DNA of 43,356 bases from Oscillospiraceae bacterium. Its GTDB lineage: Bacteria; Bacillota; Clostridia; Oscillospirales; Ruminococcaceae. Below are positions 1 through 43,356 of the stretch, piece by piece. A program made the position numbers and the translations under genes. The stretch covers positions 1 to 43,356 of the forward strand of contig WRME01000002.1 of assembly GCA_009777275.1 (NCBI GenBank), written 5' to 3'. Each line of letters starts with the position of its first letter. Within the stretch, counting starts at the first letter, position 1. The notes beneath the pieces are model-generated. The model saw only the letters and a list, made by a program, of their open reading frames with translations. It was not told where the DNA came from and made no database searches.

Positions 1-185
1 GGGGCTGTGGGTAGTGTGCGGGGTGTGCTGTTTTTCTTCTTCCTTTTTTTCCCCCCCCTTGGGGGGGGGGGGGGGAGCGGTGAGGGGGGGGGGGGGGGGG
101 GCGTGTAGGGATGACCGCCCTCGGTCATCCGTGGCTATTGCGGCGGGTGTTTTTCCTTTTCGTGGTTGAATTGGAATCGGGAGCC

Positions 186-974
186 CTACGCAAATTGCTT
201 GAACTGCTTGCCTTTGTTGATTTTGAGCCGCATTTTGTCGGAGATCATTGCTATAAATTCTGAATTGGTGGGTTTTCCGCGCTGATTGTCAACCGTGAAT
301 CCAAAGTAGGAATTGAGGGTGTCAACATCGCCTCTATCCCACGCAACCTCTATCGCATGGCGTATCGCTCTCTCGACACGGGAGGATGTCGTTTCATATA
401 TCCTTGCAACCTGCGGGTATAATGCCTTTGTGACAAGGTTTATCATTTCCTTTTCTTCTATGCAGAGAATTATCGATGTCCGCAGATACTGATACCCCTT
501 AATATGAGCGGGAACCCCTATCTGGTGCATGACCGAAGTAACCATCATCTCAAGGTCCGCCTTTGATATGTTCAGGCTGTCATCGTTGGCCGGCAATCCT
601 ATCTCTGATGTCAGTCCGACTATCCTGCTGGCAAGCATCTCGCAGTCGAAGGGTTTTATCGCATAATGGCTCGCCCCCGCCTTCAACGCTCTCGACACAC
701 TTGAGTGCTTATCATCGGGGCTGGCGATTACATATATGGGATTGTGATCGTTTTCGGCATATTCCATTACCCCTATCCCATCGGCGTTCGACATATACAG
801 CTCCATCAGCACAACATCGGGCTTGTGGGTTTTGATCGCCTTTATGACCTGGGATCCGTCCTTGGGCAGGGTAATGGCCTCAAATCCTTTTGACGACATT
901 ATCTGTGTCATAAAATGCGAATCCCCTTGATCGAGAGCAATTACTATTTTTAATTTTTCCGGCATTTTCTTCAT
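186..974 (-). CDS. spo0A: Sporulation transcription factor Spo0A (degenerate receiver domain)
   Basis: C-terminal Spo0A signature GVPAHIKGYQYLRTSI...TTSSRVERAIRHAIEVAWDRGD...GKPTNSEFIAMISDKMRLK; N-terminal receiver fold ending IKPFD. Confidence 0.95.
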   Translation of the reverse strand: MKKMPEKLKIVIALDQGDSHFMTQIMSSKGFEAITLPKDGSQVIKAIKTHKPDVVLMELYMSNADGIGVMEYAENDHNPIYVIASPDDKHSSVSRALKAGASHYAIKPFDCEMLASRIVGLTSEIGLPANDDSLNISKADLEMMVTSVMHQIGVPAHIKGYQYLRTSIILCIEEKEMINLVTKALYPQVARIYETTSSRVERAIRHAIEVAWDRGDVDTLNSYFGFTVDNQRGKPTNSEFIAMISDKMRLKINKGKQFKQFA

Positions 975-1128
975 TCTCCTCTTGCTTCTATATTTTTCAT
1001 TTTAGGGCAAGGACACATATCCAAATAAACCCTACTGCCATATAATAACATATGTGGCATATTTTGGCAATAGATTTTCCTATTATTTTTTATTTTCATT
1101 AATATGACTAAATATGCTCCCCATAATC

Positions 1129-1135
1129 TGTCGAA
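1129..1135 (+). promoter_or_regulatory. Possible 0A box (TGTCGAA) upstream of spo0A
   Basis: Exact TGTCGAA about 155 bp upstream of the spo0A start; 7-mer, so chance occurrence is possible. Confidence 0.4.
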
Positions 1136-1358
1136 TTTGTGCGTATTTGATAGAGCCTGATTTAGACAACAAGAATATAATACTAATTCAGAAGATCAAT
1201 TGCAAGAGTTATATTTTGGCAAATAATCTTTCTTGGTTTTATTTTTTGTGCAATATGATATACGGGTTGTTAAGGGCGTGAAATAAAGAAGCCCCCTTAC
1301 TATAAGTAGCGAGGGGGTGTATAAGATTTTACGAAATTTCCTTTAGGATTTTCTGAGT

Positions 1359-2096
1359 TTAGCAAAACGGTACCGGGTGGAGTTCTTCAAAGAAGTCACT
1401 AAAGAGGTCACTGAAAGCGGTGTACGCCGCAGACTTTGGCGGAAACTGAGGTTGAAAATGTCGGTTAAGACTGGCGGATTTTATGTGCCTGAGCATCGGT
1501 GGGTGAAGTGGCGTTAGTCTGCGATTGGGCTGTCGGCAAATCAATTCCACCTTAGTGTCTATATATCTTTTATTCTCAATTCTTTCATCACGTTTGTATA
1601 AGTGACGAAACAATTTACAAGATTTTTCCCAATCAAACACGGAAAAGGGTGATGTTTTAAGAAAAGACTTGAGTTTTTTCGATCCGTAACATTTCTGAAT
1701 AATACTCCTAGCAAAATATGAAGCCTCTAATTCGTGAATAAGCTGTTCCTTTTGTTTTTTTATCTTCGCAATTTGATTCTCAGATGAATCCATAAAGTGC
1801 AACACAAAATGCCCTAATTCATGGGCAATAGGGAAAATAGATTCTTCCTCGCTTAATTCCTGTGCATACATAATATATGCCCTGTTTTCCGTATAGAAAA
1901 CATTGGCAACACCATCGTTTTTTGTAAGAACATTGCTGGGAATTAAGTGAATCTTGTATCCTTTTTTACCATGATGATTTTCTATATAATTCTCTATCAT
2001 CTCAATTATTTTAATAGCAATCGTACTCAAGGTCATATCCTCATTTTCGTTACGAGAACATGACCTTGAGTGTTCTGCTTTTGATTTATCTGTCAA
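1359..2096 (-). CDS. ImmA/IrrE family metallopeptidase
   Basis: Zinc-peptidase motif PIAHELGHFVLHF in a protein of typical ImmA size. Confidence 0.8.
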   Translation of the reverse strand: MTDKSKAEHSRSCSRNENEDMTLSTIAIKIIEMIENYIENHHGKKGYKIHLIPSNVLTKNDGVANVFYTENRAYIMYAQELSEEESIFPIAHELGHFVLHFMDSSENQIAKIKKQKEQLIHELEASYFARSIIQKCYGSKKLKSFLKTSPFSVFDWEKSCKLFRHLYKRDERIENKRYIDTKVELICRQPNRRLTPLHPPMLRHIKSASLNRHFQPQFPPKSAAYTAFSDLFSDFFEELHPVPFC

Positions 2097-2109
2097 AACT
2101 TTTTCCTCC

Positions 2110-2367
2110 CTAAGATCCGCAAAGTATGATATGGTGTTTCAAGGCTTCATAGAGCACTAACTCCTCGTTCTTTGTTGCTGAATAGGTATCGTCACACGCA
2201 ATAATGTCACAACCGGTTGCATTCGAGAGCCAAGCCATACGATTCCGCACTTTTTTCGGGAATCCGAAAATATTAAAAATCTCATCGAATTTCTCTATCT
2301 CTCGACATTTTCGCAACTTAGGGTTCATGTACCACGACCATACACGGTTCTTTTTGTGCTTACTCAC
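2110..2367 (-). CDS. Hypothetical protein upstream of ImmA (possible partner)
   Basis: Track ORF 2110..2421 re-started at GTG (2367), which is preceded by GGGAGGAAAATAAT; 14 bp from the ImmA ORF. Confidence 0.5.
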   Translation of the reverse strand: MSKHKKNRVWSWYMNPKLRKCREIEKFDEIFNIFGFPKKVRNRMAWLSNATGCDIIACDDTYSATKNEELVLYEALKHHIILCGS

Positions 2368-2448
2368 ATTATTTTCCTCCCTTCCTAAAAATAGGATACC
2401 ACAGTTTGTCCTATTTGTCAATAAGAATAAGGTAAAGTTTTGTAAAAT

Positions 2449-3276
2449 CTATGTAAGTTCAGGGCGTTTTTTATTGACCCCACCAACCAACGACCTCATC
2501 TGCGTAATCGCTGTGTTGTTAAGCTGTACAAGCCGCTCACTCTGCGGCAATCCTTGTCGGATAAGCAGGGCATTAATGCTTTCCATATTTGACAGCACGA
2601 CAAGCTGTTCCAGCGTGGCATAGTCCCGCATATTGCCTGTTTTGTCGGGGTTGCTTGTCCTCCACTGTGCCGCAGTCATTCCGAATAAAGCGACATTCAG
2701 CAAATCGGCTTCGGTGGCGTAAACAAACGCTGTTTGTGCTTTGGTCACCATCTTGGGGATAATCTCTTCTTTGATAGCATCGGTATGTATGCGGTAATTG
2801 ATTTTGGATAGGGTGCGTTGGAGATTCCATTCGAGGGAAACACGGTTGCTTTCGTCTGATTTTAGACGTTGAAACTCCGTTATTAGGTATAACTTGAACT
2901 CCGGAGACAACCATGTTGCAAACTCAAAAGCAATATCTCGATGTGCATATGTTCCTCCATATCGCCCCGGTTTTGCAACAATCCCTACAGCATTAGTCCG
3001 TTCCGTCCATTGTTTTGTGGATAATATAAAGCTGTTGTCTACACTCTCCATTTTAATGTTACCGAATTCGGTAACATTAAAATTCGGGTTATGCAATGTT
3101 TCCCATGCTCCCATGAAGTTTAGCGTATACCCTGTCCTCATCCAATGGGATATGACAATACCTGTAGCATCTGTATTTTTATATTTCGCCATATCGGTCA
3201 GCGATATATAATCATCTGCCTTATGGGTCAGTATTGAAATCGCCGTTCCCTGAACATTTATATTTTCTTTTTTCAA
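2449..3276 (-). CDS. KilA-N domain-containing protein
   Basis: YISLTDMAKYKN...GIVISHWMRTGYTLNFMGAWETLHNPNFN...FILSTKQWTERTNAVGIVAKPGRYGGTYAHRDIAFEFATWLSPEFKLYLITEFQRLK; TTG start after GGAGGG. Confidence 0.9.
   Translation of the reverse strand: MKKENINVQGTAISILTHKADDYISLTDMAKYKNTDATGIVISHWMRTGYTLNFMGAWETLHNPNFNVTEFGNIKMESVDNSFILSTKQWTERTNAVGIVAKPGRYGGTYAHRDIAFEFATWLSPEFKLYLITEFQRLKSDESNRVSLEWNLQRTLSKINYRIHTDAIKEEIIPKMVTKAQTAFVYATEADLLNVALFGMTAAQWRTSNPDKTGNMRDYATLEQLVVLSNMESINALLIRQGLPQSERLVQLNNTAITQMRSLVGGVNKKRPELT
3050..3083. repeat. 34-bp perfect palindrome inside the KilA-N ORF
   Basis: ATTTTAATGTTACCGAATTCGGTAACATTAAAAT is identical to its reverse complement. Confidence 0.95.
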
Positions 3277-3282
3277 TGCCGC

Positions 3283-3436
3283 ACCGTCCCTCCTGCCTTA
3301 ACCTCACCGAATCCCGTGAGGTTAAAATCGGGATTGCTCATCTTCTCCCAAAGTTCCGTCTAACCGACTGGTATCCCATACGGTTAAAATCTGGATTGTT
3401 CATCCGTTCCCAAAGTCCCATATATCCGACTTCAAC
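3283..3436 (-). pseudogene. Two tandem partial KilA-N gene segments in the 5' leader of the KilA-N gene
   Basis: Minus-strand translations GLWERMNNPDFNRMGYQSV and TELWEKMSNPDFNLTGFGEVK match GAWETLHNPNFNVTEFGNIK of the intact gene. Confidence 0.75.
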
Positions 3437-3715
3437 ATAATCGTACCACAAAATCCGACAGCATACAACCCCTTATTTTCAAATTCTTCAAAATTTTTCT
3501 ATTCTCGCCAAACGCCCCACGCATCCCCCAACCCACGCACCCTATTCGCCCGATATTTCTCACTCCGTAGGCCTTGCTATGCACGCCGATTTGAGTGATA
3601 GATATAGAACCCAACCACACACACCCCCGCCAAAATCGGCGGGGGGGTCTGTAGGGACGATCGCCTCGATCGTCCGTGATAACCATGGGCGGCAGATTGC
3701 CGCCCCTACGAAACC

Positions 3716-4312
3716 CTATTTATCAAATGCCGGATTAAACGCATAGAAATTCTTGCTGTCAAGTTGATCCTGCACAAGCCTGAGAGCTTCGCCGAATCGC
3801 TGAAAATGCACGATTTCCCGCTCCCGCAAGAACTTTATCGGGTCAAGGACATCGGGATCGTCCGCCAATCGGAGTATGTTATCATAGGTAGTGCGTGCTT
3901 TTTGCTCGGCCGCCAAATCCTCGGTAAGGTCTGTTATGGGATCGCCCTTTGACGCAAATGCGTTAGCATCGAAAGGCACTCCCGATGCTGCTATGGTATA
4001 TATTCCCGTTGTGTGATCCACAAAATAGGAGTCGAATCCCGATTTTTTTATCTCATCGATGCTTATCCCTCTGGTAAGCTGATAGACAATCGCGCTGATC
4101 ATCTCCATGTGTCCCAGCTCCTCGGTAGCCACATCGGTCAGGATGCCCTTGACGGCATCATACGGCATTGAGTATCTCTGGCTGAGGTATCGCAGTGAGG
4201 CTCCCAGCTCGCCGTCCGGCCCGCCCAGCTGCGTTATTATCACCTTTGCCATAGCCGGATTGGGGTTGGATATTTTCACGGGGTATTGCAGCTTTTTTTC
4301 ATATGCCCACAT
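3716..4312 (-). CDS. cotJC: Spore coat protein CotJC (manganese catalase family)
   Basis: MWAYEKKLQYPVKISNPNPAMAKVIITQLGGPDGELGASLRYLSQRYSMP...EELGHMEMI; track ORF start trimmed. Confidence 0.93.
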   Translation of the reverse strand: MWAYEKKLQYPVKISNPNPAMAKVIITQLGGPDGELGASLRYLSQRYSMPYDAVKGILTDVATEELGHMEMISAIVYQLTRGISIDEIKKSGFDSYFVDHTTGIYTIAASGVPFDANAFASKGDPITDLTEDLAAEQKARTTYDNILRLADDPDVLDPIKFLREREIVHFQRFGEALRLVQDQLDSKNFYAFNPAFDK

Positions 4313-4314
4313 AA

Positions 4315-4572
4315 TTAATTGGCCTCCTTTTCCCATGGCCACGGACCGTCTATCCATGTCCAGCTTTTTGCCGATTGCGGAAGTGCGTCCATTGTTATAG
4401 GCCCGAATTTTGCGGTATATTCGGCTGTCGCATCAGCGGTGATTTTTTGGTATTTCTTGAAGTATTCCAGCGCCTTTATGTCATACGGATGGGTGTCGAG
4501 AAAGAGCGCCGCATCATTCATGGCAAACTTGGCGGCTCTGATGATTTTTTCCTGCATATGTCTGTCATTCAT
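4315..4572 (-). CDS. cotJB: Spore coat protein CotJB
   Basis: AMNDAALFLDTHPYDIKALEYFKKY...YGPL-like segment...WTWIDGPWPWEKE; lies between cotJA and cotJC. Confidence 0.9.
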   Translation of the reverse strand: MNDRHMQEKIIRAAKFAMNDAALFLDTHPYDIKALEYFKKYQKITADATAEYTAKFGPITMDALPQSAKSWTWIDGPWPWEKEAN

Positions 4573-4750
4573 AGCGCTTGATACCTCCTCGTCCTGCAAA
4601 CGGCAGATCCAGCTCAGGGAATATGGTTCCCCGCTCAAGACCTATCTGCGGCTCATATGTGGTCTTCCAGTTCTGAAACGGCACATAGGCCGCCGCAAGC
4701 GGCATATCTCGCCGGGTATACATAAGTGTTTCGGGTAAATATTGTTCCAT
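4565..4750 (-). CDS. cotJA: Spore coat associated protein CotJA
   Basis: PLAAAYVPFQNWKTTYEPQIGLERGTIFPELDLPF. Confidence 0.9.
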   Translation of the reverse strand: MEQYLPETLMYTRRDMPLAAAYVPFQNWKTTYEPQIGLERGTIFPELDLPFAGRGGIKRYE

Positions 4751-5222
4751 TTAACATCTGCATGAGTTATCCCATGCTTCCTCCTGTCTATGATATTTTG
4801 ATCCATGTAGAATCATACTATCATATGCCCGAACAAATTTTCTTGACAGTGGGGTACGCACTCCCGTGCATACCCTACTATAATTTCAAGCCCTGTAGGG
4901 TACGCACCCCTGTGCGTACCGTCCCCAAAACATTTCGTGGTTACCCCCCGTAACTGTACATTGTTCATTGTTCAAGCCCCTTGCCCTCTTTGGCAAAGAG
5001 GGTGCCGCCGCAGCGGCGGGTGTTTTCTCCGTGGTTACCGCAAACCCCGTGCGTCTCCTTGCCTCTCCCTTTGGGAGAGGTGTCACGCCTTGGCGTGACG
5101 GAGAGGGCAATCCCCCCGCAATAATTTGTTTGAAAAAATAATACAAACTGTAGACATTTTATTCTAAATATGTTATTATATTTTTAGCGCCGAATTATAA
5201 GCACAATAGGAGGCCCTGTGTT

Positions 5223-7676
5223 ATGAATGAAAATAACAAGACAAAACATCCGCCGCTCAACAGAGCAGTGCTGAGCAATATTCTAAACGGCATGGATGCC
5301 TATATGTGCGTAACCGATTATGAAAACGATAATATTCTGTTCGTAAACAAAAAGAAGCTCGAACATTTCGGCATAGAAGAGGATGTTATCGGCAAAAAAT
5401 GCTGGCAGGTCTTTCAGAAAGACAAGAACGGCAGATGCGACTTCTGCCCCAAGCATATCCTCAAGCACTATGATAACGAGCCGTATGTCTGGGAACAGCA
5501 AAACAGCATTACCAAGCGATTTTACAGAAACACCGATGATTTGATAGAATGGATCAACGGTGATATAGTTCATATGCAGTATTCGGTTGACATAACCGCT
5601 AACAAGGAAAACGAGATCAATCTCAGCAGAAGACTCCAGCAGCAGGAACTGATCAATATTTTAACCAGAGATTTTATCGCTCAGGGAGATGCAAGATCGT
5701 TTATAGAAAAGCTGCTCAAAAACATCGGTGTGCTTATGGATTTGTCGAGAGCATCGATACTGCGGTATATTCAGGAAGAAAACCTCCTTGAGGTTAGGGA
5801 TGTATGGTACAACGAGCATAATAAAAACGATCTGCTCAAAAAGGATGACAGATTCCCATTCGAGAAAGGAAGTTCGATCTATGACAAGATCAGCGAGTAC
5901 GGATTCTTCCCGCTTGCCGTTCACGATATAAATATAGATCGGTCGTTTGATGTATTTAAAGAAAAGGGAATCAAGAGTTTTCTGATGCTTCCTATAATCA
6001 TATCGGATGAGCTGTATGGAATACTCCAGTTTGATATGTGCAACGACGCCTATAACTGGAACGAAAGCGATGCTGATATAGGCAGTGTTTTGAGCAACAT
6101 TATCGCCAGCGTTATCCAGAGAGAACGGCTGAAAAATCGGCTTTTGCTCATGTCCTCTATCGTCAGCACCTCTCCGCAGTATATCAGCTACACCAACCGC
6201 TCGGGTGAGTTCCAGTTTGTCAACAAAGGCTCGGAGCTTATAACGGGATACACGGTAGCGGAACTAATGAACGGCAACATGAAAATGACCTTTGACGATG
6301 AGACCTATAACTACATCCAAAATGAGGTTTTGCCCAAGGTATACAAATTCGGGAAATATTCATACGAATGTGCTATAATAAGAAAAGACGGGGCTAAGCG
6401 TGATATGGCCTTCTCCTCCTTTCTTGTGGGGGACAACGGTGAAAGCTGCGGTTCTATCGCTATCGACATTACCGATCAAAAGCAAATCGAGAGAGAACTC
6501 TTTGAAGCAAAGGAAGCGGCCGAACAGGCTAACCGAGCCAAGAGCAATTTCTTATCCAGGATGAGCCACGAAATCAGAACACCCATGAACGCCGTTATAG
6601 GCATGACCAGAATAGCTCTCGAATCGGATGATATAAAGCGAAAGGACTATTGCTTAGAAAAAACCGGAGACGCATCCCGTCATCTGCTCGATATAATAAA
6701 TGACATTCTCGATATGTCTAAGATCGAGGCTGATCATTTCGAGTTTTCGTCAAAGAATTTTGATTTTGCAAAGACAATCGAAAAAAACCTGAATATTGTC
6801 AGTTTTACCGCCGAAAAGAAGAATATAGAGCTATGTTTGAACATTGATAGTCAGATTCCGAATATATTAATAGGAGACGATATAAGACTGTCTCAGGTTC
6901 TCACTAATCTTTTGTCAAACGCTATAAAGTTCACCCCTGATAACGGCAGTATCACCCTCGATGTAAAGATTGTTTCGTCAGACGATGATAACATTGTGCT
7001 GCAAATATCGGTTACCGATACGGGTATCGGAATCTCAGATGAGCAGCAGAAGAATCTCTTTGACCCATTCAAACAAGCGGACGATGATGTTTTCCGCAAC
7101 TATGGCGGAACGGGGCTGGGACTGTCTATATCCAAGCGGATTGTAGAAATGATGGGCGGAACGATATGGATAGAATCCCAAGAGGGCAAGGGGTCTTCCT
7201 TTATCTTCACGGTGAAGTTTGAAATAGCATCCGAACAAAGCTGTGAAATGACCGATACCGAAACCGATCAGCCGCCGAAAAACAACTCTTATGACGGATA
7301 TAAAATTTTAATTGCAGAAGATATTGAAATTAATCGAGAAATAGTGTATACTGTTCTTGAGGACAGCGGATTTGTTATCGATTCTGCCCAAAACGGACTT
7401 GAGGCAGTCGAGATGTTTAAAGAATCTCACGGAGAATACAAGGCTATTCTGATGGATATACAGATGCCTGTGCTTGACGGGTATCAGGCTACACGCATGA
7501 TTCGCTCCTCCGGCATTGCGGGCGCCGAAACCATTCCCATTATCGCCATGACCGCTAATGTTTTTAAAGAAGATGTCGATAAATGTATAGAGTCGGGAAT
7601 GAACGATCATGTCGGAAAACCCATCGACAGAGAATCACTGCTCAAAAAGTTTGATATGTACATAAAACAGCCTTAA
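5223..7676 (+). CDS. Hybrid sensor histidine kinase (PAS-GAF-PAS-HisKA-HATPase-REC)
   Basis: FLSRMSHEIRTPMNAVIG H-box; DTGIGI and GGTGLGLSI ATPase motifs; C-terminal receiver with ILMDIQMPVLDG. Confidence 0.93.
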   Translation: MNENNKTKHPPLNRAVLSNILNGMDAYMCVTDYENDNILFVNKKKLEHFGIEEDVIGKKCWQVFQKDKNGRCDFCPKHILKHYDNEPYVWEQQNSITKRFYRNTDDLIEWINGDIVHMQYSVDITANKENEINLSRRLQQQELINILTRDFIAQGDARSFIEKLLKNIGVLMDLSRASILRYIQEENLLEVRDVWYNEHNKNDLLKKDDRFPFEKGSSIYDKISEYGFFPLAVHDINIDRSFDVFKEKGIKSFLMLPIIISDELYGILQFDMCNDAYNWNESDADIGSVLSNIIASVIQRERLKNRLLLMSSIVSTSPQYISYTNRSGEFQFVNKGSELITGYTVAELMNGNMKMTFDDETYNYIQNEVLPKVYKFGKYSYECAIIRKDGAKRDMAFSSFLVGDNGESCGSIAIDITDQKQIERELFEAKEAAEQANRAKSNFLSRMSHEIRTPMNAVIGMTRIALESDDIKRKDYCLEKTGDASRHLLDIINDILDMSKIEADHFEFSSKNFDFAKTIEKNLNIVSFTAEKKNIELCLNIDSQIPNILIGDDIRLSQVLTNLLSNAIKFTPDNGSITLDVKIVSSDDDNIVLQISVTDTGIGISDEQQKNLFDPFKQADDDVFRNYGGTGLGLSISKRIVEMMGGTIWIESQEGKGSSFIFTVKFEIASEQSCEMTDTETDQPPKNNSYDGYKILIAEDIEINREIVYTVLEDSGFVIDSAQNGLEAVEMFKESHGEYKAILMDIQMPVLDGYQATRMIRSSGIAGAETIPIIAMTANVFKEDVDKCIESGMNDHVGKPIDRESLLKKFDMYIKQP

Positions 7677-7696
7677 TCGGCGGAACGGAGACTTTT

Positions 7697-8752
7697 GTGT
7701 TAAATATAAAAAACAAGGTTTTAATCGTAGATGATATGGAGATCAACAGGCTTGTTCTCAGCCAAATACTCAGCGATACCTATGATATTGAAGAGGCGGA
7801 GGACGGCAAAGAGGCCATCACCAAGCTGATGAATTCTGATGTAAAGCCCGATCTCCTGCTGCTCGATATTGTCATGCCGCAGATGAACGGCCTTGAGGTC
7901 ATAGAGTATATGAAATCTGAGCCGTCTCTCTCAAATATACCCGTGATTCTCATAACCTCGGCCGATCAGGAAAAGGAAGGGCTTAGCACGGGCGCTGATG
8001 ATTATGTCGCAAAACCATTCGATGCAGAGATCGTAAAACTGCGAGCGTCTCATCAGATAGAACTCTATCAGTACCGCAATGAGCTTGAAAAACTGGTTGA
8101 CCAAAAGGCTAACGAACTCATCGAAACAAAAGAGGTTTTTCTCGATGTAATGGCCAATCTTATCGAGCATCGCAGCCTTGAATCGGGTGAACACGTTAAG
8201 CGGACCAAAGAATTATCGAGAATACTCATACAGCAGCTGATCTATGATAATATGTATCTCGAAGAACTTCTCAGCGCCGACCTGCGTACTCTTATAAACG
8301 CCGTCCCGCTCCATGATATAGGAAAGATAGGCATACCCGATAATATACTGCTGAAACCCGGCAGACTGACTGCGGACGAGTTTGATATAATGAAAACTCA
8401 CTCGGCTATCGGCGGTGAGGTTATACAGTCTATGGCTCTTTCTAAGGATGATGAGTATCTCAAACACGCCTATGATATTTGCCGTTATCACCATGAACGC
8501 TGGGATGGAAACGGATACCCGTGCGGACTTTCGGGTACGGAAATACCTCTGTCTGCGCGCGTGGTTGCGGTGGTCGATGTATACGATGCTCTCGTGAGCG
8601 AACGCTGCTATAAAATGCCTCTTCCCCATTCCGAAGCGATGGAGATTCTGGAAGAATCCTCAGGCAGTCATTTCGATCCTGCGTTGATAAAATCCCTGAA
8701 GAAGGTCGAAAACGAATTTTTTGAATGTGTAAAATCCATTAATAAGGAATAG
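7697..8752 (+). CDS. Response regulator with HD-GYP domain
   Basis: LLLLDIVMPQMNG receiver; PLHDIGKIGIPD and YHHERWDGNGYPCGLSG; GTG start. Confidence 0.92.
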   Translation: MLNIKNKVLIVDDMEINRLVLSQILSDTYDIEEAEDGKEAITKLMNSDVKPDLLLLDIVMPQMNGLEVIEYMKSEPSLSNIPVILITSADQEKEGLSTGADDYVAKPFDAEIVKLRASHQIELYQYRNELEKLVDQKANELIETKEVFLDVMANLIEHRSLESGEHVKRTKELSRILIQQLIYDNMYLEELLSADLRTLINAVPLHDIGKIGIPDNILLKPGRLTADEFDIMKTHSAIGGEVIQSMALSKDDEYLKHAYDICRYHHERWDGNGYPCGLSGTEIPLSARVVAVVDVYDALVSERCYKMPLPHSEAMEILEESSGSHFDPALIKSLKKVENEFFECVKSINKE

Positions 8753-8759
8753 CATATGC

Positions 8760-8847
8760 GGAGGGGTGTCCGAGTGGTTTAAGGTGATTGACTCGAAATC
8801 AATTGTGCAGAAATGCACCGGGGGTTCAAATCCTCTCCCCTCCGCCA
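8760..8847 (+). tRNA. tRNA-Ser(CGA)
   Basis: GGAGGGG/CCCCTCC acceptor, long variable arm, anticodon loop CTCGAAA, GGTTCAAATCC T-arm, encoded CCA. Confidence 0.93.
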
Positions 8848-8901
8848 AAAAATGCCCTTACGGGCAATGAAGAATGATAAATGATGAATTGTAAATGATA
8901 A

Positions 8902-8967
8902 ATTAAAGGAAACGCACCTTGTCCGTGTGGGAGCGGCAAGAAATACAAGCGTTGTTGTGCAGATTAA
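8902..8967 (+). pseudogene. Orphan SEC-C zinc-binding motif fragment
   Basis: Open frame IKGNAPCPCGSGKKYKRCCAD* with no start codon or upstream body. Confidence 0.7.
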
Positions 8968-9096
8968 ATCGAGGTGAAAAAAACACGCTCCAAGAAACTC
9001 GAATCCCAACCAGCGAGTTTTCGAGCAAGAAATCAATGGATTTTGATAGGTTCATGTCTGCACCTCTCGCATTTTTATTTTGGAATCGCCAATCCC

Positions 9097-9300
9097 TCAA
9101 TTTCCATATTGTCCGTCTGCATAAGGAAGTATCGCCCATGTTACATCATCAGCCAGTATGCTTTTGTGTTCGATTTTCCACTTTAGTCCCGCTTGCGGTC
9201 TGCAACTGTTAAACTCTCCACAATCGCTGGTATAAGCCCGCTCTTTCGGGAACGGTTTGCGGTTCGGTTTCTTCTTTATCATAATCATTTGAATAGTCAT
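9097..9300 (-). CDS. Hypothetical protein, closely follows the 9304 ORF
   Basis: 67-aa ORF starting 3 nt after the upstream stop (TGA ACG ATG). Confidence 0.4.
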   Translation of the reverse strand: MTIQMIMIKKKPNRKPFPKERAYTSDCGEFNSCRPQAGLKWKIEHKSILADDVTWAILPYADGQYGN

Positions 9301-9303
9301 CGT

Positions 9304-10476
9304 TCATTCTTTCCACTCCTTTGATAAATCTATAATTACGTCTATAACCTTTTTGACATCATCGAAATCAGGCGGAATCATCTTAAACTGCACGATGTGT
9401 TGACAGTTATTCTTTTTGCAGCCTTTGTATTCGGTTAGATTATAATGGTTACAGCTATGATTGCCCCGGCATAAGTATTCACCTTGGCAGGAACGGCAGT
9501 GAAACTCGTTCATTCTATTGAATATGTTTTCGGCAAGCTCGGGGCTGATTTCTTCCAGTCTGTTTAGAAATTTAACATTGAACTCATCACTGCGTTCTTC
9601 AGCATTATTCATATAAAACCCCAACATCGCAGTTGTCCTATGGGTCATCAGATGGTGTGATATTTTAATTTGATATGTGCAGACCTTAGGAATAAAATAT
9701 GTAATTTTACTTTCAGGATAGCCGCCTTCGATTTTACGCTGTAGTTTTAATGCTCTCAGGTGCTTGTCCATGTCAAGAAGGCAGGTTTTCAGCTCCGGTG
9801 ATAAATCTTTTATACAGTCCTCGACCGTGGGTTTATCCGTTTTTGTTAGTGTTGGAGCATATAAAAAATCTTTTTTCGGTAATTCAGGAAACTCAGGTTC
9901 GCCGGTGTATTCCGATATTGTCAACGATTTAATCGTTATCTCCGTCCGTTTAAGGCAGGCGATTTTCAGACCGAATCCATCGGGGAAATTTTCGTTTATT
10001 GACGGCGATTTCATATAACTGTCTTTTTTATTAAAATACCGTTCCTCGCCGTTGATATTCAACTGCATCGCTTTCAGACCGTAGATAACAGTGACATCGA
10101 AATATTCATTGAGCGGAACACGATGGTCAAATTTATGCAGATTCGGTTTTGTCTCGCCGCCGATTATAGACATCATCCTGCGGTTATCCATCCCGCCTGT
10201 GTTCAGATTGATATACCCATCGCCTATGTACAGCATCAAGGCAGCCGAATCCATTTTCGCAGTCATGTCAATACGAAAAGGTAACTTAAATTTATTTGGC
10301 AGCTCAATATATGAACCACGGTCAGATCTTCCCGTTATGTGAATCTCGCCGTTTTCCGTGCTAATCGAAATTTTGCCATGAGTAACAAACGATTCAAGGA
10401 TTATGTTGTGTATGGTTTCAAGCATTTTTTCAATTTTAGGCATCATTTTAAACTCCTTTATTTGAACTCTCCCCAA
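9304..10476 (-). CDS. Hypothetical protein with LamG-like beta-sandwich region and Cys-rich C-terminus
   Basis: 390-aa ORF; CRSCQGEYLCRGNHSCNHYNLTEYKGCKKNNCQH near the C-terminus; starts MGRVQIKEFKMM or MM 27 nt downstream. Confidence 0.65.
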   Translation of the reverse strand: MGRVQIKEFKMMPKIEKMLETIHNIILESFVTHGKISISTENGEIHITGRSDRGSYIELPNKFKLPFRIDMTAKMDSAALMLYIGDGYINLNTGGMDNRRMMSIIGGETKPNLHKFDHRVPLNEYFDVTVIYGLKAMQLNINGEERYFNKKDSYMKSPSINENFPDGFGLKIACLKRTEITIKSLTISEYTGEPEFPELPKKDFLYAPTLTKTDKPTVEDCIKDLSPELKTCLLDMDKHLRALKLQRKIEGGYPESKITYFIPKVCTYQIKISHHLMTHRTTAMLGFYMNNAEERSDEFNVKFLNRLEEISPELAENIFNRMNEFHCRSCQGEYLCRGNHSCNHYNLTEYKGCKKNNCQHIVQFKMIPPDFDDVKKVIDVIIDLSKEWKE

Positions 10477-10569
10477 TTTTCGCTCAACAGCGCCGTCTTG
10501 TTCGCAAAATCAATTTGGTAACGCACGGCATCATGGTCTTTTATCAGTATACCATCTGTAAGGCGAATT

Positions 10570-11175
10570 TCAAGGAAACAGCGGTTTTTTCCGCATGACC
10601 ACCATATCATCGCAGTCTGCCACTTCAACAAATCCGCATTTTTTATACATTGCGGCGGGTCCCATAAAATCACGGGATATGCTGATAAATTCCTTTTTCG
10701 GGTAGGCTTCAACATAGTCGAATCCGTCTTTTGCCGCATCGGCACAAACACGTTCCAGCAGCATGGTTGCGATGCCTTTTTTCTGCATATTCGGTGCAAT
10801 CACAAAGCAAAACACCGACTTTATCTTGCTGTTCGGCGGGTCAATGACGGCGTTGACCGATTGCATAAAATGCTCCCAGCTATAGGAGTGCCGGCAATCC
10901 GCTTTCGTATTGGCGTTGCACCAGCCCACGATTTTGCCGTCTGAATACGCCAAATAGCCTTGCAAAAACCCGTCTTTAACGTATCGTTTGGCGATTTCAC
11001 GCCGTCCCGCCTCCATACAACCGTCCTCTGAGATTTCCTCATTATGGTCAGCGGACGCCCAGCATACGCAGTAGCATTTTTGCCCGTCAATATCGTCCCA
11101 ATGCGGGGTTGTGTCGAAAAATTTGACATAATCCTCCGCAAGTTCGGGGGTTAGTCGTTTGATTTCTATCTGCAT
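10570..11175 (-). CDS. GNAT family N-acetyltransferase
   Basis: Acetyl-CoA binding pattern VFCFVIAPNMQKKGIATMLLERVCADAAKDG...GPAAMYKKCGF. Confidence 0.85.
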   Translation of the reverse strand: MQIEIKRLTPELAEDYVKFFDTTPHWDDIDGQKCYCVCWASADHNEEISEDGCMEAGRREIAKRYVKDGFLQGYLAYSDGKIVGWCNANTKADCRHSYSWEHFMQSVNAVIDPPNSKIKSVFCFVIAPNMQKKGIATMLLERVCADAAKDGFDYVEAYPKKEFISISRDFMGPAAMYKKCGFVEVADCDDMVVMRKKPLFP

Positions 11176-11183
11176 GAAAAGTC

Positions 11184-11282
11184 ACTCCTTATTTCAAATA
11201 AAACCCATAATCCAAAATCACATTGCCTTTTTCATCGGGCGTTGTGTAGCGTGGGCAGGTGTAGTTTTCAAAGAATACTATC
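11184..11282 (-). pseudogene. Duplicated 3' fragment of a GyrI-like gene
   Basis: Nearly identical over about 95 bp to the 3' end of 12580..13134 (VFFENYTCPRYTTPDEKGNVILDYGFYLK*). Confidence 0.85.
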
Positions 11283-12044
11283 AAAATGTAGCCGTTCGTC
11301 CTTTTCGCTTACATAAGGTTGACGCTCTTTAATATATGCGTATTCGGGAAAACGCGAAAGACAGTTTCTATAAATATAATACATAACAGGTTGATATGTT
11401 TTAGCGTGTTCTGTATTCATCGGCGCTGATTTATTTATCAGGGATAAAATTTTATCTTTATATTTTATCAATCCCGGCTCGGCAACATCAAACGGCAATT
11501 CGGACAAGCATAGCCAATAATAACGGGTGGCGTTGTCTTTATATTTATTATCAATACCGTTGTTTATTTTAGCGGCAAGCTTACACATCCATTCTTTTTC
11601 ATCGGGTGCAGCAACAGTAAAAAATCGCAAGACCGGCAATGATGAGTGAAAACACTCTCCCTGACAGCAATCACCGCCGGGGCAAGAATTTTCAAGCCTT
11701 TCCAATGTCCCCGCAACCATCTCTCGTACAGTCGGATGATCCGGCGCAAATAAAGAAAGAAGTCTGAGAATATCAAGCTCATACGCATTTGATGATAAAA
11801 TATGCGTTTTCGGCGACATGGGGATTACTGTTTGCAGCTTTTTATTATCGTTGAACGGAGGGATGAAGTAGACCGGATATGTTCCCGTGCCTGCTCCCAC
11901 GCCTTTATAAAAACTTTGCTTTGTCTTTTGATCGCTTCGGGCAACGAGAAGCTGACGGACGATTTTATCTTTTTGCATCGCCGTCAACTCGCCGTCTTTT
12001 ATTAGATAGTGATTTGTTTTTACCATCAGTTCATGTGCCGTCAT
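11268..12044 (-). CDS. Hypothetical protein, C-terminus running into duplicated DNA
   Basis: 258-aa ORF; last residues (SIL*) come from an out-of-frame reading of the 11184-11282 fragment. Confidence 0.55.
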   Translation of the reverse strand: MTAHELMVKTNHYLIKDGELTAMQKDKIVRQLLVARSDQKTKQSFYKGVGAGTGTYPVYFIPPFNDNKKLQTVIPMSPKTHILSSNAYELDILRLLSLFAPDHPTVREMVAGTLERLENSCPGGDCCQGECFHSSLPVLRFFTVAAPDEKEWMCKLAAKINNGIDNKYKDNATRYYWLCLSELPFDVAEPGLIKYKDKILSLINKSAPMNTEHAKTYQPVMYYIYRNCLSRFPEYAYIKERQPYVSEKDERLHFDSIL

Positions 12045-12055
12045 AAAATCCTCCT

Positions 12056-12583
12056 TTATAATCTTTCAATCGGTATCCACATTTTCATAATTTTATCTTT
12101 TCCGAATATTCCGTCATGGTCAAAATGACATACAACAAATTCAGATTCATCAACACGTCTGTCCGCGTTCCATTTCACCCGCTTGTATTCGTTTTTATTG
12201 TTATCAAGCCATTCATGTATTGCGGCATATTGCGAATCCTGTTCTATTTTAAAATCTATATCAAAAACCGCCCATGCTGAGGCCGGGATTGATAACAATT
12301 CATAATGAGGGGAAGCAACCTTTTCTTTTTGACGGCAGGCTGTGAATATGCGTTCTCCGCTTGACGGGAAAAACCGCACCTCATAACCCGACCAGTCCAC
12401 AAGTTCCGGCTGTTCGTGAAGGCTTGTTTCATGTTCATATTTTGCCCAAAAGTCTCCGGTGGCTTCAACAAGAAAACCGCACAAATATATTTCTTCTTTT
12501 TCAGTAATTTCCATTTTATATTTCTCCCTTTCTATAATCTTTTCTGCTTTTTCCGCAATTCCACGCTCGGTTTCAAGAATCAT
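12056..12583 (-). CDS. GyrI-like/AraC effector-binding domain protein
   Basis: ATGDFWAKYE...VRFFPSSGERIFTACRQ...PASAWAVFDIDFKIEQDSQYAAIHEWL; ATGA overlap with the upstream gene. Confidence 0.6.
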   Translation of the reverse strand: MILETERGIAEKAEKIIEREKYKMEITEKEEIYLCGFLVEATGDFWAKYEHETSLHEQPELVDWSGYEVRFFPSSGERIFTACRQKEKVASPHYELLSIPASAWAVFDIDFKIEQDSQYAAIHEWLDNNKNEYKRVKWNADRRVDESEFVVCHFDHDGIFGKDKIMKMWIPIERL

Positions 12584-13134
12584 TTCAAATAGAACCCATA
12601 ATCCAATATCACATTGCCTTTTTCATCGGGCGTTGTGTAGCGAGGGCAGGTGTAGTTTTCAAAGAATACTGTCAGCTTTTCGCCGCCTGCATTTTCATTT
12701 AGTTCGCTCCAGCCGTTTTCTTGCAACTTTTCATAACAAGCAGTATGCGGCTCACTGCCAAATATCTCACCGTTTTTGTCGCTGCCGTAAATCCAGTTTA
12801 TGCCGACATCGCTTTCGGGTAAATCCAAGTAGTCAAATCCGTCAGGCACAGGTGTTTCCGGCGGAAAGAAAATTCCAATCCAATAGGTAAATCCGTTTTC
12901 TTCCTGCGGGAGTTGCGGATGGTCTGCACGGAATGTCATAAGACCAAGATAGCCGTATTCGCCATCCATCGGTTTTGCCGCCTTTTCAAGCAAGCCAAAC
13001 CAACCGTTTTGATGCCACTCGCCCCACTTCGCACCGAAAGATCCGTTTACACGGTCGGCATCGGTGTAGCGTTTGCCAATAAGCCGCAACGCCGGGAAGT
13101 GTTCTTTGTAGGTTTTGATAATTTCAAATGCCAT
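12580..13134 (-). CDS. GyrI-like small-molecule-binding domain protein
   Basis: GKRYTDADRVNGSFGAKWGEWHQNGWF...YLGLMTFRADH...FTYWIGIFFPPETPVPDGFDYLDLP. Confidence 0.7.
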   Translation of the reverse strand: MAFEIIKTYKEHFPALRLIGKRYTDADRVNGSFGAKWGEWHQNGWFGLLEKAAKPMDGEYGYLGLMTFRADHPQLPQEENGFTYWIGIFFPPETPVPDGFDYLDLPESDVGINWIYGSDKNGEIFGSEPHTACYEKLQENGWSELNENAGGEKLTVFFENYTCPRYTTPDEKGNVILDYGFYLK

Positions 13135-13176
13135 GAAAATTCACTCCTTATATTTGTTTTGTGTTTTTAGATATGC

Positions 13177-13251
13177 TGGCACCCCCGGCGCGGATCGAAC
13201 GCACATCTAACCCTTAGGAGGGGCTTGTACTATCCATTATACTACGGGGGC
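13177..13251 (-). tRNA. tRNA-Arg(CCT)
   Basis: Minus strand GCCCCCGTAGTATAATGGATAGTACAAGCCCCTCCTAAGGGTTAGATGTGCGTTCGATCCGCGCCGGGGGTGCCA; anticodon CCT. Confidence 0.93.
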
Positions 13252-13282
13252 GCATATTTATATTTACTTTTTTGTGTCTTGC

Positions 13283-13708
13283 TTACTCCTCTATGCCTTC
13301 GATTCTCTTTATGTGGCGTTCTCCTTCAAACTCTGTGGTTAGCCATGTTTTTGTTATCATTACCGCAAGCTCCTCTCCGACAATGTCGGAGCCGATAGCG
13401 AGTATGTTGGCATCGTTGTGCTGGCGGGAACGCAGTGCGGTATAGGATTCGTTACACAGCGCGCATCGTATGCCTTTTGTTTTGTTGGCGGTTATAGACA
13501 TACCTACCCCTGTGCGGCATATCAAGATACCCTTGTCGCATTCGCCTGCGGCAACGGCCTTGGCTACCAATTTTGCGTAGTAGGTATAGTCGTATCGCTC
13601 GTCTTCAAAATTGCCGAAATCTTTATACTCGGCCTTTGTTTTATCAAGAAAGCTGATTAACTTTAACCTTAATTCCCTGCCGCCTAAGTCACTGGCAATA
13701 GCAATCAT
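13283..13708 (-). CDS. rpiB: RpiB/LacA/LacB family sugar-phosphate isomerase
   Basis: MIAIASDLGG...DFGNF...CDKGILICRTGVGMSITANKTKGIRCALC...RQHNDANILAIGSDIVG. Confidence 0.92.
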   Translation of the reverse strand: MIAIASDLGGRELRLKLISFLDKTKAEYKDFGNFEDERYDYTYYAKLVAKAVAAGECDKGILICRTGVGMSITANKTKGIRCALCNESYTALRSRQHNDANILAIGSDIVGEELAVMITKTWLTTEFEGERHIKRIEGIEE

Positions 13709-13789
13709 AACGGTTGCTCTCCTATGTTTTTATTCCGATATGCTTAGATAATAATACCATAAATATAACAATTATGCAATAGGAAAATT

Positions 13790-14029
13790 TTAGCGACCCA
13801 CGATCACATCCCTCATCACCCGCATATCGAATATATTTATCACCCCATCGTCATTAGCATCGGCCGCCCAAAGTGCGCCCGGATCGGTTAGGCGGTTTGT
13901 GCCGAGGATGTGGTTGCGGGTTGCGAGAATGTCTAGGATGGTGATTGTGCCTGAGTTGGTGGGATTGCCCTTGATGTAGGTTTCATCAAGTTGTATTGCC
14001 GTCCACTGCGCCCATAAAGCAGCATCAGT
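13790..14029 (-). pseudogene. Orphan dockerin module preceded by end of an InlB/Flg_new-like repeat
   Basis: Reads TDAALWAQWTAIQLDETYIKGNPTNSGTITILDILATRNHILGTNRLTDPGALWAADANDDGVINIFDMRVMRDVIVGR*; no start codon. Confidence 0.8.
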
Positions 14030-15135
14030 TAAAACGCCACACTAAACATAAAAGCAGTGCTCCAATTATCGCAACCGTTGAGAAACACTTCCGCAGTCCA
14101 ATATATTTCCGGGTATGGAATATTTACTCCTTGACCGAGAATTGTGTTTCTTGTTACATCGTACATTCTGCCGCCGTCTGTACCTTCATCATTGTGCATT
14201 GCTTTCAAGTCGCCGGAAAAAGTCGCAAAAGCAAACTGTGAGCGAAATGTCAAATAAGGCGTATCGCTGTCGTCCGTGACAAAATCCCAATGAACAAATC
14301 CTTCCGGAACAGGCGTATCAGCTTTCATAAAACGTCCCCAAAACCCATGCCACCTTTCGGCATCTACGGCTTTGCCGTAATGGTGTTGAAACAGAACATC
14401 ATAATCAAAACTAGACTTATAGTCGCTCATAGCTTCTAAGGTAGCGAAAAGTTCTTTACGCCACTCCATGCTTTCGTGGTCTCCACATTCTTTCCCAATA
14501 AAACGCATGGCGGGCATTGTTTTATATTCAAAATATTCTACTTTAAATCCGTCCTGTTGACGTTTAACGGAATCCGGCATAAACAAGCACCATTGTACTT
14601 GTGCATCGCTGCCTTTTAAGTATTGAATATATCCAAATGATACAACACCGTCCGTGCCATATGGCCCCGTTTTATTTCCCGCGATTTGCTCACGCACACT
14701 TCGTTCTTTCATAATAGAAAAATCAGCAAACACTTTTGCGACTGTTTCGCATAACTGCTCATTCGACCGACTGCCTGTTGATAAATCACCCGACAATTCA
14801 TCATCAAATATGTTTAACGCTTTAAATACAGCTTCATTAACAACGCCGGACGGCTCAAGTTCTTTTAAGTAAGCACGAAGATTGGCGTTTTGCAATTTGA
14901 AACGTGCAAGTACGCCTTGCACTAAAATTTGTTCATTTTCCGCGAGTTTTTCGTCCGTCCACTCCGAATCGTCAAGTATCCATTCGGTCAATGAGTCAAA
15001 CACACTCGGATTTTTACATCTTGCCTTGTGTGACCAACTAACGACTTCGTTATATTTTTCGTCAGCCGTCCGTTTTTTGTCCTTTTGTTTTTCGATTTCT
15101 CTCCAGTAAAATTCATCAATAAGTTTATGCGACAT
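14029..15135 (-). CDS. Hypothetical protein with C-terminal GyrI-like effector domain
   Basis: FKVEYFEYKTMPAMRFIGKECGDHESMEWRKELFATLE...DTPVPEGFVHWDF. Confidence 0.55.
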   Translation of the reverse strand: MSHKLIDEFYWREIEKQKDKKRTADEKYNEVVSWSHKARCKNPSVFDSLTEWILDDSEWTDEKLAENEQILVQGVLARFKLQNANLRAYLKELEPSGVVNEAVFKALNIFDDELSGDLSTGSRSNEQLCETVAKVFADFSIMKERSVREQIAGNKTGPYGTDGVVSFGYIQYLKGSDAQVQWCLFMPDSVKRQQDGFKVEYFEYKTMPAMRFIGKECGDHESMEWRKELFATLEAMSDYKSSFDYDVLFQHHYGKAVDAERWHGFWGRFMKADTPVPEGFVHWDFVTDDSDTPYLTFRSQFAFATFSGDLKAMHNDEGTDGGRMYDVTRNTILGQGVNIPYPEIYWTAEVFLNGCDNWSTAFMFSVAF

Positions 15136-15205
15136 TTCAAATCCTCCTTTTTATTTGTATCTACAATAATTGTCAATTGTACATTGTCAACTGTTAATTG
15201 TCATC

Positions 15206-15262
15206 GGGGAGGGGTGGCAAACACTCGCAACAAAGTTGCGATAGTGTTTGACGGGGTGGTCT
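15206..15262 (+). repeat. Dispersed stem-loop repeat B, copy 1
   Basis: GGGGAGGGGTGGCAAACACTCGCAACAAAGTTGCGATAGTGTTTGACGGGGTGGTCTG; other copies at 38115 (+) and 43270 (-). Confidence 0.9.
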
Positions 15263-15450
15263 GTAGGGATGACCGCCCCCGGTCATCCGTGGTTATTGCA
15301 AGGGCGTTTTTATATCCACGGTATGCACGGGGGTGCATACCCTACGGGGCTTGAAATTATAATTGTTCATCGTTAATCGTACATTGTTAATTGTTCAAGC
15401 CCCTGCCCTCTTTCGTAAAGAGGGTGCCGCCGCAGCGGCGGGTGTTTTTC

Positions 15451-17232
15451 CTAATTGCCCTCATCCTGCGATGTGCAGAGTGCGTAATAATCGCCTTTTA
15501 GTTCCATAAGTTCATCGTGGGTGCCGCATTCGGTTATGCCTTTGTTGGCGACATACATGATTTTGTCGCAGTTCTTTATGGTAGACAGCCTATGTGCTAT
15601 TATAAATGAGGTGCGTCCCACAAGCAGCTGCTTTAACCCCTCTTGGAGATAGCGTTCGAGCTTTGTATCTATAGAAGAGGTTGCCTCGTCTAATATTAGT
15701 ATCTTGGGGTCTGATATAAGGGTGCGGGCAAAGGAGATCAGCTGCTTTTCACCCGAGCTAAGCCCACCGCCCCGTTCAGGCAGTTCGGTGTTGTACCCAT
15801 CGGGTAGGTTGCTGATAAACTCGTGAGCACAGACCGTCTTACAGGCGGCCTCAACCTCTTGGGGGGTGGCATCGAGCTTTCCGTATCTGATGTTGTCGAT
15901 GATCGTTCCCGAGAATATAAAGCTGTCCTGTAGCATTATGCCCATCTGAGACCGCAGAGAATGGAGCGTGACCTTGGATATATCGTGTCCGTCTATCAAG
16001 AGCTGACCCCCGCTCAGGTCATAAAAGCGGGATATGAGATTGACAATGGTGGTTTTGCCCGCTCCGGTAGCCCCGACTAATGCGATCGACTCACCCGGAT
16101 TTATCGTAAAGGAAACATCCTCGAGTATAACGGCATGAGGATCGTATGAAAATGTTACATTCTTAAATTCGAGCTGTCCGGTAATCTCGGGCAGGGTATA
16201 GGCGTTGTCACAGTCGTCTATATGGACAGGCTCCTCCATCGTTTCAAATATACGCTCAAGATAGGATATGGCCGTGATAAAGCTGTTATACAGGTTTGAT
16301 ATGCTGATGATAGGCTGCCAAAACCGCTGGGTATAGGCACCCATTGCCACGACGACGGCAAGCGAAGTTGTAGGAGCGAAGAGCAGAGTTCCGGTCATGT
16401 ATAGCACCACCGTGGTTATTGTCAGCACAACCTCGGATGTCGGCTGGATGGAGCAGGATAAAAACTGCGCGTGTTTCCATGCTTTTGATGTTGCGGTGTT
16501 GAGGGTATTGTATATCTCGGCGTTTTCGTTTTCACGAGTAAATATCTGGGTTATCTTAACCCCATCGAGACTTTCGGATAAATATGCGGTGAGGTTAGAG
16601 TTTTTGTTGGAGACCGCCTGCCACGCTCTGCGTTGACGGGGTTTTATCAGTATAATCACCAGCAGGAAGACAGGCGTTCCGGACATTGCTATCAAGGTCA
16701 AAGAGGGCGAAGTTATCAGCATAAAGACCAGTATGAAAATAAGGCTGAGAAGGTCTACTATAAAGTTTATAACGCCGCTCGACAGAAAATCGGCGACATT
16801 GTTGACATAGTGTATGACCCGCACCAAGATCTTGCCGTTGGGTCTGCTGTCGTAGTATTGAAAGGGCAGCTTTTGCAGATGGGCAAAGAGATCGGCACGA
16901 ATGTCACGGATGATCTCCTGCCCCGTTTCCATCATTATAACCGAGCGGAACCGTGCCAAAACTATGCTGACGGCAATCAGCAATGTCGCCGCAATAGCGA
17001 GTATGACCAGTTCCCGATGATCCTTGTTGGGGAAGGTAACGCCCATTGCTCGCATTATTATCTGCGGAACGCTGAGTGAGCAGACTATACTGAACACACT
17101 CAGCACAAAACAGATGACCATCTTGCGGGTGTGTTTTTTTATGTATTTCCCCGCTTTTTTCAGATGCGAAAAACTAAATGGCGATTCGAGCGTTTCGTCT
17201 ATGTCAAATTTGTTACGCGCCAACGGTAACAC
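15451..17232 (-). CDS. ABC exporter ATP-binding/permease subunit (canonical Walker B)
   Basis: GATGAGKTT, signature LSSGE, LILDEATSSID, IIAHRLST. Confidence 0.93.
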   Translation of the reverse strand: MLPLARNKFDIDETLESPFSFSHLKKAGKYIKKHTRKMVICFVLSVFSIVCSLSVPQIIMRAMGVTFPNKDHRELVILAIAATLLIAVSIVLARFRSVIMMETGQEIIRDIRADLFAHLQKLPFQYYDSRPNGKILVRVIHYVNNVADFLSSGVINFIVDLLSLIFILVFMLITSPSLTLIAMSGTPVFLLVIILIKPRQRRAWQAVSNKNSNLTAYLSESLDGVKITQIFTRENENAEIYNTLNTATSKAWKHAQFLSCSIQPTSEVVLTITTVVLYMTGTLLFAPTTSLAVVVAMGAYTQRFWQPIISISNLYNSFITAISYLERIFETMEEPVHIDDCDNAYTLPEITGQLEFKNVTFSYDPHAVILEDVSFTINPGESIALVGATGAGKTTIVNLISRFYDLSGGQLLIDGHDISKVTLHSLRSQMGIMLQDSFIFSGTIIDNIRYGKLDATPQEVEAACKTVCAHEFISNLPDGYNTELPERGGGLSSGEKQLISFARTLISDPKILILDEATSSIDTKLERYLQEGLKQLLVGRTSFIIAHRLSTIKNCDKIMYVANKGITECGTHDELMELKGDYYALCTSQDEGN

Positions 17233-18991
17233 CTCCTAAATCGTTCTGCAGGTCGTATATTTCACGGTAGTACCCACCGTTTGCTATGAGTTGGTCGTGG
17301 GTTCCCATTTCTGTGATTCTGCCGTGATCCATGATTATGATTTTGTCGGCGTATTTTGTTGTAGAAACCCGTTGGGCGATTATTATCTTGGTCGCCTTGA
17401 ATGGCAGATTGTCAAGATTGCTCCTTATCTCCTTTTCTGTCTCGAGATCCACCGCCGATGTTGTGTCATCGAGAATGAGTATGGCGGGCTTTTTGGCAAG
17501 GGCACGGGCAAGAGCGATACGCTGTTTCTGTCCGCCCGAAAGACCCGTCCCCCGCTCGCCGATGATTGTATCATACCCCTCTTCAAGACCGCTGATAAAA
17601 TCCGCGCAGGCATATCGGGCGTAGAGCCGTGTGTCATCCTCGGACATGGAGGAATCGGAGTAGGATATATTCCCGTCAACCGTATCGGAAAAGAGGAAGA
17701 CCTCCTGGGTTGCGATTCCTATAGCAGACCGCAGATCGGCAAGTTTTAGTCGGTTTATGTCGATGCCGTCAAACCTTATGCTGCCGCTATTTATGTCATA
17801 GAGACGTCCCAGCAGATTGATGAGCAAGGTCTTGCCGCATCCGGTCGGACCCATGATCGCTATCGTTTCTCCCGGCTCTACATCAAACGAAATATCCTCA
17901 AGAATAGCCCGCCCGTCAAAAACAAGGCTGACATTGTTCAGCTCTATTTTTCCGCTCAACGGCTCGGTAAGATTCTCGACATCATGCCTGTCAACAATGG
18001 TCGGGGAGGCATAGTAGAGTTCCACTACCTTTTCGGCGCTGCTGAAGAAACGCTGAAAATCGTTCATAACCATACCAAAATTCCGCATGGGGTTTGACAC
18101 CTGCCAGGCAAGGGTTGAAAAGGCTACATATTCACCCATAGTGAGTTTATCCGCCATGAAAAAGAATCCGCCCACAAGCAGGGTGATGATAATAAACGAA
18201 AATGCCATCCCCTCCATGAACGGGAAGTATGTAAACCACTTCCGCGCGGCATTTTCAGAGGCGGTTTTGTAGGCGTTGTTGTACTTTGCAAAGACCTCTT
18301 TCTCGTGTTCCTCCCGTGCAAAGGTCTTTACAACCTTGTTACCCGCTATGTTTTCACCCGTGCGGTTGTTGAGTTCCGAGAGTTTTTGACGGGTTATAAG
18401 ATGGAGGGGCCGTACATTCTTGCGAATGAAGACCCTCAGCACAAATATGAGCGGGGAAACGGCAGCAAAAATCAGGGCAAACTGCCAGTTCACCCAAAAG
18501 AGATATATCAGCGTTGTTGAAAATATCAGTATCGAATCCAGACCCATGCGTGTTACCCATGCAACAAAGTGCCGAATCATGTCAAGGTCTCCGGTAAGTC
18601 TTGTCATAAGATCGCCGGTTCGGTTTTTATCAAAAAACACCGAATCCTGCCTTTGCATATTTTTATACAGATGATTACGCAGACGAACGATCAGTCCCTG
18701 TGAGCTGAACTCTATCAACATAAGCATGAGATAGAAAACCGACAGCCTTATTATAACATAGGGTATCATAATAAAGGCATAGGTATAGAGCAGATCGGGG
18801 TTGCGGAAAAACTCGCCCGATTCTTTGGTCACACCCACAACTGCATGGTCGATTATGTAGGAGGTGAAGGCAGGGGCGGCAAATGTCGTCGCCGCACAGA
18901 TCGACGAAATGATAATAGCGGTAATCCACTGAGCCCTGTTTCCTTTTAGATTTTTCCACAGCCATCTTGTTAAAAACATATCATTCTCCAA
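17213..18991 (-). CDS. ABC exporter ATP-binding/permease subunit (degenerate Walker B)
   Basis: GPTGCGKTL, LSGGQ, LILDDTTSAVD, IIAQRVST; overlaps the partner gene by 20 bp. Confidence 0.93.
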   Translation of the reverse strand: MENDMFLTRWLWKNLKGNRAQWITAIIISSICAATTFAAPAFTSYIIDHAVVGVTKESGEFFRNPDLLYTYAFIMIPYVIIRLSVFYLMLMLIEFSSQGLIVRLRNHLYKNMQRQDSVFFDKNRTGDLMTRLTGDLDMIRHFVAWVTRMGLDSILIFSTTLIYLFWVNWQFALIFAAVSPLIFVLRVFIRKNVRPLHLITRQKLSELNNRTGENIAGNKVVKTFAREEHEKEVFAKYNNAYKTASENAARKWFTYFPFMEGMAFSFIIITLLVGGFFFMADKLTMGEYVAFSTLAWQVSNPMRNFGMVMNDFQRFFSSAEKVVELYYASPTIVDRHDVENLTEPLSGKIELNNVSLVFDGRAILEDISFDVEPGETIAIMGPTGCGKTLLINLLGRLYDINSGSIRFDGIDINRLKLADLRSAIGIATQEVFLFSDTVDGNISYSDSSMSEDDTRLYARYACADFISGLEEGYDTIIGERGTGLSGGQKQRIALARALAKKPAILILDDTTSAVDLETEKEIRSNLDNLPFKATKIIIAQRVSTTKYADKIIIMDHGRITEMGTHDQLIANGGYYREIYDLQNDLGGVTVGA

Positions 18992-19014
18992 TTAATTATA
19001 AAAAAGTTTAAATA

Positions 19015-19052
19015 AAGCCCGAAAATCTTTCTGTCAACGGATTTTCGGGCTT
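19015..19052 (-). terminator. Rho-independent-like terminator downstream of tRNA-Cys
   Basis: AAGCCCGAAAATC...GATTTTCGGGCTT hairpin followed on the minus strand by a T-rich tract. Confidence 0.7.
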
Positions 19053-19064
19053 ATATTTACGTTT

Positions 19065-19139
19065 TGGAGGCACCACCCGGACTTGAACCGGGGAATAGAG
19101 GTTTTGCAGACCTCGGCCTTACCGCTTGGCTATGGTGCC
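19065..19139 (-). tRNA. tRNA-Cys(GCA)
   Basis: GGCACCA/TGGTGCC acceptor, anticodon GCA in CTGCAAA, encoded CCA. Confidence 0.93.
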
Positions 19140-19206
19140 GCACAAAGGAATGAGGACATAGGAGAACAAAGCTAAATGTTTCCCAATTCCTCATACTTTA
19201 AACGAA

Positions 19207-19282
19207 TGGAGCGGATTACGAGGCTCGAACTCGCTACCTCCACCTTGGCAAGGTGGCGCTCTACCAGATGAGCTAAATCCGC
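19207..19282 (-). tRNA. tRNA-Gly(GCC)
   Basis: GCGGATTTAGCTCATCTGGTAGAGCGCCACCTTGCCAAGGTGGAGGTAGCGAGTTCGAGCCTCGTAATCCGCTCCA. Confidence 0.94.
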
Positions 19283-19322
19283 AGAACGGTACGCACAGGG
19301 GTGCGTACCATACAAGTTGTTT

Positions 19323-19754
19323 TTATTTGCCGTATTCTTCAGATGCTAAAACATTTCCGTCGCCGTCTAAATACTCAACAATTACAGAATCGGCATTAGC
19401 GCCTGCTAAGTTTGCCGCCTCTAACATAGGTTCAAAGATTGCTCCGGACATTTCTAAGGACATTTCTGCAATTTCTTTTGTCAATGATTCACCCTGATAG
19501 GAAAAAACAAGTGAATTTCCCCTAGCGGACGCCTTGATGCTCAAAGCATCGGTTGCCATTGCCTCAAATATCTCGTTGTTAGCATCTATGTAGTCTAAGA
19601 GAGCCTGGTTGGCCGCATCGCCGGAACCGCCACCGACAGAATCCGATGCAGATGTAGAAGTGCCGCCGTTGCTACCACCGTTGTCTGTATTGCATCCCGC
19701 AAAAACAACCAACATAAATGATAACGCCAGCAAGCTTACTAATAATTTCTTCAT
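19323..19754 (-). CDS. Small lipoprotein (DUF4854-like)
   Basis: Signal peptide with lipobox VFAGC, Gly/Ser-rich linker. Confidence 0.7.
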   Translation of the reverse strand: MKKLLVSLLALSFMLVVFAGCNTDNGGSNGGTSTSASDSVGGGSGDAANQALLDYIDANNEIFEAMATDALSIKASARGNSLVFSYQGESLTKEIAEMSLEMSGAIFEPMLEAANLAGANADSVIVEYLDGDGNVLASEEYGK

Positions 19755-19825
19755 GCGATAAACTCCTTTTTCTCAAGCGGCATACACCATGCCGCTTCAT
19801 AATTATTTCTCGGAAAACCTGAGAA

Positions 19826-19901
19826 TGGTGCCTCCGGTCGGAATCGAACCAACGACACGTGGATTTTCAGTCCACTGCTCTACCGACTGAGCTACAGAGG
19901 C
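19826..19901 (-). tRNA. tRNA-Phe(GAA)
   Basis: GCCTCTGTAGCTCAGTCGGTAGAGCAGTGGACTGAAAATCCACGTGTCGTTGGTTCGATTCCGACCGGAGGCACCA. Confidence 0.94.
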
Positions 19902-20128
19902 GGGACAAAACCATGAATAATCGTGATTTTTATTGGGTTTCTGCAACTACCCAACTTACTTAGACACGGGGATTTTGTGCCATTGGACACGGTGACTTTA
20001 TTTATTCTACACATAATTAACAATTTTGTCAAGCGTTTTTTTAATTTTTTAAAATATTATTTTTTTGTATTATTTTTCCAACATCCCCTCGCATAAAATA
20101 AACCCACGCCGCACAGGAGGGTCATGCA

Positions 20129-20368
20129 ATGAAGACGATTCGCCGGATAGCAGATGAGATTGGGGTAACAAAGCAAAGGGTTTATAGGTACATAAAAAAG
20201 CATGGGATTGTTGAGAAGTGTCAAAAGCAAGGCGTGATGTACTTCGATGATGCGGTTGAAAACCTGATAAAACAGGCATTTTTGCACAAAACCGTATCAA
20301 ACGAAACGCAAACGGAACAGGTTCAAAACACGCTTGTTTCGATGTTGACAACAACGGGCGATTCGTGA
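20129..20368 (+). CDS. Small HTH DNA-binding protein (mobile-element type)
   Basis: RRIADEIGVTKQRVYRYIKKHGI helix-turn-helix; RBS GGAGGG. Confidence 0.65.
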   Translation: MKTIRRIADEIGVTKQRVYRYIKKHGIVEKCQKQGVMYFDDAVENLIKQAFLHKTVSNETQTEQVQNTLVSMLTTTGDS

Positions 20369-20506
20369 CGGTGTCGGCTTTGCTTATTGCGTGGCAATTT
20401 CGCAAGCCGTGGGTTGCCGCAAAAGCGGCAAGTGGTTTGTGAGCGTGCGAGCGATTCGCCGCCGCAAATGCGCCGACTGAATCCGCCCGACATTCACAAA
20501 CCACAA

Positions 20507-20536
20507 AGGGCGCACTTATACATTGCTCCGCAATGT
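20507..20536 (-). other. Candidate MobQ/RSF1010-like oriT (nic core plus inverted repeat)
   Basis: Minus strand ACATTGC-GGA-GCAATGT inverted repeat followed by A then TAAGTGCGCCCT. Confidence 0.65.
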
Positions 20537-20605
20537 GCGTGCCGGACAAGCAACAGACAACCCCCGAAAATCATATGATTTAGTATCATAATTCGGGGGT
20601 GGAGC

Positions 20606-21171
20606 ATGGCGATTTATCATCTTCACGTTGGCATTATCAGCCGCAAAACAGGGCGTTCGGCGGTTGCGGCTTCGGCGTATCGGGCGGGCGAAAAATGTGT
20701 CGCAGTCAACGCCGCCGCCTATCGTTCGGGAGAAAAATTACAAGACGAAAAAACCTACATTTAAAGGGATTTTCCAACCGCATTGACCATCGCACGCTAA
20801 AGGTGCAGGGCGTTGATCGTGAGCCGACAATTCATGTTGGTGTGATTGCGTGGAATTTGGAGAAAAAGGGCATTATTACCGATAAAATGCAGAAAAACAA
20901 GGCGATAATCGCACGAAATACGGCGCTGTATTTGCACAAATTGCGTGTTGGATATTCGCAAATCAACAGAGAAATTGCGAAACTGCAACAAGAGTTTATC
21001 CGACACAAAACAACTCCTGAAAAATCATATGATTCGAATCCAAACGCACAAATAATCTTTGACAGATTATCCGAACTTGACAGAGAAAATCAACGGCAGG
21101 ATTATCCGGATCAAAGACCGGCAAGACGATGGGAGCGTGAGAGAGAAAGGGAATGGGAACGCGGGCGGTGA
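20606..21171 (+). pseudogene. MobA/MobL-family relaxase remnant (internal deletion/frameshift)
   Basis: MAIYHLHVGIISRKTGRSAVAASAYRAGEK...KTYI* then, in another frame, RIDHRTLKVQGVDREPTIHVGVIAWNLEKKGI. Confidence 0.85.
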
Positions 21172-21174
21172 AAA

Positions 21175-21501
21175 CTAAATCTCTTCAAGTTGTTTTTTTA
21201 ATGCGTTTAGATCGATTTTTATAATATCCCAAACTAATTCAAAGTTTACACCCTCATAATTATGCACTAAACGATTACGAAGTCCGCGCATTTTATGCCA
21301 AGGAACATCAGTGTGTTTCTGTTGAAAGTCGCTATCCAGTCTGTTCGCAAGTTCGCCAATTTGCAAGAGATTGAAAACACAAGCTTCTATCAATTTTGAA
21401 TCTGTTAAAAAATCTGGCATTCCAACAGTTGAAATATATCGGTTTATCTTTTCGATACATTCGATTATCTTTACAAGGATAATTTCGTTCTTCCTATCCA
21501 T
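21175..21501 (-). CDS. HepT-like ribonuclease/toxin (DUF86, HEPN)
   Basis: MRGLRNRLVHNYEGVNFELVW contains the R-x4-H HEPN motif; start trimmed to MDRKNE; overlaps the nucleotidyltransferase. Confidence 0.85.
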   Translation of the reverse strand: MDRKNEIILVKIIECIEKINRYISTVGMPDFLTDSKLIEACVFNLLQIGELANRLDSDFQQKHTDVPWHKMRGLRNRLVHNYEGVNFELVWDIIKIDLNALKKQLEEI

Positions 21502-21814
21502 ATATCCGCACTCCTGTCGTGGCAACTTCATGTTCAATAGGTGAATCTGCATTGATATAACGCACATCGATTAAATCAACTTTTTTATTCAGAGCTTCAC
21601 ACACATTCTCAATAAGCCCGACAAAATCAAGACCACGCAACCCACTGTCAACCAATATATCCACATCGCTGTCCGCCGTTGCTCTTCCTTGTGCGTATGA
21701 TCCAAATAATATGGCACTTTTTACGCCGTTGGATATAAAAACAGGTTCAAGTCTGCGTTTTATTTCTAAAGTATTGTAAACATTTCTATTGTTTGTCCTG
21801 TTCACTAAAACCAC
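21494..21814 (-). CDS. MntA-like minimal nucleotidyltransferase antitoxin
   Basis: AILFGSYAQGRATADSDVDILVD (GS-x10-DxD motif) and KVDLIDV. Confidence 0.88.
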   Translation of the reverse strand: MVLVNRTNNRNVYNTLEIKRRLEPVFISNGVKSAILFGSYAQGRATADSDVDILVDSGLRGLDFVGLIENVCEALNKKVDLIDVRYINADSPIEHEVATTGVRIYG

Positions 21815-21873
21815 CCTCTTGAAATTATGGTTTTATTATACACCAAAAATACTTTTTTGTAAACACCCCATTT

Positions 21874-21950
21874 TTTATAGAATACAATCTATAAAAGGGG
21901 CAAAAGAAGTACCAGATAGTTCGGGGAGTTAGTGAAAAAGTGGGGATAAA
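21874..21950 (+). pseudogene. Decayed recombinase unit: palindromic site joined to recombinase 3' fragment
   Basis: TTTTATAGAATACAATCTATAAAAGGGG, then a stretch homologous to 23831-23892 (TTCGG.GAGTT.GTGAAAAAGTGG). Confidence 0.7.
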
Positions 21951-22004
21951 ACAAACCACACATGACACTAAAAATCTGCATGAAAGTATTTTTAACTATG
22001 ATTT

Positions 22005-22409
22005 TCACAAAAAGAAAGGGATAATTAACTGTGCTATCATTAGAGCGATTTGTATCCAATTAGTAAGTAAATTTGGCAACTGGGAGTTTTCAACACTAAC
22101 TTCAAAGTTTTCTAAGTTCCCTGAAGTTGAATTAATTACACCAACGCATACAAAAGAAATTATTTGTACAATAGTGAGAAATATAATCAGTGCAACGCAT
22201 TTTTGAACAATTGTTATGGAATTGTGAAGAATTTTATAAAGACATCTGATCCATTTTTGCTTTGTCTTTTCTTTTTCAATTCTAACTTTTGTTTCTTCTA
22301 TCCTATTTAATCTAATCATCGTTAAATATTCTTGTATCAAAACTCCCCCCAATTTTGTTTTATTGGGTAGAATGTCTTTATCAGGATCGCTACATAGCAA
22401 TGCGTACAT
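22005..22409 (-). CDS. Hypothetical membrane protein
   Basis: Two hydrophobic segments (CVALIIFLTIVQIISFVCVGVI; WIQIALMIAQLIIPFFL). Confidence 0.45.
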   Translation of the reverse strand: MYALLCSDPDKDILPNKTKLGGVLIQEYLTMIRLNRIEETKVRIEKEKTKQKWIRCLYKILHNSITIVQKCVALIIFLTIVQIISFVCVGVINSTSGNLENFEVSVENSQLPNLLTNWIQIALMIAQLIIPFFL

Positions 22410-22757
22410 TGAATCGTTGATAGAGGGGAGTTCGGTTAGCCATTTTTTTCATGCAAGGAATTGCTTTTATATAACATACGACAACCACCTTTCTCTGTTG
22501 ATTGCCCTTAATTACTCATGATTACACTAAAAGTCGGGCAATTAAAAAAACTTTTGGTGTATCATTATTTCTTGCATTGGAATCACCCTGCCTTTCAATG
22601 TTTTATTCTGCATAATAGACATTTTTGAAGAATCCACTCCATAATATAATAATACTATATAATTTACTAAAAAGGAATAGCACGATCGAATATATATTCG
22701 GTAAATATACTTGACAAACACACTAATATTTGTTACTATTGCACAAAGGAGGTTTTT

Positions 22758-23240
22758 ATGGAGTTCTTAGATTTAATTTCTCACATAAAAGGAATACTAA
22801 CAAACGAAAAGAATAAAAAATTAGAGGATCAACTAAAATATCAAAAAGAAATTAGCGAGCTACCCAAAGGAAGACTTGTCTATAAAGAAACTTTATATGG
22901 CAAGTATTTTTCTCTTCAGTATTATTGCAATGATGCTAAAAAAGCTCGTGTTAAGTATATTGGAAATAATAAAGACACTATATCTGATATGCAAAGTAAA
23001 ATTGATAGACGTAGGTATTTAGAAAAAGAACTTAGAACCCTAAAAATGGATTTGATAACCATTGACAGAATGATAAATCTTGCCAATAAACACATTGAAA
23101 AACAGACAAGCATAAAAGGAACTTTGAAAGAAATAAGTAGCGTAAATGCGATCAATGAAGCACAAACTCAATCACTTGAAACAGATAAACAAAGCACTAA
23201 CACCCCACCGAATAACCCTGACCCAATGAAGAAAATCTGA
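22758..23240 (+). CDS. DUF6788-like coiled-coil protein
   Basis: KGRLVYKETLYGKYFSLQYY...RVKYIG...IDRRRYLEKELRTL; strong RBS AAAGGAGG. Confidence 0.6.
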   Translation: MEFLDLISHIKGILTNEKNKKLEDQLKYQKEISELPKGRLVYKETLYGKYFSLQYYCNDAKKARVKYIGNNKDTISDMQSKIDRRRYLEKELRTLKMDLITIDRMINLANKHIEKQTSIKGTLKEISSVNAINEAQTQSLETDKQSTNTPPNNPDPMKKI

Positions 23241-23332
23241 AATAGATGATACTCGAATAAGTAGAAGACCAAATTTAACAAAAGAAGCGCAAATGTGAAT
23301 GAATCACAGAAAACGAGCAGTAATATATTTTC

Positions 23333-24010
<678 letters not shown>

Positions 24011-24093
24011 TCCTCTATGCGGATAATTCTAATGCAAAAATAATGATTTGTCAATGGTTTTTGCAAAAATATTTCTAAAATATTACAAAAACC

Positions 24094-25428
24094 ATGTTTT
24101 TTCGCATAATAACGGCGTTAAGAGGGATTTTTCGTAAATGTGTACATTTACGGAGTGGTCTAAAAAATTATATGAAAATTGGGGATATGTTTATGTTTTG
24201 TAATAAATGCGGCGAAAAGTTACAAGAGGGAGGCGGATTTTGTGCTGGGTGTGGTACGAAAGCCAATAGCGGCGGCACAACTGGTACGATAGTGAATTTG
24301 AGTAATGAAAACATCGAGAGCGGTGTTCCATTTACTGTTTCTCCAGCATCGCTGCATAATATAGTTGCCGCAGTTTTGTCTAAGGCTCCCAATATTGCAT
24401 TGGATGTATTTGAAAAAGTTAAAATTGTTCGAGAAGAGCATCATTGTGTTCCTGCATACTGGTTTGATTGTAACGGTACAGCAAAATTCTCATATGAATT
24501 TGGTAAAATAAAAAAGTGGCAGGAAGAAGGTTATGCAAAAGGTTATGAAATCGGGAAATTTGATTCTGATACATACCATACTATTACAACCCATACTGGA
24601 ATCGATTGGATTCCCACTAATGGCGAAACAGCCACCAGAGAAACATTGCTTGCCCCCGCCAACAAAGAATTTATTGAACAGATACAATCGTTGTATTTAG
24701 GGTTTGATTTCAACAATTTTATAGATTTTCACCATCTTAATTTACCTGCTGATACAAAAACTCATAGTGTTGATTTGCCTGTATCGTTAGCGTATAATGA
24801 ATATGTCACACCTCATGTAAAAAAGAAACTTGAGGAAAAAGCTGAACAGAGCATGACCTCACATACGCTTTCTAGAAGTCTACAAATGCTTGGAGAAAAC
24901 ATTTCTAAAGAAAAACCCATATGTGTTTTCCTCAGTATATACCGTGTTGTGTTCCAATACAATACCAAAGAATATTCTGTTTGGGTTAATGGCGATGGGT
25001 CTCTATGGTTTTTTAACGAAACATTACCGGAAGACGAAAACCGAAAATCCGAAATAAATAAATACAATAAAACTCTAGAGGACAAAAATCAAGAATTATT
25101 ATCGCTTCCCTCGATACCTGATGTAAAATCGGACCCCAGTTTTATTTGGTTTGTGTTGGGCATTTTAACTTATGGGATTGGTAGCATTGTATGGATTTAC
25201 TTAAAGGTAACTAGAACTAAGAAAAGAAAAGAAAGTGAAATAATCCGGCAAGCAAATGAATCAAAAGAAAACAAGATTAAGCCGGAAATTGCTATAATAG
25301 AAAGGAAAATTAATTCTTTCAACACTTGCATCGCAGAACAATATAAATCGCGGAAGAAAGCTTTAGCTGGCATATATGAAGATATTCCGATCGACACGCA
25401 AGCGTTTGAGGATATATTGTCCAATTAA
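24094..25428 (+). CDS. Zinc-ribbon membrane protein of unknown function
   Basis: MFCNKCGEKLQEGGGFCAGCGTKA zinc ribbon; TM segment FIWFVLGILTYGIGSIVWIYL; true start probably an ATG near 24170-24195. Confidence 0.6.
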   Translation: MFFRIITALRGIFRKCVHLRSGLKNYMKIGDMFMFCNKCGEKLQEGGGFCAGCGTKANSGGTTGTIVNLSNENIESGVPFTVSPASLHNIVAAVLSKAPNIALDVFEKVKIVREEHHCVPAYWFDCNGTAKFSYEFGKIKKWQEEGYAKGYEIGKFDSDTYHTITTHTGIDWIPTNGETATRETLLAPANKEFIEQIQSLYLGFDFNNFIDFHHLNLPADTKTHSVDLPVSLAYNEYVTPHVKKKLEEKAEQSMTSHTLSRSLQMLGENISKEKPICVFLSIYRVVFQYNTKEYSVWVNGDGSLWFFNETLPEDENRKSEINKYNKTLEDKNQELLSLPSIPDVKSDPSFIWFVLGILTYGIGSIVWIYLKVTRTKKRKESEIIRQANESKENKIKPEIAIIERKINSFNTCIAEQYKSRKKALAGIYEDIPIDTQAFEDILSN

Positions 25429-25472
25429 ATCGCAATCTTGCTAAACAGACGATTACAAGGAAATATATTTCT

Positions 25473-26093
25473 TTGTTTTCAATAAAAATCAAACTGGAGG
25501 ATATTGAGATGGATGAAATTTGCAAAAGACTTTCGCTCGAAGAGTTGTTAAGAGATTATTCGGGGAAAAGCGGTGCGTGGTACTGGATAGGGATGGCATA
25601 CTGGGAACGTGGGGATTATGAAAATGCGGCTAAATGGCTCGAAAAAACTAAAAACGATTCGGGCGACCACGGTTGGCAAGGCAAGGCGACATTAAATCTC
25701 GGATTAGCGTGCTGGAAATTTCTTAATCGCAAACAAGAAGCACTGCGTTTGTTTGAAAGTATTCCTAAGTTTGCACTGGCAAAATTGTATTCAGGAGTTA
25801 TGTATTTTCATGGCGATGGAGTTGCCCGTGATACAGACAAAGCCTTGGTGTTGGTTAAAGATTCGATAAAAATCATTATGGATTTGAGAAATAATGACGA
25901 CTTGTTTGCCGCAAATGAGTGCTTTTGGATTGCGGAAGTATTTCATAAAACAGGGAACCGTGAAAAAGCAAGAGAATACCTACATAAAACCATTGATAGG
26001 TGCAGAGATAGCTATCCAAGCGACCGTGAATTAAAATCCATGGCCGAGAATAATCTGCGGCAGATGGAAAGAAACGGACAGTTGAATTTTTAG
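25473..26093 (+). CDS. TPR/Sel1-like repeat protein
   Basis: Repeats such as WYWIGMAYWERGDYENAAKWLEKTKN and FWIAEVFHKTGNREKAREYLHKTI; likely ATG at 25509. Confidence 0.6.
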   Translation: MFSIKIKLEDIEMDEICKRLSLEELLRDYSGKSGAWYWIGMAYWERGDYENAAKWLEKTKNDSGDHGWQGKATLNLGLACWKFLNRKQEALRLFESIPKFALAKLYSGVMYFHGDGVARDTDKALVLVKDSIKIIMDLRNNDDLFAANECFWIAEVFHKTGNREKAREYLHKTIDRCRDSYPSDRELKSMAENNLRQMERNGQLNF

Positions 26094-26169
26094 ATGTTTG
26101 CAACAACTGAAATCGAATTAGTCGATACCTGTATTTATGAGCAGGAATTTTTATTTGGAGGTGAGGATT

Positions 26170-26292
26170 ATGGGACAACTAACTAACGAAGAAGCCATCC
26201 GCAGATACGAGCAAATTCTTAAAGATCCAAGAAGTACCCCGGAGCAAAAAGCGATGGCTCAGATGGCACTAAAAGCGTTGCGTGGGTATTAA
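26170..26292 (+). CDS. Small protein, 40 aa
   Basis: RBS TGGAGGTGAGGATT then MGQLTNEEAIRRYEQILKDPRSTPEQKAMAQMALKALRGY*. Confidence 0.55.
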   Translation: MGQLTNEEAIRRYEQILKDPRSTPEQKAMAQMALKALRGY

Positions 26293-26351
26293 CGCTTTCG
26301 TTTGTGCAAAGACCAAAATGCCGAATAAAGGCAGGAGGGAGGTATTTTTGA

Positions 26352-26564
26352 ATGGATGGTAAAAAAGTTACAGGCATTGTACTTGCCATAATAGGCATTA
26401 TATTATTCATTGTCGGGATTGTTATGTTCAATTCCGGCGAACAACAACTTGCGAGAGCGTTTGGTTACAGCGGTCCTGAAACTATAGCACCAATATTAAT
26501 GATGGCTGGCGGGGGAATTTCTTTGGTAATCGGTGCTATCCTGGTTTTTCTAAAGAGAAAATAA
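26352..26564 (+). CDS. Small two-TM membrane protein (DUF3185-like)
   Basis: VTGIVLAIIGIILFIVGIVMF and PILMMAGGGISLVIGAILVFL. Confidence 0.65.
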   Translation: MDGKKVTGIVLAIIGIILFIVGIVMFNSGEQQLARAFGYSGPETIAPILMMAGGGISLVIGAILVFLKRK

Positions 26565-26946
26565 AATATTTCTTAACAATCACCTCTTTATCGGTTATAA
26601 TGATAATCGTTAAAGGGGTGTTGTTTCATGGCGGCAGTTGGGAAAGTTCCGAATGACAGCGTATCATGTGACATGGCCGCTAAAATATTCAACAATCATG
26701 TATAGCGTTGGCGATGATTTAATACCTGAGAATTTACATGAGTATTTACTGCTAAGGAGAAAATAAAAAATTTCTTGACAAATTTTCTTGAATAATGTAT
26801 AATTACATCATGCTTGAAAATATGTTTGATAGCATAGGGATGGGCAGTGGGGTGCCGGCGGCGATAATCTGCGGATTTTGCGGGTTTTTTAGAGCGCCGG
26901 GGCTCGTGTCAAATTCCATACTCCTGTATATGAGGGAGGGAACATA

Positions 26947-27123
26947 ATGTCAGAAGTACGGTTGAAGGAAAACGAATCGCTCGACAGTGCGCTCAAGCGG
27001 TTTAAACGCTCCTGTGCCAAAGCGGGCGTTCTTGCAGAAGTACGCAAGAGAGAACACTACGAAAAGCCGTCTGTCAAACGCAAGAAAAAAGCGGAAGCGG
27101 CTCGTAAACGCAAATACAAATAG
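26947..27123 (+). CDS. rpsU: 30S ribosomal protein S21
   Basis: [68 protein letters not shown]; absent from the supplied track. Confidence 0.95.
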
Positions 27124-27167
27124 TACATTCGGGGGAGGGTTGTGAAACCTTCCCCTAACAGTAGGTT

Positions 27168-27686
27168 GTGATAATTTTGCCGATCTTTATGCCCGATATA
27201 ATCTTTCCTAATATCCTCTCGGTTTCCGGCCATTATCTTGACAAGGCGGGTATCGAGGGTCTGATTCTCGATGTCGACAATACTCTGCGGGTCTATGGTC
27301 AGTGGGAGCCGTTTGAGGGCGTCCGTGAATGGACAAGGTCGTTAGAGGCGGAGGGAATGAAGATAATTATAGTTTCTAACAACTTCCCCTCACGAATCGG
27401 CCCCTTTGCCGCTAAAATGGAGCTGGACTATATCGCTATGGGGCTAAAGCCGTCGCCGTGGGGACTGCTGCGGGCGTGTAAAAAAATCGGTACCCGTCCT
27501 AAAAAGACCGCCATAATCGGCGATCAGGTCTTCACCGATATTATCGGCGGCAACCTGCTCGGAATGCACACGATACTGGTATCCCCGCTCAAAAACGAGG
27601 ATAAATTCATCTATAATATAAAACGCACCCTCGAGAGCGGCGTTTATAAGAAATATAATAAGAGGAATGGGGATAATGTTTTATGA
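27168..27686 (+). CDS. YqeG family HAD-type phosphatase
   Basis: LILDVDNTLRVYGQWEPFEGV...IIVSNNFPSRIGPFAAKM...KPSPWGLLRA...IGDQVFTDIIGGN. Confidence 0.93.
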   Translation: MIILPIFMPDIIFPNILSVSGHYLDKAGIEGLILDVDNTLRVYGQWEPFEGVREWTRSLEAEGMKIIIVSNNFPSRIGPFAAKMELDYIAMGLKPSPWGLLRACKKIGTRPKKTAIIGDQVFTDIIGGNLLGMHTILVSPLKNEDKFIYNIKRTLESGVYKKYNKRNGDNVL

Positions 27687-29299
27687 GGGAGATATTTTCT
27701 AAAAGAGTATTAGGGATTATTATAGCTCTGGTCATTATGATCACAGCGGTGCCTTTTGCCGCTGTTGCGGCTGAACCCGAACAGGATTTGGTTTGCATAA
27801 GTGTGTCAGCGGGCAATGATCACTCTGTGGCGTTATTATCCGATGGTACAGTTTGGGCTTGGGGTTGGAATAATAGAGGTCAGCTTGGCGATGATACAAC
27901 GACTGATCGCCGTATTCCGGTGCAGGTTTCCGGTTTAACCGGAGTAACCACTGTATCATCGAGTGGTGATCACACTATGGCCTTAAAATCCGATGGTACA
28001 GTTTGGGCTTGGGGATATAATTGGACTGGTCAGCTTGGTGATGGCACAGTAACCGATCGTACTACTCCTGTGCAGGTTTCAGGTTTAACCGGAGTTGTTG
28101 CCGTATCTGCGGGAGCCCATCACACTATAGCATTAAAATCCGATGGTACGGTTTGGGCTTGGGGGAGGAATAATCTATATGGTCAGCTTGGAGATGGTAC
28201 AACAATTGACCGTCATACTCCTGTACAGGTTTCCGGTTTAACAGGAGTGACCGCCATATCTGCGGGAGGAAATCACACTGCGGTATTAAAATCCGATGGT
28301 ACAGTTTGGGCTTGGGGTTATAATTATTATGGTCAGCTTGGCAATGATACAACAACTAACCGCAATATTCCTGTGCGGGTTTTCGGTTTAACCGGAGTAA
28401 TCGCTATATTTGCGGGGGGTGGCCACACCATAGCTTTAAAATCTGATGGTACAGTTTGGGCTTGGGGTAATAATAGTCACGGTCAGCTTGGTGACGGAAC
28501 AACAACAGACAACTATACTCCTAAGCAGGTATCCGGTTTAACCGGAGTAACCGCTATATCTGCGGGAGTCCAGCACACCATAGCATTAAAATCCGATGGT
28601 ACAGTTTGGGCTTGGGGAGCTAATTGGGCTGGTCAGCTTGGCGATGGTACAACAACTAACCGCCGTACTCCGGTGCAGGTTTTGGGCTTAACCGGAGTAA
28701 CCGATATATTTGCGGGTGGTTATCACACCATGGCGTTAAAATCTGATGGCACAGTGTGGGCTTGGGGGTATAATGGTTTCGGTCAGCTTGGTGACGGAAC
28801 AACAACAGACAGATTGTTGCCCATCAAAACACAAACAATAACAAGCGTAACTATATCTCCACCCGAATCTATAGTGCGGCAGGGTGATACACAGCAATTC
28901 ACCGCTGAGGTTATGGGTTTATTTAACCCAGATCAAACGGTGACATGGAGTGTAACAGGCAGAACGAGTAACAATACAGTTATATCTGAGGACGGGCTTC
29001 TCACTATTGCACAAAACGAAAGAGCGGCAACCTTGACAATACGAGCGACATCAACCATAAACACAGCCATATTCGGCACTGCGACAGTAACCCTGATTTC
29101 CCCTGCTACAATCAAGGGCAACCCCACCAACTCCGGAACAATCACCGTTGCCGACATCATCGCCGTCCGTGATCACATTCTCGGCACAACCCGCCTAACC
29201 GATCCGGGCGAACTATGGGCAGCCGATGCCAATGATGACGGGGTGATCAATATATTTGATATGCTAACGATTAGAAACATGATTTTGAGACAAAAATAA
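27683..29299 (+). CDS. Secreted RCC1-repeat protein with Ig-like and dockerin-like domains
   Basis: Signal peptide; tandem GxHTxALKSDGTVWAWGxNxxGQLGDGTTTDRxTPVQVSGLTGV units; terminal KGNPTNSGTITVADIIAVRDHIL...ADANDDGVINIFDML. Confidence 0.92.
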   Translation: MREIFSKRVLGIIIALVIMITAVPFAAVAAEPEQDLVCISVSAGNDHSVALLSDGTVWAWGWNNRGQLGDDTTTDRRIPVQVSGLTGVTTVSSSGDHTMALKSDGTVWAWGYNWTGQLGDGTVTDRTTPVQVSGLTGVVAVSAGAHHTIALKSDGTVWAWGRNNLYGQLGDGTTIDRHTPVQVSGLTGVTAISAGGNHTAVLKSDGTVWAWGYNYYGQLGNDTTTNRNIPVRVFGLTGVIAIFAGGGHTIALKSDGTVWAWGNNSHGQLGDGTTTDNYTPKQVSGLTGVTAISAGVQHTIALKSDGTVWAWGANWAGQLGDGTTTNRRTPVQVLGLTGVTDIFAGGYHTMALKSDGTVWAWGYNGFGQLGDGTTTDRLLPIKTQTITSVTISPPESIVRQGDTQQFTAEVMGLFNPDQTVTWSVTGRTSNNTVISEDGLLTIAQNERAATLTIRATSTINTAIFGTATVTLISPATIKGNPTNSGTITVADIIAVRDHILGTTRLTDPGELWAADANDDGVINIFDMLTIRNMILRQK

Positions 29300-29325
29300 T
29301 AATATAAATAGAAGGAAAACAAAAC

Positions 29326-30024
29326 ATGACCATGCCTTTTGAGCCTAACGCAAACAAGGAGCTGAATATAACTACAGATTACGGGGAGTTTGTGCGGTTC
29401 CCCGTAAAGACCCATGTTGTTATGAAAGAGGATGACCTTTTCGAGATTACCGGCAGATACGCCGGTGAGTTCTTGCAGGAGGACGATATGCTCTTTATCA
29501 GCGAAAAAATTGTCGCCATAACTCAGGGACGGGCGTTCCCCATAAGCGAAATAAAACCCGGCCGATGGGCTCGGTTTTTGGTGAAGTTCGTGCATAAATC
29601 CCCATACGGAATAGGTCTCGGAATGCCCGAAACGATGGAGCTTGCGATTCGTGAAGTCGGCCTGCTCAAGATCCTCTTTGCCGCTATCTGCTCGGCCGTC
29701 TGCAAGTTGTTCGGGAAACGGGGGGTCTTCTACCAAATCTGCGGCGACAAGGCTCGCGCCATAGACGGTCCGTGCGACTATACAATCCCGCCCTACAACG
29801 GTTACGCAAAACTCGCCCCCGACAATCCCGACAAAATCGCCGCCGAACTCAGCGGCAGTCTCGGCTGCCCCATCGTGGTCATAGACGCCAACGACATTGG
29901 GGTAGAGATATTAGGGCGCTCATCGCCCGACATATCCGTGGATATGTGCAGACAAATATTCGCCGACAACCCCTTAGGTCAATCGGACCAGCAAACGCCT
30001 ATGGCCATTGTGCGGAGGGTGTAG
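29326..30024 (+). CDS. Coenzyme F420-0:L-glutamate ligase-like (CofE family) protein
   Basis: ITGRYAGEFLQEDDMLFISEKIVAITQGR...GPCDYTIPPYNGYAKLAPDNPDKIA...CPIVVIDANDIGVEILG. Confidence 0.8.
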   Translation: MTMPFEPNANKELNITTDYGEFVRFPVKTHVVMKEDDLFEITGRYAGEFLQEDDMLFISEKIVAITQGRAFPISEIKPGRWARFLVKFVHKSPYGIGLGMPETMELAIREVGLLKILFAAICSAVCKLFGKRGVFYQICGDKARAIDGPCDYTIPPYNGYAKLAPDNPDKIAAELSGSLGCPIVVIDANDIGVEILGRSSPDISVDMCRQIFADNPLGQSDQQTPMAIVRRV

Positions 30025-30194
30025 GGATGGCCATGCCGTCCGTGGATTTTCGCATTTCGCAGGATTGCCGTCCTTGTCGCCGTGTTACCATATATTTCCA
30101 TGTGTGTTTTGACAGTAATTTAAAAAACACTCTTGACAAGACGGAACCTCTCTGATACAATATATCGGTATTGCTTATAAAATTGCTTATAAAC

Positions 30195-30270
30195 GACCCA
30201 TTAGCTCAGTCGGCAGAGCACCTGCCTTTTAAGCAGGGTGTCCCGCGTTCGAGTCGCGGATGGGTCACCA
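30195..30270 (+). tRNA. tRNA-Lys(TTT)
   Basis: GACCCATTAGCTCAGTCGGCAGAGCACCTGCCTTTTAAGCAGGGTGTCCCGCGTTCGAGTCGCGGATGGGTCACCA. Confidence 0.95.
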
Positions 30271-30328
30271 AATCCTCCTGTTGTTACCCGCCATTGTTGC
30301 GGTGATGGCCGGGGGATTGTTTTTATAA

Positions 30329-31015
30329 GTGAAAATCAACAACGACACCGATTTTGTTGAGGTCAACAAAATCGTAAAAGCGGGTGCGGCTACAAAGAAA
30401 GTTAAGGATTATGAATTGACCCGATATGCCTGTTATTTGATTGTTCAAAATGGAGATCCACGCAAGGAAGTTATCGCACTCGGTCAAACCTATTTCGCAA
30501 TCCAGACCTATCGGCAGGAGGTAGCAGACCGATTCAACCAGCTTGACGAGGATAATAAACGCCTCGTCATTCGAGGCGATATAAAACAATGGAATCAAAT
30601 GCTTGCAGAAGCGGCACATGATGCCGGAGTTATTACCAATGAAGAATTTGCCGAATTTCAAAATTCGGGATATATGGGTTTATACGGCGGCATGACCGTT
30701 GATGAAATCCACAACAAAAAAGGGTTGGCTGTCCGTGAAAAAATTCTTGATTTTATGGGGAGTGAAGAACTTATCGCTAATTTGTTTCGAATTTCGCAAA
30801 CCGAAAGCAAATTGAAAAGGGAAAACATACAGGGCATTAGTGCGGCAAGCGATGCACATTTTGTGGTCGGGCGTGAGGTTCGTGCCGCTATCAAGCGTGT
30901 CGGCGGCACAATGCCGGAAAATTTGCCAACACCTGAAAAAAGCATTTCGCAAGTTGAGCGTGAACAGCTTAATAAATTAAAAAAACGCAAAAAGCCGCTT
31001 ATGCTTGATGAATGA
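30329..31015 (+). CDS. DinD-like DNA damage-inducible protein, N-terminally short
   Basis: KDYELTRYACYLIVQNGDPRKEVIALGQTYFAIQTYRQE...NSGYMGLYGGMTVDEIHNKKGL...GGTMPENLPTPEKSI. Confidence 0.85.
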   Translation: MKINNDTDFVEVNKIVKAGAATKKVKDYELTRYACYLIVQNGDPRKEVIALGQTYFAIQTYRQEVADRFNQLDEDNKRLVIRGDIKQWNQMLAEAAHDAGVITNEEFAEFQNSGYMGLYGGMTVDEIHNKKGLAVREKILDFMGSEELIANLFRISQTESKLKRENIQGISAASDAHFVVGREVRAAIKRVGGTMPENLPTPEKSISQVEREQLNKLKKRKKPLMLDE

Positions 31016-31038
31016 GATTATGAGGGGGAGCTCCACAA

Positions 31039-31860
31039 ATGTATATTCGCTATGAGGATCAAGATAACCGAATGTTCAGGTTTATAAAGACGCGCAACCT
31101 TAATATAGAGTCGCATCTTCATAAGCATATAGAGATACTCTGTGTTTTAGACGGCGAGATAGATGTTACTGCCGATTTTCACAAAAGAACCCTCACAAAA
31201 GGCGATGCCGCTTTCTTTTTCCCTAACTGTATCCACAGCTATACAACAGAATCGGTCAGCAGCATCTATATATTAATAGCAGACCTGAATTTAACCGGAG
31301 ATTTTACAGGCAAGCTGCTCAAATACTCGCCCCGTGACCCTTTTATAAGCAGCGAGAACCTGCATCCCGATGTCTTGTATTGCATGGATACAATACACGC
31401 AGACAGTAACGAGTTTTACACGATGGATGCCGATACAAACTATAACAAACTTGCCGCAAAGGGGTATATTCAGGCGATAATCGCAAGACTGCTGTCGGTT
31501 ATGGAGCTGCACAAATCAGAGGTTCCTGTAGATATAGGACTGAACAAAAGAGTGCTGTCTTATATCATGGAAAACTTTAGCGACAGCGAAATGTCACTAA
31601 AAAGAATGGCGGACGACCTGAATGTGAGCATACCTGTTCTATGCAATGTTTTCTCTAAAAAAATCGGTATCAACTACCATGATTATCTTAACATATGCCG
31701 CGTGAGACACGCTCAGCAGCTGTTATTCGACACCGAGCTGACCATGCCGAGCATCGCCTGTGAGAGCGGATTCAACAACACGAGAACCTTTGATCGTGTG
31801 TTCAAGAAGATAACAGGTCTTACACCGAGAGCCTATCGGCAATCTGCAACAGAAATATAA
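31039..31860 (+). CDS. AraC family transcriptional regulator with cupin-like N-terminus
   Basis: HLHKHIEILCVLDGEIDVT; C-terminal HTH ...YLNICRVRHAQQLLFDTELTMPSIACESGFNNTRTFDRVFKKITGLTPRAYRQ. Confidence 0.93.
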   Translation: MYIRYEDQDNRMFRFIKTRNLNIESHLHKHIEILCVLDGEIDVTADFHKRTLTKGDAAFFFPNCIHSYTTESVSSIYILIADLNLTGDFTGKLLKYSPRDPFISSENLHPDVLYCMDTIHADSNEFYTMDADTNYNKLAAKGYIQAIIARLLSVMELHKSEVPVDIGLNKRVLSYIMENFSDSEMSLKRMADDLNVSIPVLCNVFSKKIGINYHDYLNICRVRHAQQLLFDTELTMPSIACESGFNNTRTFDRVFKKITGLTPRAYRQSATEI

Positions 31861-31959
31861 AATGTTAATTCTGTCTGAATTTGATTAACTAATTGTCCTA
31901 TGCCGTCCTCTTATTTATAGTATAATATTGTTATACTATGAAAAAGGACGGTTATTATT

Positions 31960-34900
31960 ATGAAAATTTGTTTGCTACAGATGGTTTCTTCTTTTACCGC
32001 CGCAGCATATGTCTTTTTGTCTTTTCCGCTGACGGCCATGGCCTTTCCGGAAAAGGCCCCGATTCTGCCCTCTTCTCAATATGCGGCCGATGTTGTCATC
32101 AGCGAAAATCCGGATACATTTTGTAATCCGATTGACATAAGCTATCAGTATCAGGTTGACAAAACCCTGACTGTAAACCCGAACAACGGTAACAGAGTTC
32201 ACTTTACCGTTACCGACAACTGCCGTGAATCGGCCGATCCCGCCATGGTTCTCTTTAAGGATGAATACTATCTCTTCGCATCGCACGGAACGGGGTATTG
32301 GTATTCTTCCGACCTTGCCGATTGGCAGTATGTCTATGCCGGAGAGGATGCCGCTCCCGGTCTTATACCCGATACCGATAACAATCCGTCCGGAATTTCT
32401 GATATATACCGTTTTGCTCCGGCAACAATGGTTGTCGGAGATTGGTTGTACATAACAGCGTCACAAGCGGGGTCTATATTCAAAACCGATAATCCCAAAG
32501 ATCCGTCAAGATGGCAGTTTGTCGCCCGTCCTATGCAGTGGAGCGATCCTGCACTCTTCTATGACGAGGAGCTGAACAGAGCATTCTGCTATCACGGATC
32601 ATCTCCCAACAACCCGCTCCAGGTGGTGGAATTAAGCCTTGACCCCGCTACCGAAATGCAGCTGATAGGCGGCAACATAGACGTTTATAACACCGATCCC
32701 GAACTCTATGGTTATCAGATAAATGTCGACGACGACGGTAATGAAAAATCCGGTCGTCCCTATCTTGAGGGTGTTTGGGTGACCAAACATGACGGCAAAT
32801 ATTACATGGAGTTTGGGGTTCCAAGCACCAGCACGGGATATTATGCAGACGGTCTTGCGGTTGCCGACCATCCTCTCGGCCCGTTTGTACACAGCGATAC
32901 AAGTCCGTCCAGCTTTAAGGCGACAGGATTTGTGCGGGGAGCGGGACATGGGTCAACCTTTAAAGACAAGCAGGGCAACTGGTGGAAGATCAGCACCGTG
33001 TCTATATCGGTCAACCACGGATTTGAGCGGAGATTGGTTCTCTATCCTGCAACCCATACCGAACATGACGAGTTGGTATCAAACATGGTCTTTGCCGACT
33101 ATCCTATGTATAGATCGGAGGATAGCCGCAGAACATTCGATCAGCCCGGGCCCGGGTGGAATCTTGTATCATACGGCGGGAACGCACAGATAACGGCATC
33201 ATCGGTGCTGGGAGCCAAAGACGGCAGAAACTTCAGCCCCGGCAATGCCTTTAACGAGAATCTCAAGAACTGGTGGTCGGCCGAAACAGGTAATGCCGAT
33301 GAGTGGATAATGGCCGATTTTAAGAAGATAAGCTCGGTCAATGCTTTTCAGGTAAACTTTGCCGATCAGGACATCAGCTCCGCTTCTGCAAGCGGTCGTG
33401 ACAATAGCTTTGTTCATCGTTATCTGCTTGAGTTCTCGATTGACGGTATCGACTGGCACACTCTTGCCGATAGGAGCGGAGCGGTTGCCCGCCCTAAAAT
33501 GGCCGAAGATCACTCCCACCAATACTTCCAGCTCGAAAAGCCTGTCGACATCCGTTACATAAGAATCACAAACAAGGGCCCTGTTCCGGCAGGGGGCAAG
33601 TTTTCGGTCAGCGGAATACGTCTGTTCGGGCATGGCAACGACACGGCTCCTGATGCTCCTGCCGAATTTGCCGTAACCCGTCCCGCTCCAAGCGCCGATG
33701 ACCGTTTCGCCGCCCTCTCATGGGATCCTGTAGATGGTGCGGAGGGTTATATAATCAGATTCGGCACACGTCCCGATGCTCTGCACACGCATTTTCAGGT
33801 TATCGGACAGACCTCCGCAATCATTCGCATCCTGAATCGAGGAGCCGATTACTATTTTACCGTAGATTCCTACAACGACAGCGGATACACTAGGGGAGAG
33901 GTTGTGAAGTTCGCCCCTTCCCTCATGCCGCTGCCCAATCCCGTTTCGTTTTTGAGAGCCACGGTCAACAATCTCTATTCGCATACATTAATAGCCGAAA
34001 CAAAACTGCCCGAAAATGTCGGGTACAACGGAGCATATGTAGAGGGATTCGCAAACGGGAGCTATGCTCAGCTGCTGGGTCTGCGGAGGGGCGACATAAT
34101 AACCGAGATGGGCGGCGTTACCGTCACGGGGGTTGACGGTCTGTTGAATTTGTATAGCCAAGCGGAATATGACGATGATATATTGCTCACGGTATGGCGG
34201 CAGGGCAGGTATGTATCTATCGGTTTTGTCAAGGACGAGAGCAATCTGAGCATAAACGTACCCTGTTTGATCGGGGCCGAGACCTATGACGATATATTCA
34301 GGTCAACCAATCAAAACATGGGGCCCGAATCCTGCGGAGACATAGGAGGCGGACAGAACATCGGGAACATTAACGGAGGGGCATGGTTAAAATACGACAG
34401 GATAAACTTTAGCGCATCCCCCGAATATCTGATTATCAGAGCGGCTCGTCCATCCTCTGTCTACAGCAACAGCACCACCGTTCAGGTGCGTTTGGACAAT
34501 CCGTCAAGCGGGCCGATCATAGCCTCTGTCTCTGTTTCTCCGACGGCGGGATGGCAGGTCTATGACAGCTTTAGGGCTGACATAACCGAACAGATTGACG
34601 GAATCCGTGATGTATATATCGTCTTTGTCAACGGAGGTCTCAATCTCAACTGGTTCTCATTCAACACAACCGATGACGCCGGCGATGTTGTTCCCGATTA
34701 TGAACTTGCTCGTTTCAGTCAAGCTGAGCGGACATATCTATCTTCACAAAATTCGAGCGGATTTCTGCTTGCCAACTGGACAGTAAAGGACGGCACTGCC
34801 CCTGTTGACCTAACCGGAAGCGATCGGTCTAAGCTGTTTATGCAGTTTACGATAGAATTTGCCGTATCAAAAAACCAACTCGACCCCATTGCTCATGCCG

Positions 34901-35703
34901 ATGTTATCACCAATCTGAACAACCGTATATCTAACAACACGCTCTGGTCAGACGGCGGAATAAGATTCGGATCGGGCAACAACAACTGGGTGGGTTGGCG
35001 GCCTAACGAATTTCAGTTTACCAACGGGAAAAACATAGTAAATATCCCGCTCAGCGCATTTTTGAGCGGGGAGGGATTGCATATCGGAACGATAAACGGT
35101 ACAGACCGAACGCTCAACCCGCAGGACAACGGAGCGGGCAATCCTGTCGATTGGCAGCGGGTAGATCGGATATTCTTTCAAATATTACGCCCCGGATACG
35201 ATTTCAACAGTCAGATTTCGGCGGGACTTCTCGATTTTTCAATGACATTGTCCGACATAAGAATCGTTGATACAACCTCGGAGGAAATGCTAAACTCAGA
35301 GCTTGACAGGCTCAGCGGAATGTTAAACAGCACGATACCCAAAGGCAATCATACCAACGAATCCTATAACGCATACCTGCAGGCGATCGAGTTCGCCCGT
35401 CAGGAAATAACCTTTGCCGACATACTGAATCCTTACTCGATAGAAGACATACAAATCGCAATAGCAACCCTTGAGCGAGCCATCCTGGGATTAGCTGAAA
35501 AAACCGGCCTAATCAAGGGCAACCCCACAGGCAGCGGAGAAGTATCGGTAGCGGATATACTCTTTGCCCGTGATTTCATCTTCAGAAGATTGCCGGAAAT
35601 AGACAAAGATAGCCCCGAATTTGCCGCTATGGACATGAACAATGACGGCATAATAGACATATTTGACTTGATAAGGATAAGGGATGCGATACTGCGGAAG
35701 TGA
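31960..35703 (+). CDS. Secreted multidomain GH43-like protein (F5/8 C, FN3, PDZ, CBM6-like, dockerin-like)
   Basis: NCRESADPAMVLFKDEYYLFASHGTGYWYSSDLADW; discoidin-like and FN3 regions; PDZ GAYVEGFANGSYAQLLGLRRGDIITEMGGVTV; terminal KGNPTGSGEVSVADILFARDFI...MDMNNDGIIDIFDLIRIRDAIL. Confidence 0.85.
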   Translation: MKICLLQMVSSFTAAAYVFLSFPLTAMAFPEKAPILPSSQYAADVVISENPDTFCNPIDISYQYQVDKTLTVNPNNGNRVHFTVTDNCRESADPAMVLFKDEYYLFASHGTGYWYSSDLADWQYVYAGEDAAPGLIPDTDNNPSGISDIYRFAPATMVVGDWLYITASQAGSIFKTDNPKDPSRWQFVARPMQWSDPALFYDEELNRAFCYHGSSPNNPLQVVELSLDPATEMQLIGGNIDVYNTDPELYGYQINVDDDGNEKSGRPYLEGVWVTKHDGKYYMEFGVPSTSTGYYADGLAVADHPLGPFVHSDTSPSSFKATGFVRGAGHGSTFKDKQGNWWKISTVSISVNHGFERRLVLYPATHTEHDELVSNMVFADYPMYRSEDSRRTFDQPGPGWNLVSYGGNAQITASSVLGAKDGRNFSPGNAFNENLKNWWSAETGNADEWIMADFKKISSVNAFQVNFADQDISSASASGRDNSFVHRYLLEFSIDGIDWHTLADRSGAVARPKMAEDHSHQYFQLEKPVDIRYIRITNKGPVPAGGKFSVSGIRLFGHGNDTAPDAPAEFAVTRPAPSADDRFAALSWDPVDGAEGYIIRFGTRPDALHTHFQVIGQTSAIIRILNRGADYYFTVDSYNDSGYTRGEVVKFAPSLMPLPNPVSFLRATVNNLYSHTLIAETKLPENVGYNGAYVEGFANGSYAQLLGLRRGDIITEMGGVTVTGVDGLLNLYSQAEYDDDILLTVWRQGRYVSIGFVKDESNLSINVPCLIGAETYDDIFRSTNQNMGPESCGDIGGGQNIGNINGGAWLKYDRINFSASPEYLIIRAARPSSVYSNSTTVQVRLDNPSSGPIIASVSVSPTAGWQVYDSFRADITEQIDGIRDVYIVFVNGGLNLNWFSFNTTDDAGDVVPDYELARFSQAERTYLSSQNSSGFLLANWTVKDGTAPVDLTGSDRSKLFMQFTIEFAVSKNQLDPIAHADVITNLNNRISNNTLWSDGGIRFGSGNNNWVGWRPNEFQFTNGKNIVNIPLSAFLSGEGLHIGTINGTDRTLNPQDNGAGNPVDWQRVDRIFFQILRPGYDFNSQISAGLLDFSMTLSDIRIVDTTSEEMLNSELDRLSGMLNSTIPKGNHTNESYNAYLQAIEFARQEITFADILNPYSIEDIQIAIATLERAILGLAEKTGLIKGNPTGSGEVSVADILFARDFIFRRLPEIDKDSPEFAAMDMNNDGIIDIFDLIRIRDAILRK

Positions 35704-35778
35704 ATCAATGTATAGGCGTGTAGGGATGACCGCCCCCGGTCATCCGTGGTTGACAGCGGCGGGTGTTTTTCCCCATGG

Positions 35779-36321
35779 TTATTGCAGCCTCATCAACCTT
35801 CTCACGATGCCGCTGAATCGGTAGAGGTATATCGAGACTATCGAGGTTAATGCCATGTCGTACATTAAAAATGCTACGTTTGCCAGCACCAAAAAGGCCA
35901 TCAGGAGAACCCTGTTGTATTCTGCGAGTTCGTCGGCGATTTCGCTGACGACAATAACGCTTGTTACCGTGTAGTAACAGAGAAAAACCACCGTGTTAAA
36001 AAGCGCAAATTTGATTGCGTACACGGTGATTATTTCTTTTATACCCTCTATAAACGATTTTAGTATAGGATAAAATCCGAAGAACATTATAAATATCAAA
36101 ACGGGGAATTTGTCAAAAACTATTATAGCCGAGACCAGCGACACGGTTGTATAGGTCATCAATGCCCATCGGCGGCCCGTTTCTATAACTATCGGTATAA
36201 AAACCGTTCCGGCTATTGCGGGCATAACGAAATATGAGAACGGGAATATCCCGCCGAAAAACATAATCGCAGAGCTTAGCGCCCCTATCATGCCGCATAA
36301 AGCAACCCGTGACGATTTCAA
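35779..36321 (-). CDS. Multi-pass membrane protein of unknown function
   Basis: 180 aa with repeated hydrophobic segments. Confidence 0.65.
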   Translation of the reverse strand: MKSSRVALCGMIGALSSAIMFFGGIFPFSYFVMPAIAGTVFIPIVIETGRRWALMTYTTVSLVSAIIVFDKFPVLIFIMFFGFYPILKSFIEGIKEIITVYAIKFALFNTVVFLCYYTVTSVIVVSEIADELAEYNRVLLMAFLVLANVAFLMYDMALTSIVSIYLYRFSGIVRRLMRLQ

Positions 36322-36352
36322 AACCGCATTATCCTTTCTTATGGCGTTTTTT

Positions 36353-36970
36353 CTAACAGCAAAGCCCTCTGCCGCCTATGCACTTGCATAGGCAATCGGC
36401 GCACATCAGAGCACTGCACATATCGCAGCAATCACATTCATCGTTACTGTTTCTGTTTGTGCCGTATCTGTATCTGCTTGTGCCCGGGTTAAAATGCCCG
36501 TGTCTTTGTCGTTTTAGGCGGCTTGCAGCCGCTCTGTATTCGGCGTTTTCCGGATTCATCCTTACTGCTGCTTCAAAATAGTTGGCCGATTCCTCCAGCC
36601 ATCCCCGTGAAAAGAAGACCGATCCCTTCAAAAAATGCCACTCACCGTCCCTGTTTGCGGCAGGGATACCATCGAGAAGTTCCTCCGCTTCGGTAAGCCT
36701 GTTCTTCATAATCAGAGAACGTATATCCTGCAACCCTCCCGAGGTTCTGTAATTATGCCTGTTTTCCTGCCGATTATGACCGGAACGGCGCTCGTTCATA
36801 ATTATATCATAGGCGTTGTTGATTTCCTCCATCTTTTCTTTTGCGACATCCAAAAGAGGACTTCCCGCATAATTGTCGGGATGATACTGCCGCGCTATAT
36901 TTTTATATGCCTGCTTTATCTCATCATCGCTTGCATTCGGAGCAACCCCTAAAACCTTGTAGGCATCCAT
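36353..36970 (-). CDS. DnaJ-domain/TPR protein with Cys-rich C-terminus
   Basis: DAYKVLGVAPNASDDEIKQAYKNIARQYHPDNY; C-terminus CDCCDMCSALMCADCLCKCIGGRGLCC. Confidence 0.85.
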   Translation of the reverse strand: MDAYKVLGVAPNASDDEIKQAYKNIARQYHPDNYAGSPLLDVAKEKMEEINNAYDIIMNERRSGHNRQENRHNYRTSGGLQDIRSLIMKNRLTEAEELLDGIPAANRDGEWHFLKGSVFFSRGWLEESANYFEAAVRMNPENAEYRAAASRLKRQRHGHFNPGTSRYRYGTNRNSNDECDCCDMCSALMCADCLCKCIGGRGLCC

Positions 36971-37824
36971 GATCTGCTCTCTCCTTTCTGTATTTTATCT
37001 ACAGTATCCTTTAGTCCGAGATATATAATATTCTCTATGATTCCTGAGAATCTTCTTATTTTAATAAGAGCATAGACTTCGGCTATTTGGCATATGGTAA
37101 GATTTATTGTCTGTACGGCCAGGTCACGATCGACACCGGCAAAGGGATTGAAACTGCCGCTCTTTAGATCGCCGGCGAGATCGTCAAGCGCATCGGCGAG
37201 ATAGACATATCTTCCTATAAGATAACCGAAGCGATAGAGAGCCTGACTTTGATTATCTGCATCATCGGTATATACCGCCATGCTTTGACATATTCTCCCC
37301 ATGGCAGAGGCGGTCGGATGGGCGGCGCGATCGATAGTCGCAGATTCATTCGGGGCCGATTCTATAGCGGTCTGTCCCTCCATAGCCTCACGCACGATCT
37401 CATCAATATGCCCCAAACGCTTGGCACCCTTGTTCTTCAGACAGGCGGCAAAGGGCAACAGCGCCCTGGAGGCGTTTCTTTTAACAAAGCCGCTGTCTGA
37501 TATATCATCCTTTAGTTTGTAATAAAGCATTATCATAGCCGAACACGCCCCCGAATCGAGAGCATCGCATGATAGCAGACAGTTCCGCTTTACAAGCGGA
37601 TTAGCGGCACAGGAGCGTCTTGCAAACCGAGGGCAGTCTTTTTTTAAAGAAAGCTCAAACAGAGCAAGAAAGGCAAAGTCGTAGCTGAGCGTAAGTTTGG
37701 CAAATGGACCGAACACACGCCCCAACTGCTTACACAAACCGCAGTATACCGCCCTGTATATCTCATATTCCCCAACCTTGAGTTCACTTTTATAAGGCAG
37801 TATATACCCGAACAACCGCAGCAC
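36949..37824 (-). CDS. DUF5685 family protein
   Basis: MLRLFGYILPYKSELKVGEYEIYRAVYCGLCKQLGRVFGPFAKLTLSYDFAFLALF. Confidence 0.8.
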   Translation of the reverse strand: MLRLFGYILPYKSELKVGEYEIYRAVYCGLCKQLGRVFGPFAKLTLSYDFAFLALFELSLKKDCPRFARRSCAANPLVKRNCLLSCDALDSGACSAMIMLYYKLKDDISDSGFVKRNASRALLPFAACLKNKGAKRLGHIDEIVREAMEGQTAIESAPNESATIDRAAHPTASAMGRICQSMAVYTDDADNQSQALYRFGYLIGRYVYLADALDDLAGDLKSGSFNPFAGVDRDLAVQTINLTICQIAEVYALIKIRRFSGIIENIIYLGLKDTVDKIQKGESRSWMPTRF

Positions 37825-38114
37825 CCCTTTAGTATTTTATATCAACATTTCCCGATTTTCATTACCAAAATGTAAATATACTACCAATATGAGGTTAATA
37901 AAGGGAAAAACACCCGCCGCTGCGGCGGCACCAGGTGAAGACCACCCCGCCGCTGCGGCGGCACCCCGACGACAATTAACAGTTGACAATGTACAATTGA
38001 CAGTTATTGCAAATATAAATTTGCTGGCAAAAATAGAATTAGATTTCTATAATTTCAAACCCCCGTAATTGTCAATTGTTCATTGTAAATTGTCAATTGG
38101 CATCATTCCCCTCT

Positions 38115-38172
38115 GGGGAGGGGTGGCAAACACTCGCAACAAAGTTGCGATAGTGTTTGACGGGGTGGTCTG
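38115..38172 (+). repeat. Dispersed stem-loop repeat B, copy 2
   Basis: Same sequence as the 15206 copy. Confidence 0.9.
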
Positions 38173-38356
38173 CTGCGAAACGCCCTCTCAGTCGGCAATA
38201 TCCACGGATGACCGCCCCGATCGTCCGTGGTTACCGCAACAGCGGGTGTTTTTCCCATCAAAAAATATTTTACAAACGTGTTGACATTTTGTACAGTCTG
38301 TCATATACTTAGGACATGACGATAAATCGTTAATAACAATCAGGAGGTAGTATTTA

Positions 38357-40090
38357 ATGAGTATCAAGAAAATGGACATCATTGTAAAGTTTACAATTCC
38401 GGTGATATTGGTGATTATGGCAGTGCTTTTTGTCATTCTCAACATATTGATGTCACGGGTTACGGAGAAGCGTGAAGAAGGAGTAGAACTCGCCTACCTC
38501 GGTAATGAGATGTTACATAACAACGATTACTTGGTAAAACTTATGCGGGAGTTTATTATTACATATGATGCGGCCACGTTAAGAAACTATGAAAACCTGA
38601 TAAACGATCCCGAAACTCTCGATAACAAGCTGGATAGGATGAAAGAAATAGGACTGTCGGCGGCCGAGCTTGGGTACATGGACAAAATCACTACCCTGCT
38701 GGACGATTTGGCAGCCATAGAGGATCGGGCTCTTGCGGCCTATAACAGCGGCAACCGTGAACAGGCTACAGCCATAATACAAAGCAGAGACTATTACAAC
38801 GCCGACAGCGATCTTGCTCAGAACACCAAGGCGATGATAAGCGAGATCAGGGACAGGATCAACACAGAATCACTGACACTCACAAGTCAGGGTAAGGCAG
38901 GACTTATCGTGATGGGTGTGTTTTTCGTGATCTCTCTCCTGTCTATATTGCTTATGACCAACTGGTTTAGCAAAAAGGTACATTGGCACGAAAATATACT
39001 GGACAACATCCCCTTCCCGCTCTCTATAACCGATAAGGATATGAAGTGGACATTTATAAACAGACCTACCGAAAATTTCCTGGGCAAGAAACGAGCCGAG
39101 GTTATGGGACAGCATTGCAGTAATTGGGGGGCGGCTATATGCAACACCAACAACTGCGGCGTCAGGTGCTTAGGCAGGGGTGAAAACTCTACGACATTCA
39201 ACCAAATGAATATGGACTTTAAGGTAGACGTTGCCTATCTTACCGACAAAAACGGCAACAACAGCGGACATATCGAGATCGTTCAGGACATAACAACGAT
39301 GGTGCAGAGCCAAAAGAAAGAGACTGCGCTTGTCAACGAGATCGAGAGTATAAGCGGTTCGTTTGTGTCGGCGTCTAAGCAGATAGCAGACGGAGCTCAG
39401 GCCCTTGCACAGGGTTCTACCCAACAGGCGGCAACGGTTGAGCAGTTGTCAAGCTCTGTATCGGAGATCACCGAAAAGACCAAATCCAACGCACAGACAG
39501 CCGAAAAGGCCGCCCTGCTTGCAAACACCATCAGAAACAATGCCGAAGAAGGAAACCGTCACATGGATGAAATGATGTCGGCAGTCAAGGATATTAACGA
39601 TGCAAGCCAGCAGATAGGCAAGGTTATCAAGACGATAGACGACATAGCTTTCCAGACAAACATTCTTGCACTCAACGCCGCTGTAGAGGCGGCAAGGGCA
39701 GGCTCGGCAGGAAAGGGGTTCGCCGTCGTTGCAGAGGAGGTCCGCAATCTGGCAAGCAAGAGCGCCGAAGCGGCAAAGGATACCGCCGGCCTCATCGAAA
39801 ACTCTATGAGCAAGGCGGAACTGGGAACAAGAATCGCCGGAGAGACTGCCGAAAGTCTGAATGAGATTGTATCGGGAATAACCGAAAGCAGTCAGCTTAT
39901 ACAGGAGATAGCGGGAATGTCGAAGGAGCAGACTGTCGGAATCGATCAGATTAATATAGGAATAGATCAGGTGTCGCAGGTTGTTCAGCAGAACAGCGCC
40001 ACGGCAGAAGAAAGCGCCGCATCTGCAGAAGAGATGAGCGCCAGAGCAAATTCGTTAGAAACCCTGATATATAATTTTCACAAAGGATGA
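38357..40090 (+). CDS. Methyl-accepting chemotaxis protein with PAS domain
   Basis: MCP hairpin [51 protein letters not shown]-terminal TM and PAS region. Confidence 0.95.
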
Positions 40091-40096
40091 GTATAT

Positions 40097-40675
40097 ATGA
40101 CCATAGAGTTTAGATTCGATGATCCCGTGTGGATCGTCAGTCAGGTGTTTGCGTTTTTTGCCCTTGTGTTCCTGGTGTGGTCCTTTCAGATGAAGAACAA
40201 GATAGTTATAATGCTGCTGATGGGATTGGGCAGTGCGTTCTTGGGACTGTCCGCCATCTGCTTAGGCAACTATTCTGTCGGAATGCTCTTTTGGCTAACC
40301 GCAGTCTGGAACTTTGTATTTACCTACCTCGATTGGCGTATCAGCAGGGGCAAGAGGGTACACCCCAAGCTAAAATACATATTTGCGGGCATATTCGCCA
40401 TCCTGACCATAACGGCGACATCCTTTTTGTGGACCCTCGGCATGGCGCTCTGGCTGGAGATTATGATATGCGTTACCCTGCTGGGTCTGATTCTCGGCAG
40501 CGTGCTAAAGGGCACAAACATCATGCGGGTGAGCTTTATAACCAACAGGGTCTTTAATATAATCAACCATATCCACTTCAACAATCCCATAGGAGTAATA
40601 ATAGCATCAACAGCAATCGGGTCTAATGTGGTGTTTTATATAAGACAGATGATTGCGAAAAACAATGCAGAATGA
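40097..40675 (+). CDS. YgjV-like inner membrane protein
   Basis: VSQVFAFFALVFLVWSFQMKNKIVIMLLMGLGSAFLGLSAICLGNY and further TM segments. Confidence 0.6.
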   Translation: MTIEFRFDDPVWIVSQVFAFFALVFLVWSFQMKNKIVIMLLMGLGSAFLGLSAICLGNYSVGMLFWLTAVWNFVFTYLDWRISRGKRVHPKLKYIFAGIFAILTITATSFLWTLGMALWLEIMICVTLLGLILGSVLKGTNIMRVSFITNRVFNIINHIHFNNPIGVIIASTAIGSNVVFYIRQMIAKNNAE

Positions 40676-40882
40676 AGAATGCAGAATGCAGAGTTGCCCT
40701 CTCAGTCGGCGTTGCCGCCGACAGCTCTCCCAAAGGGAGAGCCAAGGTGACGGACAATTAACAGTTGACAATGTACAATTGACAATTTTTCACAACCACG
40801 AAAAGCACAAAAAGACACGAAAAAAATATTAAGGACGGTATGCACAGGGGTGCATACCCTACAGAGGCACCAAAAATACCGA

Positions 40883-40911
40883 TTGACATTCTCGCTATAA
40901 TAGATTATACT
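40883..40911 (+). promoter_or_regulatory. Consensus sigma70-type promoter for the small hydrophobic peptide
   Basis: TTGACA - 17 bp - TATACT. Confidence 0.75.
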
Positions 40912-40978
40912 TAGTGTATCGTATCACAGCAAGGCGGTGTCTTGTTTTCGGCTGACCCTCCGAAAGGAGGTGAAGCGT

Positions 40979-41065
40979 ATGTCTTTGTTTGAAGTGATTT
41001 ATCTGCTTTTAACAGGCGCATTAGTAATAATAGCGTTTTGTACATATCGGAACAACAAGAAATAA
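40979..41065 (+). CDS. Holin-like type I toxin peptide (28 aa)
   Basis: RBS AAAGGAGGTGAAGCGT then MSLFEVIYLLLTGALVIIAFCTYRNNKK*; resembles the putative holin-like toxin family. Confidence 0.8.
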   Translation: MSLFEVIYLLLTGALVIIAFCTYRNNKK

Positions 41066-41096
41066 GCCGCCCTAACTTTCAAGACGGCGGCTTATT
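41061..41096 (+). terminator. Hairpin over the toxin stop codon
   Basis: AATAAGCCGCC ... GGCGGCTTATT, 11-bp perfect arms. Confidence 0.75.
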
Positions 41097-41182
41097 AGGC
41101 AAATAAACAAATGAGTCAGCCGAACGACACCGCTTGTGGTGCGTGGCAGAGTGGTTGGAGTGTTACTGCACTCCTTCCCTCT
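41070..41182 (-). ncRNA. Predicted antisense antitoxin RNA (3' end not defined)
   Basis: Lies downstream of a minus-strand consensus promoter at 41189-41217 reading toward the toxin 3' end; boundaries approximate. Confidence 0.5.
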
Positions 41183-41188
41183 GTCTTT

Positions 41189-41217
41189 ATTATAGCATTG
41201 ACATACGCATATGTCAA
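41189..41217 (-). promoter_or_regulatory. Consensus sigma70-type promoter for antisense RNA
   Basis: Minus strand TTGACA - 17 bp - TATAAT. Confidence 0.75.
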
Positions 41218-41478
41218 CACCTATATTGTAATATTGTAAAATTTTTTCGTGTAGTACAGTGCCGCCCTCTCAGTCGGCGTTGCCGCCGACAGCTCTCCCA
41301 AAGGGAGAGCCAAGAGTGTCCTATACAAACCCTGTGTGTCACCTTGCCTCTCCCTTTGGGAGAGGTGTCACGCCGTGGCGTGACGGAGAGGGCGTGTAGG
41401 GATGACCGCCCTCGGTCATCCGTGGATATTGCAGACGGAGAGGGCAATTCTGCATTCTGCATTCTTCATTCTGCATTG

Positions 41479-43191
41479 TTACAGCGGTAAAAACGTATAT
41501 TGGTCACGGCCGTTGTGTTTTGAGACATAGAGAGCCTCGTCTGCTCGTTTGATATAATCATCGCCGCTCTGGGTGTGCAGGACCTTTCCGGTTGTGAATC
41601 CTACCGATATTGTGAGATATTCACTAACCTTGCTGTTTTCGTTCTTTATCTTGAGTTCCCGAATATTCTCGATTATCTTACGGGCTACTATTTCGGCACC
41701 GTCCTTGTCGGTATTGGGCAGGACAACGCAGAACTCCTCGCCGCCGTACCGCACGACAAAGTCGTCCTCTCTCGTCACGCTTTCCCGCAGGGTTTGTGCA
41801 ACGATTCTCAGACAGACATCCCCCTCGTCATGCCCATAGGTATCGTTAAACTGCTTGAAATTATCTATGTCCGCCATTATAACGCTGATAGTTCCGCCGG
41901 AACGGGACAACTTCCGAATGATACGTCCGAAGTTTTCGTCCAGATACCGGCGGTTGTGTATATTAGTAAGAGAATCGTAATGCACCTTGAGAAGCAGGTC
42001 GATTCTTGCAAGCTCTGCCCTGTGAGCGTTTCTCTCGGCCTGGAGCTTGTCGTTAAGATGGGTGTTGATGCTTGAAACCATCTCGTTTACAGCGTTTTTT
42101 ATAAGGGCAAACTCATCGGTATAGTGACCCTCGATCTTGGTGCTGAAATTACCCTTTGCTATCTCACTAAGGCTGTTTGTTACGGTGTTTATAGGCTGGA
42201 GCAGTCTACGCAGACTAAAATACAGCAGGACTATCATAACCACAGACGCCGCCAAAGCAAAGAACAGATTGTTTATCAGTGACCACCTTAACTCTTTGTA
42301 AAACTCGTCCTCGGGAATGACGCCGACAATGGTATAATCGCCCTGATTTCTATACTTGGCGTAATAATCGACACCGTCTATCGTTATACTGCCGTATCCC
42401 TCTCCGGTGCTAACCCTGCCGAACCACTCCCGCTTAGACATATCCATTCCCGCAACGGTGTCGCTCGGATGTGCGTGCATCTTGCCGCCCTGTAGGACAA
42501 ATCCATACCCGGTTTTGCCCAGAACGGTCTCCTTTATGATAACATCGATATTTATCTGATCACGCAGACCCAAGAGAAACTCAACATCATAACCGATTTG
42601 ATAAAACCCTCCGCCCTTGCGGGCTATGCCTATGTAGTGGCTCATATCACCCAGCAAGGGTGAGGCTATAACAGAGGCGCGGGGTTTTTCGTGCAGTTCG
42701 GTAACTGTGCCGTAAAGCAGCGCCATATATTTCTGCGTCTGTTCGGTAGAACCGTAGTTAAAGCCGATAAAATCTTCGATATTACTGTGGGTTATTGTCC
42801 CCTCACTGTTGGCAACCGTCAGTTCCACAATGCCGTATGGCTCGCAAAAACTGCGGAGAAAATCGTTGGATATATCTTCCGCATCGTTGATCAGATTCGC
42901 CACCGCCCTCCCGATCGAGAGGTGCTTTTGAGCCAGCGCCTCCTCGGTTGTCTCGAGAATACGGTTAAGATGGTTTATCTGCATGGTAATATCGGTAGCA
43001 AACATATCCAACACCGAGTTTGTCCGCTCGTACAACGACCTCTCGAGAAGCCTGTAATTATTAGCGGTAATAAAGGCAATGGCTACAATAAAAACAGATA
43101 TTGTCAGCACAATAACCTTGTTTTTAAACGAAATTCTTAAATTTTTCAGACAATCACCCCCAACTACAATGTACAATGTAACAAAGAACAA
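41479..43191 (-). CDS. Diguanylate cyclase with extracellular sensor, HAMP and GGDEF
   Basis: VVRYGGEEFCVVLPN, I-site REDD, HAMP-like region, dCACHE-like N-terminus; exact start uncertain. Confidence 0.92.
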   Translation of the reverse strand: MFFVTLYIVVGGDCLKNLRISFKNKVIVLTISVFIVAIAFITANNYRLLERSLYERTNSVLDMFATDITMQINHLNRILETTEEALAQKHLSIGRAVANLINDAEDISNDFLRSFCEPYGIVELTVANSEGTITHSNIEDFIGFNYGSTEQTQKYMALLYGTVTELHEKPRASVIASPLLGDMSHYIGIARKGGGFYQIGYDVEFLLGLRDQINIDVIIKETVLGKTGYGFVLQGGKMHAHPSDTVAGMDMSKREWFGRVSTGEGYGSITIDGVDYYAKYRNQGDYTIVGVIPEDEFYKELRWSLINNLFFALAASVVMIVLLYFSLRRLLQPINTVTNSLSEIAKGNFSTKIEGHYTDEFALIKNAVNEMVSSINTHLNDKLQAERNAHRAELARIDLLLKVHYDSLTNIHNRRYLDENFGRIIRKLSRSGGTISVIMADIDNFKQFNDTYGHDEGDVCLRIVAQTLRESVTREDDFVVRYGGEEFCVVLPNTDKDGAEIVARKIIENIRELKIKNENSKVSEYLTISVGFTTGKVLHTQSGDDYIKRADEALYVSKHNGRDQYTFLPL

Positions 43192-43269
43192 TTAACAATT
43201 ATATCAATGCAGAATTAAGAATGCAGAATGCAGAATGTCGCCCTCTCAGTCACGCCGGGGCGTTTCGCA

Positions 43270-43328
43270 GCAGACCACCCCGTCAAACACTATCGCAACT
43301 TTGTTGCGAGTGTTTGCCACCCCTCCCC
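43270..43328 (-). repeat. Dispersed stem-loop repeat B, copy 3 (inverted)
   Basis: Reverse complement of the 15206 copy. Confidence 0.9.
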
Positions 43329-43356
43329 GACGACAATTGACAGTTGACAATGTACA

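Follow-up and report, generated by a model that had tools for sequence, protein, structure and literature searches.

An in-frame DNA palindrome co-varies with the predicted recognition helix of a KilA-N (PDC-S22) candidate defence protein and recurs in phages without the gene

The window analysed here, a stretch of 43,356 nucleotides from an Oscillospiraceae bacterium, contains a KilA-N gene of the PDC-S22 family whose reading frame carries a perfect DNA palindrome, and this palindrome is confirmed to be real, beyond chance and beyond what the encoded peptide requires. Its variable core, which we term the barcode, changes together with a predicted recognition helix of the encoded protein, and half-sites of the same vocabulary are found in phages. 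We consider it rather probable that the gene encodes a DNA-reading defence protein, that its own coding sequence carries the self-immunity site, and that phages and rival loci collect barcodes as passes; the binding, inhibition and protection in this reading are what we infer from the sequences. The phage-borne copies, which escaped the first-pass annotation of the window, are the main clue to function.

Results

The features of the window (coordinates, strand, description) are as follows.

2449 to 3276, minus strand: KilA-N (PDC-S22) gene, 275 aa, TTG start, with Pfam and PADLOC matches
3050 to 3083, no strand assigned: in-frame 34-bp perfect palindrome with its 30-bp core at 3052-3081; both half-site 7-mers read TGTTACC, the gene's own barcode
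3124 to 3168, minus strand: codons of residues 37-51, including the predicted recognition helix (H38-45) that appears to track the barcode (AF2 model, partial correlation, mutual-information peak and helix-barcode table)
3297 to 3356, minus strand: leader copy 2, LWEKMSNPDFNLTGFGEVK, which looks like a truncated KilA-N fragment and has a barcode foreign to the gene; palindrome at 3297-3326, left half CCTCACG, L014/L011 match
3359 to 3436, minus strand: leader copy 3, YVEVGYMGLWERMNNPDFNRMGYQSVR, which looks like a truncated KilA-N fragment and has a barcode that is likewise foreign and has partly decayed; palindrome at 3359-3388, left half CCGTATG, HMM and L032 match

The gene and its family

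The product of the window gene has an N-terminal KilA-N domain, a BstA-like feature, as found by profile search against Pfam (E 8.1e-20), and it is a full-length PDC-S22 protein according to PADLOC (PDLC04962, E 1.9e-130, residues 2-266 of 275), in which this family is listed as a candidate anti-phage defence. The PDC-S22 model was also matched by all 49 aligned homologues, and the only other PADLOC match of the window protein and its homologues was a weak one to PDC-S13. Searches of the PDB with the protein sequence and of the E. coli genome with the gene's DNA gave no match, while 281 relatives were found in GTDB genomes. Most carriers are chromosomes and plasmids, with Streptococcus satellites and phages in addition, and in three genomes (L023, L050 and L055) the gene lies beside or inside a type I restriction-modification operon, with HsdM, HsdS/HsdR or N6_Mtase as neighbours. 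The homologue set used below was drawn from the window gene's own subfamily. Elsewhere in the window, neighbouring genes on the minus strand at 186-974, 1359-2096 and 3716-4357 look by eye like a Spo0A-type regulator, an ImmA/IrrE-like metallopeptidase and a CotJC-like manganese catalase.

A palindrome conserved beyond the peptide

The first-pass annotation had described three homologous KilA-N segments with different palindromes, and its observations proved accurate: the 34-bp perfect palindrome lies within the KilA-N frame, copy 2 has 10-bp perfect arms around CGAATCCC (3298-3325), and copy 3 has 6-bp outer arms plus TGG/CCA (3361-3386). The encoded peptides are NVTEFGNIK, NLTGFGEVK and NRMGYQSVR for copies 1, 2 and 3, respectively, the leader copies lying in different frames with stops between. 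In the window gene, the palindrome spans codons 66-75 (FNVTEFGNIK), and the general design is a 30-bp TTTWAN-N6-GAATTC-N6'-NTWAAA over the codons FNxxEFxxIK, with constant ends and centre and a variable core.

Mirrored arm changes had been proposed to reflect selection on the DNA palindrome within a coding stretch, and this prediction held in all PDC-S22 homologues examined except the clade L085-L087. Among 85 non-redundant homologues from many phyla, the 30-nt core forms 14.22 of 15 pairs on average, against 9.27 when codons are resampled for the same peptides; the peptides permit at most 14.55, and 71% of the homologues are at their maximum. The next best palindrome centre in the gene reaches only 7.4, and the median of the other centres is 3.9. 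The codons of the conserved residues F/K, N/I and E/F are mutually complementary, so part of the symmetry comes free, and the null must, and does, allow for it. An artefact of codon complementarity in a conserved peptide could therefore be rejected, as it accounts for 9.3 of the 15 pairs but not for the remainder.

The amino acids themselves are also involved. When left and right half-peptides were shuffled among genes, the attainable complementarity dropped to 12.73, against 14.55 unshuffled, and no more than 13.07 was reached in 300 shuffles; therefore the residues co-vary in a way that permits the palindrome. Mirrored codons are exact reverse complements in the pairs V/N, S/G, S/A, P/R, P/G, L/E, L/K, I/D, T/G, T/R, M/H and R/T. 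When changes were placed on a tree from which the site had been left out, double changes from one Watson-Crick pair to another outnumber breaks by 56 to 38 over all pairs and by 55 to 12 in the core pairs alone. Moreover, arm covariation was 0.487, compared with 0.156 after shuffling, and none of 500 shuffles was as high. A scan of the window's genome for the palindrome pattern found only the site already known. Other near-palindromes in the window (23334-23363, 23982-24011 and 30347-30376) form 12-13 of 15 pairs and are without the GAATTC design.

Barcode and predicted recognition helix change together

Mutual information between barcode and protein is highest at residues 37-44 and 50, and its mean excess is 0.68 in residues 36-50 compared with 0.25 elsewhere (p = 5e-7, a value that assumes independent columns and serves as a ranking). 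For 15-residue windows, the partial correlation with the barcode after conditioning on all other residues is 0.66 at residues 37-51, 0.46 in the next region and -0.15 at the median, while the association of the rest of the protein, given residues 36-50, is only 0.05. The AlphaFold2 model (pLDDT 86) places a helix at 38-45 after one at 26-30 in a helix-turn-helix-like arrangement. Barcode and helix words go together across genes: GTTA with TG[LI]VISHW, TTCCA mostly with RSDYILQNW, [AG]GCA with RTNYIIQNW, TTATG with FFISDW and CTGG with PADxxKNW. The KilA-N protein thus appears to read its own gene's barcode via residues 37-51, although phylogeny confounds part of this coupling even with the partial correlation. 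The earlier suggestion of a gene whose product recognises a palindrome lying within its reading frame is in this way supported indirectly, by co-variation with a predicted helix.

The clade L085-L087 has no palindrome in the gene and carries instead one of the same kind, TAAACCCGTCGAAATCGACGGGTTTA, about 20-25 bp before it, and in the helix it has NDLIRNW, similar to DDIIRNW in genes whose barcode is CCCGTC. This leader palindrome would be the clade's own site, which fits a need for the site near the gene and not inside it, a view that rests on a single clade.

Leader copies carry foreign barcodes

The two leader copies of the window are 80% identical over 59 bp at a 62-bp spacing, and each is a fragment of about 25 codons that ends just after its own palindrome. 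Copy 3 is recognised as a KilA-N fragment by HMM search (3344-3430, profile 53-81). Their barcodes correspond to sites in other genes: that of copy 2 to the L014/L011 sites, with 2-3 mismatches in 30, and that of copy 3 to the L032 site, with 3 mismatches in 30. These matching genes are in metagenome-assembled genomes whose isolate codes suggest a termite-gut origin. The copies look like remnants of two other KilA-N genes and not like alleles of the window gene.

Similar leaders are found elsewhere. The 600 bp upstream of 132 genes contained 20 further sites, compared with one downstream and none in shuffled sequence. None of these 20 shares a half with its gene's own barcode, while 23 of their 40 halves are the half-site of another KilA-N gene. 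In four genomes (L051, L055, L060 and L068) the leader sites stand in rows with a 24-bp period and share TTTAAA or its like, two others (L050 and L036) have upstream paralogues cut short a little way past the barcode, and further genomes have leaders with bare palindromes only. A decay series from paralogue to a fragment of about 25 codons to a palindrome is plausible, in which the barcode alone would persist.

Orphan sites in phages

The IMG/VR records, which are often fragments, were scanned for the constant parts only, and an exact match was demanded, so the counts of orphans are too low. The scan gave 117 sites, with 50 in KilA-N genes, one near such a gene and 66 orphans. A chance motif in viral contigs was ruled out by a control pattern with AAATTT flanks, which had 11 matches with 1-2 of 6 core pairs, while the real pattern had 52 + 65 with up to 6 of 6. 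Degraded genes were likewise rejected as the source of the orphans: HMM search found PDC-S22 in none of 40 of the 42 whole orphan contigs, and gave weak partial matches in the other two. PDC-S22 was also absent from 13 of 14 named phage genomes, and these 13 complete phages, with S. suis phages among them, have the site and lack the gene.

The orphan halves are written in the words of the genes. Exact words of the 57-word gene vocabulary make up 46% of them, compared with 4.3% after shuffling of letters, and by a second measure 35%, compared with 0.4-0.5% for background words of the same contigs. The two halves of a site differ on average at 0.35 of 6 positions in bacterial genes and at 2.03 in orphans, and 22 of the 66 orphans have three or fewer of 6 core pairs, many of these keeping gene half-site words. 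In a number of orphans the two halves are different gene words, and therefore the half-site looks like the unit. The half CCGTGTC, which the gene of Staphylococcus phage EW also has, is found in IMG/VR in two genes and 19 orphans, 17 of which are CCGTGTC|AGGGGTC. The window's own half TGTTACC is present in two chimeric orphans (L200 and L226).

Streptococcus suis offers a natural experiment. Its satellites carry the gene with barcode CTGGTC, its phages phiLP081102, SMP and others carry CTGGTC orphans, and a 35-bp stretch of the satellite gene recurs unchanged at the Javan117 orphan. One intergenic spot in related streptococcal phages is occupied by CTGGTC|CTGGTC, CTGGTC|GGGGTC or CCGTGTC|AGGGGTC, has one half deleted, or has no site. 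Orphans are mostly intergenic, and their positions vary by phage (after the integrase, after the dUTPase, before the scaffold gene); in several streptococcal phages they stand just before scaffold or capsid genes, which could be a sign of regulation, and in LR1, DW2, PMBT8 and Javan637 they are located elsewhere.

Two side observations concern the scans. Beside the orphan site of Xanthomonas phage SU1 (OR842880, L295) there are rinB and a SAV0877 homologue; this phage looks staphylococcal, and the host label may be wrong. As well, the design recurs with different core words, TAATCG, TACCCA, AAGCGA and AACTCG, at L107:1744, L122:380, L127:7837, L129:310 and L131:6662; some adjoin divergent KilA-N genes, and the principle may extend to other KilA-N families.

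Discussion

Proposed mechanism

In the reading that we favour, the KilA-N (PDC-S22) protein would act as the effector of a defence or competition system that consists of one gene, is found on chromosomes, plasmids, satellites and phages, and works by sequence-specific reading of DNA. The protein would read half-sites TTTWAN-N6-GAA through the helix at residues ~37-51, and its cognate site, usually the in-frame palindrome at codons 66-75, might mark the carrier replicon as self or titrate the protein, giving self-immunity. Because this site lies in coding sequence, the arms would change in mirrored pairs and the helix along with them. Other replicons would be protected by carrying the same half-sites: in phages these would be sites between genes, often chimeras that counter two alleles together, and in PDC-S22 loci they would be leader arrays left over from older genes. 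Phages, on this proposal, gain from sites for the alleles they meet, hence the chimeras, swaps, gains and losses. The more far-reaching version combines a defence protein and its DNA antidote in one frame, helices and barcodes that co-evolve into many mutually exclusive self types, half-site passes and a leader fossil record, and to this whole we would give even chances.

Alternative explanations

The most serious rival is an ordinary transcription regulator with palindromic operators, which would autoregulate from the in-gene site by road-block, use the leader sites as operators and have a regulon or immunity circuit among the phage sites. PHROG 2657 is labelled transcriptional regulator, the coupling of helix and barcode suits any sequence-specific binder, and the leader sites are upstream only, where operators would sit too, which counts against the defence reading. 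Nevertheless, the rival does not readily explain the foreign barcodes of the leaders or the chimeric sites of phages without the gene, in which halves for two different proteins are combined at positions that differ from phage to phage, and we regard it as unlikely. For the leader sites, the earlier suggestion of operators has their upstream position in its favour, but with no half shared with the gene's own barcode it is possible but less likely. Control of a helper by a satellite, whose protein would bind helper-phage sites near capsid genes and interfere with or exploit the helper, is less probable again. It accords with the gene in Streptococcus satellites and with the sites before streptococcal scaffold and capsid genes, but most carriers are chromosomes and plasmids, some with the gene in type I restriction-modification operons, sites in four phages are placed otherwise, and the helpers retain and diversify the sites instead of losing them.

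An RNA hairpin acting in mRNA processing, stability or translation control is a very improbable alternative: the sense strand does encode a perfect 12-17-bp stem, but core mismatches have no G-U bias (6 of G-U type, 8 of A-C type), and many orphans are poorly paired, chimeric or intergenic while keeping the half-site words. More improbable still is neutral quasi-palindrome correction, in which template switching would copy arm changes and mirror them in the absence of selection. In its favour, the region is a natural quasi-palindrome owing to the conserved peptide, yet this process leaves unexplained the constant outer and central blocks, the coupling to a distant helix, the relocation to the leader in L085 and the same half-site words in phage orphans. 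An equally faint chance is given to silent cassettes that recombine into the expressed gene and switch its specificity, a proposal of the first-pass annotation that had in its favour the 45-60 bp that the leader copies have in common with the gene. It is not supported: the window's copies are cut off just after the palindrome, have foreign barcodes and no helix-coding part, resemble remnants of other KilA-N genes and bear no sign of exchange; other genomes have bare palindromes, and an arm swap without the helix would uncouple the two.

Comparison with known systems

BstA of prophage BTP1 and its relatives is a KilA-N-like defence protein whose locus includes a cognate DNA element, aba, that protects the prophage from it; aba acts as DNA, and BstA alleles are not interchangeable (Owen et al. 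2021, PMC8585504). By analogy with it, PDC-S22 would work alike, and cognate self-immunity has indirect support from the helix-barcode coupling and from the orphan sites of gene-free phages. The two have in common a KilA-N or KilA-N-like protein, a short DNA element in the gene's own locus (serving allele-specific self-immunity in BstA) and phage defence, which is demonstrated for BstA and candidate for PDC-S22. They differ in that aba is 63 bp long, overlaps the start codon and has no palindrome of the PDC-S22 design, whereas the PDC-S22 site covers codons 66-75 and, in L085-L087, closely precedes the start; PDC-S22 proteins also match another model, and PMC8585504 describes neither a readable barcode or helix code nor copies borne by phages or arrays in leaders. 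The BTP1 aba (63 bp, PMC8585504) has TTTAAC...GGTTAA around GAAAATC, loosely like a half-site pair with other spacing, which may be chance.

The second half of PDC-S22 resembles Rha-family phage proteins (about 31% identity, residues ~126-242). As in the KilA-N/APSES group, the window protein combines a KilA-N domain (Pfam) with a predicted recognition helix (AF2 helices H26-30 and H38-45, coupling at 37-51), and Foldseek found likeness to DdrC (E 1.8e-4) and weakly to Mbp1 (E 0.6), at overall TM-scores of ~0.3 or lower. To our knowledge, neither Mbp1 nor DdrC has its own binding site in its coding sequence. Rows of foreign barcodes in leaders, much like a record of immunity to other alleles, recall the orphan immunity arrays of polymorphic toxins and CRISPR arrays, but the PDC-S22 elements are DNA sites of a protein-binding type and not immunity genes or RNA guides, and no acquisition machinery was seen. 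The literature searched, with bioRxiv and most subscription journals outside its scope, contained no description of the palindrome, of the mechanism of PDC-S22 or of the phage-borne copies.

Significance

The palindrome is an unusually clear case of a protein sequence bent to preserve a DNA palindrome in its own gene. If the proposed mechanism is true, PDC-S22 would represent barcode-based discrimination of self from non-self through protein-DNA recognition, with neither nucleic-acid guides nor DNA modification, and would provide a sequence-readable mechanism by which a DNA-targeting defence spares its carrier, which the work on BstA-aba had left as an open question. It would, moreover, offer a testable protein-to-barcode code for predicting, from nothing but sequence, the PDC-S22 alleles that a given phage should escape, and point to a class of phage anti-defence that consists of only ~30 bp of non-coding DNA and is invisible to gene-based searches.
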